Part shown: piece after piece, positions 1-64,000 of the stretch
Layout of the letters: each line of letters begins with the position of its first letter
Position numbering within the stretch: position 1 is the stretch's first letter
Assembly (NCBI RefSeq): GCF_030518215.1
Contig: NZ_JAULRT010000052.1
Location: forward strand, 682,001 to 746,000
Source: Gilvimarinus algae
GTDB lineage: Bacteria > Pseudomonadota > Gammaproteobacteria > Pseudomonadales > Cellvibrionaceae
DNA length: 64,000 nucleotides
Direction of reading: 5' to 3'
The notes under the pieces: generated by a model
Told to the model about the DNA's origin: nothing
Seen by the model: only the letters and a program-made list of their open reading frames with translations
Databases searched by the model: none
Translations under genes and position numbers: made by a program

Positions 1-1085
1 GTATCCACCCGAACGGTGGTGTCCACCTGTGCCGGCGCTCCGCCTTCACGCTCGGGGCGGGTTTTCACCGGCGGCGTATTGGTTTTCATGGAGGGAGTGG
101 GCGCATCGCTGCTTTTCTGCGCCCCAGAACTGGCCGCCGGCTTGGCCGGCGTATTGCTCGGCGCTGTGGCTGCGGGTGCCGGCCCCTTACCCTTACCGTG
201 CAATTGATCCAGCAGAGCCTCGAACTCATCGTCGGTTATTTCATCACTTCCGGTAGCCGCTTTATCGGCTTTTGCCGGCTCTTTGGCCGCGGGCTTAGCA
301 GGGGGCGGCGCAGAAGCTTCCCCGCCCGGCCCCTTGCCTTTGCCGTGAAGCTCATCGAGCAATGCTTCAAACTCGTCATCACTGATGTCATCACTGACCG
401 GCGCTTTCGTATTCGTCGGCACACCGGGGGCTTTGCCCTCCCCGTGCAAGCTGTCGAGCAGCGCCTCGAATTCATCATCGGAAATATCATCGCCCGCGGA
501 GCTTGGGCTTTCGCTGGCTCCGGCGGCTTTTGGAGAGGAAGGCGATGGTGTGTCACCGGCCAGCGCGTCCAGTAAATCACTGAACTCGTCGTCGGTCATA
601 TCGCTGCCGCCGCGAATTTTTCCTGGCCCCGCTTCGGTGTTAGCAGCCGCTGATTCCGTCGTGGACACCTGATTTACCGGTGACTCCTGCAAATCTTCAC
701 AGGCGACCAAGCGCTCGAGGGTGGCAATCAGCTCCGCAGACGGTGGTGTCACCTCTTCGCGGTGGGACACTTGTTCAAATTGCTGGTTTACAACGTCCAG
801 AGCTTGGAGCACAACATCCATCAACTCCGAGGTCACTTCGCGTTTACCGTTGCGTAAAATATCAAACAGGTTTTCGGTGACGTGGCAGCACTCCACCATG
901 GGGGTGAGCTGCAAAAAGCCTGCACCGCCTTTTACCGTGTGAAAACCGCGAAAAATGGCGTTGAGCAGGTCGCGATCGTCGGGCCTGCGCTCGAGCTCGA
1001 CCAGCTGCTCGGAGAGGTTCTCCAGGATCTCTCCAGCCTCAACCAGAAAGTCCTGAAGAATGTCTTCATCATCACCGAAACCCAT
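1..1085 (-). CDS. cheA: Chemotaxis histidine kinase CheA, N-terminal part (cut by window edge)
   Basis: CheA phosphorylates CheY in response to receptor arrays. About 361 residues are visible from an ATG at 1085; the C-terminal P3-P5 domains lie outside the window. Residues 1-130 form the P1 Hpt domain, with the phospho-acceptor His49 in GFHTVKGGAGF. From about residue 160 to 300 there is a low-complexity Ala/Pro/Lys linker carrying four copies of a short motif (starting near residues 162, 199, 232 and 281; core DDEFEALLDxLHGKGKG). The last visible residues, DTTVRVD, match the beginning of the P3 dimerization domain. There is therefore no room for a folded P2 CheY-docking domain between P1 and P3. 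The gene follows cheZ with only 11 bp between them, so it is cotranscribed with cheY-cheZ. The left edge interrupts the gene, so nothing suggests it is a pseudogene. Confidence 0.95.
   Translation of the reverse strand, partial: MGFGDDEDILQDFLVEAGEILENLSEQLVELERRPDDRDLLNAIFRGFHTVKGGAGFLQLTPMVECCHVTENLFDILRNGKREVTSELMDVVLQALDVVNQQFEQVSHREEVTPPSAELIATLERLVACEDLQESPVNQVSTTESAAANTEAGPGKIRGGSDMTDDEFSDLLDALAGDTPSPSSPKAAGASESPSSAGDDISDDEFEALLDSLHGEGKAPGVPTNTKAPVSDDISDDEFEALLDELHGKGKGPGGEASAPPPAKPAAKEPAKADKAATGSDEITDDEFEALLDQLHGKGKGPAPAATAPSNTPAKPAASSGAQKSSDAPTPSMKTNTPPVKTRPEREGGAPAQVDTTVRVD
187..602 (-). repeat. Four-copy DDEFEALLDxLHG motif array in CheA linker
   Basis: Protein-level repeat inside cheA. 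Copies begin at DNA positions near 602 (degenerate, DMTDDEFSDLLDALAG), 491, 392 and 245 (three near-identical copies of D[DE]I[ST]DDEFEALLDxLHG, followed by GEGKAPG or GKGKGP). Spacing is 37, 33 and 49 residues and the material between is Ala/Pro/Lys-rich. Codon choice differs between copies (for example LLD is written with different codons), so conservation is at the protein rather than the DNA level. Confidence 0.9.
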
Positions 1086-1096
1086 GCACTGATCCT

Positions 1097-1891
1097 CTAA
1101 AATCCGAGACTGGAGAGCAGATCGTCCACTTCGTCCTGACTGGAGACCACATCGTCTTTCTGGGTATTGATTTGTGGCCCTTCACCGCGACCGTTATCGA
1201 CGACGCGGGCCTTACCCTCGCTATCGGCCTCGACATGCAAACCTGTAATTTCTTCCACTTGGCCCGCGATTCGAACCAGACTGACCAAGTCCTGCTCGAC
1301 CTCGGCAATCAAGCCCATCACCCTCTTCAACACCTGCCCGGTGAGATCCTGAAAACCCTGCTCGAGAATAATTTCCTGGAGATTTTTGCCAAGCTGCTCG
1401 GTGCCGCTTTCCATTTGCGCCAAGAAATCTTCCATGCGGGTGTACAGCGTGCGGAACTCCTCGGCGCTCATGTCCCCGCTCTGGAGCCTGGTCCATTCGT
1501 TGCGAAGATTGTTGGCTTCCTGCCCCAAATTCATGGCAATGGGCGCCGCCTCTTCTACCATATCCATGGTTTTATCGGCGGCTTTTTGGGTGAGCTCGAT
1601 AACGTACTTGAGACGATCGGAAGCATCGCGAATTTCTGATCGTTCAATGTCCGGCGGCTCCTTACTGAAATCGCCATCGACATTGAAGTTGACGATCGCG
1701 TTATGCAGGCCGCGAGTCAAGCGACCAACGGACTGATACAAGTGTTTGTCCCGCGACTCAATAATCGAATGTATCAGCTTGGAAGCTTCAGCAAAGTCAT
1801 TCCCCTGAAGCTTTTCGACCAGCAGGCTGGCACTCTCCTGCAGCTCTTTGACAAACAGGTTATTGTCGTGCTCTTGCTTTTCCGAAGTCAT
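1097..1891 (-). CDS. cheZ: CheY-P phosphatase CheZ
   Basis: CheZ accelerates dephosphorylation of CheY-P and ends the motor signal. The 264-residue protein has the long helical hairpin typical of the family and the catalytic segment GFQDLTGQ, with Gln181 at the place of the E. coli catalytic Gln147. The C-terminal peptide SQDEVDDLLSSLGF (residues 251-264) is the CheY-tethering helix, separated from the bundle by a polar linker. It is somewhat longer than E. coli CheZ (214 residues), as is usual for Pseudomonas-type CheZ. It lies between cheY (27 bp upstream) and cheA (11 bp downstream) in one operon. ATG start at 1891. Confidence 0.97.
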   Translation of the reverse strand: MTSEKQEHDNNLFVKELQESASLLVEKLQGNDFAEASKLIHSIIESRDKHLYQSVGRLTRGLHNAIVNFNVDGDFSKEPPDIERSEIRDASDRLKYVIELTQKAADKTMDMVEEAAPIAMNLGQEANNLRNEWTRLQSGDMSAEEFRTLYTRMEDFLAQMESGTEQLGKNLQEIILEQGFQDLTGQVLKRVMGLIAEVEQDLVSLVRIAGQVEEITGLHVEADSEGKARVVDNGRGEGPQINTQKDDVVSSQDEVDDLLSSLGF

Positions 1892-1918
1892 TGTTGTGCC
1901 TTATTCTTTTCTGGAAGT

Positions 1919-2302
1919 CTAGCCGACGCGCTCGAATATTTTTTCTATTTTTTCCTTGAGTGCGGCAGCGGTGAACGGCTTAACCACATAGCCGTTGACG
2001 CCAGCCTGTGCGGCCTCGACAATCTGATCGCGCTTGGCTTCCGCCGTCACCATCAGCACCGGCAAAGAGGCCAGCTTTTCATCGGCACGGACGGCCCTGA
2101 GTAGCTCGATGCCACTCATTCCTGGCATATTCCAATCGGTCACCAGAAAATCAAAGCCCCCACTTTTCAGCATCGGCAAAGCGGTGACCCCGTCGTCCGC
2201 TTCATGGGTATTGCTAAACCCCAAATCTCTAAGCAGGTTTTTTATGATCCGTCGCATTGTCGAAAAGTCATCGACAATGAGAATCTTCATATCTTTATCC
2301 AA
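1919..2302 (-). CDS. cheY: Chemotaxis response regulator CheY
   Basis: CheY carries the signal from CheA to the flagellar switch by binding FliM when phosphorylated. A single receiver domain of 127 residues shows Asp11/Asp12, phospho-acceptor Asp56 ([11 protein letters not shown]), Thr86 (MVTAEAK) and Lys108 (YVVKPF). Start choice: the codon at 2302 is TTG, with GGAGG five bases upstream, giving [13 protein letters not shown]. The ATG at 2290 (MKILIVDDF) has only a weak upstream GGA. The longer form agrees in length with E. coli, Vibrio and Shewanella CheY, so the TTG is preferred. It is transcribed with cheZ and cheA downstream of fliA (146 bp gap). Confidence 0.96.
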
Positions 2303-2448
2303 TGCTGCCTCCGTCTCACCCCAAACAGGGAAGTATGGTTTAACTCTTAGTCTAGCCGCTGGCGGCTGTGAATCCAGTGCCAGCAGGCTACATACAAATT
2401 AGGTCCAGCCGAACCGAGCTGGAAAATTACTGGGAATTGCGCCCCGGG

Positions 2449-3192
2449 TCAATCGCCCAGCGTCCAGTCAGACAGCTTGGCTCGCAGGCGGCTGGCGGCC
2501 TGCGAGTGGATTTGGCTCACCCGGGACTCGCTTACGCCTAAAATTTGACCAATTTCCTTGAGGTTTAACTCTTCATCATAATACAGAGCCAAGACAAGCT
2601 TTTCTCGCTCGGGCAGCAGAGTTATCGCCTGGCTGAGCGATCGCTTGAGGCTTTCACGGGTAAAGCCCTCTTGCGGGTTGGCAAATTCGTCGCCCTCGCC
2701 GGCCAAAGATGCGCTGGCGTCGTCGGCAAAGGTCTCTTCATAGCTGAACAGGCGGCTGGAATTGGTGTCACGTAGCATGGCGTAGTACTCGTCCAGTCCC
2801 ACACCCAGCTCGGCGGCGACCTCCGCGTCTTCGGCGTCGCGACCCTCGCGCGCCTCGACTCGGCCAAGGGCCTCACTCACCCGCCTGGCGTTGCGGTGTA
2901 CCGAGCGCGGCGCCCAATCACCACGGCGCATCTCATCGACAATCGCACCGCGAATTCGGATCCCGGCGTAGGTTTCAAAGCTTGCACCTTTGGAGCCGTC
3001 GTACTTCTGCGCGGCCTCCAGCAATCCGATCATTCCTGCCTGGATTAAATCATCTACCTGAACGCTGGCCGGCATACGCAGCATCATATGATGAGCGATG
3101 CGCTTAACCAAACCAGCGTACTCTTCCACCTCGATGGTGTTAGCTTGTGCTCTTGTCTCAGTGTACATAGCCAACCCGTTTGCCGCGTTCAT
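2449..3192 (-). CDS. fliA: Flagellar sigma factor FliA (sigma-28)
   Basis: FliA directs RNA polymerase to late flagellar promoters (flagellin, flgM, chaperones) after FlgM export. The 247-residue protein has sigma-70 regions 2, 3 and 4 but no region 1.1. Recognisable blocks are VDDLIQAGMIGLLEAA (region 2), FETYAGIRIRGAIVDEMRR with GDWAPRSVHR (regions 2.4-3), and the region 4 helix-turn-helix LKEIGQILGVSESRVSQIHS. The start is the ATG at 3192, three bases after the fleN stop, so translation is probably coupled. Three promoters matching its consensus are visible in this window (fliS, fliC, flgM). Confidence 0.97.
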   Translation of the reverse strand: MNAANGLAMYTETRAQANTIEVEEYAGLVKRIAHHMMLRMPASVQVDDLIQAGMIGLLEAAQKYDGSKGASFETYAGIRIRGAIVDEMRRGDWAPRSVHRNARRVSEALGRVEAREGRDAEDAEVAAELGVGLDEYYAMLRDTNSSRLFSYEETFADDASASLAGEGDEFANPQEGFTRESLKRSLSQAITLLPEREKLVLALYYDEELNLKEIGQILGVSESRVSQIHSQAASRLRAKLSDWTLGD

Positions 3193-3195
3193 TGA

Positions 3196-4023
3196 TCAGT
3201 ACTCCGAGCCCGCCGCCTGCAGCAGTCGCTCGACGAAAAACTCCAAACGTCCGGTAGGGGCCGAGGGCAAAGGCCAGCGATCGACATTCTCGGCCAGCTC
3301 ACGAAGCGCCTGCGCCGCTTTGCAATTGGGAGCGAATTCTAACAGGGGCGTTTGCTTCTGAATGGCCTTGCGCACTGTTTCATCGAAAGGCACCTGGCCA
3401 ACGTACTGCAAGCTAACGTCGAGGAATCGCTCACAGACCGTATTGAGCTTATTGAACATTAACCGCCCTTCACTGGCGGTCCTAGTCATGTTGGCCACCA
3501 CACGAAAGCGCTGCAGGTCGTATTCTTTATTGAGTAGTTTGATTAGGGCGTAGGCGTCGGTGATTGAAGAGGGCTCATCGCACACCACCACCAGCACTTC
3601 GTTTGCCGCGCGCACGAAACTCACTACCGTGTCGGAAATACCCGCCGCCGTATCGATGACCAATACATCGACTTGTTCGCTGAGTTCACTAAAGGCACTG
3701 ATCAGCCCTGCATGTTCCTGCGCACTCAGCTCTGCCATGCGCTGCACCCCGGAAGCGGCCGGCACAATTTTGATGCCGCCCGGACCGGTAACCAACACTT
3801 CTTGTAGGGTACAACGCCCAGCGAGCACATCCGCCAGGGTGTATTTGGGTGAAATACCCAGAAGTACATCGACATTGGCCAAGCCCAAGTCGGCGTCCAT
3901 CAATACCACCCGGCGGCGCAGCTGGGCGAGCGCAATACTCAGGTTCACGGAGATATTGCTTTTACCGACTCCCCCTTTGCCTCCAGAGACGGCGATAACC
4001 TGTACGGGGCGACTTTGACTCAT
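3196..4023 (-). CDS. fleN: MinD-like ATPase FleN (FlhG), flagellar number regulator
   Basis: FleN/FlhG is a MinD/ParA-type ATPase that limits the number of polar flagella, in Pseudomonas by antagonising FleQ. The 275-residue protein opens with the deviant Walker A SGGKGGVGKSNISVNL (about residues 14-29), followed by the MDADLGLANVDVLLGI switch and VLVIDTAAGISDTVV. No membrane segment is seen, but the C-terminal region could hold the amphipathic targeting helix common in MinD proteins. The gene sits between flhF and fliA, the standard arrangement in polarly flagellated gammaproteobacteria. ATG at 4023. Confidence 0.95.
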   Translation of the reverse strand: MSQSRPVQVIAVSGGKGGVGKSNISVNLSIALAQLRRRVVLMDADLGLANVDVLLGISPKYTLADVLAGRCTLQEVLVTGPGGIKIVPAASGVQRMAELSAQEHAGLISAFSELSEQVDVLVIDTAAGISDTVVSFVRAANEVLVVVCDEPSSITDAYALIKLLNKEYDLQRFRVVANMTRTASEGRLMFNKLNTVCERFLDVSLQYVGQVPFDETVRKAIQKQTPLLEFAPNCKAAQALRELAENVDRWPLPSAPTGRLEFFVERLLQAAGSEY

Positions 4024-4096
4024 TCGAACTCTCTCTCTACAGACCCGGCCCGACGGGCTCTGGGTACTGGCGTAACCTTACGCCCTGGATTTGCCA

Positions 4097-5449
4097 TTAA
4101 CCCTGAGCTTTACGGGCACTTGCGGCGGCCTGAGCCAGCTGCGCGGCCCGACTGATCAACTGATAGCCGCGGGCAAGCTCAATATCCTCCGGGATATCCT
4201 GCCCATGCGTAGTATAGGCTATTGGCAGCCTTGCTTGTATGGCGCAATCTACCGCTTCTCCTAGACTGGCGGTTTCATCCAGCTTGGTCAATACACAACC
4301 TTCAAGGGCTGCTTCACGGTAGGCATGGACGGCTGCCTTGAGCATTTGTGGCTGACTGTTGGAGGGCAGTACTAAATAGGACTTAATACGCGCAATACCT
4401 GCCAACTGCTGCATCTGCTGTTTTAGCTGCGGGTCGCCATGGCGCATGCCCGCGGTATCGATGAGCACCAGCTCACAGCGGCGCAAACTGCGCAAAACGC
4501 TGGGCAGTGGGTTATTTGCATCCACGACCCGCAGCGGCACGCGAAGAATGCGAGCCAGGGAGCGAAGCTGGTCGTGGCCCGCCAGTCGCTGAGTGTCGGT
4601 GGTCACCAGCGCAACCTTATCGGCACCGTGTTTCATAACATAGCGCGCCGCCAACTTAGCGACGGTAGTGGTCTTGCCCGCGCCTGTGGGGCCGACGAAC
4701 GCAAAGACCCCCCCTGCGGCGGTCACATCCTTACCGGCCACAGGCACAGCCTTAGCCATTCGCGCCATGGCCTCGGGCCAAGCTTTCGCCACCAGGCGGT
4801 GAGACAGGGGCTTTTTCAGTACCGCCCGACATACTCGCTCGGAGAAGCCCAATCTTTCAAGCCGCTGACCAATACCACTGAGCTGCGCTTTACCCGGTCC
4901 ACGAGGGCTGGCGCCCAAACGCCCCAATTGCTCTTCGAGTAACAGCCGCATTTGGGCGATTTCCTCGTGCAGCATATCAATATCGTTGCTGGCATTGGCG
5001 GTGGTAACCGCAGCTGGCGCGGGTGTCTCAAGTAAACCATAGCGCTCTGCGGCCGACTGGGTTCTAGCCGGGGCGTGCTCGGCAGAGCTGTGCCCCTGAA
5101 CGCGGATACCGGCATTCACCACCTGGTTATCGCGCAGGAATTCGTCGGCGGAGGCCTCAGTCAATTGCTTGGCGGCCAGACGGCGACTGGCAAGTTCAAT
5201 GTCAGCCGCTATATCGGCTCCGGATTTGCCCAATTTATGAGAGGCCTCGGCGGCAAATGGCGCTGCGGTGTTGGCGTTTTCCGACACGGCCGGAGCCACG
5301 GCACTGGCGGGTGCTCCGCCGCTGGTAAGAATCTCGACCCCCTCTTTCACCCGACGACTTGAGAGAATGATGGCGTCTTCGCCGAGTTCCTGACGCACCA
5401 GCTCCAAAGCCCGGCGCATGTCTTTGGCCACAAAACGTTTCACCTGCAT
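4097..5449 (-). CDS. flhF: Flagellar biosynthesis GTPase FlhF
   Basis: FlhF is an SRP-family GTPase that marks the cell pole for flagellar assembly. The 450-residue protein has the conserved N-terminal MQVKRFVAKDMRRALELVRQ, a basic/variable B domain, and an NG GTPase domain with GPTGAGKTTTVAKLAARY (P-loop near residue 253), the DTQR motif, LIDTAGMRHGD and TKLDE. It lies 19 bp downstream of flhA and 73 bp upstream of fleN. Together with FleN it predicts a single or few polar flagella rather than a peritrichous pattern. Confidence 0.96.
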   Translation of the reverse strand: MQVKRFVAKDMRRALELVRQELGEDAIILSSRRVKEGVEILTSGGAPASAVAPAVSENANTAAPFAAEASHKLGKSGADIAADIELASRRLAAKQLTEASADEFLRDNQVVNAGIRVQGHSSAEHAPARTQSAAERYGLLETPAPAAVTTANASNDIDMLHEEIAQMRLLLEEQLGRLGASPRGPGKAQLSGIGQRLERLGFSERVCRAVLKKPLSHRLVAKAWPEAMARMAKAVPVAGKDVTAAGGVFAFVGPTGAGKTTTVAKLAARYVMKHGADKVALVTTDTQRLAGHDQLRSLARILRVPLRVVDANNPLPSVLRSLRRCELVLIDTAGMRHGDPQLKQQMQQLAGIARIKSYLVLPSNSQPQMLKAAVHAYREAALEGCVLTKLDETASLGEAVDCAIQARLPIAYTTHGQDIPEDIELARGYQLISRAAQLAQAAASARKAQG

Positions 5450-5468
5450 AGCAATCTCCCCTTACACC

Positions 5469-7676
5469 CTAGCGATCGGCTGATACTGAGGCATCGATCG
5501 TAATCTGTTTGTTATCCGGAATTTCTGTATAAGCCAACACGTGCATGTCCGGAACACTGTGCCGACAGAACCTGGCCAGCATCGATCTGAGCGGCGCGGC
5601 CACTAAGAGCACCAGCGGTTTACCCGCCATCTCCTGCTTTTGAGCAGCGCTCACCAAGGATTTTTGCAACTTCTCCGCCAACCCCGGCTCAATAAACGCA
5701 CTGTCATCAGCGCCAGCTTTTTGTGCCTGCTGTACGGTACCTAGCAATAGCTGTTCCAGCTGTGGGTTCAGCGTGATAACCGGCAATTCCGGCGCCGTGC
5801 CATTGATGCCCTGGACAATTTGTCGGGCCAGGGCGACACGCGCCAGGGCCGTTAAAGCGGCGGGATCTTGACTCTTGCCGCTCTGCCCTGCCAAAGCTTC
5901 GGCAATACTGCGGATATCGCGCACAGCCACGCGCTCACGAAGCAGATTCTGCAGCACTTTCAGCAAGGTGTTCAGGTTAAGGGTATTGGGTACCAGTTCG
6001 TCGACAAGCTTGGGCGATGTCTTCGCCAACATATCCAGCAGCTTCTGCACATCTTCATGACCAATAAGCTCATGCACGTGCTGCTGCAGAATTTGGTTGA
6101 GATGGGTCGCCACTACAGTACTGGCATCCACGACGGTGTAACCCAGAGTCTGGGCCTGCTCCTTCTGCGAACTACTGATCCAGATGGCGTCCAAACCAAA
6201 GGCCGGGTCCTTGGTCTTGATGCCGTCGAGATCGCCAAAGACCTGCCCTGGGTTGATGGCCAGGTCCCGCTCCGGGTGAATCTCAGCCTCGGCAGCAGTG
6301 ACGCCCATAAGGCTGATGCGATAGCCATTGGGTACCAACTCAAGATTGTCGCGAATGTGCACGGTGGGCACCAGAAAACCCATCTCCTGCGAGAGTTTTT
6401 TCCGCACGCCTTTTATGCGACCGAGCAAAGTGCCCCCCTGATTTTTGTCCACCATGGGGATCAGGCGATAACCCACCTCCAGGCCGATCACATCCACGGG
6501 CTGAACGTCGTCCCAGTTGAGCTCCGTTGCCGGCTCGCCCGGCGGCAAAGCAGCACCGGCCGGAGCCGCTTTAGTCGGAGCGGGCGCTGCCGCCCCCGTA
6601 TTGACCGGTGTGCCCGGCCGGACGCCCTTGGGAAAGTAGTCGTCTTCCACCGCCTCGGGCTGCTGCTTGCGCCAGTGAATGTAGTAGGCGATCGCGGCAC
6701 ACAGCGCCGCCAGGCCGAGGAAGGCAATGTGGGGCATACCGGGAATAACGCCCATGATGAACAAAATTCCCGCGGCAATAATCAGGGCTTTGGGAGAGTC
6801 GAACATCTGCGACATCACCTGCGCGCGCATATCCTGCGAGGTATTGACCCGTGTCACCAGGATGGCCGTGGCGGTCGACAGCATAAGCGAGGGAATTTGG
6901 GCCACCAGGCCGTCACCAATGGTCAACAGAATGTACTTCTGCAGGGCATCGGCAAACTCCAGATTGTGCTGCACCATGCCGACACCCAGACCGCCGATGA
7001 TATTGATGGCCAGGATCAAAATACCGGCGATGGCATCACCGCGAACAAACTTACTGGCACCGTCCATGGCGCCATAAAAATCGGCCTCGCTGGCGACATC
7101 TTCGCGCCGGCGTCGGGCCTCATCCTGATCAATCAAGCCCGCGTTCAGGTCGGCATCAATCGCCATTTGTTTGCCCGGCATGGCATCGAGGGTAAACCTG
7201 GCGCTGACCTCGGAGATACGCCCTGCACCCTTGGTGACCACCACAAAGTTAATGATCATCAGAATCAGAAACACCACCAAGCCGACAGCGTAGTTGCCGC
7301 CAATCACCACTTCACCAAAGGCTTGAATCACCTTACCCGCCGCGTCCCCGCCCTCGTGGCCGTTGAGCAAGACCACACGGGTGGAAGCCACGTTCAGGGC
7401 GAGCCTGAGCAGGGTCGCCACCAGCAAAATCGTGGGGAAAGCCGCAAAATCAAGCGGGCGCAATGCGTAGACGCCCACCAACAACACCACGATAGACAGG
7501 GCGATATTGAACGAGAAAAAGGCATCCAGCATAAACGCGGGCATGGGAAGAATCATCATCCCGAGCAGCATGATCAGCAAGATAGGAATGCCGATATTGC
7601 CTTGGCCTACCCCTTTGAGCTGCAAGAGCGCGGCTTTGCTGTTGGTCTTATTGAGTTGCCCGAAAGATAGTGCCAT
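5469..7676 (-). CDS. flhA: Flagellar type III export gate protein FlhA
   Basis: FlhA forms the nonameric export gate of the flagellar secretion system and presents late substrates through its cytoplasmic domain. The 735-residue protein has about eight membrane segments in the first 330 residues, including the FHIPEP-type LRLALNVASTRVVL region and the charged cytoplasmic loop (GKQMAIDADLNAGLIDQDEARRRRED). An Ala/Pro-rich linker near residues 355-385 leads into the C-terminal export-substrate platform. It is slightly longer than the usual 690-705 residues because of this linker. The ATG at 7676 has no convincing Shine-Dalgarno; an inverted repeat ends two bases upstream of it. Confidence 0.97.
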   Translation of the reverse strand: MALSFGQLNKTNSKAALLQLKGVGQGNIGIPILLIMLLGMMILPMPAFMLDAFFSFNIALSIVVLLVGVYALRPLDFAAFPTILLVATLLRLALNVASTRVVLLNGHEGGDAAGKVIQAFGEVVIGGNYAVGLVVFLILMIINFVVVTKGAGRISEVSARFTLDAMPGKQMAIDADLNAGLIDQDEARRRREDVASEADFYGAMDGASKFVRGDAIAGILILAINIIGGLGVGMVQHNLEFADALQKYILLTIGDGLVAQIPSLMLSTATAILVTRVNTSQDMRAQVMSQMFDSPKALIIAAGILFIMGVIPGMPHIAFLGLAALCAAIAYYIHWRKQQPEAVEDDYFPKGVRPGTPVNTGAAAPAPTKAAPAGAALPPGEPATELNWDDVQPVDVIGLEVGYRLIPMVDKNQGGTLLGRIKGVRKKLSQEMGFLVPTVHIRDNLELVPNGYRISLMGVTAAEAEIHPERDLAINPGQVFGDLDGIKTKDPAFGLDAIWISSSQKEQAQTLGYTVVDASTVVATHLNQILQQHVHELIGHEDVQKLLDMLAKTSPKLVDELVPNTLNLNTLLKVLQNLLRERVAVRDIRSIAEALAGQSGKSQDPAALTALARVALARQIVQGINGTAPELPVITLNPQLEQLLLGTVQQAQKAGADDSAFIEPGLAEKLQKSLVSAAQKQEMAGKPLVLLVAAPLRSMLARFCRHSVPDMHVLAYTEIPDNKQITIDASVSADR

Positions 7677-7678
7677 AG

Positions 7679-7736
7679 AGGTACGGTTTTTTGACGCCTG
7701 TCGTTGTGTAGGAGGCGTATCGCAAGAACCGTACCT
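7679..7736. repeat. Inverted repeat abutting the flhA start codon
   Basis: Perfect 10-bp arms AGGTACGGTT (7679-7688) and AACCGTACCT (7727-7736) separated by 38 bp. A second, inner pair ACGCCT/AGGCGT (7694-7699 and 7713-7718) is nested inside. On the flhA strand the proximal arm lies directly before the ATG, where a ribosome binding site would be expected. It could be an RNA structure controlling flhA translation or a protein-binding site overlapping the promoter. Confidence 0.75.
7721..7736 (-). promoter_or_regulatory. Possible sigma-54 promoter of flhA (weak)
   Basis: On the minus strand AGGTAC-N5-TTGCG: the -12 TTGC is perfect and the GG/GC spacing is correct, but the -24 element has two mismatches from TGGCAC. 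flhA is FleQ/sigma-54 controlled in Pseudomonas, so the position makes sense. Transcription would begin near 7710. Confidence 0.4.
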
Positions 7737-7768
7737 AAAGCGGTTGGAGAGTCAAAACCTTTTCGCGC

Positions 7769-7826
7769 AAACGCTCAAGGGGGACAGCCAGAGGGGGAAT
7801 GCCTAGCTCAATGGGTTTGAGCGTTT
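7769..7826. repeat. Second inverted repeat in the flhB-flhA gap
   Basis: Perfect 10-bp arms AAACGCTCAA (7769-7778) and TTGAGCGTTT (7817-7826) with a 38-bp spacer, the same geometry as the repeat at 7679-7736. A second GCTCAA (7806-7811) can pair with the same TTGAGC (7817-7822) as a tight hairpin, so two mutually exclusive structures are possible. A further small hairpin, GCCCAA-CGCT-TTGGGC (7835-7850), follows the flhB stop. None has a T-tract that would make a standard terminator. Confidence 0.65.
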
Positions 7827-7859
7827 AGACCCTCGCCCAACGCTTTGGGCCCGAACCCC

Positions 7860-8999
7860 TCATCCGTCGAAGCGCATGTCCCTGGGCACATTGATGTCCC
7901 GGGGATAAAGCGGCTTATCGCCGCGCCCGCGCCGGTAGGCTCTAAGCCCGAAGACGTAGGCCAGCACCTGTGCAACTGCCATGTACAGGCCCGCAGGGAT
8001 TTCATCGTCGATCTCGGTGGTGTGATAAACAGCGCGCGCCAGAACCGGCGACTGGATAATATCGATGTCATTGACTTTGGCAATTTCCCGAATTTTCAAG
8101 GCGACATGATCTACCCCTTTGGCCAACAATATCGGTGTTGCCATGTTCTCAGGATCGTACTTAAGAGCCACCGAGTAGTGCGTAGGGTTGGTAATAACCA
8201 CATCCGCCTCGGGCACCTTGGACATCATGCGCCGCTGCGCCATTTCCCTTTGCAACTGTCGAATACGTCCCTTGACCTCGGGTTTGCCCTCAGTGTCCTT
8301 GTGCTCATCTTTGATTTCCTGGCGGGACATTTTCAGCTTTTTGCTGTGATCCCACATCTGAAAAGGTACATCGATCACCGCGATCAAAATCGTTACCGCG
8401 GACATCGCGATGGTGGCGTAAGCACTGATCTGCAGCGACTCCACAATACCCACCCGGGTTTCCTCGGCCGCCAGCTGAAGCATGTCTTGCTGCCAAAAAA
8501 ACAGCGCAAACATAGCCACAGCCATGACCACAGCCACTTTTCCCAGAGACTTGGCGAGTTCAACCAGAGCCTTGACTGAGAACATTCGCTTGAGACCCGC
8601 CAGCGGGTTCATGCGACTGAATTTTGGCGCCATCGCCTTGGCACTGAGCAACCAGCCACCCAACGCAATGGGTCCGACAATAGAAGCCACCAGGAGCATA
8701 AACAACAAGGGCACCAGGGACATCAGCCCTTCATAAAATGAGCTGCCCAAATGAGCATACATCGCATTGGTGTCAAACACCTCGGCGCGGGCCAAAGTGA
8801 AGTTATTAATCGTTAGGTTTTGCATACTCAGGCTGATGAGCTGGCCAAACACGTAGAGGCCAATGCTACCCGCCAGCAATATAAAGGTGGTTGTCAGATC
8901 CCGAGACCTGGGAATCTGCCCATCTTCACGCGCCTTTTCCAGTTTTCGGGGCGTGGGTTCTTCTGTTTTTTCCTGACTGCTGTCGTTATCTTCGGCCAT
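7860..8999 (-). CDS. flhB: Flagellar export switch protein FlhB
   Basis: FlhB switches the flagellar export apparatus from rod/hook to filament substrates. The 379-residue protein has a charged cytoplasmic N-terminus, four membrane segments between about residues 35 and 215, a basic linker, and the autocleavage motif NPTH (Asn271-His274) in ADVVITNPTHYSVALKY. The rest of the FlhB-CC domain follows (KGVDHVALKIREIA). Length is typical. Its ATG overlaps the fliR stop codon in a TGATG junction, implying translational coupling. It is the last gene of the fliLMNOPQR-flhB operon. Confidence 0.97.
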   Translation of the reverse strand: MAEDNDSSQEKTEEPTPRKLEKAREDGQIPRSRDLTTTFILLAGSIGLYVFGQLISLSMQNLTINNFTLARAEVFDTNAMYAHLGSSFYEGLMSLVPLLFMLLVASIVGPIALGGWLLSAKAMAPKFSRMNPLAGLKRMFSVKALVELAKSLGKVAVVMAVAMFALFFWQQDMLQLAAEETRVGIVESLQISAYATIAMSAVTILIAVIDVPFQMWDHSKKLKMSRQEIKDEHKDTEGKPEVKGRIRQLQREMAQRRMMSKVPEADVVITNPTHYSVALKYDPENMATPILLAKGVDHVALKIREIAKVNDIDIIQSPVLARAVYHTTEIDDEIPAGLYMAVAQVLAYVFGLRAYRRGRGDKPLYPRDINVPRDMRFDG

Positions 9000-9784
9000 C
9001 AGGGCAGCCTCATCAACTGCTGGCCGATCAACGCCGCATCATCAAATACCTGGCGGAAATACGGCAAAAACGCCATCAGGCTGATCCACATAAACAGCAG
9101 CCCAAAGATCAGAGTGATGGGAAAACCAACGGTAAACACGTTGATTTGTGGCGCGGAGCGATTCATGACCCCAAAGGCCATATTGATCACTAAAAGCGCC
9201 GTGAAAACCGGCAAGACAAACACCAGCGCGGCACTGAACATCCAGCTACCCAGCGAAGCTATCTCAATAAAAGTCTCTACGCTGAGCCCGGCTCCCCCCA
9301 CAGGCAGACTGGTAAAGCTTGAGACAATAATATCGATGATTACCAGATGACCGTTCATAATAAGAAACAGGACGGTGGACAGCAGCAGGTAAAACTGCGA
9401 AAGAACCGTCACTGAAATGCCATTACTGGGATCGTTCATGGAGGCGAAGCCCAGCCCCATCTTCATCGCGATCAACTGCCCCGCGAGCACAAAGATGTGC
9501 AGTGCCACCTGAAAAGCAAACCCGAGTGAGAGACCGATCAGCACTTCATTAAGCACCCGCAAAAACGCCTCGACACTGACATAGTCTACAGGCGGCGGAC
9601 TGGGTAACATGGGGCTAACTAGCAAGGTAACAAACAGCGCCAATAAGATTCTAATCCGCGCTGTAACCGTTCGCGCGCCAAAAATCGGCGCGGCCATAAA
9701 CAAGGCGCCGATACGAATAAACGGCCAGAGATACTGACCGATAAACTGGGACAGCTGGGCATCGGACAGAACGAGAGGCTCCAC
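8999..9784 (-). CDS. fliR: Flagellar export apparatus protein FliR
   Basis: FliR is a membrane component of the FliPQR export channel. The 261-residue protein has about six hydrophobic segments, beginning with LWPFIRIGALFMAAPIFG, and the conserved GLGFASMNDPS segment near the middle. The start is a GTG at 9784, reading MEPLVLSDAQLSQFIGQYLW; a weak AGG lies upstream. Two bases separate it from the fliQ stop, and it overlaps flhB, so the export genes are tightly packed. Length matches the family (about 255-265 residues). Confidence 0.95.
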   Translation of the reverse strand: MEPLVLSDAQLSQFIGQYLWPFIRIGALFMAAPIFGARTVTARIRILLALFVTLLVSPMLPSPPPVDYVSVEAFLRVLNEVLIGLSLGFAFQVALHIFVLAGQLIAMKMGLGFASMNDPSNGISVTVLSQFYLLLSTVLFLIMNGHLVIIDIIVSSFTSLPVGGAGLSVETFIEIASLGSWMFSAALVFVLPVFTALLVINMAFGVMNRSAPQINVFTVGFPITLIFGLLFMWISLMAFLPYFRQVFDDAALIGQQLMRLP

Positions 9785-9786
9785 GA

Positions 9787-10056
9787 TTAGCCTATCAAGT
9801 TGGGGATGCTGTTGAACAAGCGATTGAACAAGTCCATAAGCTCCATCACCATCCAGTTCCCGGCAATCATAATAGTGATCAGCATAACGATAAGCCGAGG
9901 CAAAAAGCTTAAAGTTTGTTCGTTAATCTGGGTGGCCGCCTGAAACATACTCACCACCAGCCCCACCACAAGACTGGGGCCGACAATAACCAGCACCATC
10001 AACACGGTAAGATAAAGTCCATCGGCGAATAAACCCAGCGCTATCTCGGGCGTCAT
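9787..10056 (-). CDS. fliQ: Flagellar export apparatus protein FliQ
   Basis: FliQ is the small membrane subunit that wraps around FliP and FliR in the export gate. The protein has 89 residues with two hydrophobic hairpin helices (about residues 15-40 and 52-75) and the conserved FQAATQINEQTLSFLPR loop between them. The length is exactly that of the family. It sits between fliP and fliR with 3-bp and 2-bp gaps, in the invariant fliP-fliQ-fliR order. ATG at 10056. Confidence 0.95.
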   Translation of the reverse strand: MTPEIALGLFADGLYLTVLMVLVIVGPSLVVGLVVSMFQAATQINEQTLSFLPRLIVMLITIMIAGNWMVMELMDLFNRLFNSIPNLIG

Positions 10057-10059
10057 TGC

Positions 10060-10899
10060 TCAGACTCCAAAGCTCGCTGCCAGCGTGCCGATAATCATGG
10101 CCCAACCATCGACCAAAACGAACAACATGATTTTAAACGGCAGTGAAACAATCAGCGGCGAGAGCATCATCATGCCCATGGCCATCAAGACACTGGCCAC
10201 GACGATATCAATCACCAGGAAAGGAATAAAAATGATAAACCCGATTTGAAACGCCGTTTTCAGCTCGCTGGTGACGAATGCCGGTACCAAAATCGAAAAA
10301 GGCGTATCCTCGGGTGTTGCAATTTCCACATCGCCGGCGATACCCACAAACAGGGCAATATCGCTTTCCCGAGTCTGAGCGAGCATAAAGCTATGAAACG
10401 GCCGGGCTGCCTCAGCAAGCGCCTGCTGCGCGCTGATTTCATTATTGATGTAGGGCTGTAAAGCCTGGACATTGGCTTCGTCGAACACCGGTTTCATAAT
10501 AAAAAGGGTTAAAAACAATGACAGGCCAATCAGTATCTGATTTGACGGTGACTGCTGCAACCCAAGTGCCTGACGCAAAATGGCGAAGACAATAATAATG
10601 CGGGTAAAAGACGTTACCATCATGAGCAATGCTGGCAGGAATGTCAGCATGGTCATAATGGCGAGAATTTGCAGGGTGACCGAATACTCTTCGGTGCCGT
10701 CATCGTTGGTAGTGACGGTGAAAGCCGGCAGCCCTGGTATGGCCGGCAGTGCGCTGCTCTGGGAGCTCTGCGCCAACTCTGTCGGCGCAACCTCTGGCGC
10801 CTGCTGCGCCTGGGCCGGGACTGCCGTAATCACCCAAAGCGCCAAGAGTAAAATCAGCCCACGAACTAGCGTCATAGGGTTAGGATCGGCGCGCAGCAT
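10060..10899 (-). CDS. fliP: Flagellar export apparatus protein FliP
   Basis: FliP forms the pentameric core of the export channel. The 279-residue protein has an N-terminal signal peptide (hydrophobic core [21 protein letters not shown]) and four membrane segments. It carries the family blocks [20 protein letters not shown] and [19 protein letters not shown]. Start choice: the ATG at 10899 is preceded by GAGG at good spacing and overlaps the fliO end. An internal ATG at 10875 would avoid the overlap but has no ribosome binding site, so the longer form is preferred. Confidence 0.95.
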
Positions 10900-11368
10900 C
10901 GTCTACCTCGGCGGGGTTGCTTTTAGGCCCACTGGCACCGCCTGACTTCATGACAGACAGTAATTTTTCGGCGAAATCCTGACGCTCTTCACTGGCCTCG
11001 AGCGTCACAACGGGCTCATCAAACACATGTAACTGACGAACGGTTTGGGGCGTCACCCCGAGCAAGATCTGTGTCCCGGCAACGTCCACTAACAGCAGTC
11101 GCTCTCGAGTGCCAAGCGGCATACTGGCCACCACCCGCATGTGCGGTGACTTGAGCCAGCCGCTGCCGCCGCCGAGTTTTTTCACGCACCAAGACAGCAG
11201 CAAAATCAGGGCGATAACCGCAGCGAGCGCCACCAGCACAGACAATAGTTGACCGGCCGAACCCGAGCGCACAACCTCTGCGCCCTCTTTTTCGGCGGAT
11301 TGCGCCAGTGCCAGGCTCGCCACGCAAACGCTGGCGCCGGTCAATGCGCTCTTGAGCCAGAGTTTCAT
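10880..11368 (-). CDS. fliO: Flagellar assembly protein FliO
   Basis: FliO is a bitopic membrane protein that helps FliP oligomerise. The 162-residue protein shows a hydrophobic N-terminal signal-like segment, a second strong membrane helix ([22 protein letters not shown], residues about 43-64, written here in part), and a cytoplasmic domain with [20 protein letters not shown] typical of FliO. The sequence is poorly conserved in general, but position between fliN and fliP and the domain layout make the call safe. It overlaps the start of fliP by 20 bp. ATG at 11368. Confidence 0.9.
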
Positions 11369-11371
11369 CGT

Positions 11372-11806
11372 CTAACGCAACTTCTTAATCCGCTCTGACG
11401 GACTGATAACGTCGGTCATGCGGATACCAAATTTTTCGTTAACCACGACCACTTCGCCGTGAGCAATCAAAGTGCCGTTCACTTTCACGTCCAGTGGCTC
11501 CCCGGCCAATCGATCCAGCTCAATGACCGAACCCTGGTTGAGCTGCAGCAAGTTGCGAATAGTAATAGAGGTGCTGCCCACTTCCATTGAAATAGTGACG
11601 GGAATATCGAGAATCAGATCGAGCTCGGGACCCACTTCGCGGGGCCGGCCTTCCTGCTTTAACTCATCCAGGGCCATAGCACTGGCATCGTCCTCGGCGG
11701 CACTGTCCACCACCTCTTGCTCCTGCATGGCGGCAGCCCACTCATCGGCCATGGCATCCTGGTCCAACTCGGACTCATCATTATTATCAATATCATCGTT
11801 TGCCAT
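11372..11806 (-). CDS. fliN: Flagellar motor switch protein FliN
   Basis: FliN builds the lower part of the C-ring with FliM. The 144-residue protein has an acidic N-terminus with MADEWAAAMQEQE, then the SpoA/surface-presentation domain (LDIPVTISMEVGSTSITIRN, LLQLNQGSVIELDRLAGEP, GEVVVVNEKFGIRMTDV). Start choice: ATG at 11806 is preceded by AAGGAGG at ideal spacing. A frame extension to 11842 exists but lacks such a site. It overlaps the end of fliM by 14 bp, indicating coupling. Confidence 0.96.
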   Translation of the reverse strand: MANDDIDNNDESELDQDAMADEWAAAMQEQEVVDSAAEDDASAMALDELKQEGRPREVGPELDLILDIPVTISMEVGSTSITIRNLLQLNQGSVIELDRLAGEPLDVKVNGTLIAHGEVVVVNEKFGIRMTDVISPSERIKKLR

Positions 11807-12803
11807 GCTTGCCTCCTTCAGCGGCCGTAATGTTATAGGCACTGCTGTGATCGATAAAGTCGTTTACTTTCAGGGCCAGATTGCCCTTGTGCTGTCCGAG
11901 TTGTGTGCGAAACACTGGAACGCCATTGGCGGTTAACACGTGCTGATCGGGGAACTCCACCGGGATGATATCCCCCACGTCCAAATCAACGATGTCTCTG
12001 AGGGTGATTTCGCGACGGACAATCTCACACTCAAGCTCTACCGAAGCGGTCAGTACATCCTCGCGCAGGGCCTTGACCCAGCGCTCGTCCTGCTCGTCAC
12101 TGTCACTTTGCAAGCCGGCATCCAGCACCTCGCGAATCGGCTCGATCATTGAGTAGGGAATGGTCAGGTGCAATTCACCACCGCCGCCGTCCAGTTCAAT
12201 GTGAAAGGTGCTCACCACCACCACTTCACTGGGGCTAACGATATTGGCCAGTGAAGGGTTGACCTCCGAGTTGATGTACTCAAACTCAATGGGCATCACC
12301 GCCTTCCAGGCCTCACCCAAATCGACAAAGACCTGATTGAGCACCATCTGCACGACTCGCAGTTCAGTAGGAGTAAATTCACGGCCTTCAATTTTGGCGT
12401 GACGCCCGTCGCCACCAAAAAAATTGTCCACAAGCTTAAACACCAGCCGCGCATCGAGAATGACCAGGGCCGTTCCGCGCAAGGGGCGAAACTTAACCAT
12501 GTTCAGGCTGGTGGGCACGTAGAGTGTGTGGACATATTCACCAAATTTCTGAATTTGAATTCCGCCCACAGAAACATCAGCGGTTCGGCGGAGCATGTTG
12601 AACATGCTGATACGAGTGTAGCGGGCAAAACGCTCGTTGATCATTTCCAAGGTGGGCATGCGCCCACGGACGATGCGATCCTGACTGGTCAGGTCATAGG
12701 AGCGGACCGCACCGGGATCGAGATCCGACTCAGTATCGATGTCCCCTTCGTCAACGCCGTGCAACAGCGCATCGATTTCATCTTGCGTTAATAAGTCCTG
12801 CAC
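11793..12803 (-). CDS. fliM: Flagellar motor switch protein FliM
   Basis: FliM receives CheY-P and changes the direction of motor rotation. The 336-residue protein begins MQDLLTQDEIDALLHGVD, the CheY-binding N-terminal peptide. The middle domain (ERFARYTRISMFNMLRRTADV, then NLVKFRPLRG-like and GDGRHAKIEGREFTPTE segments) and a C-terminal SpoA domain follow. The start is GTG at 12803 with GAGG upstream. It is preceded by fliL (12 bp) and overlaps fliN. Its N-terminal motif strongly resembles the CheA linker repeats and the CheZ tail found elsewhere in this window. Confidence 0.97.
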   Translation of the reverse strand: MQDLLTQDEIDALLHGVDEGDIDTESDLDPGAVRSYDLTSQDRIVRGRMPTLEMINERFARYTRISMFNMLRRTADVSVGGIQIQKFGEYVHTLYVPTSLNMVKFRPLRGTALVILDARLVFKLVDNFFGGDGRHAKIEGREFTPTELRVVQMVLNQVFVDLGEAWKAVMPIEFEYINSEVNPSLANIVSPSEVVVVSTFHIELDGGGGELHLTIPYSMIEPIREVLDAGLQSDSDEQDERWVKALREDVLTASVELECEIVRREITLRDIVDLDVGDIIPVEFPDQHVLTANGVPVFRTQLGQHKGNLALKVNDFIDHSSAYNITAAEGGKHGKR

Positions 12804-12815
12804 CCTTGTGCGCCT

Positions 12816-13370
12816 CTATTGCAATACCAGGTTGGTGAACAGCACCTGCTCAATGCCGGGTTTACCGATTTCCTGCTGCAGCACTTCCTGCACTTTTAAC
12901 AGCGCTTGCTGACGCAGTAGCTCTTTGCCTTCGGCGGTTTGCAGCTCCTCGTAGCTCTGGCCACGCATTAACATAACCAGGGCATTGCGGATAGCAGGCA
13001 TGTGCAGCTCAATCGCGGCAACCACATCGTTGTCGCGCAGCATAAAACTCATCTCCACTTGCATATAGCGCTGCCGGCCGCGCACCTCGTAATTCGTCAC
13101 AAATTCGGGTTTGAGCGGGTAGTAGATTGCCGGCTGTATGGCCGGCACTTCGGCTTCCTCGGCGGCTGCCACCTCTTCCCCCTCGGCGGCGGGCTCGCTC
13201 TCATCGAAAGTGCCCAGTAAAAACAAGGTGCCGACCACAGAAACGACGATCAATAGCAGCGCGACGACACCGATAATGATCCACTTTTTCTTACCGCCAC
13301 CGGTTTTTTCCTGATCTTCTGCCGAATTTTCCTCGTCATCATCCAGGTCTTTGCGATCGTTGTCTGCCAT
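12816..13370 (-). CDS. fliL: Flagellar basal body-associated protein FliL
   Basis: FliL is a single-pass inner-membrane protein that supports the stator under load. The 184-residue protein has an acidic cytoplasmic N-terminus (DLDDDEENSAEDQEKTGGG), a membrane helix (IIIGVVALLLIVVSVVGTLF, about residues 31-50), an acidic Ala/Glu-rich linker and the periplasmic FliL domain (YYPLKPEFVTNYEVRGRQRY). It is the first gene of fliLMNOPQR-flhB, with a strong sigma-54 promoter 50 bp upstream. ATG at 13370. Confidence 0.95.
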   Translation of the reverse strand: MADNDRKDLDDDEENSAEDQEKTGGGKKKWIIIGVVALLLIVVSVVGTLFLLGTFDESEPAAEGEEVAAAEEAEVPAIQPAIYYPLKPEFVTNYEVRGRQRYMQVEMSFMLRDNDVVAAIELHMPAIRNALVMLMRGQSYEELQTAEGKELLRQQALLKVQEVLQQEIGKPGIEQVLFTNLVLQ

Positions 13371-13419
13371 GTCAAATATCCGTCACTCGGGCGTTTTTTG
13401 CGTCTTATACAGGCTTATC

Positions 13420-13435
13420 AGCAAACGGCGTGCCA
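13420..13435 (-). promoter_or_regulatory. Sigma-54 promoter of the fliL operon
   Basis: Minus-strand TGGCAC-GCCGT-TTGCT, a perfect match to the -24/-12 consensus TGGCAC-N5-TTGCW. It lies 50 bp upstream of the fliL ATG. It is the clearest FleQ-type, sigma-54-dependent promoter in the window. Confidence 0.88.
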
Positions 13436-13526
13436 TAGGCCTGCGCCGGTCAGCCACTGAGTGTAGCTAACCGCGCTGAAGTGAACAACGACAATTGCAA
13501 CCGCTTGAGACGATGCTCAGAGAGGT

Positions 13527-13548
13527 AGGGCCTATAGAATCAGGCCCT
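13527..13548 (-). terminator. Hairpin after fliK
   Basis: Arms AGGGCCT (13527-13533) and AGGCCCT (13542-13548) with an 8-base loop, 11 bp beyond the fliK stop. The fliK-strand side lacks a T-tract (it is followed by ACCTCTC), while the opposite strand is followed by CTTTT. It may act as a weak terminator separating fliK from the fliL promoter. Confidence 0.5.
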
Positions 13549-13559
13549 CTTTTGGCAAA

Positions 13560-15206
13560 TCAGGCGTATTGATCGATCAGGCGCACCACAGCACTGGCGG
13601 CTGCGGCCGTGCTGGCCTGAGTATCGTCATCCGCTTCACCGCCACGAGTACCGAAGCCACGACGACCCTCACCGGGCTCTTGCTCTTCACCGGAATGATC
13701 CGCCTGGCGGTCAGACACATCGACGTTTACCTGCTGCATGCCCTGCTCGGCAAGCATTTCACGCAACCGAAACGCGTTTTGATCCAGCGCTTCGCGCACT
13801 ACGGCCTGCTGGCTGGTAAAGGTGATGTGGGCCTGATCATTTTGCACAGAAACCCGCACCTGCAAAGGGCCAAGATCGGGAGGGTCCATGCGCAGCTCGG
13901 CAGAACTGATTTTCTGACTTGCCATCCACAGGACTTTTTGGCCGACCGCATCCCCCCACCCTGGAGAGGCGAACCGAGCTCCGAGCTGCGATTGCAGCGT
14001 CGGGGCTTTTACCTCGATGGCCGCCGGGCTGCGCTGTCCGGTCAAATCACTCAGTGCGCTAATACTCGCCTGGCTGACCCGATCCGTCGCTTCACCACGA
14101 GAGGAGAACAAATTGTGCAGTTTAGCCACATCCAACAACTTGCCAGCATCGAGCTGTTTGTCCAGGGTATTGGCCTGTCCCCCTTCGTCGCGCAGCCGAA
14201 TAATGCTGTGCTTGCCGAGGAGCCTATCCCCCTCTTTTACCGCCAACTCGCCAGTCGGCGCCTTATCGTCCGCACCTTTGAGTGCAAACTTATCCGCTTC
14301 TGTCGGGCTCAGCGGTTTGGTCGCTGCCGCCTCCCCCGCTGCTGTGGCTATACCGTCGAGCTTAGCGCTGTCCGCAACGACGTTTTGCCGAGCCGACCTC
14401 ACCACACCCATCTGCACACCGGCAAGCCACTGTGCCAAGGCTGACTTTGCATCGGAATCCGGCTGAGTGTTCACCTGTTCAACGACCGAATTTAACTGCG
14501 TTTTCAGCCAGTGAGCCAAATCGGTATCTGCCACTTGATCGTTGATCAGCCTCTCAGCCTGAGCGAGGGTTTCATTGACATTGTGTTCTGCCGAAAAAAG
14601 CACCGCCAACTGGTTGAGCAACCCCTGCAGTTTTTCTCGCTCAACGTCGCTCAAATCGGCCAGTTTTGCCGCAATCTCCGGCGTAAGCCCCTCGAGATCA
14701 GCACTTTGCTCGAGCATGAGCGCCAACAATTCACTGCGCCGCTCGGGCTCCATGGCTTGAAGAGCGGCCTTTTGCTCTGCCGGCAAGGCCTCAAGGGCAT
14801 CACGCTGCTCATCGGTCAGTTCAGCGTCGGCGCTCTTGTCGGTGCCACCCTCGATCTTCGCGTCTTTGTCATGAGCCACTGTGCCCTCATTGGCCGCACT
14901 ATCGGTGGTGCTGGGCCGCTCCCTCACAGAGCCGCGTGCTGTAGCAGGCTCAGGCGCTGAGCTTTTGCCTCGGGCATCCGGTCTGCCCACTGGCTCTTTC
15001 GCCGGCGATGAAGCCGGCGGCGACGATTCTCGCGGCGGCTCGCGGCGAACGGACTCAGGCCCCGGACGCTGGTGTTTGTCGCTGTAAGCGGTATTGAACG
15101 CGGAGCTGAAAGGCTCACCGGCCTGCGCGGCCTGCCGTTTGCCTGCCTCGCGGGGCGCCGCAGTCTGAGGTTTGAATAAAGCGCTGAGCAGTGTGGTATC
15201 GGTCAT
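13560..15206 (-). CDS. fliK: Flagellar hook-length control protein FliK
   Basis: FliK measures hook length and triggers the FlhB specificity switch. The 548-residue protein has a long low-complexity N-terminus rich in Pro, Ser, Glu and Ala, a Gln/Leu-rich helical middle, and the conserved C-terminal domain (ISSAELRMDPPDLGPLQVRV about residues 435-455, then REALDQNAFRLREML). A start at TTG 15215 is possible, but ATG at 15206 with AGGAG nine bases upstream is preferred. It stands as its own unit: a sigma-54 promoter and a 22-bp palindrome lie upstream and a hairpin downstream. In this window it separates the hsbA-hsbR-hptB module from the fliL operon. Confidence 0.95.
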   Translation of the reverse strand: MTDTTLLSALFKPQTAAPREAGKRQAAQAGEPFSSAFNTAYSDKHQRPGPESVRREPPRESSPPASSPAKEPVGRPDARGKSSAPEPATARGSVRERPSTTDSAANEGTVAHDKDAKIEGGTDKSADAELTDEQRDALEALPAEQKAALQAMEPERRSELLALMLEQSADLEGLTPEIAAKLADLSDVEREKLQGLLNQLAVLFSAEHNVNETLAQAERLINDQVADTDLAHWLKTQLNSVVEQVNTQPDSDAKSALAQWLAGVQMGVVRSARQNVVADSAKLDGIATAAGEAAATKPLSPTEADKFALKGADDKAPTGELAVKEGDRLLGKHSIIRLRDEGGQANTLDKQLDAGKLLDVAKLHNLFSSRGEATDRVSQASISALSDLTGQRSPAAIEVKAPTLQSQLGARFASPGWGDAVGQKVLWMASQKISSAELRMDPPDLGPLQVRVSVQNDQAHITFTSQQAVVREALDQNAFRLREMLAEQGMQQVNVDVSDRQADHSGEEQEPGEGRRGFGTRGGEADDDTQASTAAAASAVVRLIDQYA

Positions 15207-15226
15207 TGCCGACAACTCCTGTATAA

Positions 15227-15248
15227 AAGCGGCAAGCGCTTGCCGCTT
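15227..15248. repeat. Perfect 22-bp palindrome in the fliK leader
   Basis: Half-site AAGCGGCAAGC followed directly by its reverse complement GCTTGCCGCTT, with no spacer. It sits between the sigma-54 promoter (15281-15296) and the fliK start (15206), 20 bp from the ATG. A symmetric, spacer-free DNA palindrome points more to a dimeric protein site than to an RNA hairpin, though RNA folding is possible. Confidence 0.8.
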
Positions 15249-15280
15249 GAGTGGTGATTTAAGGTCTACAGGAGGGTAAT

Positions 15281-15296
15281 AGCAAAGCCAATGCCA
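15281..15296 (-). promoter_or_regulatory. Sigma-54 promoter of fliK
   Basis: Minus-strand TGGCAT-TGGCT-TTGCT, one mismatch from the consensus TGGCAC-N5-TTGCW. It lies just downstream of the hptB stop and 75 bp upstream of the fliK ATG. Confidence 0.78.
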
Positions 15297-15303
15297 GACA
15301 GGC

Positions 15304-15645
15304 TTACTGGTAGATTTCGAGCTGGTTTTTCACCTGGTTAAATTCATTTTGCAGCTCCACCAAAAGATGCTCCAGGCCTTTGAGTTCACCCTTGGCAGCG
15401 CTGTCTTCGATGGTTTGGCACCTCGACACCAGACCATTGGCGCCGAGATTGCTGCAGCTGCCTTTAAAGCTGTGGGCGGCGCGGCGAACTTCTTCGCCAT
15501 TTCCTGCTGCCAGTGCCTTTTGCATTGACGCCAGGCGCTGCTCGGAATCGCCAATGTAGGTCTCAATCAGATGATAAAAGTCGTCTTCCATCACCTCGCG
15601 CAAGGCGGCCAGGGTATCGTGGTCTATGGGGTGGGAGTCACTCAT
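15304..15645 (-). CDS. hptB: Histidine phosphotransfer protein HptB-like
   Basis: A stand-alone Hpt domain of 113 residues with the phosphorylatable His58 in RRAAHSFKGSCSNLGA. In Pseudomonas, HptB accepts phosphate from hybrid sensors and passes it to HsbR. Start choice: ATG at 15645 preceded by AAGGAGG (MSDSHPIDHDTLAALREVM); an upstream extension to 15720 has no support. It is 124 bp downstream of the HsbR-like gene. The assignment rests on domain type plus the hsbA-hsbR-hptB order; the Hpt family alone would not identify it. Confidence 0.85.
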   Translation of the reverse strand: MSDSHPIDHDTLAALREVMEDDFYHLIETYIGDSEQRLASMQKALAAGNGEEVRRAAHSFKGSCSNLGANGLVSRCQTIEDSAAKGELKGLEHLLVELQNEFNQVKNQLEIYQ

Positions 15646-15769
15646 CCTCTGCCTCCTTGCGCCGGAACGGCTCGTCGAGCAGCCAAGGGTGCGCCCGTTC
15701 GTTGCACAGGCTTTGCTCACGTCTCATCTGCACCTCCTTCGCCTCGTCAATAGCCCGCCCCGGGCCGGG

Positions 15770-17467
15770 TCAATCGTCACAATGCCAACGGTAAGTCGCC
15801 AGTACGCAGTTGCCCGGCTCGCGATACTCCAGGGTATCACACAGGGTTTCCACCAACTTGAGTCCACGGCCGCTGTAGTCATTGCCACCATCGGATTTTA
15901 ACGAGCTTATATCAAAACCGGCCCCGCTGTCTTCCACGATAATGTTCAAGCAGCCGCCCTCGGCAAAAGTCTGATGCGCGAGAGTGATGCGTATGTAACC
16001 CTCGGTAATTTGCCCGGTGCGCTCTTTGCGAAGCTCGTAGTACCGATCGAAACCATCCGGGTTGTTTTTGAGGTTGGAGTCCAGCCCCAGCACCCCGTGC
16101 TCAAGGGCGTTGGTGTAGAGCTCGGATATCACGGTGTACAAGGTACCACTGTGATTGCGCAGGCCCGGCACCTCTAACAACACACTAAGCAGCAAGGGCA
16201 GCGGATCGAAAATGGCAAAGCTGGAGGGCTTGACCTCAAACGCCAGGCTCCACTCGGCCAGCTGGGACTGTGCCCTCGCCTGAACTGATTTATCGACATA
16301 ATCGAGCGGCGATGGCGCCATTACCAGCTCAATCAGAGACAAATCGTCGCTTTTCTCGCCGCGACCAACAAAGGCCTTGACTTGAGAGAGCACTTCGTCG
16401 AACAACTGCTCACGCTCGGTATTGCGGGCGAAAACGCCGAGCAGCCGCTCCTCGCCAAACATCTCGCCCGCGGTGTTGCGAGCTTCATGGATACCGTCGG
16501 ACCACAAGTAAAGCCTGTCGCCCTCATCCAAATGCAGCAGAGCCGGATCGGCTTTGAAATCCTTGTTGCTTAATACCCCGAGGGGCAGATGCGTCGACTT
16601 GACCTGCTCTATCTCGCCGCCGGCTCGGTAAATATAGGCGGCAGGCAAGCCGCCCGTCCAAATACGCACCGTGTTTTTGCGGAAATTCATATCGACCATG
16701 GTCGCGCAACAAAACAGTCCCACCGGCAGTATGCTTTTCAGTTTGCCGTTAATTTCCGCGAGGATGTCCGTCATGGAAAAGCCTTTGCTCACCATGCCGT
16801 AAAACGTCGTCGCCAGAGGCATGGCCCCGATGGCAGCGGGCAGACCATGCCCGGTAAAGTCCCCAAGCAAAACCATAAGGTTGCCTGCCGGGGTGGTAGA
16901 GGCCACCATTACATCGCCGTTAAACACCGCCAGTGGCGACAAAAAATAGCGCAAATTATTGGTGTTGAGGTGGCCGCCACTGGTGATATTGTCAAACACC
17001 TGCTTGGCAACAGTCTGCTCTTGCAGAAAATGCTCGTTGTGTAGGGCGATTTGATCGCGCTGTTCAAGCATGGTGCGGTTCATCGTCCGCATGCGGTAGA
17101 ACGCCTTGATCTTGGCCTTGAGAATCACCCGGTTGTAGGGTTTGGAGAGAAAGTCATCGCCGCCGGCCTCAAGGCACTTCACCAAAGATTCAGTGTCCGT
17201 CAGCGAGGTGAGAAAAATAATAGGTACCAGCTCTTCGCCGGCCAAGGCTTTAATTCTTCTGGCCGCCTCAAAGCCGTCCATATTCGGCATAAGTGCGTCC
17301 AATAGCACAATGTCCGGCCGCGCCCGATCAAACTGCTCAATCGCCTCAAGACCGTCGCGTGCGCTGACCACGGTGTGGCCCTCCTTGCGTACGATGGTTT
17401 CGAGGATCAGCCGGTCGGTATCGGTATCATCGGCGACCAGTACGGTGATGGCCCGGTCGTCTTTCAT
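15770..17467 (-). CDS. hsbR: Response regulator / PP2C phosphatase / anti-sigma-type kinase HsbR-like
   Basis: A 565-residue three-module regulator. Residues 1-120 are a receiver with Asp57 (IVLLDALMPNMDG). Residues about 165-390 form a SpoIIE-type PP2C phosphatase (VLLGDFTGHGLPAAIGAMPL, LYLWSDGIHEARN, KSDDLSLIELVM). Residues about 425-560 form an RsbW-type ATPase (ISELYTNALEHGVLG, VEDSGAGFDISS, YSGRGLKLVETL). In Pseudomonas, HsbR receives phosphate from HptB and controls the phosphorylation of HsbA. It lies 21 bp downstream of the hsbA-like gene and upstream of hptB, the same trio as in Pseudomonas but placed between fliJ and fliK. Confidence 0.9.
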   Translation of the reverse strand: MKDDRAITVLVADDTDTDRLILETIVRKEGHTVVSARDGLEAIEQFDRARPDIVLLDALMPNMDGFEAARRIKALAGEELVPIIFLTSLTDTESLVKCLEAGGDDFLSKPYNRVILKAKIKAFYRMRTMNRTMLEQRDQIALHNEHFLQEQTVAKQVFDNITSGGHLNTNNLRYFLSPLAVFNGDVMVASTTPAGNLMVLLGDFTGHGLPAAIGAMPLATTFYGMVSKGFSMTDILAEINGKLKSILPVGLFCCATMVDMNFRKNTVRIWTGGLPAAYIYRAGGEIEQVKSTHLPLGVLSNKDFKADPALLHLDEGDRLYLWSDGIHEARNTAGEMFGEERLLGVFARNTEREQLFDEVLSQVKAFVGRGEKSDDLSLIELVMAPSPLDYVDKSVQARAQSQLAEWSLAFEVKPSSFAIFDPLPLLLSVLLEVPGLRNHSGTLYTVISELYTNALEHGVLGLDSNLKNNPDGFDRYYELRKERTGQITEGYIRITLAHQTFAEGGCLNIIVEDSGAGFDISSLKSDGGNDYSGRGLKLVETLCDTLEYREPGNCVLATYRWHCDD

Positions 17468-17488
17468 CAGCTGGCACTCCGGGCCCGG

Positions 17489-17794
17489 TTACTCGATACT
17501 GAACAGCTGTTCAAAGTTGGAAATCGTCAGAATGCGCTTGACGTCGGTACTGGTGTTTTTAATCTGAATACTGGCATTGTCGCCTCCGGCATGGTCCCGC
17601 AACAGCAGAAGCATCCCAAGCGCGGAGCTGTCTAAGTAGGCGGTATCGCTCATATCGATCACATAACGACTGGGTTTGGTGGGGAGGTTTTCGTAGGTGC
17701 CGCGAAAGTCCTGATGAGAGCTGAAATCAAACCGTCCCTTGATGGCGATGGTGAGCTCAGAGCCATCACTGGAAACCGTTGACGAGATTGCCAT
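17489..17794 (-). CDS. hsbA: STAS-domain anti-sigma-factor antagonist HsbA-like
   Basis: A 101-residue STAS protein with the phosphorylatable serine in AYLDSSALGMLLLL (Ser56/Ser57). In Pseudomonas, HsbA binds the anti-sigma factor FlgM or the cyclase HsbD depending on its phosphorylation. Start choice: ATG at 17794 with GAGG upstream; the frame stays open to 17869 but that part looks non-coding. It begins 149 bp from fliJ and is followed closely by hsbR. The specific Hsb role is inferred from operon structure. Confidence 0.85.
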   Translation of the reverse strand: MAISSTVSSDGSELTIAIKGRFDFSSHQDFRGTYENLPTKPSRYVIDMSDTAYLDSSALGMLLLLRDHAGGDNASIQIKNTSTDVKRILTISNFEQLFSIE

Positions 17795-17943
17795 AACGTA
17801 CCTCTTTATCTGGGCTGAAGGAGCATGACCCCTGGTAACCCACGCGCTGCGGGCCTCTCCATGGAGCAAAGCGCCATTTTATATCATAGATTGCGCTGCT
17901 TTCGTCCTCCAAGAATAGACCATTTTGCGCCGCCGCAATAGCT

Positions 17944-18399
17944 CTAACCTACCCCACTGGGCTTGTGCCGACGCGACGCACTGGCCATTTCATCGAGCTG
18001 TTTTTGCAGCTGCTTCTCCACCTCGCGATCCTCTCCCCGGCGTAGGCGAGCGATCAGATCTTCCACGGCCTTGCGCCGCTGGTGCTGTTCATGCCAGTGC
18101 CGCCGGACGGTTTCGAGCTGTTGCTGCAAAGTGGCCAGCTTGCGCTGCTGATCGTCGATCGCACCACCCAAGTGCAATAAAAACTGACTGTAGCGCGACA
18201 GCTCGGCCGGCCCCATACGGGCCTGATCACTGGCGTAATGCCCGAGATAGGTATCGCGGTATTCGGCCAGCTGAGCGAGCTGTTCGGTTTCATTTCTCAC
18301 CAATTCGCTGTGCCGGCTCAGATAGCCGGCGGCCTCTTGCTCGTGCCGCTCGGCCACCATCAGCACCACACCCATACGCTCCGATCGTCTGGCTGCCAC
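17944..18399 (-). CDS. fliJ: Flagellar export chaperone/stalk protein FliJ
   Basis: FliJ is the coiled-coil stalk of the FliHIJ export ATPase and escorts chaperones. The 151-residue protein is almost wholly helical and rich in Gln, Arg and Glu, with long heptad stretches (for example DDQQRKLATLQQQLETVRRH). The start is GTG at 18399 with AGAGGGA upstream, 16 bp from the fliI stop. It is last in the fliEFGHIJ run. Sequence alone is weakly conserved; position makes the assignment firm. Confidence 0.92.
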   Translation of the reverse strand: MAARRSERMGVVLMVAERHEQEAAGYLSRHSELVRNETEQLAQLAEYRDTYLGHYASDQARMGPAELSRYSQFLLHLGGAIDDQQRKLATLQQQLETVRRHWHEQHQRRKAVEDLIARLRRGEDREVEKQLQKQLDEMASASRRHKPSGVG

Positions 18400-18415
18400 C
18401 GCCGCTTCCCTCTAT

Positions 18416-19801
18416 TTAGGTTTGGCGGCGGGCGTGGGCCGCGGCCAGGGGGCTCTCTGACTTTTCCGCAGCCGGCCTGAGCACCGAGCGCAGCGCACTC
18501 ATGGACTCCGGTAGATGAACCGCCTCTTTTAGCCCCTGCTGGATAAACGCCCGCAATTTGGGAAAGCGCTCTATGGCTTCGTCGGTTTGAGGGTCCGAGC
18601 CTGGGCTGTAAGCGCCAATGGCGATCAAATCGCGATTTTGCTGGTAGCGGGACAGCAAGTGTTTAAATTTCTGCATCTGCTTGAGGTGATCATCTTGCAC
18701 AATATTGGGCATAGCCCGGCTGATGGAGGCCTCTATGTCAATTGCTGGGTAGATTCCCTCTTGTGCCAGCTGACGGGAGAGAACGATGTGCCCGTCAAGA
18801 ATGGCCCTGGCGGCGTCTGCGATCGGGTCTTGCAAATCGTCGCCTTCGGTCAATACCGTGTAAAACGCCGTGATCGAACCCTCCCCTTCAGCGGCATTAC
18901 CGGCACGCTCGACCAGCTCGGGAATACGGGCAAAGACCGAGGGCGGATAGCCCTTGGTTGCCGGTGGCTCGCCGATCGCAAGAGAAATTTCACGCTGAGC
19001 CTGAGCAAAGCGAGTGAGCGAGTCCATCAGCAGAAGAACATTGAGCCCCTGGTCTCGGTAGTACTCAGCTACCCGGCTCGCCAGCTGCGAGGCTCGCAAA
19101 CGCATAAGCGGCGCGTCATCGGCCGGCGAGGCGACCACCACGGCTCGCGCCATACCCTCGGCACCGAGGATGTGGTCGATAAACTCCTTGACCTCGCGGC
19201 CACGCTCGCCCACCAGCCCAACCACCACCACATCAGCCGTGGTGTATTTGGTCATCATGCCCATGAGCACACTCTTGCCGACGCCGCTGCCGGCAAACAG
19301 TCCCATGCGCTGGCCACGCCCCACCGTCACCAGGGCGTTGATCGCCCGAATGCCTACATCGAGGGGCTCACTGATTGGGTGCCGACTTAGCGGGTTGATA
19401 TCTCGCGGCACGGCATCGAGAAACTCACCACCTTGCAGTGGCCCTTTGCCGTCGAGCGGCTGGCCCAGACCATTGACCACACGCCCGAGGGTTTGCAGCC
19501 CTATGCGCATGGCCTGGCCGTGCGCCAGAGGAATCACGCGGGCACCGGGTTCAAGCCCCTCGACCCGCTTGACCGGCATTAAATAAATACTCTGGCCGGC
19601 AAAGCCTACCACCTCGGCCTCAACCCGTCGCCCGTCGCGGGAACAGACCACGCACTGGCGTCCCACCGAGACATTGAGCCCCACAGCTTCGAGGGTCAGG
19701 CCAACAGAACGCACCAGTTTGCCCTCGGCCTCAGGCACAATGGGCGCCGGGTCCGGGAAATAGGGCCGCAAGCGATACCAGAGGTCGCGCCTTTCACCCA
19801 T
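18416..19801 (-). CDS. fliI: Flagellum-specific export ATPase FliI
   Basis: FliI hydrolyses ATP to promote loading of export substrates. The 461-residue protein is an F1-beta-like ATPase with Walker [18 protein letters not shown], Walker [21 protein letters not shown] and [17 protein letters not shown]. Start choice: ATG at 19801 with GGGGAG seven bases upstream, overlapping the fliH stop by 8 bp. The frame remains open to 20002, but that extension overlaps fliH and does not look like FliI. It is flanked by fliH and fliJ. Confidence 0.97.
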
Positions 19802-20669
19802 GGGGGGGCTCCCCGTCTCCGTCAAGATCGCCAATACTCGATGAAGGCTCATCGGGTGTTGGGATAGGATCGTCGGGAACTTGTTGGGCGGCGTCTTCCG
19901 GGCTTGCGAGCAATGCCTCATCGGAGGTTTTTTCATCGACTTCCTGTTGCGATAAAAAGCGCTCGATGACTTCTTCCAGGCGCCGCTCGACGGAGTAATC
20001 AACGTGGCTGTCGCGGGTCGACACTTTGACGCCTCCCGGCGTCAGGTCGGGATCGGGGTGAAAATGCCAGTCCAGTGAATGATCCTTACTGTAGGCCTCG
20101 ACCACCGCCAGATCTTCCGGGTTGAGATGCACTGTCATAACTTCACTGCCGGCGGGCAGCGCGGCGATACTCTGTCTGACCAGCGCCAGAATGTCACCGG
20201 AGTCGGTCGTTAGCTCGCGCATCACCACGGCCCGCGTCATACGGCCCACCATATTGAGAAGCAGTTTTTCGAGTTTTTCGTCCTGGTCGTTGAGCGGTCG
20301 GCTAAAGGCCTCGACCAGCGACTGAAAGGTTTTCTGTTCGGCCACTAGTTGCTGGCGCATATCCAAGGCGCCCTGCTGCTGGCCGCTGAGATAGCCCTCG
20401 TCATAGCCGGTTTTAAAACCGTCTTCGCGGCCCTTGGCAAAACCTTCCTGCTCGGCCTGGCCAACAATCTCGGCCAGCTGCTCGGCTGTCATGCCACCGG
20501 ACGGGAGATTATCAAGCTCCACGTCTTCAATGGATTCGTCGGCTTGGCGCCCTTTATTTTTGTCGGCACTGACCACCGAGCCGTCATCGCCGATAACCGG
20601 CATGGCCCAGCTTCGCCAGTGGTCGGCGCTCTCAGCCGGAATTCGGTTGGGATTGGCCTTTTCGCCCAT
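19794..20669 (-). CDS. fliH: Flagellar assembly protein FliH
   Basis: FliH is the peripheral stator-like regulator of the FliI ATPase. The 291-residue protein has a conserved Trp-containing N-terminus ([15 protein letters not shown]), a Gly-rich repeat helix of GxxxG type ([20 protein letters not shown], about residues 77-96), and a C-terminal domain ([31 protein letters not shown]). It extends into an acidic Pro-rich tail after residue 245, making it somewhat longer than the usual 230-270 residues. It follows fliG by 19 bp and overlaps fliI. Confidence 0.93.
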
Positions 20670-20688
20670 AACGTATACCTAGGGCCTG

Positions 20689-21711
20689 CTACAGCATCTG
20701 CTCGCCACTGCCGCCAAGCACGATTTCGCCGGCATCGGCCATACGCCGCGCAATGGTAAGAATTTCTTTCTGCGCAGCTTCCACTTCGGACACCCGGACC
20801 GGCCCTTTGACCTCCAGATCGTCGCGCAACAGTTCGGCCGCCCGCTTGGACATGTTTTTGAAGATTTTTTCCTGCAGATCGTTGTCGGCCCCTTTGAGGG
20901 CGACAATCAATACCTCCGAAGAGACCTCCCGCAGCAACATTTGAATACCACGATCGTCCACATCTTTGAGGTTGTCGAAGACGAACATTAAATCCTGAAT
21001 CTGATTGCCCATGTCTTCGTCCACCTCTTTGATGGCATCCATCAGCTCGGCTTCGATACCGCCGTCGAGGTGATTCATAATTTCAGCCGCTACCTTGTAG
21101 CCGCCCATGGCTTTGGTCTGAGAGCCGGCCTTGCCGGAGAATTGTTTTTCCAGAATATCGTTCAACTCTTGCAGCGCACTCGGCTGAACCGTATCCAGCG
21201 AGGCGACACGCATCATAATATCGATCCGCACTTTCTCGGGAAAATAAGCGAGGATTTCCGCCGACTGGTCAGCGTCCAAGTAGGCGATAACAATGGCCTG
21301 AATCTGCGGATGCTCATTGCGAATAATATCCGCCACTGAGCGCGCTTCCATCCACTTGAGCGTGTCCAGCCCAGTGGTGTTGCCGCCGAGCAGAATCCGG
21401 TCCACCAGCGAGTTGGCCTTGTCTTCACCGAGCGCGGTCACCAGCATGTTGCGAATATAGTTGTCCGCCCCCATGCCGAGCCCCGTGAGGTTGCGCGCCT
21501 CTTCCAGAAAATTCTGCATGACCGATTGCACGTCGCGCTGTTGGACGTTGGTGAGGGTCGACATGGCCGCGCCTATGCGCTGTACTTCCTTGGGGCCCAT
21601 GTGCTTGAGCACTTCGGCGGCGTCCTGTTCACCAAGTGACATGAGCAGGATCGCAGCTTGATCCACATAGCTCATTTTGGTCGCTGGCGTCTGCTCGTTT
21701 TTTTCGGCCAC
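20689..21711 (-). CDS. fliG: Flagellar motor switch protein FliG
   Basis: FliG couples stator movement to rotor torque. The 340-residue protein carries the N-terminal FliF-binding domain (DQAAILLMSLGEQDAAEVLKHMG), the middle EHPQ motif (RNEHPQIQAIVIAYLDADQS), and the C-terminal torque domain with the charged helix DDRGIQMLLREVSSEVLIVA. Start is GTG at 21711, five bases downstream of the fliF stop, giving an N-terminus similar in length to Pseudomonas FliG. An internal ATG (MSYVDQAA) is less likely. Confidence 0.96.
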   Translation of the reverse strand: MAEKNEQTPATKMSYVDQAAILLMSLGEQDAAEVLKHMGPKEVQRIGAAMSTLTNVQQRDVQSVMQNFLEEARNLTGLGMGADNYIRNMLVTALGEDKANSLVDRILLGGNTTGLDTLKWMEARSVADIIRNEHPQIQAIVIAYLDADQSAEILAYFPEKVRIDIMMRVASLDTVQPSALQELNDILEKQFSGKAGSQTKAMGGYKVAAEIMNHLDGGIEAELMDAIKEVDEDMGNQIQDLMFVFDNLKDVDDRGIQMLLREVSSEVLIVALKGADNDLQEKIFKNMSKRAAELLRDDLEVKGPVRVSEVEAAQKEILTIARRMADAGEIVLGGSGEQML

Positions 21712-21716
21712 GGTCT

Positions 21717-23417
21717 TTACTCGTCTTTGTTAATCCAGGATTTTACCACCTGTGCGACCCGGCCCGGGTCTTCGGCAATCAATCCCTTAATGGCATTGAG
21801 TTGCTGCTCATAGCCTTCCTCCGGCCCCGGCAGGGCTACCGCTCCGCCGGTCAAGGTGACCGAATCTCCGGACAGGTCGCCGCCGAGACCAGCCGCCTCA
21901 AGTGCGGCCAACTGACGCGCCTCTTCTTCATCCGCCGCTTCGGAGCCGGACCGGGCGATGGTTTTCAGCACCGGCCGCAGGAGCCCGAAAATCAGCGCGA
22001 GAATCAGCAGAAAACCCACCAGCGGCTTGATATAGGGAATTAACCACTCCTGTTGCCACCAGGGTAGCTCTACCACTTCAGCCTCGGCCTCAGTGCGGGC
22101 AAAGAAGGGAGAGTTAACCACATTGACGCTGTCACCGCGGGCGGCGGAAAACCCTACCGCGTCACGCACGAGCATCGTCAAGCGCTCCAGCTCCTGCTCC
22201 GTCCAGGGTTCGCGAACGGCCTCACCCTCGGCATTGGTGCCCATCTTATCATCCAGCACCACCGCCACGCTCAATCTTTCGATATTGCCCTGCTGACGTC
22301 GAGTGTAGCTGATGGTCCGATCCACCTCATAGTTGCGGGTGACGTCCTCGCGACTGTGCTGCACCGGGGTCTCCTGCACCGGCAGGCCTGTGGCGGGGTC
22401 GATTTGCTGGGGCGCAGCACCGTCTGCGGGTGGCTGATTGGTCAGAGCACCGGGAATGCCGCCCAGGGCATTTTCGCCAATGCGCCGCTCATTCTGGGTG
22501 TGCTCGCTGCGTACCGCCGGCTGCTCATCGTCATAGATTTCCTGGGCCTGCTCCACGGCAGTAAAGTCCACCGCAGCACTGACCTCGGCGCGAAAGTTAC
22601 CACTGCCCACCACCGGTTCCAGAATACTGTTGACACGTGTCAGCAAGCTGTCTTCAAGATTTTCCGTATACTGACGCTGCTTATCGGCGAGAATCAGCTC
22701 CGGCGAGTCCTCTCCAGTGGAGAGCAAGTTGCCGTGCTGATCAATGACGGTCACGTCTTCGTTCTTAAGTTCGCTGATGCTAGAGGCCACCAGGTTGGCA
22801 ATGGCTTTTACCTGGCGCGGCTCAACCTCGCGGCCGGGGTAAACCTCAAGAAATACCGAGGCGGTAGGCTTGCGTGCATCACGGACAAAAACACTGCGCT
22901 TGGGCAGCGCCAGGTGCACTCTGGCGGTCCGCACCGTGTGAATGCTCATGATGGTCCGGGCAAGTTCGCCCTCGAGACTGCGGTGATAGCGAGCGTTCTC
23001 GATAAACTGGCTGGTGCCCAGCGCTTGCTCTTTTTCCAGCAGCTCAAAGCCGACCGACTGATTACTGCCAATGCCCATCTCGGCCAACTTCATGCGCGCG
23101 GTATGAATGTTTTCTGTGGTGACCAGCAGCGCCCCTGTTGACGGCTCGATTTTATACGGAATTTGATTCTGCTCGAGAATATCCACCACCTGTGAGGAAT
23201 CCAGCCGGTCCAGGCTGCCGTACAGGGGTTTATAGTCTTCACCCTGACTCCAGAGCACGGCGTAAAAGCCAATGGCTACCGAGGCTGCCAAGCCGATCAT
23301 CAAACCGACTTGCCGCAACAGCGTCAGGTTGCTGAAACCCTCAACCAAGTCGCTGCCAGAGCGGGGGGATCTTTCCGAAACTTCAGCGGGTACATCAGCG
23401 CTTTGTGCTTGAGCCAT
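21717..23417 (-). CDS. fliF: Flagellar MS-ring protein FliF
   Basis: FliF forms the MS ring in the inner membrane. The 566-residue protein has two membrane segments (VGLMIGLAASVAIGFYAVLW near residues 35-54 and LIPYIKPLVGFLLILALIFG near 465-485) flanking a large periplasmic region. That region includes ring-building motifs (LEGELARTIMSIHTVRTARV, ASVFLEVYPG). The short cytoplasmic C-terminus (VAQVVKSWINKDE) binds FliG. The middle insert around residues 320-350 is rich in Pro and Gln. ATG at 23417, 17 bp after fliE. Confidence 0.96.
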   Translation of the reverse strand: MAQAQSADVPAEVSERSPRSGSDLVEGFSNLTLLRQVGLMIGLAASVAIGFYAVLWSQGEDYKPLYGSLDRLDSSQVVDILEQNQIPYKIEPSTGALLVTTENIHTARMKLAEMGIGSNQSVGFELLEKEQALGTSQFIENARYHRSLEGELARTIMSIHTVRTARVHLALPKRSVFVRDARKPTASVFLEVYPGREVEPRQVKAIANLVASSISELKNEDVTVIDQHGNLLSTGEDSPELILADKQRQYTENLEDSLLTRVNSILEPVVGSGNFRAEVSAAVDFTAVEQAQEIYDDEQPAVRSEHTQNERRIGENALGGIPGALTNQPPADGAAPQQIDPATGLPVQETPVQHSREDVTRNYEVDRTISYTRRQQGNIERLSVAVVLDDKMGTNAEGEAVREPWTEQELERLTMLVRDAVGFSAARGDSVNVVNSPFFARTEAEAEVVELPWWQQEWLIPYIKPLVGFLLILALIFGLLRPVLKTIARSGSEAADEEEARQLAALEAAGLGGDLSGDSVTLTGGAVALPGPEEGYEQQLNAIKGLIAEDPGRVAQVVKSWINKDE

Positions 23418-23434
23418 GATTTATCCACCCCAGA

Positions 23435-23800
23435 TTAAATTGGCATATTCATAATGTCGCGGTAGGCTTCTACCAGTTTGTTGCGCACCTGCACGGCCGC
23501 CTCAAAAGACACGCTGGCTTTTTGCGAGGCGATCATGACGTCGGTAATGTCGACATTTTTATCGCCGCGCTGATAGGCCTCCGCCAAATCACCGGCGCTT
23601 TGTTGCACCTCATTCACCTTGTTAACCGCCTGGGTCATCACCTCGGAGAAGCCGGGAACCTGACGATTCTCCTGAACGCGATCCAGACGCTCGGTGCGGT
23701 TCAGCTCGTTCAGCGCCTGAGGCTTCTGAAATGCTTGGGTCTGCGCTTTCATGGCCCGCATTTCATTGAGAAGGTTGTTGATATCCACTCGATTGGTCAT
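23435..23800 (-). CDS. fliE: Flagellar hook-basal body protein FliE
   Basis: FliE joins the MS ring to the proximal rod and is the first rod protein exported. The 121-residue protein has the family C-terminal block [20 protein letters not shown] followed by [19 protein letters not shown], ending as FliE proteins do. It opens the fliEFGHIJ operon. The upstream gap of 174 bp holds a weak sigma-54 candidate (23881-23896) and the hairpin after fleR. ATG at 23800. Confidence 0.95.
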
Positions 23801-23880
23801 GACACCATCACTCTTTATTCACCCCGACTGCGACGAAAATTTGGCAGTCAGGCCAATTTATCGGCATTTAGCAGTTCAAG

Positions 23881-23896
23881 TGCACAAAGTGGGCCA
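23881..23896 (-). promoter_or_regulatory. Possible sigma-54 promoter of fliE (weak)
   Basis: Minus-strand TGGCCC-ACTTT-GTGCA: GG and GC are spaced correctly, but there is one mismatch in each element compared with TGGCAC-N5-TTGCA. It is 80 bp upstream of the fliE start, which is a reasonable distance. Confidence 0.45.
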
Positions 23897-23947
23897 GAGT
23901 TTGCCGATGGCAATTGTTTGCCGGTATGAACAACAAGAGAAGTGTCA

Positions 23948-23966
23948 GAGGCGGCCAAGCCGCCTC
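23948..23966 (-). terminator. Hairpin after fleR
   Basis: GC-rich 8-bp stem GAGGCGGC / GCCGCCTC with a 3-base loop, 8 bp past the fleR stop. The downstream side on the minus strand (TGACACTTCTC) is only mildly T-rich, so its efficiency is uncertain. It separates fleSR from fliE. Confidence 0.55.
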
Positions 23967-23974
23967 AGGGGAAC

Positions 23975-25426
23975 TTAAATATCGAGGGCGTAACCCTCGT
24001 CTTTCAGGCGGGCAATCTTGTAGCGAAGGGTACGGGCGCTGATACCGAGGCGGTCAGCGGTGTTCTTGCGGCTACCGCGCTCGCTCAGCAATGTGCTGCG
24101 TATAATCTCAAATTCACGCTGGCGTAAATCACTGCCAAGCACGGGCATAGCGGGTTCTTCCCGCTCAGCTACGAGCGCCTCCTCATTGATTGAGGGCTGC
24201 GCACTGACTCTGGCTTGCGGTATCGAACGCGGCTCCATAAGACTAGGCTTGGCACTGTAACGTGCCTCTTCCACCAGCCCCAGATCCGCAGCGCTTATCA
24301 CCTTGCCCGGCTGTAAAATCAACGCGCGCTGCATCACATTATCCAACTCGCGCACATTGCCGGGCCAGCGGTACTCGGCCAGTGCGATACGCGCACACTG
24401 ATCGAGGCGAACCCCCGAGCGCTTTTGTTTTTTGGCGTGCTTGGCCAGCAGCTTTTCAGCCAGGGGCACGATGTCTTCGACCCGATCGCGCAGTGGCGCC
24501 CACTGAAGGGGTAAAATACTCAGTCGATAGTAAAGGTCTTCACGGAATTGACCCTCCATAACCGCTTCGCGCATATCCCGGTTGGAAGTAGCGATAACGC
24601 GAACGTCCAGCGAAATGGTTTTCCGCCCGCCCAGGCGCTCTACCTCGCGCTCCTGTAACACACGCAACAACTTGGCTTGTAGGCCAATGTCCATTTCCGA
24701 TATTTCATCCAGCAGCAAGGTCCCGCCATTGGCCTGCTCAAACTTGCCCGGCGCGCTGGTGTGCGCGCCGGTGTAGGCGCCTTTTTCATGACCAAAGAGC
24801 GTCGCTTCCAACATGTTTTCGGGGATGGCGGCGCAATTGATGGCAATAAAAGGCTTGTCCGCCCTGGGCGAATGGTCGTGGATGTAGCGCGCGAGCACTT
24901 CCTTACCTGTACCCGACTCACCGATGACCAATACAGTCGATTCTGATTGGGCAACGCGCTGAGCCAGCTGCAACAGTTTTTTGCTCGACTCGGCCTCGGC
25001 CACAGGTTCGTCTTTGGCAAGACCGACCGCGCCGAGATGTCGACCCACGGTCTCCAATAAGGTTTCGGGATCAAAGGGCTTGACCAGATAGTCAACGGCC
25101 CCTTCTTTGATGGCAGCGACCGAATCGGCGATGCTCGCATAGGCGGTCATTAGCAGCAGAGGGATATGCGCAAACTCCGTTTTGACCTGACGTAACAAAT
25201 CGTAACCGGACATGGTGCCCATATTGACGTCCGATACGATCAGACGGATATCGCTTTCCCGGCGCAAACACAGCATTGCCTGCTCGGCGCTCTCGGCTTC
25301 GCAGACGGCATAGTCAGACAACGCCAGGGTGTCGACCAAAGCCTCTCGCAAAGAGGGGTCGTCTTCTACCACCAGCACTTTCGCGGCGGTGGTGTCTTGT
25401 GATAACTGCACAGCGGTATTATCCAT
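23975..25426 (-). CDS. fleR: Sigma-54-dependent response regulator FleR
   Basis: FleR activates class III (hook and basal body) promoters with sigma-54 after phosphorylation by FleS. The 483-residue protein has a receiver (residues about 17-130, with the phospho-Asp in LIVSDVNMGTMSG), an AAA+ domain with Walker A GESGTGKE and the sigma-54 contact loop KGAYTGAHTS (GAYTGA instead of GAFTGA), and a Fis-type helix-turn-helix at the C-terminus (NTADRLGISARTLRYKIARL). It is 12 bp downstream of fleS and followed by fliE, as in Pseudomonas. Confidence 0.95.
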   Translation of the reverse strand: MDNTAVQLSQDTTAAKVLVVEDDPSLREALVDTLALSDYAVCEAESAEQAMLCLRRESDIRLIVSDVNMGTMSGYDLLRQVKTEFAHIPLLLMTAYASIADSVAAIKEGAVDYLVKPFDPETLLETVGRHLGAVGLAKDEPVAEAESSKKLLQLAQRVAQSESTVLVIGESGTGKEVLARYIHDHSPRADKPFIAINCAAIPENMLEATLFGHEKGAYTGAHTSAPGKFEQANGGTLLLDEISEMDIGLQAKLLRVLQEREVERLGGRKTISLDVRVIATSNRDMREAVMEGQFREDLYYRLSILPLQWAPLRDRVEDIVPLAEKLLAKHAKKQKRSGVRLDQCARIALAEYRWPGNVRELDNVMQRALILQPGKVISAADLGLVEEARYSAKPSLMEPRSIPQARVSAQPSINEEALVAEREEPAMPVLGSDLRQREFEIIRSTLLSERGSRKNTADRLGISARTLRYKIARLKDEGYALDI

Positions 25427-25438
25427 AGGTCTACCCTA

Positions 25439-26680
25439 TCAAACGCAATGGTTGCTGGTTGGTTCATTGGCATCGCAGGGCAGCAGCATAATGGCGCGCG
25501 CGCCCTGCCCCTTGTCGGATTGCAAGCTAAAGCGCCCGCCATGGGCCTTGGCAACGGCGTTGACGACCGCAAGGCCCAGGCCTGTACCCTGAGATTTTGT
25601 CGTCACGAAAAGCTCACCCAGACGCGGCAGAAGCTCCGCGTCTATGCCCGGCCCCTTATCAAGTACTTCTATGCCGAGCCAGGCGCGGCCGCTGATCTTA
25701 TGCACGCCCAGAGATATGGTGAGCTCCGCCTCACTGCCCACTGCTTGTATGGCGTTGTTGACCAGGTTGAGCAAGGCGCTGATCAGCGCATCACGATTGC
25801 AGGTCAAGTAGTACTCCCGATCGCTGACGTGCCAATTTACGGTGCTTCTGGAGATGGCTATAGGCGCTTCCATGGCCTCGGCCAGCTCGGCGTGAATCTG
25901 GGCCACACTGGCGATGTCCTCCCGCGGGATTTCGCCTTTGACAAACAACAGCATGTCCTGCACCTGCCGCTCCATATGCCGCAGGCGATTGGCCACCTTA
26001 TCGGCAAACACCTGGCGCTTATCATCCCCGAGTTGCTCGCGCTTCAAGTGTCCGGCGTAAAGCAGCGCCGCCGATAGCGGCGTGCGGATTTGGTGTGCCA
26101 ACGCAGAGACCATTTGCCCTAGCGCGGATAAGCGTTCGTGACGCGCCAGCTCGCTTTGCAGGCGGCGGGTTTCGGTCTGATCGGTGAGCAGAATAATCTG
26201 TCCGTCGTCACCGAGATTGCGCGTTGCGATACTGATGCGCCGTCCGTCGTGCAGCGACACTTCGTGGCCGTCGTCCCGGCGTGGAGCAAAGCTGCGCGCA
26301 ATGACTTCGCGCCAGGCTTCGCCCTCCAGAGGCTCGCCCAGTAATTCAATGGCTGCGGGGTTGCACTCACGCACCCGACCGCTGCGATCGAGCACAACCA
26401 CACCGCCGGGGAGAACATTGAGCAAGCCTTCCAGACGATGGGCCAGGCGTTCTTTTTCCGCTAACTCCTGCAATCGCTGGTGAGTCACCTCAGTGAGCTC
26501 ATCGTTGAGCTCGGCAACCCGCTGCTCGAGCTGACGATAGGAATCCGTCAACTGCTCTGACATCTCAGAAAAGAGCGCAAAGGCGTCTGCCAGCGCCTCG
26601 GCTTTGTCGTCCCGGGGAGAGCCCCGCCCCGGTGGCTGCGATGAGGGTGAGAGCGAATGTAGACTGGCCTGCGTCGCCAT
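25439..26680 (-). CDS. fleS: Flagellar sensor histidine kinase FleS
   Basis: FleS phosphorylates FleR to move flagellar gene expression to class III. The 413-residue protein has no membrane segment. It has an N-terminal coiled coil, a PAS domain (LLNVLPGGVVVLDRSGRVRE, residues about 90-190), a HisKA dimerization helix with the phospho-His in SALAHQIRTPLSAALL, and an HATPase domain (LLNLVNNAIQAVG, DKGPGIDAELL, GTGLGLAVVNAVAKAHGG). A sigma-54 promoter lies 70 bp upstream. ATG at 26680. Confidence 0.95.
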   Translation of the reverse strand: MATQASLHSLSPSSQPPGRGSPRDDKAEALADAFALFSEMSEQLTDSYRQLEQRVAELNDELTEVTHQRLQELAEKERLAHRLEGLLNVLPGGVVVLDRSGRVRECNPAAIELLGEPLEGEAWREVIARSFAPRRDDGHEVSLHDGRRISIATRNLGDDGQIILLTDQTETRRLQSELARHERLSALGQMVSALAHQIRTPLSAALLYAGHLKREQLGDDKRQVFADKVANRLRHMERQVQDMLLFVKGEIPREDIASVAQIHAELAEAMEAPIAISRSTVNWHVSDREYYLTCNRDALISALLNLVNNAIQAVGSEAELTISLGVHKISGRAWLGIEVLDKGPGIDAELLPRLGELFVTTKSQGTGLGLAVVNAVAKAHGGRFSLQSDKGQGARAIMLLPCDANEPTSNHCV

Positions 26681-26749
26681 GAAAATAACCTTTTGTGTAC
26701 GTGGGCAGGTGACAGCATTTTGTCAAAGCCCTATGGATACACGGGTTAT

Positions 26750-26765
26750 TGCAAGTGCAATGCCA
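26750..26765 (-). promoter_or_regulatory. Sigma-54 promoter of fleSR
   Basis: Minus-strand TGGCAT-TGCAC-TTGCA, one mismatch from TGGCAC-N5-TTGCA, located 70 bp upstream of the fleS ATG in the fleQ-fleS gap. FleQ-driven fleSR transcription is the known arrangement in Pseudomonas. Confidence 0.8.
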
Positions 26766-26866
26766 ATGAAATTTTACTTTTTATTTCAATAGGTTACTAT
26801 AATGCAGAGAAGATGAGGTCAAAATATTGGCTGTTATAAGAAGTGCGATGCCAAATGCCCCCACGG

Positions 26867-26892
26867 CGCCGGCCTTTTGATCATGGCCGGCG
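26867..26892 (-). terminator. GC-rich hairpin after fleQ
   Basis: Arms CGCCGGCC (26867-26874) and GGCCGGCG (26885-26892) with a 10-base loop, 6 bp beyond the fleQ stop. No T-tract follows on the minus strand, so it is a weak or Rho-assisted terminator at best. Confidence 0.45.
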
Positions 26893-26898
26893 TAGAGA

Positions 26899-28338
26899 TT
26901 AGCGCTGGAGTTCGTATTTGCGCATTTTTTCAACCAGAGTCGTGCGCCGGATGGCGAGCTTGTCGGCCGCTCTGGCCACTACGCCACCGCAATCGTTCAG
27001 CGCCTGCTGGATAAGGTCTCGCTCAAGGCGCGTCAAATACTCCCTAAGGTCAATGCCCTGCTCCGGAAGCAAAGGCGTATCGTTCATGCTGACCACAGCC
27101 GTGCCGCTCGCCTCCGATGTCGAGCCGCCGACCACAAAGGACTCCTCTTCATAATCCACATGGCGGTACTTGGCCGGCAAATCCTGCACACCAATCACAC
27201 CGTAGGGATGCATGATCGCCATACGCTCGACAAGATTGGCCAACTCGCGAATATTCCCCGACCAACTGTGGCGGCACAGTGAGAGTATCGCCGCCGAGTT
27301 AAAACGAATAGAGCCACGCTTCTCGCTCTCCATGCGCGATACCAGCTCGTTGATCAACAGCGGAATGTCTTCCGCGCGATCTTTCAGAGGAGGAAGCTCT
27401 ATGGGGAACACATTCAGCCGATAGTACAAATCTTCCCTAAAGCTGCCCTCGCCGATCATGGATTCAAGGTCGCGGTGGGTCGCGGCAATGATCCGCACAT
27501 CGGTGGCAACGGTTTTATTGCTGCCGACCCTTTCGTAGCAGCGCTCCTGCAGCACCCTGAGGATTTTTACTTGCATGTTCAGCGGCATATCGCCTATCTC
27601 GTCGAGAAACAGCGTGCCGCCCTCGGCAAGCTCAAAGCGACCAGCCCGCGAAGAAATGGCACCGGTAAAGGCACCCTTCTCATGACCAAAGAGTTCACTT
27701 TCCAGCAATTCAGCGGGGATGGCGCCGCAATTGACCGGGACAAACGGCTTTTCGCGGCGAGCGGAATGATAGTGCAGGTTACGAGCGACAACCTCTTTCC
27801 CTGTGCCCGACTCTCCGGTGATCAAAACCGACACATCCTTGTCGGCCACTTGAGTCATCATTTCACGCACATCCTGCACTTCCCGGCTGGTGCCCACCAG
27901 CGAGCGGAACAGATGCACGGGGCGGCGCTGTGCGCGCTTTTTATTGGCGCTCTGGGCCTCGCAATACAGCCTGGCCCGGTGGAGGATATCAACCAGAGGG
28001 TTGTAAGTAATGGGAAGTGCTACCGAGCCTATGACTTTGATTTTTAAATCGGGAGCAAAGTCTTGATAGTCGGCTTCGTCGTCACCGAGAATGGCCAGGG
28101 CCACCTCGTCGTTCCAGCGATTGATTTTCTCGACAAGTGCCTCGCTCCAGGCGCTGCAGCGATCACCGATTAAAATAAGCACATAGTCCCCACCCTCAGG
28201 GTGTTGAGCGATGTGCTCGTCCAATCCGCCACAGGCAATAAAATGGGCTTCCTCGCCAAGAAAGCTGAGAATGGTATCTAGCTGGGCCCGCCGCTGTTTA
28301 TCGTCCTCAATAACCAGTACTTTATTATTGCGACACAT
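26899..28338 (-). CDS. fleQ: Flagellar master regulator FleQ
   Basis: FleQ is the c-di-GMP-responsive, sigma-54-dependent activator at the top of the flagellar hierarchy. The 479-residue protein has a degenerate receiver (residues 1-120, with LILIGDRCS where a phospho-Asp would be). An AAA+ domain ([43 protein letters not shown]) and a C-terminal Fis-type helix ([21 protein letters not shown], in part) follow. The [19 protein letters not shown] segment before the AAA+ domain matches Pseudomonas FleQ closely. Start choice: ATG at 28338 ([13 protein letters not shown]) rather than TTG at 28374. It stands alone between the fliS operon and fleSR. Confidence 0.97.
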
Positions 28339-28375
28339 ATGATATTCCCGGTCTTGTATAACAAACTTCCCCAAG

Positions 28376-28399
28376 ATCTGGCACTGGACCGCGCCAGAT
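28376..28399. repeat. Inverted repeat in the fleQ leader
   Basis: Arms ATCTGGC (28376-28382) and GCCAGAT (28393-28399) with a 10-bp spacer, 38 bp upstream of the fleQ ATG in the fliS-fleQ gap. It could be the end of the fliS transcript or an operator on the fleQ promoter; no T-tract is present. A GATAAT (minus strand, 28398-28403) overlapping it could be a sigma-70 -10 element. Confidence 0.5.
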
Positions 28400-28504
28400 T
28401 ATCGTCCTTGCTTAACAATTAATAGCTTGCGGGCGCACATCAGTCAAACTTTTGACACGAAAAAGCAGCAAATAGAGGAAAAACAATAAGTTACGAGGAT
28501 TATC

Positions 28505-28903
28505 TCAAGCTTTTGCTTCAGGGGCAATCCCGTCCCAGCCACTTTTGAGTGTGGTTAGTAAACGAGCGACTTCTTGCAACTGCGAAAGGTTGTTGTGCCT
28601 GGATGCCTCGAGCAAGATGAACTCGCAGTACTGGTAGAGGCTGTCCAGCTGGGCGGCCAGGTCGCCAGAGTCGATATCGAGACTTTGGCGTAGGCCAGAA
28701 ACAATGTCGATGGCACGCCCGATGTGATGGCCCTTACCGGCAAGGTCACCTTGCTCGAGCGCAAAATGTGCTTTGTTAAGCTGCTCCAACGCGCCCTCGA
28801 ACAACATCTGAATCAGGCGGTGGGCCGAGGCGCTCTGAATTTCGCCTTGCAGGCCCAGTTTGCGGTACTGGGAGGCCGCTTTTTGGCCACTGTAGCTGGG
28901 CAT
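28505..28903 (-). CDS. fliS: Flagellin chaperone FliS, second copy
   Basis: FliS binds the C-terminus of flagellin in the cytoplasm and delivers it to FlhA. The 132-residue helical protein contains the family signature ASAHRLIQMLFEGALEQLNK and the later LYQYCEFILLEASRHNN block. Start choice: ATG at 28903 (MPSYSGQKAASQYRKLG) which avoids overlap with the upstream FliT-like gene; the frame is open to 28960. It is the distal gene of a fliS-fliT-fliS operon and is a paralogue of the gene at 29201-29596. The fleQ gene follows after 166 bp. Confidence 0.93.
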   Translation of the reverse strand: MPSYSGQKAASQYRKLGLQGEIQSASAHRLIQMLFEGALEQLNKAHFALEQGDLAGKGHHIGRAIDIVSGLRQSLDIDSGDLAAQLDSLYQYCEFILLEASRHNNLSQLQEVARLLTTLKSGWDGIAPEAKA

Positions 28904-28928
28904 TATTCCACCATGGGGTAAGCCAGGT

Positions 28929-29204
28929 TCAGGAGCAGGCTGCTCGAGCCAGGCGCTCACTTTCCTGAATCATCTGCGCATAGAGCGCTTTGAGATCCAT
29001 CATTGACTCCAGCAGTATAGACCGGTTTTCACGATTCGCCGCGATAAGCTTGTCCAGTAACACAGCGCAAGTCTCATCCAACTGGCGCACCCGGGTGTAA
29101 TCACCGACCGCCAACGCGCGGCTCATGTCCGTCTGCAACTGGCGCAACTGCTCAAAGCCGCCAGGCCCGGCCAGCGAGTCGGCCTCAACCAGTGAGAGAC
29201 TCAC
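28929..29204 (-). CDS. FliT-like small flagellar chaperone
   Basis: A 91-residue helical protein without a strong signature. It is read from a GTG at 29204 (MSLSLVEADSLAG) because AGGGAGG lies just upstream and the start overlaps the fliS stop in GTGA, indicating coupled translation. The body has heptad-like Leu spacing (FEQLRQLQTDMSRALAVGDY, LLDKLIAANRENRSILLESM). Its position between two fliS genes and its size fit FliT, the FliD chaperone and, in enterobacteria, a regulator of FlhDC. The name is inferred from context and general resemblance. Confidence 0.7.
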   Translation of the reverse strand: MSLSLVEADSLAGPGGFEQLRQLQTDMSRALAVGDYTRVRQLDETCAVLLDKLIAANRENRSILLESMMDLKALYAQMIQESERLARAACS

Positions 29205-29596
29205 GGGGCCTCCCTCTGCTCTGGCAACTGATCCCAGGCAGATTTGATTTCGCCGAGTAGGCGGCCGCACTCGTCAAGCTGGCTTGGGTCGTTATTGCGA
29301 TTCGCGGCAATCAAAGTGCGAACGATATAATCGTAGAGCTGATCGAGATTCGCCGCCAAATCCCCGCCCTCGGTATCGCTTAAACTGCCCTGTAGCCCCT
29401 GAACGATATTTACCGCCTTACCAATCAACTCTCCCTTAGACGCCACATCGCTGCGCAGCATGGCCCCTTTTGCCTGAGCGATACGCCCGAGAGCGCCTTC
29501 AAACAACATTTGAATCAATCGATGGGGGGTGGCATCGACCACACTGGACTGAACGTTTACCTGCTGATATTGACGTGCGGCGCTGGAGTAGTTCAT
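29201..29596 (-). CDS. fliS: Flagellin chaperone FliS, first copy
   Basis: The 131-residue protein starts MNYSSAARQYQQVNVQSSV and has the FliS signature ATPHRLIQMLFEGALGRIAQ plus NLDQLYDYIVRTLIAANRNN. It is the standard FliS by N-terminal sequence, so the downstream copy at 28505 is probably the duplicate. A sigma-28 promoter lies 60 bp upstream, after the fliD terminator, so this copy opens its own late operon. ATG at 29596. Confidence 0.95.
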   Translation of the reverse strand: MNYSSAARQYQQVNVQSSVVDATPHRLIQMLFEGALGRIAQAKGAMLRSDVASKGELIGKAVNIVQGLQGSLSDTEGGDLAANLDQLYDYIVRTLIAANRNNDPSQLDECGRLLGEIKSAWDQLPEQREAP

Positions 29597-29656
29597 AAGG
29601 CAATCTCTTATATGCTGCGTTTTTGCGTTTCAGTTCGAGCCCAGGCTCTTAACAAG

Positions 29657-29683
29657 TTATCGACAGGCGACAAAAAAACTTTA
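29657..29683 (-). promoter_or_regulatory. Sigma-28 promoter of the fliS-fliT-fliS operon
   Basis: Minus-strand TAAA-N15-GTCGATAA (consensus TAAA-N15-GCCGATAA, one mismatch). It lies 60 bp upstream of the first fliS, downstream of the fliD terminator. It implies expression by FliA independent of fliD readthrough. Confidence 0.75.
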
Positions 29684-29750
29684 TTGAACAAGACGCAAAA
29701 GACGTTTTTTTATTGCAGGTAAAAAGAAAAAATTGATCGACAAAAACCGA

Positions 29751-29784
29751 CCAATCCAAAGCCAGCAGAGCGGCTTTGGATTGG
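29751..29784 (-). terminator. Terminator after fliD
   Basis: Perfect 13-bp stem, CCAATCCAAAGCC / GGCTTTGGATTGG, with an 8-base loop, followed on the minus strand by TCGGTTTTTG. It lies 35 bp past the fliD stop. Confidence 0.8.
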
Positions 29785-29819
29785 CTTGTAGGTAATCATC
29801 TAATCAGCGTCTGTTAACC

Positions 29820-31856
29820 CTAATTATTCTTGGCGGTGAACGGCAGGCGATCGAGAATTCCGTCGAGGAATGAGCCTGTATTGTTCAGGTTGTTAACGAT
29901 CAACTCCATAGCGAGAAACTGACTCTGCAAACGTGAACGATACGCCTCGGTGCGCCGCTCAAGTTCGGCCCTGTCGTCATCGACATCTTCCAGGTCTTCA
30001 CGAATATTGGCTTCGCGCTCGTTGATCAGGCCGTTGTTGCTTAAAAAATCGTTCACCAGAGACGACAGGCCACCGGCAAACCCTCTGGAAAAGGTCACTG
30101 TCGAATTGGTCGCGCCGGGAGTGATGGTCATGCTCAATCCATCGGCCTTGGTATTGATGGCCGGTAGCAAAATATTGCCGTAGCCAAAGGCTGCCTCGCC
30201 ATTGACCGTGCCGACCACATCCAGGCCTGAGGAACCAGCTTTGGCCGTAATGCCCAACTCGCCCATATCATCGCCTACCGCGGCGAACGACACACGGCTG
30301 TCTGAACCGTAGGCATCGGACACAAACTCCAAAGCACCAGTATCAGTGTTGTAGCTTACAGAGACCTTTACCTGCGCCGCTTGCAAAGAAGCGTCTAGGT
30401 TAATCAGGGTTTGAAAGTCAGCAGCGAGCTCCTGCGCGGAGTTGTAGGTTTTGCCATCCGGCAGAGCAATCGTCGCGGCGTCGACACCATCAACTCTGAT
30501 ATCGAAACTGTAGTCTTTTCCGCTGGTATCCAAAGGAAAGCTGGCCGGCAGCGGATCGGCGATAAACTGACCGCGGGTCGGGTCCTGGCTGATCACCACC
30601 TCATAAGTGCCGGGCTGGGTCCTGGCGCTGTAGCTGTTGATTTTAACCTTGGCATCGCTGGAGTTGGTGGTGGGTACAAAGAGGTCGCGCACCAGGCCAA
30701 AGTTTTTGTCGATTGCAGCACGAAAGTTGGTGTTGGGTTCATCCGGATCTTCATTAATTTCCAGACGTCCATCGAGGCGCGTGCGAATGCCGAGGTTTGC
30801 CAGCGAGGTAAAACCGTCCTCCAGGCCGGGCACAGCGCCGCCGATAAATTTGCGCACCTGATCGACCAGATTGTCGGCCAAAGAGTCATTGCGCAGGCTG
30901 CCAAACTCTCCGGACTCTTCGTTAAAACCGGTGAGCTTTTGCGCCTCATCAAAAAAGGTGTTGTAGGCCTCGACAAAATCGCGAATGGCCTGCTCCGCGG
31001 TGGATTTGTCAGCGGAGATGTTGAGGTTGATCACTTCGGTGCTGGAGCTGTTAAAAATATCAAACTCCAGGCCCTCGATCACGTCGGTAATATGGTTGGA
31101 GTCACGAGCCACCAGCAGGCCATTAACGCGTACCAACGCATCCATACCCTCTTGCTCCTGGGTCATGGATTGGCTGGATTCATCGAAAGAGAAGGCAGCC
31201 AAGCCGGGAGAGCCCGCCTCTTCCGTCACTGAAATTTCCAACTCATTGGTGGCGCCAGAGGGGCTGGTAAGCAACAATTTGTAGGCGCCACCATCGGCAA
31301 CAATGCTGGCTTGCACCCCGATATCGGCCTGGTTGATTGCATCGCGCAAACCGGTGAGCGTATTGTTGGTTTCATCGATGGTGATGGTGGCGCCGGTTTT
31401 TTCCGCATCCACGTTGAAGTTATCGAGTGCGCCATTCCAGTCACCGAAACGAATGGTCAGCTCACCCTTACCAATCTCGGTGGTTTGCGAGGCAAAGCTC
31501 GCCGAGCTGAGCGATTGTGGTTGGGCCACCTGCTCAATTTTGAGCCGGTAGTCGCCCGCCGCTGCCTTGGCGTTGAGCTGGGTCAAGGCGATCAGAGAAG
31601 TATCCGGCAGGGAGACAGATTTGGCATCAAAGGTGTCTTTACTGGACACCGCATTGACCGCGCCCTCCAGACTGGACAGCGCGCTTCGGAGCAAACCGTA
31701 ATCGGATATTTGTGATTCCAATAATTCCTGGCGGCGGTCCAAGCGCTGCTGATCAGGCGTGCTTTGTAAAGACACCAGGTCGTTGATCAGATTGCCGGTA
31801 TCAATGCCTGAGCCGCCGCCCACTCTGTTGATAATGTCATTGCCGATCGTTGTCAT
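29820..31856 (-). CDS. fliD: Flagellar filament cap protein FliD
   Basis: FliD caps the growing filament and folds flagellin subunits into place. The 678-residue protein has the conserved N-terminal segment (GSGIDTGNLINDLVSLQSTP, residues about 15-34), repeated beta-rich middle domains, and the C-terminal coiled coil (NIREDLEDVDDDRAELERRT, FLAMELIVNNLNNTGSFLDG). It is long for FliD (commonly 450-480 residues), the extra material being in the surface-exposed D2/D3 region. Bounded by strong terminators on both sides; its own promoter is not obvious. ATG at 31856. Confidence 0.95.
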   Translation of the reverse strand: MTTIGNDIINRVGGGSGIDTGNLINDLVSLQSTPDQQRLDRRQELLESQISDYGLLRSALSSLEGAVNAVSSKDTFDAKSVSLPDTSLIALTQLNAKAAAGDYRLKIEQVAQPQSLSSASFASQTTEIGKGELTIRFGDWNGALDNFNVDAEKTGATITIDETNNTLTGLRDAINQADIGVQASIVADGGAYKLLLTSPSGATNELEISVTEEAGSPGLAAFSFDESSQSMTQEQEGMDALVRVNGLLVARDSNHITDVIEGLEFDIFNSSSTEVINLNISADKSTAEQAIRDFVEAYNTFFDEAQKLTGFNEESGEFGSLRNDSLADNLVDQVRKFIGGAVPGLEDGFTSLANLGIRTRLDGRLEINEDPDEPNTNFRAAIDKNFGLVRDLFVPTTNSSDAKVKINSYSARTQPGTYEVVISQDPTRGQFIADPLPASFPLDTSGKDYSFDIRVDGVDAATIALPDGKTYNSAQELAADFQTLINLDASLQAAQVKVSVSYNTDTGALEFVSDAYGSDSRVSFAAVGDDMGELGITAKAGSSGLDVVGTVNGEAAFGYGNILLPAINTKADGLSMTITPGATNSTVTFSRGFAGGLSSLVNDFLSNNGLINEREANIREDLEDVDDDRAELERRTEAYRSRLQSQFLAMELIVNNLNNTGSFLDGILDRLPFTAKNN

Positions 31857-31960
31857 TGCCTGTCACCTGAATGCACTCAAAGCGCCGATTACCACTTACC
31901 GAGGGTTTCGGCGCGCCCTCTAGAAACTTTAGCCTTATCGCCGGTATGGGGCAAAAAAAA

Positions 31961-31978
31961 GGGTGCCCTAGGGCACCC
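31961..31978 (-). terminator. Terminator after flaG
   Basis: GGGTGCCC-TA-GGGCACCC stem followed on the minus strand by eight T residues (31953-31960). It is 27 bp beyond the flaG stop and is a textbook intrinsic terminator. Confidence 0.9.
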
Positions 31979-32004
31979 AATCGCTATACGACGTCAAACA
32001 CAGG

Positions 32005-32400
32005 CTAGGCTTGTGCTGACAAGAGCTGTACCGGCTCATCTGTATTCAATTCACGGGCCAACTTTAAGAAGATCTCATCGGGTATTTGTCGTATCACTTC
32101 CTTGGTACTACTATCCAAAACTCTCACAATAGTATCACCTGAGTCACTGTCGTAGCTGAACTGCAGATCTCGTTGGGTAGACTGTATGAACTTGTTCATA
32201 TGCGCTACCGCTTGTTTGACACTATCCTGAAAATCTCCTTCTGAGACGCCCTCGCGAGAGACTATTTCTGACTTGGTAGTCGTTTCCGGCGGCAATTTTT
32301 TGCCGCTTTGCTCAGCTTCTCGGCTGGCCGGTGCTGATGAAGCCGCCCCATTACTGGCGGGAGTGTAACGAGTACCCCCTGTAGCGCTAACTTCATTCAT
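32005..32400 (-). CDS. flaG: FlaG family flagellar protein
   Basis: FlaG proteins affect filament length in polarly flagellated bacteria. The 131-residue protein has a Ser/Ala-rich disordered N-terminus and the FlaG C-terminal domain (AVAHMNKFIQSTQRDLQFSY, VRVLDSSTKEVIRQIPDEIF). It lies between fliC and fliD, as in Pseudomonas and Vibrio. There is a strong terminator 22 bp upstream (after fliC) and another downstream, so it is an almost isolated unit with little room for a promoter. ATG at 32400. Confidence 0.92.
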   Translation of the reverse strand: MNEVSATGGTRYTPASNGAASSAPASREAEQSGKKLPPETTTKSEIVSREGVSEGDFQDSVKQAVAHMNKFIQSTQRDLQFSYDSDSGDTIVRVLDSSTKEVIRQIPDEIFLKLARELNTDEPVQLLSAQA

Positions 32401-32422
32401 ACCTTAGTCCTCAATCAGAAAA

Positions 32423-32444
32423 ACCCGCCGGCTATCCGGCGGGT
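32423..32444 (-). terminator. Terminator after fliC
   Basis: Stem ACCCGCCGG / CCGGCGGGT with a 4-base loop, followed on the minus strand by TTTTTC (32418-32423). Located 10 bp past the flagellin stop. Confidence 0.9.
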
Positions 32445-32454
32445 CGACTCACGC

Positions 32455-34515
32455 TTACTGCAGCAGAGACAGTACCTGCTGGGGACGGGCATTTGCCTGG
32501 GCCAGCATGGCTGTTGCCGCCTGTTGCAGCACCTGAGCGCGGCTCAGGTTGGCAGTTTCAGCCGCGAAGTCCGCATCGGTAATCCGTGAACGGGCCGCTG
32601 AGGTCTTCTCAGATACGTTGGACAGGTTGGACACGGTGAAGTCCAGACGGTTGTTCACCGCACCGAGCTGGGCGCGCGTATCGTTAATGGTGGTCAAGGC
32701 GTTGTCGATCACACCAATGGCCTTCTGAGCGTTGGCTGCGGTATCGATGCTGATGGTGCTGATCGCAGCGCCAAAGCTACCACCGGCACCGGCGTTCGCA
32801 TCAATCAAGCCGGTTTTGTCCTCTGCAGCCGTGTCTTTCAGGTCCACCGAGATCGGGTTGCCGTTGTCGCTGGTCAACTTGATGCCACCCGCAGCTACCG
32901 ACGTATCGGTGATGTCACCAGCAGAGCTCTCATCGCCCGCTTCTGCGAACTGAACCAGGGCGCCGCCGCCATCAACCAGTGCTGCAGTGGGCTGATCAGC
33001 GCCACCACTGCCCTGACCGAAACCGATCTGAGACACTTCGCCTTCCAGAATAATGCGAGTACCCGACACGGTCGCGGTCACACCAGTGGCATCCACTTCG
33101 TCATTAAAGACTTCAGCGATATCGGCCAAAGTGGTGGTCGCAGTACCGGCCGGAATCACCAAGTCAACACCGTTCATGGAGATGGTGCCACCTACCAGAG
33201 TAGACAGGGCAACACTACCGAAGTCTAGAGACACAGAGGTAAAGGCAGTCGCCGTTACGCCAGTTTCGTCGGACACTTCGTTAATGGCTTTGATCTTATC
33301 GGACAAACCACCAGATTCGCTAGAACCGACATCAACACCGTTGATTTTCAGATCGCCAGCGGCCAGGGCGTTGGCGTCCACGGCATGACCTTCAATGGTG
33401 CCGGGCTCATCGTTTTCACGGAAGCCGAGGAAACCCAACTGCTCCAGTGTACCGGTGGAGCCACGGGTCACGGTGACTTCGTCACCACTGTCTGAGGTCA
33501 GCACCAGGCGGGCATTGGCTGCGGTGGTAATACCGGTACCCAGGGCGCCGGCGGCGTCAGTTACAGTGATGGCCGACACGCCTTCAGCGGAGATGGACAC
33601 TTTACCGTCGTCGTCAACATCCACAGAGAACTTGCCACCGCTCTGCGCATTCATTTTGTCGACCAGCTCGTTGATGTTCTCGGTACCACCGCCCACTGTA
33701 ATGGTGGTGGTAGTGCCATCGAGGTTGGTCAGTGCCACAGCAACGTTTTCAGTGTCGAGCAGGATACCGTCACCGGCAGCAGTGGCAGAGGCAACAGCGT
33801 AGGTGGAAGCCGTCACACCATTGACGTTGGTGTTTATGAAATCCAGTAGATCCTGATCGGAATCAGATGCACCGTCAAAGGTTTCAGTGCCTTTCACAAG
33901 GGACTGGCCATTGATCAGGATGTCGCCGTCGGAGAGGGTCAGAGCACCGGTCAGCGAGTCGATGTCGCTGGCGCCACCCATCAGGTCAACCGAGGTTGAG
34001 CCCATACCCAGGGTTTTCGCGTCCATGGCCTGAACTTCAAGGCTGATGGTTTCGTTGGCTTGCGCCCCCACTTGCAGGTCCACTTTACCCAGAGTACCGT
34101 CGAGCAGTTTCTGGCCGTTGAAAGACGTGGTTTCCGCAATACGGTCAAGCTCTGACACCAGCTGTTTTACCTCGGCGTCCAGAGTGGCGCGGTCGGCTTT
34201 GGAGTAGATGCCGTTAGCAGACTGAATGGCCAGTTCGCGCATGCGCTGCAGGATGTTGGTGGACTCCTGCAGAGCACCTTCAGCGGTCTGAATCATAGAC
34301 ACACCGTCGTTGGCGTTACGAATAGCCTGGTCCAGACCGCGAACCTGAGAAGTCATACGGTTAGAAATGGCGAGACCAGCGGCGTCATCTTTGGCTGAGT
34401 TAATGCGTTGGCCAGAAGAAAGACGCTCGGTGGCACGATCAAGAGCCGAGCCTGAGTTCATCAGCTGGCGCTGGGAATTCAGGGAGGCAACATTGGTATT
34501 AATTACTAGAGCCAT
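32455..34515 (-). CDS. fliC: Flagellin FliC (long form)
   Basis: Flagellin is the filament subunit. The 686-residue protein has conserved D0/D1 ends: N-terminal [20 protein letters not shown] to about residue 140 ([39 protein letters not shown]) and C-terminal from about residue 595 ([57 protein letters not shown]). About 450 residues in between are variable, Thr/Ser/Asp/Gly-rich and without cysteine, forming large outer domains. Typical flagellins have 280-500 residues. A single copy is seen here. TTAGGAG precedes the ATG at 34515 and a sigma-28 promoter lies 99 bp upstream. Confidence 0.97.
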
Positions 34516-34613
34516 GAGTAATCTCCTAAGTGTTATTCCTGTTCACAGTCTTGCCAGCTGTGACCAGCCGATTGATGAAGCCGCAGAGTTGTGTTGCAGG
34601 ACTTCTGTGTAGG

Positions 34614-34640
34614 TTATCGTCCACTTAGGAAAGAGCTTTA
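34614..34640 (-). promoter_or_regulatory. Sigma-28 promoter of fliC
   Basis: Minus-strand TAAA-N15-GACGATAA, one mismatch from the FliA consensus TAAA-N15-GCCGATAA; the -35 region reads TAAAGCTC. It gives a leader of roughly 90 nt before the flagellin ATG. The rest of this 295-bp gap shows no gene. Confidence 0.85.
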
Positions 34641-34810
34641 ATCTTTTTTTACTCGTTTAGAAGGGCGCACAAAGAAAGCTAACACACTGTTTTCTATAGA
34701 GTTAGAGAAAATTTGACGCCGATAATGGAGGAACAACAGATTACACTAATTCGCAATAACCCACTGAAATATCGCTGAAAATGGTTATAACGAAGAGAAA
34801 TGTGCCAGTT

Positions 34811-35143
34811 TCAGTCTTTCTTGCGGGCCCCGACCTTGTAGGCTTTGGCCGCTTTTTGAGCGAGGCGAGCACCGCGGTGCTCGCGCTGCAGACCTGCCTG
34901 CTCGCTCTCGACGCGCTCTAGGAGCGCCAAATTCGCGTCTTTCAGCGTGTTTAGCTGTTCGGCCAACTCGCGCTGCTCGGCCTCTGGCAAGGTTTCCACC
35001 GGCAACTCCGCGAGGCCACCAAGGCATTGATCGCGGCTGGCAAGGACCTCACTGAAGCCCGGCCAATCCCCGGCATCGACACGCTGAGATAGCGACTCCT
35101 GATACTCCCAGGCTTGCCGAAGGACCTGCTGCCAAGTGTTCAT
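34811..35143 (-). CDS. FliT-like hypothetical flagellar protein downstream of flgL
   Basis: A 110-residue helical, charged protein with N-terminal MNTWQQVLRQAWEYQESLSQ, a central LPVETLPEAEQRELAEQLNT and a C-terminal basic tail (KAAKAYKVGARKKD). By eye its layout resembles FliT: an N-terminal WQQ helix, a central acidic segment, a conserved Asn/Asp-Leu-Leu helix, and a final helix near an AY residue pair. It lies 12 bp after flgL and before the fliC promoter, so it is cotranscribed with flgK-flgL. It could be a chaperone for FlgL/FlgK or FliD; no function is proven. Start ATG at 35143. Confidence 0.75.
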   Translation of the reverse strand: MNTWQQVLRQAWEYQESLSQRVDAGDWPGFSEVLASRDQCLGGLAELPVETLPEAEQRELAEQLNTLKDANLALLERVESEQAGLQREHRGARLAQKAAKAYKVGARKKD

Positions 35144-35155
35144 AGACGCGCGAAG

Positions 35156-36769
35156 TTACAGGAAGTTGAACAGCGAGAGGTTGCTGACCTTGACGAAACT
35201 CTGTTGAGCCGCCGTCAATACAAAGGTCTCCATTTCCAAGCGCGTGGCGGCCTCGGCGTAGTCCAGATCGCGCAAATCGGACAGCACCTCTTCGGTATAG
35301 AGCTTGTTATCCGCGTTGAGATCTTTAGCACTTTCCAGCGTATTGAGCCGCGCACCCACCTCGCCTTGCACGGCAGATAAGTTGGTGACGGTGTTGTCCA
35401 GATTGGTCAGTGTTTTGGCGACAATCTCGGCCAGCTCGGCCTTGCTGGCCGGGGTATCCTCGACATTCTGCATGGCCTGGCTAAAGCGCGACAAGGTAGT
35501 CAGCAAGCCCTGTTTATTGGTGCTGTTGACGGTAAAGCTGTCCCCCGCCTCGCCCACCACACCATCGGTCGAGGTAGTGCCTGCTCCGGTGGTGTCGAGG
35601 CCCATCACCGTATTCGTGTTGGCATCGCCCGAGCCGATGGTAATATTCCAGCCGCCGGCAACCGTAAAACCGGTCGCATCGACGTCAATACCGAGCGACG
35701 CGAGTTTTTGGGCGTTATCGACCGCGCCACTGCCGACAACCGTATCATTGTTGGCACTGAGCGCTGCGGCGAGGTCGGCGGCGCTGGTCACATTGCGATC
35801 CAGCACCAGGGTTTCACTGCGATCGCCCACCTTAACGGTTACCTCAGATACCGCCGCCGAAAAGTCCACCGGCCCACCAAAAGTAAAACCCAGAGTGGCC
35901 GGCGTGCTTGGCTGCCCAGGATAGGGTGTTCCGGTAATATTGAAGCGCGCACCGGCGACTTCAATGGCGCCTCCCTCTACGAACCGCTCGTTAGCGAGCA
36001 ACACACGGCCCGATGAACGCTCATAGACAGTGAAGTTGGATTCCGGGGGATTGCGGTCTCCCGGATTGTTAAAGCGAATCACCAGATCGTCGGGAAAGAG
36101 TTCGTCAAACGCCTCTTGGTTGAACACTTGGCCCACACTGATTCTCGCCGCTGGATCGGCCTGATTGTCAGCACTGGCTTCGGTGTAAAAGGTATTGTGG
36201 CTACTGGGGATATCGACAAACAGCTTCTTGCCCGAGTCGGATACCGCTACGGAAACGCTGTCAGAGGCCTGTAGACGTAACTGGCCCTCATCGCCCAAAT
36301 AGTTATAGTTACCCCCGCCATCGGCAGCAAAGGGCCGGGTGTTGCCTTGATAGCCGGCAAAAATGTACTGCCCCGCCGAGTTGCGGGTGTTTTGCAAGTT
36401 CAGTAACTCTTCGATTCGGCTCTCGGTTTCCGCCACCAGGGCTTTGTAGTCACTGGGTGTGAGCACACCGGTATTACCCGCGCTAACGGCGAGCTCCTGC
36501 ATCCTCTGCACTAGGTTGGTAATGCTTTTTAGTGCCACCTCTTCGAGGTTGAGATTGTTCTCCGCCACATCGATGTTTTTGGTAAATTGCTCAGTGCGCG
36601 CCAGCTCCTGGGTGAGCTGCAAAATCTGCGTCGCGGCAATAGGGTCATCGGCCGGTGACAGCACCCGCTTGCCGGTAGCAATTTGCTCTTGGGTTTTGGT
36701 CACCGCACTCTGGGCGTTGGCCATGCCGATATTAGCGATATTAAAAATCTGCGATGTCGATACGCGCAT
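35156..36769 (-). CDS. flgL: Hook-filament junction protein FlgL
   Basis: FlgL (HAP3) joins the hook to the filament with FlgK. The 537-residue protein has a flagellin-like N-terminus (TSQIFNIANIGMANAQSAVT, IATGKRVLSPADDPIAATQI) and C-terminus (ADNKLYTEEVLSDLRDLDYA, ATRLEMETFVLTAAQQSFVK). The central 300 residues are a variable beta-rich insertion, so it is longer than the usual 300-420 residues. It is 19 bp downstream of flgK. ATG at 36769. Confidence 0.94.
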   Translation of the reverse strand: MRVSTSQIFNIANIGMANAQSAVTKTQEQIATGKRVLSPADDPIAATQILQLTQELARTEQFTKNIDVAENNLNLEEVALKSITNLVQRMQELAVSAGNTGVLTPSDYKALVAETESRIEELLNLQNTRNSAGQYIFAGYQGNTRPFAADGGGNYNYLGDEGQLRLQASDSVSVAVSDSGKKLFVDIPSSHNTFYTEASADNQADPAARISVGQVFNQEAFDELFPDDLVIRFNNPGDRNPPESNFTVYERSSGRVLLANERFVEGGAIEVAGARFNITGTPYPGQPSTPATLGFTFGGPVDFSAAVSEVTVKVGDRSETLVLDRNVTSAADLAAALSANNDTVVGSGAVDNAQKLASLGIDVDATGFTVAGGWNITIGSGDANTNTVMGLDTTGAGTTSTDGVVGEAGDSFTVNSTNKQGLLTTLSRFSQAMQNVEDTPASKAELAEIVAKTLTNLDNTVTNLSAVQGEVGARLNTLESAKDLNADNKLYTEEVLSDLRDLDYAEAATRLEMETFVLTAAQQSFVKVSNLSLFNFL

Positions 36770-36788
36770 GAGTCTTACCCCGGGGTCA

Positions 36789-39530
36789 CTACACTGAGTT
36801 TAGCAGTGTGTCGAACAGATCGCGGGCCACGCTGATGACCCGGGCGTTGGCATTGTAGACCTGTTCAAATTTAATCAAGTTGGCCGCCTCTTCATCCAGG
36901 TTGACGCCTGAAATACTGTCACGCAGGGACTGGCTCTGCTCCAACAGCGTCTTACTCGCATCGGTATTGATGCGAGAAAGGCTACTCTTGGTGCCCACCT
37001 CTTCCACCAGCCGGCCATAGGCTTCGGCGAAGCTCAGGGAATCCCCCTGAACCACACCAGCGGTTTCGAGCTCGGCAAAGCGCAGGGCGTTGCGGTTATC
37101 GTTGCTGGCGTCATTGTTGAAGCCAACAGTGAATATATCGCCTGCTTGCGGCTGACCTTTAATGGTGACCTGATAACCCGTATAGGTAGAACGGGCAAAA
37201 TCAGCGGCGGCGCTGTCGCCCAACAGCTGACTATCGGTAGGCGCAGTAGCCAGACTGACGCCATCGGCCATGGTGACATCGATACGCCCGCCGACGGTGA
37301 CGGCGCTTTGGTTACCGGCACCGGCGCCGGTCAGCACGACGCTCGGATTGCCGGTGCCGTCACTGACCGACAGAGAATCGGCGCCGCTGCCGGCCTCCAG
37401 ACGCAAGTCCAGATTGGCGCCAGTGTCAGACACCAGCCGCAGTTCGGGCCGCCCGGTTGCCGGGTTGGCACCAGCGACCGCCGTGATCCCCTGATCCGTC
37501 AGCGCATCATTGGCGTTGATCTGGCCCGCGAGGTACTGGTAGAACTCCGACTCACTCTCGTTCGGGTCTGGCACATTACTGCTCAGGCTACCAGCGCTGT
37601 AACCGAGCAAGTCTTCACCGTTCAGCGTGATTTGCAAGGGCGCGGTGAAACTGTCGATATTCATATCCGACACGCTGGCGGTGGTATAGGCGTTAGCAGA
37701 CACACCGGGCACGGAGCTGATCAACGCGGCGGTTTGCGCGGCTGAGGCATTGGGGCTGGTGACAAGGGCCTGAGTGGTGCTGGAGCCGGTTTGTGGATCA
37801 ACCCGGGTAAAGGTGTACTGCTCCACAGGATATCCGTTGGCCTGAGCCGGATCGGAGGCACTGAGCGCAGCCGCCACACGCCCGGCTGGCAAACCGGTGC
37901 GAGCGCCATCGCCCACGACAATGGTCTCCCCAGGGTCATCCGTAAATATGGCGTTTTCGATACCCGGGGTAAATTCAAGGTTCGACAAGGGCGGATCAAA
38001 AGGCTGGGGGTTGGCCGGATCTGTGTTATCCAATATCTCGTAAGTAGTGCTGGTAGTAAAGCGAATAACCACGGGCGGGCTCAGCTCGCCCGGCTCGGCA
38101 AACGCGGGCAGTGGACTGCCAGCGGCATCCAGCAGCTGCAATACCTCACCGGCGCTGATCACACCGTTGCCGGTATTACCGATGTCCGTCGCCGTGCGAA
38201 TCGGTGAGGCCAGGGCCAAGTCTTCCGGCCTGCTGATCAACGACTCGATATCGCGCGCACCGGTTGCTGTGGGCTTGATGGTAAAGCTATCGCCCCCCTG
38301 AAAAGAGCCGGACTCGAGGGTCACAGTGACGCCATCAAAGCTGATATCAGCCGGCAGCGCACCCGGCAAAATACCCTGAGTGACCACAGTGTCGTCATTG
38401 ACCCGCGTCACCACATAGTTGTTGCTACCCGCTGGAATTTTCAGCGTATAGTCGCTGGTGGTCAGCTCGCTGATGTCATCAATACTAACAGACAACACCC
38501 TATCCGACGGCGGCGGGTTATCGCCGTGCTGGACGCGATTGCCCGTCAATGTCGGGCTATTGATATCACCAAAAATGTCCTGACCATAATCACCGTCCAG
38601 GTCCAGGCCCTCTCGCTGCAAACGATTAAATTCGTCGGCCACCGCTATGGCCACACGCCCAAGCTCATTCATCGACGGATAGAGAATGTCGTCGCGAAAA
38701 CTCAAAAGCCCGCCCAGTTTGCCACCGTTGATTTGCTCGGTGACATTGGCTCGCTGAACGCCATTGGAAATTTGAATATCGCCATTGCGGCTTACCTGAA
38801 AGCGGCTGACAGTGGTACCCACCACCAGTGACTGGCCACTGCCGATAAACACATTGACCTGGCCGGAGCCTGAATCCACCACTCGCACAGCCACCAATTC
38901 CGACAACTGCCTAAGTGCTTCATCACGTTTGTCGAGCAAGTCGTTGGGCTGGTTACCATTGGCTCCGCCACCCTGCTCGCTGATTTGCTGGTTGAGATCT
39001 GCCACCGAATTGGCCAGCGATGTAATCTGGTCGGTAACGGTTTTCAACTCACTGTTGATACTTCCCTCAATAGACTTGAGGCGATCGTAGAGATTGTTAA
39101 AGCGAATGCTCAGGCTCTCGCTCTCGTCGACAACCAGCTGACGCGCTGGCGTCGACGAGGGCTCGTCTGCGGCATTCTGAACCGATGCAAAAAAACTCTG
39201 CAGCCCGCTGGCAAGGCCCGTATTGACATCGGCCAGCAGCTTATCGACTTTGCCAATATTGAGATTGTAGGTTGCCAGCTGGTTGTATGCGGCCGTGTCC
39301 AGACGCAGCTGCGCTGTGACAAACTGATCCACTACCCTTTCAATAGATGTTGTGGTGACGCCACTGCCCAGGAAGCCGGCGTTGCCCAGGCGCTGTTCGG
39401 GCCGCGTAGCGTACTCCACCTGCTGGCGACTAAAGCCGGCGGTGTTGGCATTGGAGATGTTGTGACCAGCGGTGCGCAGCGCATTTTGGCTGGCCTGTAG
39501 CCCCGAAATCGCATTGGATAGAATGGACAT
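36789..39530 (-). CDS. flgK: Hook-filament junction protein FlgK (long form)
   Basis: FlgK (HAP1) is the proximal junction protein. The 913-residue protein begins with the rod/hook signature SILSNAISGLQASQNALRTA and NISNANTAGFSRQQVEY. It ends with the conserved segment ISGVNLDEEAANLIKFEQVY then NANARVISVARDLFDTLLNSV (in part). Family members usually have 450-700 residues, so the central domain is greatly enlarged (roughly residues 340-800, Asp/Ser/Pro-rich). Its ATG overlaps the flgJ stop (TGATG). No cysteine or odd base composition suggests transfer. Confidence 0.95.
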   Translation of the reverse strand: MSILSNAISGLQASQNALRTAGHNISNANTAGFSRQQVEYATRPEQRLGNAGFLGSGVTTTSIERVVDQFVTAQLRLDTAAYNQLATYNLNIGKVDKLLADVNTGLASGLQSFFASVQNAADEPSSTPARQLVVDESESLSIRFNNLYDRLKSIEGSINSELKTVTDQITSLANSVADLNQQISEQGGGANGNQPNDLLDKRDEALRQLSELVAVRVVDSGSGQVNVFIGSGQSLVVGTTVSRFQVSRNGDIQISNGVQRANVTEQINGGKLGGLLSFRDDILYPSMNELGRVAIAVADEFNRLQREGLDLDGDYGQDIFGDINSPTLTGNRVQHGDNPPPSDRVLSVSIDDISELTTSDYTLKIPAGSNNYVVTRVNDDTVVTQGILPGALPADISFDGVTVTLESGSFQGGDSFTIKPTATGARDIESLISRPEDLALASPIRTATDIGNTGNGVISAGEVLQLLDAAGSPLPAFAEPGELSPPVVIRFTTSTTYEILDNTDPANPQPFDPPLSNLEFTPGIENAIFTDDPGETIVVGDGARTGLPAGRVAAALSASDPAQANGYPVEQYTFTRVDPQTGSSTTQALVTSPNASAAQTAALISSVPGVSANAYTTASVSDMNIDSFTAPLQITLNGEDLLGYSAGSLSSNVPDPNESESEFYQYLAGQINANDALTDQGITAVAGANPATGRPELRLVSDTGANLDLRLEAGSGADSLSVSDGTGNPSVVLTGAGAGNQSAVTVGGRIDVTMADGVSLATAPTDSQLLGDSAAADFARSTYTGYQVTIKGQPQAGDIFTVGFNNDASNDNRNALRFAELETAGVVQGDSLSFAEAYGRLVEEVGTKSSLSRINTDASKTLLEQSQSLRDSISGVNLDEEAANLIKFEQVYNANARVISVARDLFDTLLNSV

Positions 39531-40480
39531 CAGCCGTTACTCCCGGAAAGCGATGCAGCCGACACTTGTGCGGCGGCCTCGCCGAAGTCTGTGCGCTCAA
39601 GAATGGACTGAATTTTTTCGGCATACTGCGGGTCGGTGGCGTAACCAGCCTCCTGCAGCTTTTGCAAAAACGCTGGGGCATCGGTGCCGGCGGCAAGCGC
39701 CTCCCGATAGCGTGGCTTGCGCAAAAGCTCTACGTAGTCAGAGAAACTTTCAAACAAAGAGGCATAGCGGCGAAAACTCGCCGGCTCATCAGTGGCCATA
39801 CCTTCGGTGTACTCAAGTGTGCGCGCCGAGACGCTTTCACCCGACCAACCGCCGCCGGTTTTAATGTTAAACAGATTGAGACTGCTTCCGCCGTCGTCGG
39901 CGCGCAACACGTGCTTACCCCAGCCGGTTTCAAGCGCGGCCTGAGCCATCAATGCCTCTGGCTTTACACCCAGCACGCCGGCCGCCCAGTTCGCATAGGG
40001 CTTGATAGTGTCAATAAACGAGCGCGGTGAATCAAACAGGGGATTATCACCCGGCCCACTTAGCTCACCAGACGTGCCAGCGGCGCTGATGTCACCCTCA
40101 GGCACCACGCTCTTGGGCTCGTTTGCCTCGCGTTTCGGCAATTGATCGCCGTAGCTCTGCATCATCTGTTGATAGAGCACATCGGCGAGACCCAGGCCCC
40201 TGCCCTTTGTCAGCTCAAGCGACAGCTGCTGATCCAGCATCTGCTGATAAAACTGGCTCTCTGAGGAGTTGAGAAAGTTGTCCTCGGAAAAAGCCTCACC
40301 GGCGGCGCGCATGCTCTTGAACATCTGCTGTACAAACAGAGATTCAAACTGCTTGGCCATTTGCTGAATGGCCTGGGGGTCTTGGTCGCGGCCCATTTTC
40401 CGCACCGCGTCCAGACCCGCACTGTTCAGGTAGGTGTCGGTCGCGGTTTGATTGATCAGTGCACTGCTGATGGTTTTCAT
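39530..40480 (-). CDS. flgJ: Rod assembly protein / peptidoglycan hydrolase FlgJ
   Basis: FlgJ caps the rod and opens the cell wall for it. The 316-residue protein has the N-terminal rod-cap domain (QFESLFVQQMFKSMRAAGEA, about residues 45-65) and a C-terminal glucosaminidase domain (ALMAQAALETGWGKHVLRAD, SLNLFNIKTGGGWSGESVS), so it is the two-domain form. Start choice: ATG at 40480, overlapping the flgI stop by one base (TGATG); a TTG one codon upstream is less likely. It lies between flgI and flgK. Confidence 0.95.
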   Translation of the reverse strand: MKTISSALINQTATDTYLNSAGLDAVRKMGRDQDPQAIQQMAKQFESLFVQQMFKSMRAAGEAFSEDNFLNSSESQFYQQMLDQQLSLELTKGRGLGLADVLYQQMMQSYGDQLPKREANEPKSVVPEGDISAAGTSGELSGPGDNPLFDSPRSFIDTIKPYANWAAGVLGVKPEALMAQAALETGWGKHVLRADDGGSSLNLFNIKTGGGWSGESVSARTLEYTEGMATDEPASFRRYASLFESFSDYVELLRKPRYREALAAGTDAPAFLQKLQEAGYATDPQYAEKIQSILERTDFGEAAAQVSAASLSGSNG

Positions 40481-41577
40481 CAAATCACCATTAAATCCGC
40501 TTTCAAGGCACCGGATTGTTTTAGTGCTTCCAAAATAGCCATTAAGTCGGCGGGAGAGGCACCCACATTGTTGACGCTTTTTACAATGTCTTCCAAGGTG
40601 GCACCCGGAGCGAACTTGAACATGGGATTGATTTCCTCATCCACTTCAATATTGCTGTCGGGTGTCACTACAGTTTGCCCCTGAGAGAACGGTGCAGGCT
40701 GGCTCACATCGAAGTCTTCTGAAATCGAGACCGTGAGGCTGCCATGGGTAATGGCAACAGGAGAGACGCGAACATGCTGGCCAACCACAATGGTGCCGGT
40801 GCGGGAGTTGATGACCACCCTCGCAGGCTCTTCGCCGGGCTTGACTTCAATGTTTTCCAAAAGCGCCAAAAAGTCCACCCGCTGCGCCGGGTCCACTGGC
40901 GCATTGACGCGCACGGAAACCGCATCCATAGGACGAGCCACATCGGGACCGAGCATGTCATTGATGGCAGTTGCCAACCGATTGGCTGTGGTGAAATCGG
41001 CCTGATGCAGATTGAAAACAATCGGCTGACCATTGGCAAAACTGTTGGGCACCACGCGCTCAACAAATGCACCACCGGGTATCCGGCCGACACTGGGTAC
41101 ATTCACGGTAATATTGGAGCCATCGCCGCCCTCAACCCCGAAGCCGCCGACCACCAGGCTGCCCTGGGCAACGGCATAGGTTTTTCCGTCCAGCCCCTTA
41201 AGCTCAGACATCAACAAGCTGCCTCCGCGCAAGCTCTTGGCGTTACTGATGGATGACACAGTCACATCCAGCTTCTGACCCGGCTTGGAAAAAGCCGGCA
41301 GATCCGCCTGGATCATCACCGCGGCAACGTTTTTCATCTGCATACGCGTGCCCTCAGGCACGGTGATGCCAAACTGTTTCAGCATGTTATTAAATGATTG
41401 GGTGGTAAACGGGCTCTGGGTGGTCTGATCCCCAGTACCGTCGAGCCCCACAACCAAGCCGTAGCCAATCAACTGGTTGCTTCGCACACCCGCTACCGAA
41501 GCGATATCTTTGATTCTCTCCGCACTGACCTCGGCGCAGAACACCAGAAGCGTTAGGGCCATTAAAAAAGTTTTCAC
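40480..41577 (-). CDS. flgI: Flagellar P-ring protein FlgI
   Basis: FlgI builds the periplasmic P ring around the rod. The 365-residue precursor has a Sec signal peptide ([20 protein letters not shown], cleavage after AEVSA) and typical blocks ([56 protein letters not shown]). The start is GTG at 41577, eight bases after AGGAG. It is between flgH and flgJ. The protein is expected to be chaperoned by FlgA, encoded at 50417-51124. Confidence 0.96.
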
Positions 41578-41588
41578 AGTTGTGTCTC

Positions 41589-42272
41589 CTAGAAGGGCCA
41601 GTATGCGCTGTTAAAGAACTTCGACAGCCAGCCCATGTTCTGCGAACTGGCCAATTCCCCGGTACCGCTGTAGGAAATCTGTGCGTTGGCCAGACGAGTC
41701 GAAGACACAGTGTTTTGCGGGGAGATATCCTCAGGACGCAAAATACCGCTGACCCGAATAAACTCATCACCTCGGTTTAGTGTCATCCACTTTTCACCGC
41801 GTACAATCAAGTTACCGTTGGGCAATACATCGGCCACGGTAACCGCAATACTGCCCGTCAAGCTGTTGCTTTGATCTGCACCGGCGTCGCCTTCAAAATC
41901 CCGGCTCTGACTCACATTGGTATCAAAGGGGGAGCCATTGAGCGTTGGGGACATACCGAAGAGCGTGCCCGCCGGCAGACTGGTGGAGCTGTCCTTGGTC
42001 ACATTGACGCCTGAGCTTTTGCTCGACACCGTGCGCTCGCTCAACACAATCGTAATAATGTCACCGATGTTGCGCGCCTTGGTGTCTGTGAACAGGCTCA
42101 TACCGCGGGTAGGCTGGTAGAGCGAACCATTAGTGGTCATTGGCTCCTGCGCGCTGGAAGAGACGGTGGGTGCGTAATAGGGGTCACCCGGCTGAGGCTT
42201 TGGCCCGGTAGCACAACCGCTGATCAGCACTGCAAAAATCAAGGCAAGTGCAGGTTTGGCGTTGGTCATCAT
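41589..42272 (-). CDS. flgH: Flagellar L-ring lipoprotein FlgH
   Basis: FlgH forms the outer-membrane L ring. The 227-residue precursor has a lipoprotein signal with lipobox LISGC (Cys20). The mature part shows [40 protein letters not shown] and [20 protein letters not shown], as in the family. Two ATG codons stand in tandem at 42272 and 42269, preceded by GGGGG; either may be used. It is 11 bp upstream of flgI. Confidence 0.96.
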
Positions 42273-42286
42273 CTCAGCCCCCTACG

Positions 42287-43072
42287 TTACAGTGTTTGCG
42301 TGATGTACTGCAGCATTTGATCGGCTGTCGACACCACTTTTGAATTGAGTTCGTAAGCGCGCTGGGTAGTGATCATATCCACCATCTCCTGCACGATTTC
42401 GACGTTAGAGCTTTCCAACATGCCCTGCTGAATACTGCCCATGCCGTTTTCCGCCGGTGCACCAATCAGCGGGTTGCCGCTAGCGACGCTTTCGAGAAAC
42501 AGGTTTCCACCCACAGCCTGCAGGCCGGCCGGGTTAACAAAGTCAGCCAACAGAATGTCGCCGAGCTGTTGCGGCTGAACTTCCCCTTCAATAAAGGCAC
42601 TCACGACGCCATCGGTACTGATGGTGATTTTGCTCGTGCCTTCAGGCACATTGATAGCCGGTTCGAGCAGGTAACCGTCAGCGTTGACGAGCTGGCCCTC
42701 GCCATTAATCTGCAATTGACCATTGCGCGTGTAGGCAATGGTGCCGTCAGGTCTCAACACCTGCAAAAATCCGCGCCCATTGATGGCGACATCCAGTGCC
42801 TGATCGGTCACTTGCAGATTGCCTTCGGTAAACTGTTTTTGCGTGCCCACAACACGCACCCCTGTACCCAACTGCAACCCGGAGGGCAGTTCGTTGTCCT
42901 GGGTGGCTTGAGCACCTGGCTGGCGCTGTGTTTGATACAGCAAGTCTTCAAAGGTGACTCTGTCACGCTTGAAACCCACGGTGCCGACGTTGGCCAGGTT
43001 GTTGGAGATGGTGGTCAGTTGTTTATCCTGCGCCGTCAGGCCGGTTTTACTGACATACAAGGCTGCGTGCAT
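42287..43072 (-). CDS. flgG: Distal rod protein FlgG
   Basis: FlgG is the distal rod subunit. The 261-residue protein has the N-terminal rod motif (KQLTTISNNLANVGTVGFKR) and the C-terminal motif (GMLESSNVEIVQEMVDMITT, QRAYELNSKVVSTADQMLQY). Length is exactly typical (about 260). It lies between flgF (28 bp) and flgH (14 bp) in the flgFGHIJK run. ATG at 43072. Confidence 0.97.
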   Translation of the reverse strand: MHAALYVSKTGLTAQDKQLTTISNNLANVGTVGFKRDRVTFEDLLYQTQRQPGAQATQDNELPSGLQLGTGVRVVGTQKQFTEGNLQVTDQALDVAINGRGFLQVLRPDGTIAYTRNGQLQINGEGQLVNADGYLLEPAINVPEGTSKITISTDGVVSAFIEGEVQPQQLGDILLADFVNPAGLQAVGGNLFLESVASGNPLIGAPAENGMGSIQQGMLESSNVEIVQEMVDMITTQRAYELNSKVVSTADQMLQYITQTL

Positions 43073-43100
43073 GGTATTACCCTCGTGTTATCTGGCCGCG

Positions 43101-43844
43101 TCAAGACATCTGCAGCAAGCGCGCTGAGCTCTCTGAATTCTGTTGAACGGTTTTCATCAACTTGACCTGCATTTCGTATTGGCGGGACAAGCTGAGAATA
43201 TCGGTAAAGGCCTCCACTACGTTGACATTGCTGCCTTCAAGAGCCCCTGTGGTGACCTGCACCCCAGCATCGGCCGGCAAGACTGGCTGCACGGCGTGCC
43301 GAAACAAACCGTCAGCCGACTTTTCCATCTCGGCCGGATCCGGGTTCACCAGTTTGATTCTGTCCACTTCCACCAGAGTTTCTGGTCCCTGCCCCTGGGC
43401 CACTATCGAAATGGTGCCGTCGCTACCGATGGTGACTTTTTCAATGGGTGGCAAAGCGATGGGGCCGTTATTACCGTATACGGGCAAGCCGTTACCGGTG
43501 CGCAGAATACCGTTGGCATCCAACTGCAAATCACCCGCGCGGGTGTAGGCTTCGGTGCCGTCCCGTCCCTGAACGGCAATAAAACCGCTGCCATTAATCG
43601 CTACATCCAGATCGCGCCCTGTTTGATTGATCACACCTTGTTTAAAATCCGTTGCAGGAGACTCTGTCAGTGCGTAAGCGCGGGTCGGGTGGCCGTCGCC
43701 GTAGTACACCGCCATGGAGCGCGCCTGAGCAAAGTCAGCGCGAAAGCCCGTGGTGTTGACGTTGGCCATGTTGTTGGCGTGATTGGCCTGGGCCTTCATG
43801 TTGTGTTTGGCCCCGGTCATGGCAATGTACAGTGCCTTGTCCAT
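43101..43844 (-). CDS. flgF: Proximal rod protein FlgF
   Basis: FlgF is a rod protein. The 247-residue sequence starts MDKALYIAMTGAKHNMKAQA and has the motif HANNMANVNTTGFRADFAQA and the C-terminal GALEGSNVNVVEAFTDILSL. It opens the second flg operon: a sigma-54 promoter is 60 bp upstream, and the terminator of flgE lies farther upstream, so flgBCDE and flgF onward are separate units. ATG at 43844. Confidence 0.96.
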   Translation of the reverse strand: MDKALYIAMTGAKHNMKAQANHANNMANVNTTGFRADFAQARSMAVYYGDGHPTRAYALTESPATDFKQGVINQTGRDLDVAINGSGFIAVQGRDGTEAYTRAGDLQLDANGILRTGNGLPVYGNNGPIALPPIEKVTIGSDGTISIVAQGQGPETLVEVDRIKLVNPDPAEMEKSADGLFRHAVQPVLPADAGVQVTTGALEGSNVNVVEAFTDILSLSRQYEMQVKLMKTVQQNSESSARLLQMS

Positions 43845-43903
43845 CTCTGACTCCGCTGTTTTTTTGTCACTTTGGCTGGAATAACCCCTCTGGTAACGTA
43901 TTC

Positions 43904-43919
43904 AGCAAGGGCTATGCCA
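43904..43919 (-). promoter_or_regulatory. Sigma-54 promoter of flgF
   Basis: Minus-strand TGGCAT-AGCCC-TTGCT, one mismatch from TGGCAC-N5-TTGCW, 60 bp upstream of the flgF ATG. It would serve flgFGHIJK and probably flgL and the FliT-like gene. Confidence 0.8.
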
Positions 43920-44030
43920 AACGGAGAAAAACAACAAAGAAAAATAATTTGACTATATTTTTCAGTGAGTTACCCCACTAAAACCGAATCTGTTAGAGCG
44001 GGAAAGACGCGAGGAGAGAAAAGACAAAAC

Positions 44031-44066
44031 GCCGGCGGCAAGAGGCTTCCGCTGTTTGCCGCCGGC
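44031..44066 (-). terminator. Terminator after flgE
   Basis: Perfect 11-bp stem GCCGGCGGCAA / TTGCCGCCGGC with a 14-base loop, followed on the minus strand by GTTTTGTCTTTTCTC. Located 31 bp past the flgE stop; it ends the flgBCDE transcript. Confidence 0.85.
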
Positions 44067-44097
44067 AAGGCACCCTAGGTATTCAGGTGCGAGAAAG

Positions 44098-46452
44098 TTA
44101 ACGCAGGTTAATAATGGTCTGAGTGGTCTGGTTGGCCGTTTCAATGGTCTTGGCGCTCGCCTGGAAATTGCGCTGGGCAATGATCAGGTTCACCAATTGC
44201 GCCGACAAATCCACATTCGACTCTTCCAAAGCGCCGGAGTTAATGCTGCCAAGAGACGCCGAACCAGGTGTGCCAATCACAGCCTCGCCGGTATCGGCCG
44301 TCTGAGCCCACATGGTATCGCCAACGGGCTTGAGTGCTTCGACGTTGTTGAAGTTGGCAAGGGCAACCTGACCGAGAATCTGCGCTTCGCCGTTGGTAAA
44401 GCGAGCGAAGATAATGCCGCTGTCACTGACATCGAGTCCTGCCAGTCGGCCCGTGGTGTAGCCGTTCTGATCCTGAGCCTCCACACCGAACTCTTCGCCG
44501 TACTGGGTAGTGCCTTCCAGAGAGATGGCAAAGTTTGAACTCGAAGGTGGCTCAGGCACAGGGATCACCCCGCCTTGCAGCACATTCTGTGGGCCCAGAG
44601 CGCCGATTTGGTCACCATTAGCGTCGCGCGGCACCCAGTTGGAGATCAACATGCTGTCCGTGAGGGACTCATTCAGAGTACCGTCTTCGTTAAAGTGCAC
44701 GTTATAGGATGCCATAGTCGCCTCGGTGTTTTGTGGCGAGGGCAAGGTCGGATCTGGGTCGCCCACGTTCTGACCGTCTATCTGTACATACATCAACCAG
44801 TGATTGGGTGATGTAGACGGATCCATCGGGTCAAAAGGCTGCTTGACGAAGTACTGGGTCATAATATGCGGATTGCCCAGACTGTCGTAAATCGTGGTGG
44901 AGTTGCCGTGGTTGTAAGTGGCCTGATCATTGGGATCAAATTGGTTGATCGGCACATCGGTGAAACTGGTGGCGGTCAGGGGTGCAAACAAGTTCCCCAC
45001 CGCCGGCGTGCTGCTGGCCACAGAGAAACCCTCTTCCATCACAATGGAGACTTCGCCGCCAACCACCAAGCCGTCTGTGGTGCTCGACAGGTTTTGCACA
45101 CCGGTGCCGCTGCGGCCAATCACATCAATGACCCCCGCCGTGGGGTTGACGTCGCCGTCAAACCCAAAGCTGAGATCGGTACCCACGGCCGAGCTGATCA
45201 CCAAATCGCCGGCAACATTCACATCGGCGGTAATGCCCGGTAGGGTCGAGGTGGAGAGCGCGTTGATTTCCGCCTCGAGCCCAGCCAAAGTGGTGGAGCT
45301 CAACAACACGCCGTTCAGCGTCAGGTTGCCGTTGGTATTGTCAAATGTACCGGCCTGAATGCTGGCCTCGGTGGTGGCGCTGGCCGTTACCCCGGCCAGA
45401 GAATTGAGCTCAGAGGCGATTTGCGCGGCGGAGGAGCCGGCATCGGAGGTGAAAGTCACAATGCCGCCATTGGGCCCTTCAATTTCGAGGGTTTGCGGGA
45501 CATAGCCGTTGTCCACGGCAGGAATACCGGCAACGGCCGCCGGCGCACCACCAAGTGCGGTAGACAAGGCGTTTGCCCCGGTGACGTTGGCGATGGTGAT
45601 GTCACTCGACACACCTTCGTTAATGTCACGCAGCTCGAGGTTCCCGCCATTGGCGATAGCCTGCACATTGATGGGCGTTGCACTGCCGAAAATGGCGCTG
45701 TTGATCAGGTTCGCCACATCCTGCAGAGAGTTGGCGGTTGAAGAATCCAGGGTCACCGTAATGGTGCCGTTACCCGACGCCGGTAGCGAGCCTGTCAGGG
45801 TCAAATCAAAGGTAGTCGGGTTAGTGGCAAAATCCACCGGCACCGCCACCGCGCCCAAATTGACCGTCGTGGTAGTGGAATCGCTCTGACCTACCTGAGC
45901 AACGCCTACAGCCGCACCATCGGTCGCGAAACTCGTACCCACGGACTCTAGCACAGACTCGGTTGCATCAAGGTTGACCGACAAGTCAACTCCGGTTGTT
46001 TGGCGCGGGGCCTGGGTGCTGACGTCAACTTGCAGATCACTGATGATACCGCTGACATTGCCATTGGCGTCTGCCGCATAGCCCTGCAGGTTGCCTCCGG
46101 TGTTAGAGACAATGTAACCATCGCTGTCCAGGCCAAAGGCTCCGGCGCGCGTATACAACTGATCCCCCTCGTTGCTGATCACAAAAAAGCCCGAACCGTT
46201 TACCGCCAGATCCAGCTGGTTGTCGGTAAAGTTGAGGTTACCCTGGTTGAACTGCTGGCGAATCATTTGCAGATTCACACCACTACCGGGCGTATTCGAA
46301 CCGCCCCCCAACAGGGAGCTGGCGTACACATCACCAAATTCCGCACGGGAGGCTTTGAAGCCAGTGGTACTGGCGTTGGCGATGTTGTTACCGGTCACCT
46401 TAAGATCGGCGTTAGCGGCCCGAATGCCGCTCAGGGCTGTGTTAAAAGGCAT
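44098..46452 (-). CDS. flgE: Flagellar hook protein FlgE (long form)
   Basis: FlgE is the hook subunit. The 784-residue protein has the conserved N-terminus (MPFNTALSGIRAANADLKVT, NNIANASTTGFKASRAEFGD) and C-terminus (GSINSGALEESNVDLSAQLV, NLIIAQRNFQASAKTIETAN). The middle, from about residue 170 to 560, is an extended Thr/Ser/Asn/Gly-rich beta region, about twice the length of the standard 400-residue hook protein. The end of that region (YNHGNSTTIYDSLGNPHIMT) resumes the family pattern. It is 55 bp downstream of flgD. ATG at 46452. Confidence 0.96.
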   Translation of the reverse strand: MPFNTALSGIRAANADLKVTGNNIANASTTGFKASRAEFGDVYASSLLGGGSNTPGSGVNLQMIRQQFNQGNLNFTDNQLDLAVNGSGFFVISNEGDQLYTRAGAFGLDSDGYIVSNTGGNLQGYAADANGNVSGIISDLQVDVSTQAPRQTTGVDLSVNLDATESVLESVGTSFATDGAAVGVAQVGQSDSTTTTVNLGAVAVPVDFATNPTTFDLTLTGSLPASGNGTITVTLDSSTANSLQDVANLINSAIFGSATPINVQAIANGGNLELRDINEGVSSDITIANVTGANALSTALGGAPAAVAGIPAVDNGYVPQTLEIEGPNGGIVTFTSDAGSSAAQIASELNSLAGVTASATTEASIQAGTFDNTNGNLTLNGVLLSSTTLAGLEAEINALSTSTLPGITADVNVAGDLVISSAVGTDLSFGFDGDVNPTAGVIDVIGRSGTGVQNLSSTTDGLVVGGEVSIVMEEGFSVASSTPAVGNLFAPLTATSFTDVPINQFDPNDQATYNHGNSTTIYDSLGNPHIMTQYFVKQPFDPMDPSTSPNHWLMYVQIDGQNVGDPDPTLPSPQNTEATMASYNVHFNEDGTLNESLTDSMLISNWVPRDANGDQIGALGPQNVLQGGVIPVPEPPSSSNFAISLEGTTQYGEEFGVEAQDQNGYTTGRLAGLDVSDSGIIFARFTNGEAQILGQVALANFNNVEALKPVGDTMWAQTADTGEAVIGTPGSASLGSINSGALEESNVDLSAQLVNLIIAQRNFQASAKTIETANQTTQTIINLR

Positions 46453-46507
46453 TGTGCGCTTCTCCTCATCAGGGCGTGCCGCCGGCAGCCTGTTGTATGT
46501 TGTTAAC

Positions 46508-47227
46508 TCAATTAAACTGCGTAATGTCGCCGATGTTCACGGCACCCACACCGGCAAGATTGAGAATAATCTCGCCGTTATTGCCCAGGGTCACGCTGTT
46601 AACGTTGGCACTGAGCGAGGTATCGAGCTGCTCTGACTGGCCATCAATCAGAGCGTTGACTTCAAAGCGGTACTCGCCCGGCGGCAGGGGTTCCTCACCT
46701 GCGCTCCAGTCCAGTAGCTCGCCGTTAACCTCCATAAACTGGCCATCCCAACGAAACACCACTTCGCCCTCCTCTTGCAGACCAAGTGGTACAGAACCCA
46801 CCAGAGAACCGGCATCATCGTAAATACTCACGCTCATTTTGCTGGTGGTCTGCTCCAGCTGGACCGAGCCGGCCACAATACCGCCGGGCGTCAACATCGT
46901 GGTGTCCGTCGGCACCGACACAGAACGGCCCACCAGGCTTGATGCCTGCAAAGCCTGGTTTGACATAAAGCTGCCACTGAAGGACTCAAACTGACTGTTC
47001 AAACGCTCGAGCCCTTCCACCGAACTGAACTGCGCCAACTGCGCAATGAAGTCGGTGTTCTCTTGGGGATTGAGCGGATCCTGGTTGTTCATCTGAGTGA
47101 TCATCAACTCCAAAAACGCGGACTGACCCAGCTCATTGCTCTTTTTTTCAGGCTCTTTGTTCGAGATGCTAAAGTTGCTGAGAATATTGGCAGCGGCGTT
47201 GCCATCATTGCTGACTTGGGTGGTCAT
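46508..47227 (-). CDS. flgD: Hook cap / basal-body rod modification protein FlgD
   Basis: FlgD is the hook cap that guides FlgE assembly. The 239-residue protein has the N-terminal motif QSAFLELMITQMNNQDPLNP, then AQLAQFSSVEGLERLNSQFE, a FlgD Ig-like domain (SVYDDAGSL-type SVSIYDDAGSLVGSVPLG), and a closing FlgD domain. It is between flgC (10 bp) and flgE. ATG at 47227. Confidence 0.95.
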   Translation of the reverse strand: MTTQVSNDGNAAANILSNFSISNKEPEKKSNELGQSAFLELMITQMNNQDPLNPQENTDFIAQLAQFSSVEGLERLNSQFESFSGSFMSNQALQASSLVGRSVSVPTDTTMLTPGGIVAGSVQLEQTTSKMSVSIYDDAGSLVGSVPLGLQEEGEVVFRWDGQFMEVNGELLDWSAGEEPLPPGEYRFEVNALIDGQSEQLDTSLSANVNSVTLGNNGEIILNLAGVGAVNIGDITQFN

Positions 47228-47237
47228 GCCTTTGGCC

Positions 47238-47684
47238 TCACTGTCCGAGCGTCAGAACGCGCTGCGCCATTTGCTTGGCGGCGTTCATCACTTCTACATT
47301 GACTTGAAAAGAACGGGAGGCGGAAATCATGTTGGTCATTTCCTCCACCACATTCACGTTGGGGTAGAACACATAACCCTCTTCATTGGCCAGAGGGTGA
47401 TCCGGCTCATAGCGCTGCTCATAGGGTGCATCGCTTTCCACCACACCCAGAACCTGAACGCCGGCACTAGCGCGTCGATCGGCGCCGTCAATGGCTGAGA
47501 AGCCCGAGCCATTCATCGCATCGCGGGCAACAGCGGCAAAAACCGGCTGGCGTGAGCGGTAGACATCGCCGGCGCTCGAACTGGCGGACTGGGCATTGGC
47601 CAGGTTGCTGGCAGTGGTATTGAGGCGCAGACTCTGCGCGTTCATGCCGGAACCGGCCACATCAAAAATCGTATTCAGTGCCAT
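47238..47684 (-). CDS. flgC: Proximal rod protein FlgC
   Basis: FlgC is a proximal rod component. The 148-residue protein has the N-terminal motif NAQSLRLNTTASNLANAQSA and the C-terminal block YPNVNVVEEMTNMISASRSF plus QVNVEVMNAAKQMAQRVLTL. Length is typical (134-150). It lies 11 bp after flgB and 10 bp before flgD. ATG at 47684. Confidence 0.96.
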   Translation of the reverse strand: MALNTIFDVAGSGMNAQSLRLNTTASNLANAQSASSSAGDVYRSRQPVFAAVARDAMNGSGFSAIDGADRRASAGVQVLGVVESDAPYEQRYEPDHPLANEEGYVFYPNVNVVEEMTNMISASRSFQVNVEVMNAAKQMAQRVLTLGQ

Positions 47685-47695
47685 ATCCGCTTCTC

Positions 47696-48097
47696 CTACT
47701 GACCGGTAAGGGCTTTGCTCAAGCCCTTGAATTTACTGTTCAACATCATGAAACTCGCCTGGAAATCCAGAGCATTTTTCATGAATTCGGCGTGTTCGAT
47801 CTGATCTTCCACGGTATTGCCATCGAGAGATGGCTGCTGCGGCGTGCGGTATTTAAGACTCTGGTCCATCCCCGAGGCCGCATAGGCATTGAGATGACGG
47901 CTGGAGGTTTTGTTTAGGCCGACGCCTGTCTGGCTGGCTGATTGCGACGCCATCACTGAGCTGAAATCCATATCCCGCGCCTTAAAACCGGGGGTGTCGG
48001 AATTCGCCAGGTTATTGGCCAACACCTCAGCACGGCGCGAGCGCAGCTTGAGTGCCGGCTCGTGAATACCCAGTGCGTCATTAAAGGAAATTGCCAT
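47696..48097 (-). CDS. flgB: Proximal rod protein FlgB
   Basis: FlgB is the first rod protein outward of FliE. The 133-residue protein has the N-terminal motif SRRAEVLANNLANSDTPGFK and a C-terminal TVEDQIEHAEFMKNALDFQA. Start choice: ATG at 48097 (MAISFNDALG); a TTG five codons upstream exists but is less likely. It opens the flgBCDE operon, with a sigma-54 promoter about 40 bp upstream. Confidence 0.96.
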   Translation of the reverse strand: MAISFNDALGIHEPALKLRSRRAEVLANNLANSDTPGFKARDMDFSSVMASQSASQTGVGLNKTSSRHLNAYAASGMDQSLKYRTPQQPSLDGNTVEDQIEHAEFMKNALDFQASFMMLNSKFKGLSKALTGQ

Positions 48098-48135
48098 GTC
48101 TTTGCCTGCCAATCACAGTGTGTTTACAGGCTTAA

Positions 48136-48151
48136 AGCATAGGCTGTGCCA
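48136..48151 (-). promoter_or_regulatory. Sigma-54 promoter of flgB
   Basis: Minus-strand TGGCAC-AGCCT-ATGCT: perfect -24 and one mismatch in the -12 (ATGC for TTGC), correct spacing. It lies 39 bp upstream of the flgB start, in the gap after cheR. Confidence 0.75.
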
Positions 48152-48262
48152 AGAAGCAGACGAACCGGTAACCGAATGATTTTTAAAGACTTTTAATCGA
48201 TAGAAGCTGAAGGAACGGTGACAGTGAGGAGTTTGAAGAGGCTCAAACGGCAAGTCATTTCC

Positions 48263-48290
48263 GCCTTTGCCGCCGACTGGCGGCAAAGGC
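48263..48290 (-). terminator. Hairpin after cheR
   Basis: Perfect 12-bp stem GCCTTTGCCGCC / GGCGGCAAAGGC with a 4-base loop, starting one base past the cheR stop. The minus-strand flank (GGAAATGAC) has no T-tract, so it may work as a Rho-assisted or 3'-stabilising element. Confidence 0.6.
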
Positions 48291-48291
48291 T

Positions 48292-49152
48292 TTAAATGGC
48301 CCGATAGAGGATACCGGGCTCGCAGCGCACCATTTCGAAAAGGCTGGCGGCCTGCCCCACCCCTTCCGATGAGCCGAGAAACAGAACCCCACCGGGCTTG
48401 AGGCAGCCGTGGATTTTCTGCAGTATTTTGAGCTTGAGTTCGGCGTTAAAGTAAATCAGCACATTGCGGCAGAAAACGATATCGAAGCGCCCGAGCGCGG
48501 CGTAGGAATCGAGCAAGTTCAGTGCCCTGAATTCAATGCGCTCTCGCAATAAGGGCTTAACGCGCCAGCGGTTCTCATCCAGCGGGTCAAAAAACTGGTC
48601 GCGCCGCTCCGCGGAAAGACCCCGCATCACCGATAGCCGGTCATAGATGCCTTCCCGCGCCTGATCAAGCACTATGGAGGACAAATCAGTGGCCACTACC
48701 TGAACCGGACGGGCCAAAGTCCCCATGGCTTTGCGCTTGTATTCCTCAATCGCCATACTCAGCGAGAAAGGCTCCTGACCCGAAGAGCAGGCGGCAGACC
48801 AGATACGTACCGGGCCAAACATTTTGTTTGCCGGCAGCATCAATTCGGGCAGCAGCTTGCTTTTTAAATGCTCAAAAGGATAACCATCGCGAAACCAAAA
48901 GGTTTCATTGGTCGTCATCACATCGATGACCTGATCGCGCAAGCGGCGATTGGTGTTTTTCTTGAGTGCGGCAATCAGCTCGCTGAAGGAGTGCAAGCCG
49001 TGCTCGTCCAGCAGCCTGCGCACCCGGTTTGTCACCAGATACTGCTTGTTTTCCCCCAGGGCAATACCGCAGGCGTCCTGCAGAAACTGGCGAAAGTGAT
49101 CAAACTCCGCCTGTTCGAGGCTTTGTGTTGCGCCCTTAGATTGGCTATTCAT
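48292..49152 (-). CDS. cheR: Chemotaxis protein methyltransferase CheR
   Basis: CheR methylates glutamates of chemoreceptors with S-adenosylmethionine. The 286-residue protein has the N-terminal helical CheR domain (FLQDACGIALGENKQYLVTN, RVRRLLDEHG) and the C-terminal methyltransferase (PVRIWSAACSSGQEPFSLSM, FDIVFCRNVLIYFN, CLKPGGVLFLGSSEG). It follows cheV by 74 bp in the same direction; a hairpin directly follows its stop. In Pseudomonas the cheV-cheR pair is also next to flgA. ATG at 49152. Confidence 0.97.
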   Translation of the reverse strand: MNSQSKGATQSLEQAEFDHFRQFLQDACGIALGENKQYLVTNRVRRLLDEHGLHSFSELIAALKKNTNRRLRDQVIDVMTTNETFWFRDGYPFEHLKSKLLPELMLPANKMFGPVRIWSAACSSGQEPFSLSMAIEEYKRKAMGTLARPVQVVATDLSSIVLDQAREGIYDRLSVMRGLSAERRDQFFDPLDENRWRVKPLLRERIEFRALNLLDSYAALGRFDIVFCRNVLIYFNAELKLKILQKIHGCLKPGGVLFLGSSEGVGQAASLFEMVRCEPGILYRAI

Positions 49153-49226
49153 ACCCTTCCTTACATCGCGAACGAGTCAAACCGCGGCTATAACTTACAT
49201 TAGCTAGGCGGGTTATGTCATTGTAT

Positions 49227-50180
49227 TTATTCATTTTCTGACAAAAGATCTTCACCAGTAATGGCTAAGACCCGGTCATTGACCCGTTTGGCCAGCTCAT
49301 CGGGATGGAACTTGGCCAAAAAATCGTCAGCCCCCACCTTTTTCACCATAGCCGCGTTGAACACACCGCTTAATGATGTGTGAAGGATGATAAACATGTC
49401 CTTCAGCTTAGGGTCCGCCCTCACCTCAGCGGTAAAGGTATAGCCATCCATTTCCGGCATCTCAATGTCGGAAATGATCATAATCAATTCATTGTAGGGG
49501 TCCTGACCATCGGCAATGATCGAGCGTAAATAATCAATGGCTTCGCGCCCATCCTTTTTCAAAGTGGTGCGAATACCCATGGACTCGACCACGCGCTGGA
49601 TTTGCTTGCGCGCGATGGTGGAGTCGTCGACGATCAACACCTGCTTTTTCACCACCCGCTCGCTCAGACCATCCTCAACCACGCCCGCGCTGATGGTTTC
49701 ATTAACCGGTGAGACTTCGGCGAGGATTTTCTCCACATCGACGATTTCCACCAGCTTATTGTCCACCTCGGTCACCGCCGTCAAATAGTGTTCTTTGCCA
49801 GCGCCCTTCGGCGGCGGATGAATATCGCCCCAGTTCATATTGACGATTCGCTCGACAGCACGCACAAGAAAGCCCTGTAGGGTGCGGTTGTATTCGGTGA
49901 TGATGACAAAGCACTCGTGAATGTCTTCCAAAGGACGCCGGCCGATGGCCTGGTTCATATCGAGAATCGGTATGGTTCCGCCGCGGATATGGGCCACTCC
50001 GCGCACCACGCCACTGCGTCCTGGGATCTCATTAAGCTTGGGACACTGCAGCACTTCTTTGACCTTGAACACGTTAATGCCATAGAGCTGCTGGCCCGCC
50101 AGGCGAAACAACAACAACTCCAGGCGGTTCTGCCCCACCAGTTGGGTTCGTTGGTTGACACTATCCAGTACACCCGCCAT
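49227..50180 (-). CDS. cheV: Chemotaxis coupling/receiver protein CheV
   Basis: CheV is a CheW-like adaptor fused to a receiver and tunes receptor-kinase coupling. The 317-residue protein has an N-terminal CheW domain (residues about 15-155, with LELLLFRLAGQQLYGINVFK, VKEVLQCPKLNEIPGRSGVV) and a C-terminal receiver (VLIVDDSTIARKQIQRVVES, phospho-Asp in MIISDIEMPEMDGYTF, Lys in DDFLAKFHPDELAKRV). The gene is divergent from flgA with a 236-bp gap. ATG at 50180. Confidence 0.96.
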   Translation of the reverse strand: MAGVLDSVNQRTQLVGQNRLELLLFRLAGQQLYGINVFKVKEVLQCPKLNEIPGRSGVVRGVAHIRGGTIPILDMNQAIGRRPLEDIHECFVIITEYNRTLQGFLVRAVERIVNMNWGDIHPPPKGAGKEHYLTAVTEVDNKLVEIVDVEKILAEVSPVNETISAGVVEDGLSERVVKKQVLIVDDSTIARKQIQRVVESMGIRTTLKKDGREAIDYLRSIIADGQDPYNELIMIISDIEMPEMDGYTFTAEVRADPKLKDMFIILHTSLSGVFNAAMVKKVGADDFLAKFHPDELAKRVNDRVLAITGEDLLSENE

Positions 50181-50416
50181 ACCGAGCCTCTCATTATCAA
50201 CAGGTACTTTTATTTGCTAGGCCCCTACTGGGGCTTGTTCACTCGATCCGGCGAACGGCACCGAGATTCATCCTATTGCTTACAAACCTCTCCACCGGCC
50301 TGAAGCAAAGGGCATAGTCCTTGCTTTAACTCTCTTCAGAAGGTGTTAACGGCTGAAATTTGACGATATTTAGCGCAAAACTCAACAGCCTGCTCCTGCT
50401 ATTAGGATAGGACACT

Positions 50417-51124
50417 ATGAAGCAACTACGTAATCTTTGCGTAATTTTATTCGTTTGTGCGCTCGCCCCCAATGTCTTGGCCCAAAGCGCCGCCTGGCAG
50501 GGCCTGGATGAGTTACGCACTAAAGCAGCAAACTACCTGCGTGAGCAGTATAGCGGCCTGTCAGACAGGGTGGAGATTCAGGTCAATCCGCTGGACGCGC
50601 GCCTGCGCCTTGCCCAGTGCAGTGAGCACTTGGCCTTTGATGTGCGTGACCTGACCGGTGATGGTGGCTCGGTCAGCGTCGAGGCCCGCTGCACTGGCGC
50701 TACGCCCTGGAAGATCTACTTAGGCGCTCAGGTAGAGATATACCGTCAGATTCTTGTCGCAGCCGGCCCCCTGAGCCGCGGCGATATCCTTGAGGCGTCG
50801 GACCTGTCCATGATTGAGGCACCGAGTTCCACGCTCCGTTCGGGCTATTATACGCAGCCCGAACAAATTATCGGCCAGCAGCTACGCCGCGCTGTGGACG
50901 TTCGCGAGCCCCTGCGCCCAGCGCTGGTAGAGGAGCCTCTAGCGATAGCGAGAGGTGATATTGTGACTCTGGAGTCGGGCAGCGGCGCCATTGTTGTCGC
51001 GACCCGGGCAGAGGCGCTCGCCAACGGCCGGGTCGGTGAACAAATACGCGTGCGCAACCTTGCCTCAGAGCGGGTAATTCGGGGCCGGATCGTGGGCGAC
51101 GGGCGGGTCGCGGCTAATTTTTAG
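50417..51124 (+). CDS. flgA: P-ring assembly chaperone FlgA
   Basis: FlgA is a periplasmic chaperone for FlgI. The 235-residue precursor has a signal peptide (MKQLRNLCVILFVCALAPNV, cleavage near VLAQ), an N-terminal domain and the C-terminal SAF domain (AAGPLSRGDILEASDLSMIE, IIGQQLRRAVDVREPLRPAL, GRVGEQIRVRNLASERVIRG). It is transcribed away from cheV and is the first gene of flgA-flgM-flgN. No clear sigma-54 or sigma-28 site is seen directly upstream; a short GC hairpin (GCCCC-TACT-GGGGC, near 50221-50234) lies in the shared gap. Confidence 0.95.
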   Translation: MKQLRNLCVILFVCALAPNVLAQSAAWQGLDELRTKAANYLREQYSGLSDRVEIQVNPLDARLRLAQCSEHLAFDVRDLTGDGGSVSVEARCTGATPWKIYLGAQVEIYRQILVAAGPLSRGDILEASDLSMIEAPSSTLRSGYYTQPEQIIGQQLRRAVDVREPLRPALVEEPLAIARGDIVTLESGSGAIVVATRAEALANGRVGEQIRVRNLASERVIRGRIVGDGRVAANF

Positions 51125-51176
51125 CCGACCTCATCCCTAACAATGACCAAAGTCACAAAAAACCGGGAAAAAGCAT

Positions 51177-51203
51177 TAAAGTTATACAAGGCCGGGCCGA
51201 TAG
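51177..51203 (+). promoter_or_regulatory. Sigma-28 promoter of flgM
   Basis: TAAA-N15-GCCGATAG, one mismatch at the last base of the FliA consensus TAAA-N15-GCCGATAA; the -35 reads TAAAGTTA. It lies 80 bp upstream of the flgM ATG, giving FliA-dependent (autoregulated) flgM-flgN expression. Confidence 0.85.
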
Positions 51204-51282
51204 CAGATACGCGGGAGCTGCATTCGCAGCCGCGCTGACACAGGCACCGGCCGCAAGGCCAGCAAACATGTTGGGAATGATT

Positions 51283-51597
51283 ATGGCTATCGACACAAGC
51301 AACACAATGAAACCCGGTGGACCCACCACCGGCCGCAGTGGCTCAACGGCAGCACCGACTCGGACCGACAACAGCAGTCGCAAGCCCGAAACCGCCGCCG
51401 AAGCGCCCAGAGACAGCGTGGTTCTCAGCCAGGAGGCGCAGAGCTTGAGCAAGCTTCAGGAAGCTGTAGAGAACGCACCAGAAGTCAACAGCGAGAAAGT
51501 AGACGCCATTAAGCGGGCCATCGCTGAGGGCCGTTTTGAAATTAACGCCGATCGGCTGGCTGAGGCCATCCTAAGCCAAGACGATTTACTGAATTAA
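51283..51597 (+). CDS. flgM: Anti-sigma-28 factor FlgM
   Basis: FlgM binds FliA and keeps it inactive until it is exported through the finished hook. The 104-residue protein has a disordered Thr/Ser/Pro-rich N-terminal half (start MAIDTSNTMKPGG) and a helical FliA-binding C-terminal half (RDSVVLSQEAQSLSKLQEAV, VDAIKRAIAEGRFEINADRL). Start choice: ATG at 51283 with GGGA six bases upstream; in-frame ATGs at 51268 and 51277 are less well placed. It precedes flgN by 64 bp. Confidence 0.95.
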   Translation: MAIDTSNTMKPGGPTTGRSGSTAAPTRTDNSSRKPETAAEAPRDSVVLSQEAQSLSKLQEAVENAPEVNSEKVDAIKRAIAEGRFEINADRLAEAILSQDDLLN

Positions 51598-51661
51598 TCC
51601 CAGTGCCGCTGTCCGGCCCCCAACTCCGGACGCGCACCTTGCCTACACACCGAGGTGTACT

Positions 51662-52138
51662 ATGTCAGCAAATCCAGCGCTGGTGAGAGAAATGCTCACC
51701 GCCGACCTCAAGGCCGCGCAAGCGCTCTTGGCGCTGTTGCAAAAAGAATCTGAGCTTCTCAAGCATCGCGACCACGGCGCCCTGACCGATCTGATCGAAG
51801 CCAAAACTCAGCATATTGAGTTGTTAAACGCCCACGCCACCGAGCGAAGCGCACTGCTGCAAAGTCTCAATTTGCCCGCTGACAGCAACGGCTGGCAAGC
51901 GTTTATGTCCGGCAATGCACCTCTGCAAGCGCTTCTGCCTCTGTGGCAAGAGCTGCAAGAGTGCATTGCCGAGTGCAAAGCTCTCAACAACATCAACGGT
52001 AAATTAATCGGCCGCTCCCAGCAAACCTTGCAACGGCTGCTTGATCTTGTGCGCGGTAAAACCTCGACGCCTGAACTCTACAACGCCAAAGGCAGCGCCA
52101 CCAATCGCGCTCTTTCCAGCTCCGTCGCCAAAGCCTGA
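51662..52138 (+). CDS. flgN: FlgK/FlgL export chaperone FlgN
   Basis: FlgN is the cytoplasmic chaperone of the hook-filament junction proteins. The 158-residue protein is almost fully helical (ADLKAAQALLALLQKESELL, LIEAKTQHIELLNAHATERS, ECIAECKALNNINGKLIGRS) and has the NNINGKLIGR motif of the family near the C-terminus. GAGGTG precedes the ATG. It is the last gene of the flgA-flgM-flgN run; a possible terminator (52156-52182) and a tRNA-Arg follow. Confidence 0.93.
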   Translation: MSANPALVREMLTADLKAAQALLALLQKESELLKHRDHGALTDLIEAKTQHIELLNAHATERSALLQSLNLPADSNGWQAFMSGNAPLQALLPLWQELQECIAECKALNNINGKLIGRSQQTLQRLLDLVRGKTSTPELYNAKGSATNRALSSSVAKA

Positions 52139-52155
52139 TCACCGCGCTCCGTTCT

Positions 52156-52182
52156 CCTGCCTGCACACTGGTCGCAGGCGGG
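52156..52182 (+). terminator. Possible terminator after flgN
   Basis: Nine-bp stem CCTGCCTGC / GCAGGCGGG (one G-T pair) with a 9-base loop, 17 bp past the flgN stop. The following CTTGGCTTTG is only weakly T-rich. Confidence 0.4.
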
Positions 52183-52241
52183 CTTGGCTTTGAGCGCTAA
52201 AATTTCTACAATGTGCCCGTCGCTCAAATGGGGCGATTTAT

Positions 52242-52318
52242 GCCCCGGTAGCTCAGTAGGATAGAGCAGCCGCCTCCTAAGCGGCAGGTCGGACGTTCAA
52301 ATCGTCTCCGGGGCGCCA
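52242..52318 (+). tRNA. tRNA-Arg (anticodon CCT)
   Basis: A 77-nt cloverleaf: acceptor GCCCCGG/CCGGGGC (7 bp perfect), D stem GCTC/GAGC, anticodon stem GCCGC/GCGGC with loop CTCCTAA giving anticodon CCT (reads AGG), variable AGGTC, T arm GGACG-TTCAAAT-CGTCT (one G-U), discriminator G and encoded CCA (52316-52318). It begins 104 bp after flgN and ends 15 bp before the rsmE start codon. No duplicated 3' end or integrase is seen nearby. Confidence 0.97.
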
Positions 52319-52333
52319 TTTCTCTGTGGACCT

Positions 52334-53062
52334 ATGAACCTGATTCTTTTATTTCCCGACGATTTCACACATGGCGATACCGTCTGTTTACGCGACCGGC
52401 GCCGCGTCGAGCATATTCTTAGGATTCAAAAGGCGCAATCTGGTGATCGTCTGCGGGTCGGATTGGTGAATGGCCTCATGGGTGAGGCTCTGGTGACGGA
52501 GACATCCGCCGACTCAATACACCTGTCGGTGCACCTGCAGTATAGGCCGCCGCCAGCCTCTCCCATCAGCATGATCCTGGCATTGCCGCGCCCGCCCATG
52601 CTCAAACGCTGCTTGCAAACCATCAGCGCTCTCGGTATCAAGGAGCTGATACTCCTGCAAAGTGCGCGCGTTGAAAAAAGCTACTGGCAATCGCCGCAAC
52701 TGCGCGAGGAAAAAATTCGCGAGGAGCTGGTTCTCGGACTTGAGCAGAGTTGCGACACACGGCTGCCAAACGTTCGCTTTGCCAAACGGTTTCGCCCCTT
52801 TATCGAGGATGAACTGACAGAGCATGTCGCCACTCGACAAGCGCTGATTGCCCACCCCTATGCGTCTAAACCCTGCCCCCACGGACAAACCGCCCCCTGC
52901 GTTCTCGCCATTGGCCCTGAGGGCGGTTTTTTAGATCAGGAAATCGAAGCGTTTAGCGAGCGGGGTTTTACTGGGGTAACCCTTGGCGAGCGAATTTTGC
53001 GGGTTGAAACGGCCGTGCCTTACCTGCTCGGCCGTCTTAGCGATCTTTTGCCCGATTGCTGA
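52334..53062 (+). CDS. rsmE: 16S rRNA (m3U1498) methyltransferase RsmE
   Basis: RsmE methylates N3 of U1498 in 16S rRNA using S-adenosylmethionine. The 242-residue protein has an N-terminal PUA-like part (LRDRRRVEHILRIQKAQSGD) and a C-terminal SPOUT knot (ALPRPPMLKRCLQTISALGI, and LAIGPEGGFLDQEIEAFSER then GERILRVETAVPYLLGRL). The start ATG at 52334 has no strong ribosome site. The stop overlaps the convergent GGDEF-EAL gene by 26 bp. In Pseudomonas rsmE is a neighbour of bioA, which is 7 kb away here. Confidence 0.95.
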   Translation: MNLILLFPDDFTHGDTVCLRDRRRVEHILRIQKAQSGDRLRVGLVNGLMGEALVTETSADSIHLSVHLQYRPPPASPISMILALPRPPMLKRCLQTISALGIKELILLQSARVEKSYWQSPQLREEKIREELVLGLEQSCDTRLPNVRFAKRFRPFIEDELTEHVATRQALIAHPYASKPCPHGQTAPCVLAIGPEGGFLDQEIEAFSERGFTGVTLGERILRVETAVPYLLGRLSDLLPDC

Positions 53063-55490
53063 GCAATAACTCGATAAACTTGTCGCCTTCTACCGCCGGG
53101 CTAAAATAAAAACCCTGGTAAGAGTGACAGCCGTAGCTGCGCAGAATCTCAAGCTGCTCAGCTTGCTCTACACCTTCGGCCACCAACTCAAGATCCAGCA
53201 AACGCCCCATGGTGACAATGGTTTCCACCAGCACTCGGTCATTGCGATCGACGATGATATCGCGAACGAAGCTCTTATCAATTTTTAGAGTGGCCACGGG
53301 CAAGCGCTTGAGGTAACTGATGGACGAGTAGCCCGTACCAAAGTCGTCCAGCGAAAAACTCACCCCGCGCTCGGTCAGGGTGGTAATCGTGTCTATCGCC
53401 TCATCCACTTGCTGGATCACCACACCCTCTGTAATTTCCATGTCCAAAACCCCTTTGGGCAGGCGGTAGCGGTCCAGCGTCCTAATAACATCGGCAGCAA
53501 AACGCTCACGGCGGAACTGACGGGGGCTAATATTAATGCTTAACTGCATGCCAGCGGACCATAGACCACGCTCAGACCAGTTTTCCAGGGCTCGGCAGGC
53601 CTCCTCCACCACCCACTGACCCACTTGCAAAATCAGACCTGAGGTTTCCAGCACGGGGATAAACTCGAGCGGCGAGACGTTACCCTTCTCGGGGTGATGC
53701 CAGCGCAGGAGAGCCTCGGCACCGACAATCTTGCCGCTGTTCACATCCACCTTGGGTTGGTAGAAAAGCGAGAACTGCTCGTCTTCTAGCGCGCGATGAA
53801 GATCGCCTTCCATCACCAGCTGCCGGCTGACTTTATCGGCCATTTCCTCGTTAAAAAATTCAATCGCGTCGCGACCTTTCTCCTTGACCTGGTACATCGC
53901 GGTATCGGCGTAGCGTAGCAGTTCATGCACGACGTTATTTTTATCGGGGTAAACCACCACACCCACACTGCAGGTGACCCTAAGTTCCATATCTTCATGG
54001 ATAAACGGCAGAGAAATCAGGGCGCGAATTTTCTCACTGATTTCGCCGGCCTTGAGCGCCGCCACCTCAACGTCCTGGTCGAGCACGGTGAGCACCACGA
54101 CAAACTCATCGCCACTGAGGCGCGCCACCAAATCCTCGTCCCGTACGGCTCCCTGCAATCGACGGGAGACTTCCTGTAAAACACGATCACCTACAGGGTG
54201 GCCGAGAGAGTCATTGATATTTTTGAACTTGTCCAAATCAATAAACAGCACCGCACCAAAATAGCCGTGCCGTTCGGCCCGCTTAACCTCATGCTCCAGA
54301 CGCTCGACCAAATGCAGACGATTAGGGAGGCTCGTCAATGCATCGTGATGCGCCATATACTCCATTTTTGCCTGGGCATTTTTGCGCTCGGTGACGTCCA
54401 CCGAGACGACCAGCGACACCACCTCATCGTAGTAATCCAGCGGCATCATGTGTGTTTGTAAGTACAGCTGTGTACCATCGGCGCCAATAAAACTCTCTTC
54501 GATAACGTCAATTTCCTCACCCTCTTTGATCACTCGCAAATCGTTGGTGAGGATACTCTCCACATCCAACACCGAGTTTTTCAGCAATTGGCGAACGTGG
54601 ACATTGTGCATTTGCTCAGGGGTGAAGCCGAGGGTGTCCGCAAGTGCCTTGTTGGCAAACAGATAATAACCCTCAATGTTGCGCGCGCCGATCAACACCG
54701 GCAAGCTATCGACGATCTGGCGCAAATGCTCTTCGCTTTTACGCAGAGCGAGCTCCACAGCCCGACGCTTGGCCAGCGACAACTCAACCACGTCGAGCAA
54801 TTGGTTACTGCTGCTGATGACCGTACCCAACTCATCGCGGCGATGCGACTTAAGCTGGGTAAGGCGCCTTACACCGGGTTGATCGGGATCAATCTCGTTG
54901 ATTTCGTAGGACAGACGCACCAAGGGCTTGGTCAATTTGAAATAAAAGGCAACAAACAACAAGATCACCAACAGGAGGTTGCGCAGTACCCCCATCACTA
55001 AATTGATCTCTGAGCGTTGGTAAAAGCTGGAAAGGGCCTGGCTTTTATCCACAGTAAACACAATTTGCCCCGAGGCGTCCTGAACATAGCCCGGCACTTT
55101 CAGTTTTGAGGAATAGGTAAAATCGCCACCGGCGACAATGCGGCTCAGCCAGTGGGTTGAGTTGGCAGGTTGCGCGCGGCTGACATCGGCCAATACATTG
55201 CCGCGCTCATCGAGAATGGCCACCTCGTTGATAAAGTTGTAGGTCAGCAGCCCATTGACCACTTCAGAGGCGAGATCGTCATCGAGAGTATGCACGGCAC
55301 GCGCCGCAGGCGGTGTTGCCACTTCAACCACCCGGTCAATCAATTGCTCCAGCTCTTGAGACTGAGCTTTAAAGTCAATATAGACCTGTACTGAGCTCAT
55401 CACAAAGCTCAGTACAAACGCCAGTATGATACCGATTTTGGCCAGTTGAAACGAAATGCCCTCGAAGAACGAAGGTGCCTTTTCTCTCAT
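53037..55490 (-). CDS. Membrane GGDEF-EAL c-di-GMP enzyme with PAS sensor
   Basis: An 817-residue membrane protein. Two membrane segments (about residues 14-38 and 160-185) enclose a periplasmic sensor domain, followed by a HAMP-like stretch, a PAS domain (LRQIVDSLPVLIGARNIEGY, about 260-375), GGDEF and EAL domains. The GGDEF site reads RLSGDEFVVVL (SGDEF instead of GGDEF, often still active). The EAL domain keeps EALLRW, NISPRQF, DMEITEGVV, DDFGTGYSSISYLKRL and ELVAEGVEQ, so phosphodiesterase activity is likely. It probably adjusts c-di-GMP, which FleQ and the PilZ protein at 57835 sense. ATG at 55490. Its end overlaps rsmE. Confidence 0.93.
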   Translation of the reverse strand: MREKAPSFFEGISFQLAKIGIILAFVLSFVMSSVQVYIDFKAQSQELEQLIDRVVEVATPPAARAVHTLDDDLASEVVNGLLTYNFINEVAILDERGNVLADVSRAQPANSTHWLSRIVAGGDFTYSSKLKVPGYVQDASGQIVFTVDKSQALSSFYQRSEINLVMGVLRNLLLVILLFVAFYFKLTKPLVRLSYEINEIDPDQPGVRRLTQLKSHRRDELGTVISSSNQLLDVVELSLAKRRAVELALRKSEEHLRQIVDSLPVLIGARNIEGYYLFANKALADTLGFTPEQMHNVHVRQLLKNSVLDVESILTNDLRVIKEGEEIDVIEESFIGADGTQLYLQTHMMPLDYYDEVVSLVVSVDVTERKNAQAKMEYMAHHDALTSLPNRLHLVERLEHEVKRAERHGYFGAVLFIDLDKFKNINDSLGHPVGDRVLQEVSRRLQGAVRDEDLVARLSGDEFVVVLTVLDQDVEVAALKAGEISEKIRALISLPFIHEDMELRVTCSVGVVVYPDKNNVVHELLRYADTAMYQVKEKGRDAIEFFNEEMADKVSRQLVMEGDLHRALEDEQFSLFYQPKVDVNSGKIVGAEALLRWHHPEKGNVSPLEFIPVLETSGLILQVGQWVVEEACRALENWSERGLWSAGMQLSINISPRQFRRERFAADVIRTLDRYRLPKGVLDMEITEGVVIQQVDEAIDTITTLTERGVSFSLDDFGTGYSSISYLKRLPVATLKIDKSFVRDIIVDRNDRVLVETIVTMGRLLDLELVAEGVEQAEQLEILRSYGCHSYQGFYFSPAVEGDKFIELLLSNRAKDR

Positions 55491-55553
55491 TGTACGGCTT
55501 TAACCCCACATTGCTGTGCCGCTACCCTGCGCGCCCTGGCATTTCCTGCTGTT

Positions 55554-56654
55554 TTATTCAATTGGCTGGTATGACTCACCGAGCGACTCCGCCACCTCGC
55601 GATGGGTGACTCGCCCCCCGTGTACATTTACCCCGCTGCGCAGAGCCGGATCACTGCAGAGCCCCGCCCACCCCCTGTCGGCGAGGGTTTTCACATAGGG
55701 AAGTGTGGCATGGCACAGGGCCATTGTCGACGTGCGCGCCACCGCGCTGGGTATATTGGCCACGCAGTAGTGAATGACCTCATTCACGGTGTAGGTTGGC
55801 TCCGCATGAGTCGTCGGTCGAGATGTAGCAAAACAACCGCCCTGGTCAATGGCCACATCGACCAGCACGCTGCCCGGCCTCATGGCCGCAATATCGTCCC
55901 GCGTGAGCAGCCTTGGCGCCGCCGCCCCCGGAACCAAGACGGCGCCAATCAACAAGTCAGTGCAGGCAGCAAGCTCGCGCAGCCGGTCTTGCGAAGCGAA
56001 TTCCAAAGCTGCCCGGCCCGCAAACTTATCCTCTAGCTCGCGCAGCCGCGCCAGAGACTTATCGAGAATGGTCACCCGTGCCCCCATGCCTAGAGCGACA
56101 CTGGCCGCCTGGGCACCGACAACGCCACCACCGACAATCAACACCTGGCCAGCGGGCACGCCGCCCACCTGACCGAGCAAGACCCCTCTGCCGCCGCGTG
56201 TCCGCTCGAGATGATGAGCCCCGGCCTGCACCGACATCCTGCCCGCGATCTCTGACATGGGCGTCAACAGAGGCAGACTGCCATCGGGGGCGCAAACAGT
56301 TTCATAACCTATGGCCGTTACCTGCGATGCCATCAGTTCGCGGGCCAACTCAGGCGCTGCCGCTAAGTGCAAATAGGTAAACAACAGCTGGCTCGGCCTG
56401 AGCAATGGGTACTCCTGTTGCTGAGGCTCTTTCACTTTAACGATGAGCTCGGCCTTGGCGTAAACCTCAGCGGCCGTATCGACTAGTTTGCCGCCCGCTT
56501 GCTGATATTGCCCATCGTCAAAGGCACTGCCCTCCCCCGCGCCTCGCTCAACCAGGATTTGATGGCCAGCAGCGCTGAGCTGCGCCACTGCCGCTGGGGT
56601 CAGACCAACCCGATGCTCATCCTGTTTAACTTCCCGGGGCACTCCCAGCTGCAC
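55554..56654 (-). CDS. ald: Alanine dehydrogenase Ald
   Basis: Ald converts alanine to pyruvate and ammonia with NAD. The 366-residue protein has the N-terminal GVPREVKQDEHRVGLTPAAV block (catalytic Lys/Arg region), SEIAGRMSVQAGAHHLER, the Rossmann motif LIVGGGVVGAQAASVALGMG, and VDVAIDQGGCFATSRPTTHA near the active site. Start choice: no ATG begins this frame; GTG at 56654 follows GGAGG by five bases and gives MQLGVPREV, the family N-terminus. The TTG at 56675 is a poorer option. It is 72 bp downstream of ttcA and probably separate in function. Confidence 0.93.
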   Translation of the reverse strand: MQLGVPREVKQDEHRVGLTPAAVAQLSAAGHQILVERGAGEGSAFDDGQYQQAGGKLVDTAAEVYAKAELIVKVKEPQQQEYPLLRPSQLLFTYLHLAAAPELARELMASQVTAIGYETVCAPDGSLPLLTPMSEIAGRMSVQAGAHHLERTRGGRGVLLGQVGGVPAGQVLIVGGGVVGAQAASVALGMGARVTILDKSLARLRELEDKFAGRAALEFASQDRLRELAACTDLLIGAVLVPGAAAPRLLTRDDIAAMRPGSVLVDVAIDQGGCFATSRPTTHAEPTYTVNEVIHYCVANIPSAVARTSTMALCHATLPYVKTLADRGWAGLCSDPALRSGVNVHGGRVTHREVAESLGESYQPIE

Positions 56655-56726
56655 ACGCACCTCCGCTGCCAACAATGTTGAATGAAGTATAGAACAGACA
56701 CAGGCTCTACCGCCCGAGCTCTGAAC

Positions 56727-57605
56727 TCAGAGCTGAACGGCATCGATATAACCGACCACTGTCTGTTGCTGTGGGTCCTGCTCGTACGCCATGACCTGAG
56801 GCTTCAAAGAGACGAAGTCAAACAACTGGCGGTCGGCCAGCTGCGAGGGCGCTACATTCGACAGGGCGGAGAAAATGGTTTCCACCCTACCCGGGTGGCT
56901 GCGCTCCCAGTCTTGTAGCATTTGCTTAATGACCTGGCGTTGCAGGTTCTCCTGCGAGCCGCACAGGTTGCACGGGATGATTGGAAAGCCCCGGGCCTCG
57001 GCGAAAGCTTCAAGGTCTTTTTCCTTACAATAGGCCAGTGGACGAATCACTAGGTTACGACCATTATCAGCCAACAATTTAGGCGGCATAGCCTTGAGCT
57101 TACCGCCGTAGAAGAGATTTAAAAACAGGGTTTCAACAATGTCATCACGGTGATGCCCAAGGGCAATTTTGGTCGCCCCGATCTCATCGGCAAAGCTGTA
57201 CAAAGTGCCGCGTCGCAATCGCGAACATAAACCGCAAGTGGTCTTACCTTCGGGGATAATCTCTTTAACGATGCTGTAGGTGTCTTTTTCAACGATATGA
57301 TACTCAACGCCAATGGAATCCAGGTAATTGGGTAACACATGCTCGGGAAAACCCGGTTGTTTTTGATCCATATTGACCGCTACCAGATCAAAATGCACCG
57401 GCGCCGTTTTTTGCAGGCCGAGCAGGACATCGAGCATGGCATAGGAGTCCTTGCCGCCGGACAGGCACACCATGACCTTATCGCCCTCTTCGATCATGTT
57501 GTAATCGGCAATCGCTGAGCCCACTTGTCGGCGCAGGCGCTTTTGCAGCTTGTTGAATTCCAGCCGCTCTTTGCGTGTTGCCGACTCCGATACCGTCTCG
57601 CTCAT
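56727..57605 (-). CDS. ttcA: tRNA 2-thiocytidine synthetase TtcA
   Basis: TtcA thiolates cytidine 32 of several tRNAs using an iron-sulfur cluster and ATP. The 292-residue protein has the PP-loop [10 protein letters not shown], the zinc/cluster cysteine motifs CGLC and CNLC ([12 protein letters not shown] and [15 protein letters not shown]), and [20 protein letters not shown]. Start choice: ATG at 57605 ([20 protein letters not shown]); the open frame extends to 57863 but that part is not conserved. It is divergent from the PilZ gene. A perfect AGCTCTGA-AC-TCAGAGCT repeat spans its stop codon (56717-56734). Confidence 0.96.
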
Positions 57606-57834
57606 GTCTATCAACCTGTCATTGAAAAATCGGCCGGTATTGTACGTATTTTGCCCAGCAGATGGAATTGCCTTTGCCGCTGAGCGGCACCGCTTTGCCG
57701 CGTTTTTCCGCTTCAGATAACTGCCCTGCCCGCCGGGCCGCGCGAGTGCGGCCTTTTCTCTCTGGCATAGCCCTTGCTCTAGCCGATAAAAGTACCTGCT
57801 ACCGACAGGTGTGTATTGCCGCAAGGAGAAAGAC

Positions 57835-58653
57835 ATGTCTCTGATTCGCCGCCTGATGGCCAAAATCAGTCAATCCAGCGCTCCGGCCGAACCCACGGGT
57901 GTGGCTGGGCCAACCAGCGACAACCATCGCCCCGCCCCAGATGCCGGGGCCCTGGCCAGCCAAACACAAACAGGCGCAGCGGCCCTGCTCACACACCTGT
58001 GTCAAACCCGCCAGCTTCTGGAAGTGAAACTGGAAGGTGAAACCCTGAGCTACCAGAGCATGATTGTCGCTGTGGACGCCGCGCGGGGTTTACTGTGGCT
58101 GGATGAATTGACCCCAGGCGCCCCGCTGCTGAACGACGCTCACTGGTTGATCATCAGCCATCAGCGCCAGGGCGAGGTTCTGACCCTGCGCCTACCCGTG
58201 GTGGCGGGCCCGTCGCAGGGACGCAGCGCGATTGCCACGGTACTGCCCGAGCACGCCGACTACCGCCCTCGCCGCGCCTGGAGTCGGTTTGGCTTGCCCG
58301 GCGCTCAAATGAAAGCGAAAGTGCGCGCCGTCGGCAACGAGCCACAGTTTGGCAAAATCCTCAATCTTTCCGCTGGCGGTATGCGCCTGGCACTCACAGG
58401 CAATCAGCTTGGCTACATGCGACGCGACGCTCTCCTACCGCTGTGCCAATTTCAGCTGAGCGGGGGCCTGCGTATCAACTGTCAGGCAAGGGTCAAATCC
58501 GCCCGAATCGCCAGGACACCCTTTCGCCATACTCAAGTCAGCCTGGAATTTACCGATATACTGCCGAGCGACAGAGCTGCCTTGGACAGGCAACTGCACC
58601 GGCTCGAGCAACTCAACCAAGTGTCGGACGCCGATTCTGCGCAAGCCGCCTGA
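57835..58653 (+). CDS. PilZ-domain (YcgR/FlgZ-type) c-di-GMP effector
   Basis: A 272-residue protein. Residues 1-50 are Ala/Pro-rich and disordered. Residues about 55-140 look like the YcgR-N/PilZN beta domain ([40 protein letters not shown]). Residues about 145-255 are a PilZ domain with the c-di-GMP motifs RxxxR (RRAWSR) and NxSxxG (NLSAGGMRL), so binding is expected. Such proteins act as flagellar brakes or, as FlgZ in Pseudomonas, affect stators; this role is inferred. Start choice: ATG at 57835 with AAGGAG; GTG at 57811 is possible but less likely. Confidence 0.85.
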
Positions 58654-58661
58654 GCATCGAA

Positions 58662-58700
58662 CCCATAGCTCGGACCTATAGCTCGAACCTATAGACAGCC
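58662..58700 (+). repeat. 13-bp tandem repeat between the PilZ and aer genes
   Basis: Three adjacent 13-bp units, CCCATAGCTCGGA, CCTATAGCTCGAA and CCTATAGACAGCC (the third diverged), just after the PilZ stop. The repeat is short and imperfect. Confidence 0.7.
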
Positions 58701-58738
58701 GCTCGCTTGGAGCGCTCGCGAACATCGATAAATCGTCT

Positions 58739-58758
58739 AAGCTCTACCATTAGAGCTT
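58739..58758 (+). repeat. Inverted repeat upstream of aer
   Basis: Perfect 8-bp arms AAGCTCTA and TAGAGCTT with a 4-base CCAT loop, 30 bp upstream of the aer start. It lacks a T-tract, so it is more likely an operator or a 3' structure of the PilZ transcript than a clear terminator. Confidence 0.55.
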
Positions 58759-58788
58759 GGAATTAATAAATTGCCTAAGGAAAACACC

Positions 58789-60357
58789 ATGCGCAACAAC
58801 GGCCCTGTTACGCAAAAAGAAGTACCGGTAAAACCCGGTGAAGAAATTGTTTCTGCCACCGATCTCGCAGGGACCATTACTTACTGCAATGACACCTTCT
58901 GCCGCATTGCGGGCTTTACCTCCGATGAACTGATCAAGCAGCCCCACAATATTCTTCGTCACCCCGATATGCCGCGCGAGGCCTTCGCCATGCTCTGGGA
59001 GGCGATGAAATCCGGCCGGCCGTGGATGGGCGTCGTAAAAAACCGCTGTAAAAACGGTGACCATTACTGGGTCGACGCCTACGTCACCCCCGTGGGAGAA
59101 AGAGGCCGCACACTCGGCTACGAGTCGGTGCGTGTACACGCCGACCGGCAGCTTATCCAGCGGGCCGAACGGGCCTATGCCCGCCTGCAAGCGGGAAAGC
59201 CTGTGTGCCCACCCTCCACCCGCTTTTGCCAGAGCTGGCAGACTTTTCTCGTTCTGGCGCCTTGCCTGTGGCTGGTGCTGGGTATCGCTGGTCTGCTTTT
59301 GAAGCTGCCCCTGAGCTACCAGGTGGCCGCAGCACTGATGGCGGTGGCGGGCGGCGGTGCCATTCAGGCCTACCTCAATCTGAAGATCGACGAGTTGCTT
59401 GGCAACGCGCGAGAAATTCATCACGATCCAGTAGCGGCCTATATCTATACCGGGCGAATCGACCGCATCGGTGAAATCCGCCTCGCACAACTCGCCCAAA
59501 AGGCTCGCCTGAGAACCGCGCTTGGGCGCTTCGAAGCGTCTGCCGGCGAACTTCGCAACCGCGCCCAGGCGGCGCAGCAGCAGGCCGAGGCCACCTTTGG
59601 TCATATCAATGAGCAGCATGAGCAAACCGCCAACGTGGCCCATGCCATGGGGCAGATGGCCCTGGCCGTACAGGAAGTCGCCAGCGGCGCCACGCAGACC
59701 TCCAGCGCTACCCGAGATGCCCTGAAACAAGTCGGCAAGGGCAATACCGTCATTGAAAGCGCGGGCGTTGCCATTGACGATTTATCGAAAACCGTTGCCA
59801 AACTTGGCTCGGTGCTCGACCGCTTGACCGAAGGCAGCGTCAAAATTGCGTCTGTCGTCGGCGTGATTCGCGGCGTCGCGGAGCAGACCAACCTACTCGC
59901 GCTCAATGCCGCCATTGAAGCGGCGCGCGCCGGCGAACAGGGCCGGGGCTTTGCCGTGGTCGCCGACGAGGTAAGAACCCTGGCGCAGCGGACTCAGGAG
60001 TCTACCGAGGATATTCAGAACATCATCAGTGAATTGACCCAGGCCACCGAATTGGCAGGAGAAGGAATGGACGCTTGCCAGAACCACGTCGAGCGCAGTG
60101 TCAGTGAAATGGATAATGTCAGCCGCGCCCTCAAAGCCATCTCCGAGGCCGTGAGCATCATCGACCAGATGTCTCATCAAATTGCCGCTGCCGCCGAGGA
60201 GCAATCGGCCACAGCCGCCGATATCGAGAAAAACACGCAAGCCATTACCGATATCGCCGACGGTGCCCAGGAGCAGATCCGCGAGGCCAATCGCTTGAGC
60301 CGCGAGATGGCCTCGCTATCGGCCAATCAGTTTGAGCTGGTGAAGCGATTTCAGTAG
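58789..60357 (+). CDS. aer: Aer-type aerotaxis/energy receptor (PAS-MCP)
   Basis: A chemoreceptor of 522 residues that likely senses redox state through a PAS-bound FAD. It has an N-terminal PAS domain (residues about 10-120, with [60 protein letters not shown]). A paired hydrophobic stretch follows ([18 protein letters not shown] and [15 protein letters not shown], about 150-190), then a signalling domain with the hairpin core [20 protein letters not shown] and [20 protein letters not shown]. No C-terminal CheR/CheB tether pentapeptide is visible. Start choice: ATG at 58789 after AAGGA; TTG at 58771 is less likely. A hairpin follows at 60358-60379. Confidence 0.93.
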
Positions 60358-60379
60358 CCGCTGGCTGGACATCCAGCGG
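60358..60379 (+). terminator. Hairpin after aer
   Basis: CCGCTGG-N8-CCAGCGG, 7-bp stem starting directly after the TAG of aer. The tail CAAAAGCCTT is not T-rich, so termination is uncertain; a short AGCG/CGCT element with TTTTT (60391-60406) follows and may contribute. Confidence 0.4.
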
Positions 60380-60419
60380 CAAAAGCCTTAGCGTGAGCGC
60401 TTTTTAATGGCATAGACTC

Positions 60420-61703
60420 ATGCAACTGACCAACGACGAGATTCTGGCCCTCGATCGACAACACGTCTGGCACCCCTACTCTTCGTTTTTAAACCCGAGC
60501 CCGACTTACGCCGTTGCCAGCGCCAGCGGAGTCACGCTGACGCTCGCCGATGGCCGTACCCTGATTGACGGCATGTCATCTTGGTGGAGTGTGCTGCACG
60601 GCTACAACCACCCGCGCCTGAATGCAGCGCTGCGCAATCAGAGCGAAGCCATGAGCCACGTAATGTTTGGCGGCCTGACGCACGAACCGGCTGTCAGCCT
60701 CTGCCAGCAGCTGGTTCGGCTTTCGCCGCCAGGCTTAAACAAGGTGTTTTTGTCAGACTCTGGCTCCGTGAGCGTAGAGGTCGCCATGAAAATGGCCCTG
60801 CAGTTCTGGCACTCTCAAGGTCGGCCTGAAAAGCACCGCTTTGTCGCGCTTACCAATGGCTATCACGGCGACACTTTTGGCGCCATGAGTGTCTGCGACC
60901 CGGTGACCGGCATGCACCATCTTTTTTCGCGCAACCTGCAGCAGCAATACTTTGCTACCCGCCCGAGCAGCCGGTTTGACGCCCCGTTTGATGAGAGCGA
61001 CCTGGCCAGCATACGCGAACTGCTGGCAACCCATAGCGACATTGCTGCGGTTATTTTAGAACCGATTGTGCAAGGGGCCGGTGGCATGTGGATGTACAGC
61101 CCCGAGTATCTAAAAGCGGTGCGCGAGCTATGCGACCAACATCAGGTTTTGCTGATCGCCGATGAAATCGCCACCGGCTTTGGCCGCACGGGTAAGCTCT
61201 TTGCGTGCGAGCATGCCGGGATTAGCCCGGATATTCTATGCCTTGGGAAAACCCTCACCGGCGGCTATATGACGCTTGCGGCCACGCTCTGCAATGACCA
61301 AGTGAGCGATGGTATCTGCCGCGGCGAAGCGGGTGTTTTTATGCATGGGCCGACGTTTATGGGTAACCCATTGGCCTGTGCTGTCGCGGGTGAAAGCATT
61401 CGTCTGCTGCTTGAGGGGAATTGGCAGGAGCGGATTGGCACCATTGAGGCGCAATTGCGCCGGGAGCTTGAACCCTGCCGGGAGCTCGACCGGGTGGTGG
61501 ATGTGCGTGTACTGGGGGGAATTGGCGTTGTCGAGCTGGACCAGGCTCCGGACATGCAAACATTGCAGCCTGCGTTTGTTGAGGCGGGAATTTGGGTCAG
61601 GCCTTTTGGACGGCTGGTGTACATTATGCCGCCCTACGTGGCCAGTGAGAGTGAAATCAGCGCCCTGACCGGGGGTATCTACTCCGTGGTCAGCGCGCTT
61701 TAG
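60420..61703 (+). CDS. bioA: Adenosylmethionine-8-amino-7-oxononanoate aminotransferase BioA
   Basis: BioA converts KAPA to DAPA in biotin synthesis, with S-adenosylmethionine as amino donor and PLP as cofactor. The 427-residue protein is very close to the E. coli type: LDRQHVWHPYSSF, LIDGMSSWWSVLHGYNHPRL, AMSHVMFGGLTHEPAV, YHGDTFGAMSVCDPVTGMH, LLIADEIATGFGRTGKLFAC, and the PLP-lysine segment CLGKTLTGGYMTLAATL. The start ATG at 60420 has no clear ribosome site. It stands apart from bioBFCD, none of which is in the window. Confidence 0.96.
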   Translation: MQLTNDEILALDRQHVWHPYSSFLNPSPTYAVASASGVTLTLADGRTLIDGMSSWWSVLHGYNHPRLNAALRNQSEAMSHVMFGGLTHEPAVSLCQQLVRLSPPGLNKVFLSDSGSVSVEVAMKMALQFWHSQGRPEKHRFVALTNGYHGDTFGAMSVCDPVTGMHHLFSRNLQQQYFATRPSSRFDAPFDESDLASIRELLATHSDIAAVILEPIVQGAGGMWMYSPEYLKAVRELCDQHQVLLIADEIATGFGRTGKLFACEHAGISPDILCLGKTLTGGYMTLAATLCNDQVSDGICRGEAGVFMHGPTFMGNPLACAVAGESIRLLLEGNWQERIGTIEAQLRRELEPCRELDRVVDVRVLGGIGVVELDQAPDMQTLQPAFVEAGIWVRPFGRLVYIMPPYVASESEISALTGGIYSVVSAL

Positions 61704-61749
61704 CGCGAGATCGCTACGAAAGGCCGCACAGTGGCTTGCGTCATAGCGA

Positions 61750-62757
61750 TTACGCCATTGGCCGCAGGCCCACAGCTGAGCGCAAGCGCTCCATAAACGG
61801 CTCGCTGTGCTCGCGCGCTCGCGCGGCGCCAAGTTGCAAAATCTCTTCAATGTCCGCCGGCCGCTCCATCAGCTCATAGTAGCGCTCTCTCGCCTCACCT
61901 ATTTGATTGTTAATCAATTCAAACAGCTGGCGCTTGGCCTCACCCCAGGCAATACCCTCAGCGAACTGATCACGCATCTGCGCTGCTTGCTCGTCCGAGG
62001 CAAACGCCTCCCAGATTTGAAACACTGTAGAGCCTTCAGGGTCTTTCGGCTCGCCCGGCTCCAAGAGGTTGGTTTTAATTTTATTGATGTGCTTTTTCAA
62101 CTGCTTTTCCGGCAGGAATAACGGAATGGTGTTGTTGTAGCTCTTGCTCATCTTGCGTCCGTCCAGGCCGTTGAGCACTGACACCTTGTCATCCACCATC
62201 GCCTCAGGCAGGGCAAAATGCTCACCGTAGTGGTGGTTAAAACGAGCGGCGATATCGCGCGCCATTTCAATGTGTTGTATCTGATCGCGACCCACCGGTA
62301 CTTTGTTGGCATTGAACATCAAAATATCCGCGGCCATCAGCACCGGATAATTGTACAGCCCCATGGTAACGCCGTAATCGGGGTCCTCTCCTGCCTCTTC
62401 ATTCGCTGCCACGGCCGCTTTGTAGGCGTGTGCCCGGTTCATCAGGCCCTTGGCTGCCATACAGTTGAGCAGCCAGCAAAGCTCGGGAATCTGCGCGATA
62501 TCCGACTGACGATAAAAGACCGCATTGTCGGTGTTGAGCCCCAATGCCAGCCAGGTTGCGGCAATTTCCTTGCGCGACTGCTCGACCCGTTCGGCCTCCT
62601 GACACTTGATCAAGGCGTGGTAATCGGCGAGAAAATAAAAGGATTCCAAAGAGGGATCTTCACTGGCGGCGATAGCGGGACGAATAGCGCCCACGTAGTT
62701 GCCCAGGTGCGGCGTGCCTGTCGTCGTAATACCAGTGAGTACGCGTTGCTTGCTCAT
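61750..62757 (-). CDS. trpS: Tryptophanyl-tRNA synthetase TrpS
   Basis: TrpS charges tRNA-Trp. The 335-residue class I enzyme has the HIGH-like motif [59 protein letters not shown], and the KMSKS motif ([18 protein letters not shown]). Start choice: ATG at 62757 ([14 protein letters not shown]); the frame is open to 62892 but that part has no family similarity. It is convergent with bioA; the 46-bp gap contains a loose ATCGCTA/TAGCGAT repeat that could act as a shared terminator. It follows the glycosyltransferase gene by 77 bp. Confidence 0.96.
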
Positions 62758-62834
62758 GTGCTTCTCTTCGTCGTTTGGAGTTGCGCGACCACTTATCATT
62801 GGCCTTTCACGGCCGCGCAGGGCACGGCGGGCGC

Positions 62835-63983
62835 CTATGATACAGACTCTGTACGAAGCTGTGTAGCGCCGCCAGCCAGCTCGTGCAGACACTGCCGGTA
62901 TATTTCGCGCTGCCCTGACCAGGCCAGGGCGCTCACATCCGGCGCTGCGGGGAGTCTGTCGGCCAGCAGGCCGTCCACCAACTCCACCAGCCGCATCGCC
63001 AGCGCCTCGGCATCGCTGTGCAGGTCACCGGTGACTGGATAGCACCAGTTATCCCCCAGCATTTCAGGGTAAACCTGATGCTTCGGCACAACCGGCAGGC
63101 AGCCGCTGGCAACCGCCTCCAACACAGCGAGCCCCTGAAAATCATGATCCGCTGTGGACAGGGCGATGTGCGAGCGCAATAGCAGCTCGCGGTACTGCTC
63201 GGCATCGGCGACATAGCCCCAGTTACCCAGAGCACCGGCCTGCTGCAGAAGCTGCTTCAAAGGCGCAAACGCCTCCGGCTCGCGGCGAAATTGCTCGCCA
63301 ACAATGTGCGCGACAAACGGCAAGCGGCCGCGATAGTGCTCGCATATCCGCCCCATAGCCTCAAGCAGCAAACGCGGGTTTTTGTCGTACTCCCAGCGAT
63401 GATTCCAGATGAGCGTAGGACGATTCGCCCGAAGCTTGGGGGCAGACTTGCGGAGAAAGAGTTCGTCCTCAAGAGGCACAGGCAAAACACTGGACTTTGC
63501 CGCCAGCGCATCCACTACTCCCCTGGGAACGAGATCCGGCATTTTACCGAGCAAGGCCTCGGCCCCTTCAAGAAAAGTGCGGCGGTTGTACCTCGAGTTA
63601 AACGCCAGGCGATCGGCGCAAATGGCGCTGTAAAGGGTCACCATCTGCGGCTCAAGAGAGTGGTGCTGCTGGCCGCTTGCCGGATAAGCAAACTGATTTT
63701 CGTGAAAGTACAAGAGCGTGGGCAAACGCGCTATGGCTGGCAGCATTCCCCTTAGTGACGACAGGTCCACCATGGAAGTGGCGATCAAAAAATCGTAGGG
63801 CTGCTCCAGCACTTCGCGCGACAGCCCTGCCAGGGACAGGCTGCTGCCGCGAATGCGCCAACTGAAATAACGCGGCGGCAAAGCCACCTGGGTAAATTGA
63901 AAGTCAGGCAGGCTGCGCTCAAGGCCGAGCCGCCAGCGCCTGTGACTGGCGGCATCGTAACCCGAGAGCAAAAGGCCTTTCAC
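62835..63983 (-). CDS. tRNA-queuosine mannosyltransferase-like (DUF3524/GT-B) glycosyltransferase
   Basis: A 382-residue GT-B-fold protein. The N-terminal half ([80 protein letters not shown]) matches the DUF3524 / QTMAN N-terminal family. The C-terminal half is a glycosyltransferase group 1 domain ([40 protein letters not shown]). The human family member (GTDC1/QTMAN) mannosylates queuosine in tRNA-Asp; a similar substrate here is inference. Start is GTG at 63983 (17 bp from the window edge). Upstream of trpS in the same direction. Confidence 0.8.
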
Positions 63984-64000
63984 TGGCCGTCAAAGCGCCC

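Follow-up and report, generated by a model that had tools for sequence, protein, structure and literature searches.

P2 of Escherichia coli CheA lies on the helix 4–strand 5–helix 5 face of CheY, and the localization and inheritance domain (LID) of Vibrio CheA was reportedly mapped and defined in a 2014 PNAS paper. FliM and CheZ are described as sharing one CheY face (PMC3774744), and the CheY-binding peptide of CheZ is located at its C-terminus (PMC12270135). The affinity for CheY is given as approximately 900 µM for isolated P1 and 0.5 µM for P2 (PMC5705603), so that a CheA lacking P2 could gain from a tether. Nearly 52% of CheAs are reported to have no P2, in passages that do not state how such CheAs hold CheY (PMC10782961). 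The Vibrio LID is placed between P2 and P3; it binds the polar tether ParP and has been described as restricted to cases in which ParC and ParP are present (PMC5706961, PMC7534058). Its binding to the AIF domain of ParP has been published (PMC5706961).

Gene layout and the CheA linker

The analysed window comprised 64,000 nt of Gilvimarinus algae (NZ_JAULRT010000052.1, 682,001–746,000, forward strand). CheA, CheZ and FliM were found where the original prediction had placed them, all on the minus strand. The N-terminal half of CheA (3–1085, minus strand; residues 1–361 of 743), which contains P1 (Hpt) and the P1–P3 linker, lies within the window and the rest beyond its start; the complete 743-residue protein is encoded at L009:6355–8586. 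The CheZ phosphatase (1097–1891, minus strand) was identified with Pfam (E 1.8e-70) and aligned with the solved CheZ 1kmi_Z through the last residue, its C-terminal CheY-binding peptide SQDEVDDLLSSLGF (1100–1141, minus strand) being aligned with the 1kmi_Z tail. CheY (1919–2302, minus strand), the presumed partner, was recognized as Pfam Response_reg, with 3to5 as the top solved match in addition to other CheY entries. The motor switch protein FliM (11793–12803, minus strand; Pfam FliM, E 6.2e-74) has a GTG start, and its N-terminus, MQDLLTQDEIDALLHGV, includes the CheY-binding peptide TQDEIDALLHGV (12753–12788, minus strand).

Within CheA, Pfam assigned Hpt to residues 8–101. Four repeat copies with the consensus [IM]-[ST]-D-D-E-F-x-x-L-L-D-x-L follow in the linker (window 195–599). 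Copy 1, MTDDEFSDLLDALAG (555–599, minus strand; residues 163–177), is the most divergent and has a predicted helix at residues 165–176. Copies 2, ISDDEFEALLDSLHG (441–485, minus strand; residues 201–215), 3, ISDDEFEALLDELHG (342–386, minus strand; residues 234–248), and 4, ITDDEFEALLDQLHG (195–239, minus strand; residues 283–297), have predicted helices at residues 203–213, 236–246 and 285–295, respectively. In the AlphaFold2 model, the linker after P1 was mostly of low confidence, with pLDDT values below 50 for 123 of the 361 residues. Past residue 135, it contained only four isolated helices, which coincided with the four copies, and was otherwise disordered, with no compact folded domain.

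Further CheAs were labelled F6 according to their similarity to the window CheA and an adjoining cheY–cheZ pair (compare PMC7184735). Between P1 and P3 of the window CheA, no P2 (PF09078 or PF07194) was found with Pfam at E ≤ 0.1, and both this protein and a Vibrio-type CheA (L195) showed Hpt and H-kinase_dim with P2 absent. Likewise, four Pseudomonas CheAs and one Alteromonas CheA, searched over their N-terminal halves, gave no P2 at E ≤ 1. P2 was also absent among the best 25 of the 58 Pfam families listed for 95 survey CheA N-termini (92 F6-like plus L186, L187 and L189), and among the best 25 of the 38 listed for 36 A3 members. Eight non-F6 CheAs were tested in parallel: PF09078 was present in four (L213, L214, L248 and L263, each with E 4.1e-18 or better), and the other four likewise had no Pfam P2. 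Pfam is known to miss some P2s. A phmmer search of the linker against the PDB returned 0 matches at E ≤ 10, NCBIfam added nothing further on this region, and P2 and the copy array were seen together in no CheA examined.

Similarity of the CheA repeats to the FliM and CheZ peptides

The four CheA copies, the CheZ tail and the FliM motif had been proposed to follow one pattern, [ST]-[QD]-D-E-[IVF]-x-x-L-L-x-x-[LV], and all six peptides fit it. A strict pattern applied to DNA, [ST][DEQ][DE]E[FIVLM][DE]xLL, which was designed after the window peptides had been seen, gave five matches in the 4.2-Mb genome, namely three of the CheA copies (all but copy 1), CheZ and FliM, compared with 0 for the reversed pattern used as control. 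In 80 other genomes, 266 matches were obtained against four for the reversed control. Among the 47 genomes with a full match listing, a hand tally assigned 126 of 150 matches to CheA, CheZ or FliM, with FliM being recognized from the matched letters wherever its location was unknown.

A profile of FliM and CheZ peptides was then used, which had no CheA sequence in its training set and included the FliM and CheZ of the window, hence their ranks 1 and 2. Among the 91,197 window 11-mers, CheA copies 2, 3, 1 and 4 ranked 3, 5, 7 and 8, respectively. Outside CheZ and FliM, the best 11-mer belonged to the CheA linker for 129 of the 186 usable loci (194 minus eight with an unparsed linker), compared with 4.6 expected by length. 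When linker residues were shuffled, 766 of 38,600 shuffles (2%) reached the best score of the real linker, and 177 of 193 loci had p<0.05; a previous run had put the 99.9th percentile for shuffled linkers (14.0 bits) above the median of the real best scores (10.0). The CheA copies thus resemble the FliM and CheZ peptides above chance, to a significant though not overwhelming degree.

Two core positions, each nearly fixed, set the CheA copies apart from FliM and CheZ. At the fifth, 567 of 569 CheA copies carry F (a count that masked positions 5 and 6 and covered the 189 linkers parsed out of 194), whereas I/V occurs in 31/31 FliM and V/A/I in 190/190 CheZ sequences. At the second, D/E was found in 551 of 559 CheA copies, a count whose seed pattern required F/Y, as opposed to Q in every placed FliM and CheZ. 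This Q was kept when the pattern no longer demanded it (190/190 CheZ and 29/29 FliM), and [ST]Q[DEA]E[IV]DAL[LM] was found in all 29 fetched FliM N-termini. Three fragments without N-terminus were left out of this recount, and L183, which was not placed by the pattern, reads SQDEIDTLL. The CheA copies thus generally lack the Q at the second and the I/V/A at the fifth core position that mark FliM and CheZ.

Part of the likeness may reflect a generic capped acidic helix, as suggested by weak matches of the copies to Pfam SHOCT and GemA, mostly below the bit cut-off; GemA reached 29.1 bits on the N-terminal half of the window CheA against a cut-off of 27, with no single stretch passing alone. Moreover, helices often start with a Ser/Thr-x-x-Glu cap and leucines after it. 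We nevertheless regard it as very improbable that the copies are generic acidic helices of short length that have no specific partner and serve to maintain an extended or soluble linker, given that E and F are nearly invariant across the 569 copies, that the pattern is rare elsewhere in the genome and that the copies are under strong purifying selection while the spacer changes freely.

Distribution, conservation and the Vibrio LID

One to four copies were counted in each of the 193 F6 CheAs with a complete linker, including that of the window and leaving out L160 of the initial 194 owing to its incomplete frame, and in none of 27 non-F6 CheAs, among them the second CheA of the window genome. 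These counts were made with a copy profile trained on the same F6 set. It was preferred because strict patterns miss copies written DAEF, DTEF or EHEF, as in two Pseudomonas loci with four copies by profile and 0 by strict pattern; L092 and L212 had three and four copies by profile, respectively. One set of 80 loci had been found partly through motif-derived peptide patterns, so copy counts there are biased; by contrast, the survey genomes (112/112 usable) were chosen because they resembled the query CheA over its whole length and not by motif, with 18 order-sample members selected via CheY. In 13 species pairs, the copies differed at 30 of 630 residues without gaps, despite 201 silently differing codons, whereas the spacers differed at 444 of 1349 residues and contained 120 gaps. 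The copies are thus strongly conserved inside a fast-changing disordered linker.

The Vibrio LID, a published ParP binder, is located in this same P1–P3 linker, a point that the original prediction overlooked. Five Vibrio-type CheAs (L195–L199, labelled according to CheY identity), which are orthologous to Vibrio CheA, carry three copies each. Inspection of three of these linkers by eye revealed no other conserved block, and Pfam of one showed no P2. Furthermore, ParC and ParP genes are found near cheA in the window and in most fetched relatives, and ParC in 101 of 113 surveyed genomes. The copies might therefore be the LID itself, binding the CheW-like AIF domain of ParP and tying the receptor array to polar ParC, with the likeness to FliM and CheZ arising by convergence. 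We consider this unlikely, as it leaves that likeness unexplained and the copies are not confined to genomes with detectable ParC and ParP. Eleven of the 113 genomes had no ParC or ParP above the CheW background, and all 11 carried one to four copies; one of them (G284, one contig, 100% complete) has three canonical copies. In the ParP-less sister loci L177 and L178, the copy was unchanged at 0/15 residues while the spacers had changed at 10/50. Two points limit this argument: the ParP profile scored low in two genomes that do bear ParC (G121 and G131), and the copy of G023 (L182) is degenerate.

The copies could also divide the work. Docking of CheY, and perhaps CheB, would then be old, with ParP binding added on at least one copy, and ParP and CheY might compete for the linker. 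The variable copy number (1–4) and spacing (starts 26–66 residues apart) mean that copies could hold different partners, and ParP is common yet not required. However, inspection found no signature of particular copies that would tell genomes with ParP from those lacking it. LHG was lost in every copy of the ParP-less L172 and L174, whereas most other ParP-less genomes have one or more copies that retain it. We judge such a division of labour to be quite unlikely.

Proposed CheY docking in place of P2

Overall, we think it fairly probable that the CheA copies serve as docking peptides for CheY and thereby take the place of P2. Gammaproteobacterial F6 CheAs, which have no detectable folded P2, would use instead a disordered P1–P3 linker with one to four peptides predicted to be helical. 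Each copy would sit on the helix 4–strand 5–helix 5 face of CheY, which FliM and CheZ use, and would keep CheY near the P1 histidine that carries the phosphate, as P2 does in E. coli, with several copies leading to a higher local CheY. We infer CheY as the partner, the face engaged and the effect on phosphotransfer from what was observed: the pattern and its genomic rarity, the lack of a P2 match, the strong conservation, the predicted helices and disorder, the persistence of the copies where ParC and ParP are not detectable, and the CheY face. The docking of CheY by the CheA repeats, as put forward in the original prediction, is partly supported and fares best among the readings. It gains from the absent P2, the conservation, the retention without detectable ParP and the above-chance likeness; it loses from the substitutions of F for I/V/A and of D/E for Q, and from the Vibrio LID.

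On the CheY side, I95, Y106, K109, P110, F111 and K119 are invariant in 187 F6 CheY rows (that of the window counted twice), and R92 (171), Q94 (184), V103 (185), N104 (185) and K117 (171) are typical. The F6 CheY face is thus almost invariant. At 92, 94, 103, 104 and 117, the residues of the two Enterobacteriaceae-type CheYs are K, N, A, S and E, respectively, and the R92K, Q94N and V103A changes are described as facing P2 in E. coli (PMC7184735). Several of the seven ParP-less CheYs inspected deviate at 92, 94 and 117, which speaks against docking, as do the weak SHOCT and GemA matches and the 2% of shuffled linkers that equal the observed similarity.

Other findings also weigh against CheY docking. 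Absence of P2 is found without an array too, as in the four of eight non-F6 CheAs without Pfam P2, given that 0/27 non-F6 CheAs carry copies. Pfam showed no CheY-binding domain in three putida-type relatives examined here, a label that we take from their species names. In a P. putida study, by contrast, CheA is drawn with a Pfam-predicted CheY-binding domain; CheY and CheZ were pulled down with this CheA, and phosphate was passed to CheY (PMC11978298). E. coli CheA is reported to signal without P2 (PMC10782961), so that no replacement is strictly required. Finally, part of the Vibrio linker has been assigned to ParP binding as the LID (PMC5706961, PMC7534058).

If CheY docking holds, one peptide type on one CheY site may serve kinase, phosphatase and motor, and phosphorylated CheY might leave CheA for FliM, as the original prediction further proposed. 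That the three compete for a single face of CheY is in itself no novelty, because this face is also the one used by P2 in E. coli. A peptide array replacing P2 seems new: the literature searched by title or listing, a scope outside which most subscription papers lay, yielded no FliM/CheZ-like CheY-docking repeats in CheA. A large group of CheAs, including those of Pseudomonas and Vibrio-type bacteria, would use a row of such peptides, and P2-less phosphotransfer would become directly testable. The CheY changes described for the takeover of the motor by an E. coli-type CheA (PMC7184735) would likewise gain a new reading. It would further have to be asked whether the same peptides form both the LID that binds ParP and the dock for CheY; possibly, some copies are shared with ParP. 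In a more elaborate and rather doubtful version, one peptide type would act on one CheY face, the F and D/E of CheA favouring unphosphorylated CheY, so that the product leaves, and the I/V and Q of FliM and CheZ favouring the phosphorylated form. Copy number would then set the CheY store at the array, and ParP would compete in polar flagellates, coupling array position to signalling.

Compared with known systems, the copies share with the Vibrio CheA LID the linker of orthologous CheAs and the presence of three copies in Vibrio-type CheAs; the LID is, however, reported only with ParC and ParP, whereas the copies also occur in 11 genomes where neither was detectable. With the FliM N-terminal and CheZ C-terminal peptides, they share the core x-x-[DE]-E-hydrophobic-[DE]-x-L-L, a predicted helix and a flexible setting at a protein end or in a linker. 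They differ in being internal, repeated and mostly continued by D-x-L-H-G, and in having F for I/V/A and mostly D/E for Q. As to E. coli-type P2 (PF09078, PF07194), the position between P1 and P3 and the proposed role of holding CheY near P1 are the same; P2, though, is a folded domain, whereas the linker studied here, which has no P2 match, is disordered and carries one to four peptides of 15 residues.

The motif in CheZ, FliM and the CheA linker

The window begins within cheA, followed by cheZ, cheY, fliA, fleN, flhF, flhA, flhB, fli genes and fliM on the minus strand (names other than CheA, CheZ, CheY and FliM were assigned by inspection); the complete cheA, found in the fetched locus L009, encodes 743 aa. 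The linker between P1 (the Hpt domain) and P3 holds four copies of a short peptide, [IM]-[ST]-D-D-E-F-x-x-L-L-D-x-L, at residues 163–177, 201–215, 234–248 and 283–297, with motifs also at residues 251–264 of CheZ (its tail) and 6–17 of FliM, all encoded on the minus strand. All six stretches match [ST]-[QD]-D-E-[IVF]-x-x-L-L-x-x-[LV], confirming the original prediction that the CheA repeats, CheZ tail and FliM N-terminus share one pattern. Among the 80 loci kept, the closest named relative by CheA comes from Gilvimarinus xylanilyticus, with 76% identity over the best-matching segment.

No P2, the folded CheY-binding domain of E. coli-type CheA, was found with Pfam between the Hpt and dimerization domains of the window CheA, including when the N-terminal half was searched again. 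In an AlphaFold2 model covering window:3–1085 (36 sequences), P1 was confident and the region beyond mostly disordered (pLDDT <50 at 123/361 residues), the linker disorder being interrupted by predicted helices at residues 165–176, 203–213, 236–246 and 285–295, one within each copy. Across 13 related species pairs, 30 of 630 copy residues differed, with no gaps, and 444 of 1,349 spacer residues differed, with 120 gaps; Ala makes up 25% of the spacer residues and Pro 14%. Among 569 copies from a scan with two positions masked, E and F occupied those positions in 564 and 567, respectively.

Likeness to FliM and CheZ, and distribution

A stricter pattern, [ST][DEQ][DE]E[FIVLM][DE]xLL, matched five times in the whole own genome, in three CheA copies, CheZ and FliM (backward control, 0); as it was designed with the sequences in view, these matches show rarity and are no independent test. 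The same pattern yielded 266 matches in 80 other genomes, compared with 4 backward, and 126 of the 150 matches in the 47 genomes with all matches listed were located in CheA, CheZ or FliM by hand tally. An independent test was provided by a profile built from FliM (31) and CheZ (190) peptides only (15 and 45 distinct), which ranked the CheA copies 3, 5, 7 and 8 among 91,197 window 11-mers; in 129 of 186 loci (4.6 expected), its best-scoring 11-mer outside CheZ and FliM fell within the CheA linker. Against composition-shuffled linkers, similarity reached p<0.05 in 177/193 loci, and 2% of all shuffles attained the real score. Judged by these ranks and shuffles, the sequence likeness is real but moderate. 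Two differences are nearly fixed: CheA has F where FliM and CheZ have I, V or A, and D or E where they have Q (Q counted with a pattern that does not require it).

Of the 194 CheAs similar to the window's, its own included, with neighbouring cheY-cheZ (F6), one (L160) was truncated; the remaining 193 carry one (8), two (43), three (59) or four (83) copies. Copies were present in 112/112 cases of the genome survey and in none of 27 other CheAs, the own genome's second CheA (L244) among them. Pfam matched P2 in four of eight tested non-F6 CheAs, among them the two called Enterobacteriaceae-type on the likeness of their CheY and FliM; the other four had neither a P2 match nor copies, so the array cannot be predicted from a missing P2 match alone. 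No CheA examined had both P2 and the array. A domain drawing in PMC11978298 is discordant with the lack of P2 found here.

Five non-F6 CheAs, L244 (own genome, C59:14800–18300), L262, L250, L251 and L187, carry a different repeated linker peptide near [FY]GFF[DE], e.g. FGFFDE or YGLFED (about four by eye in L244), which may constitute another class of docking peptide. The motif-less, out-of-class L252, L253 and L254 have one common linker piece like PGEVSLDELERAF (by eye).

Copies with and without ParC/ParP

Passages of PMC7534058 and PMC5706961 describe an extra domain of Vibrio CheA, LID, which lies between P2 and P3, binds the CheW-like AIF domain of the polar tether protein ParP, and is found only together with ParC/ParP. 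Five Vibrio-type CheAs (genome CheY 97–98% identical to V. cholerae CheY3) had three copies each, with ParC and ParP nearby. Because the three copies were the only conserved blocks visible by eye in the Vibrio-type linkers read, and no P2 was found by Pfam in one such CheA (L195), LID probably includes one or more copies.

In 12 of 113 survey genomes, ParC matches were paralogue-level only or absent (accepted orthologues scored 191 bits or more, rejected matches no more than 120). One of these, G161, retained a ParP-like gene; in the other 11, the ParP profile, which scores low in two genomes with ParC (G121 and G131), detected nothing above CheW background. All 11 retained one to four copies: G001 (a 91% complete draft), G008, G137, G024, G172, G261, G020, G023 (copy degenerate), G152, G284 (one contig, 100% completeness, three canonical copies) and G546. 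These data point to a function of the copies that does not need ParP.

The CheAs of G172 and G261 (L172 and L174) retain ITD[DE]EFExLL, have lost D-x-L-H-G and show a longer repeat unit, exemplified by LPEGVDPDGEITDDEFEALLNQRD in L172. ParC-/ParP-like genes adjoin cheA in nearly all of the fetched Pseudomonas loci (L020–L089); P. aeruginosa itself, outside those sampled, is described in a passage of PMC12410967 as having no genes related to ParC/ParP. ParP N-termini (L009:1811–2662) have in common a conserved ALxxYLDxLL peptide, perhaps a binding peptide of their own.

Proposed CheY docking and the CheY face

E. coli CheY binds P2 at ~0.5 µM and isolated P1 at ~900 µM (PMC5705603), so a tether matters. 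In F6 CheAs, the copies would act as this CheY tether, and the two nearly fixed positions at which CheA departs from FliM and CheZ (F in place of I, V or A; D or E in place of Q) would be the natural site for a CheA preference for another CheY state. The proposal that the CheA copies dock CheY was partly supported, and gained strength from the lack of P2 and the persistence of copies without detectable ParP; the genome-scale facts fit docking of CheY as the putative partner, with or without a later added ParP role.

One CheY face is common to FliM and CheZ (PMC3774744). The face used by FliM is nearly invariant, with I95, Y106, K109, P110, F111 and K119 in 187/187 F6 CheY rows (the window's own counted twice). 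F6 CheYs mostly have R92, Q94, V103, N104 and K117, those of ParP-less genomes varying at 92, 94 and 117; at the same five positions, K, N, A, S and E occur in the two CheYs of Enterobacteriaceae type. According to a passage of PMC7184735, R92K, Q94N and V103A were among the changes that accompanied the takeover of this CheY by F7 CheA, and they were mapped to the P2 side. If F6 CheAs lack P2, these three substitutions may reflect a change in how CheY is docked, from peptides to P2.
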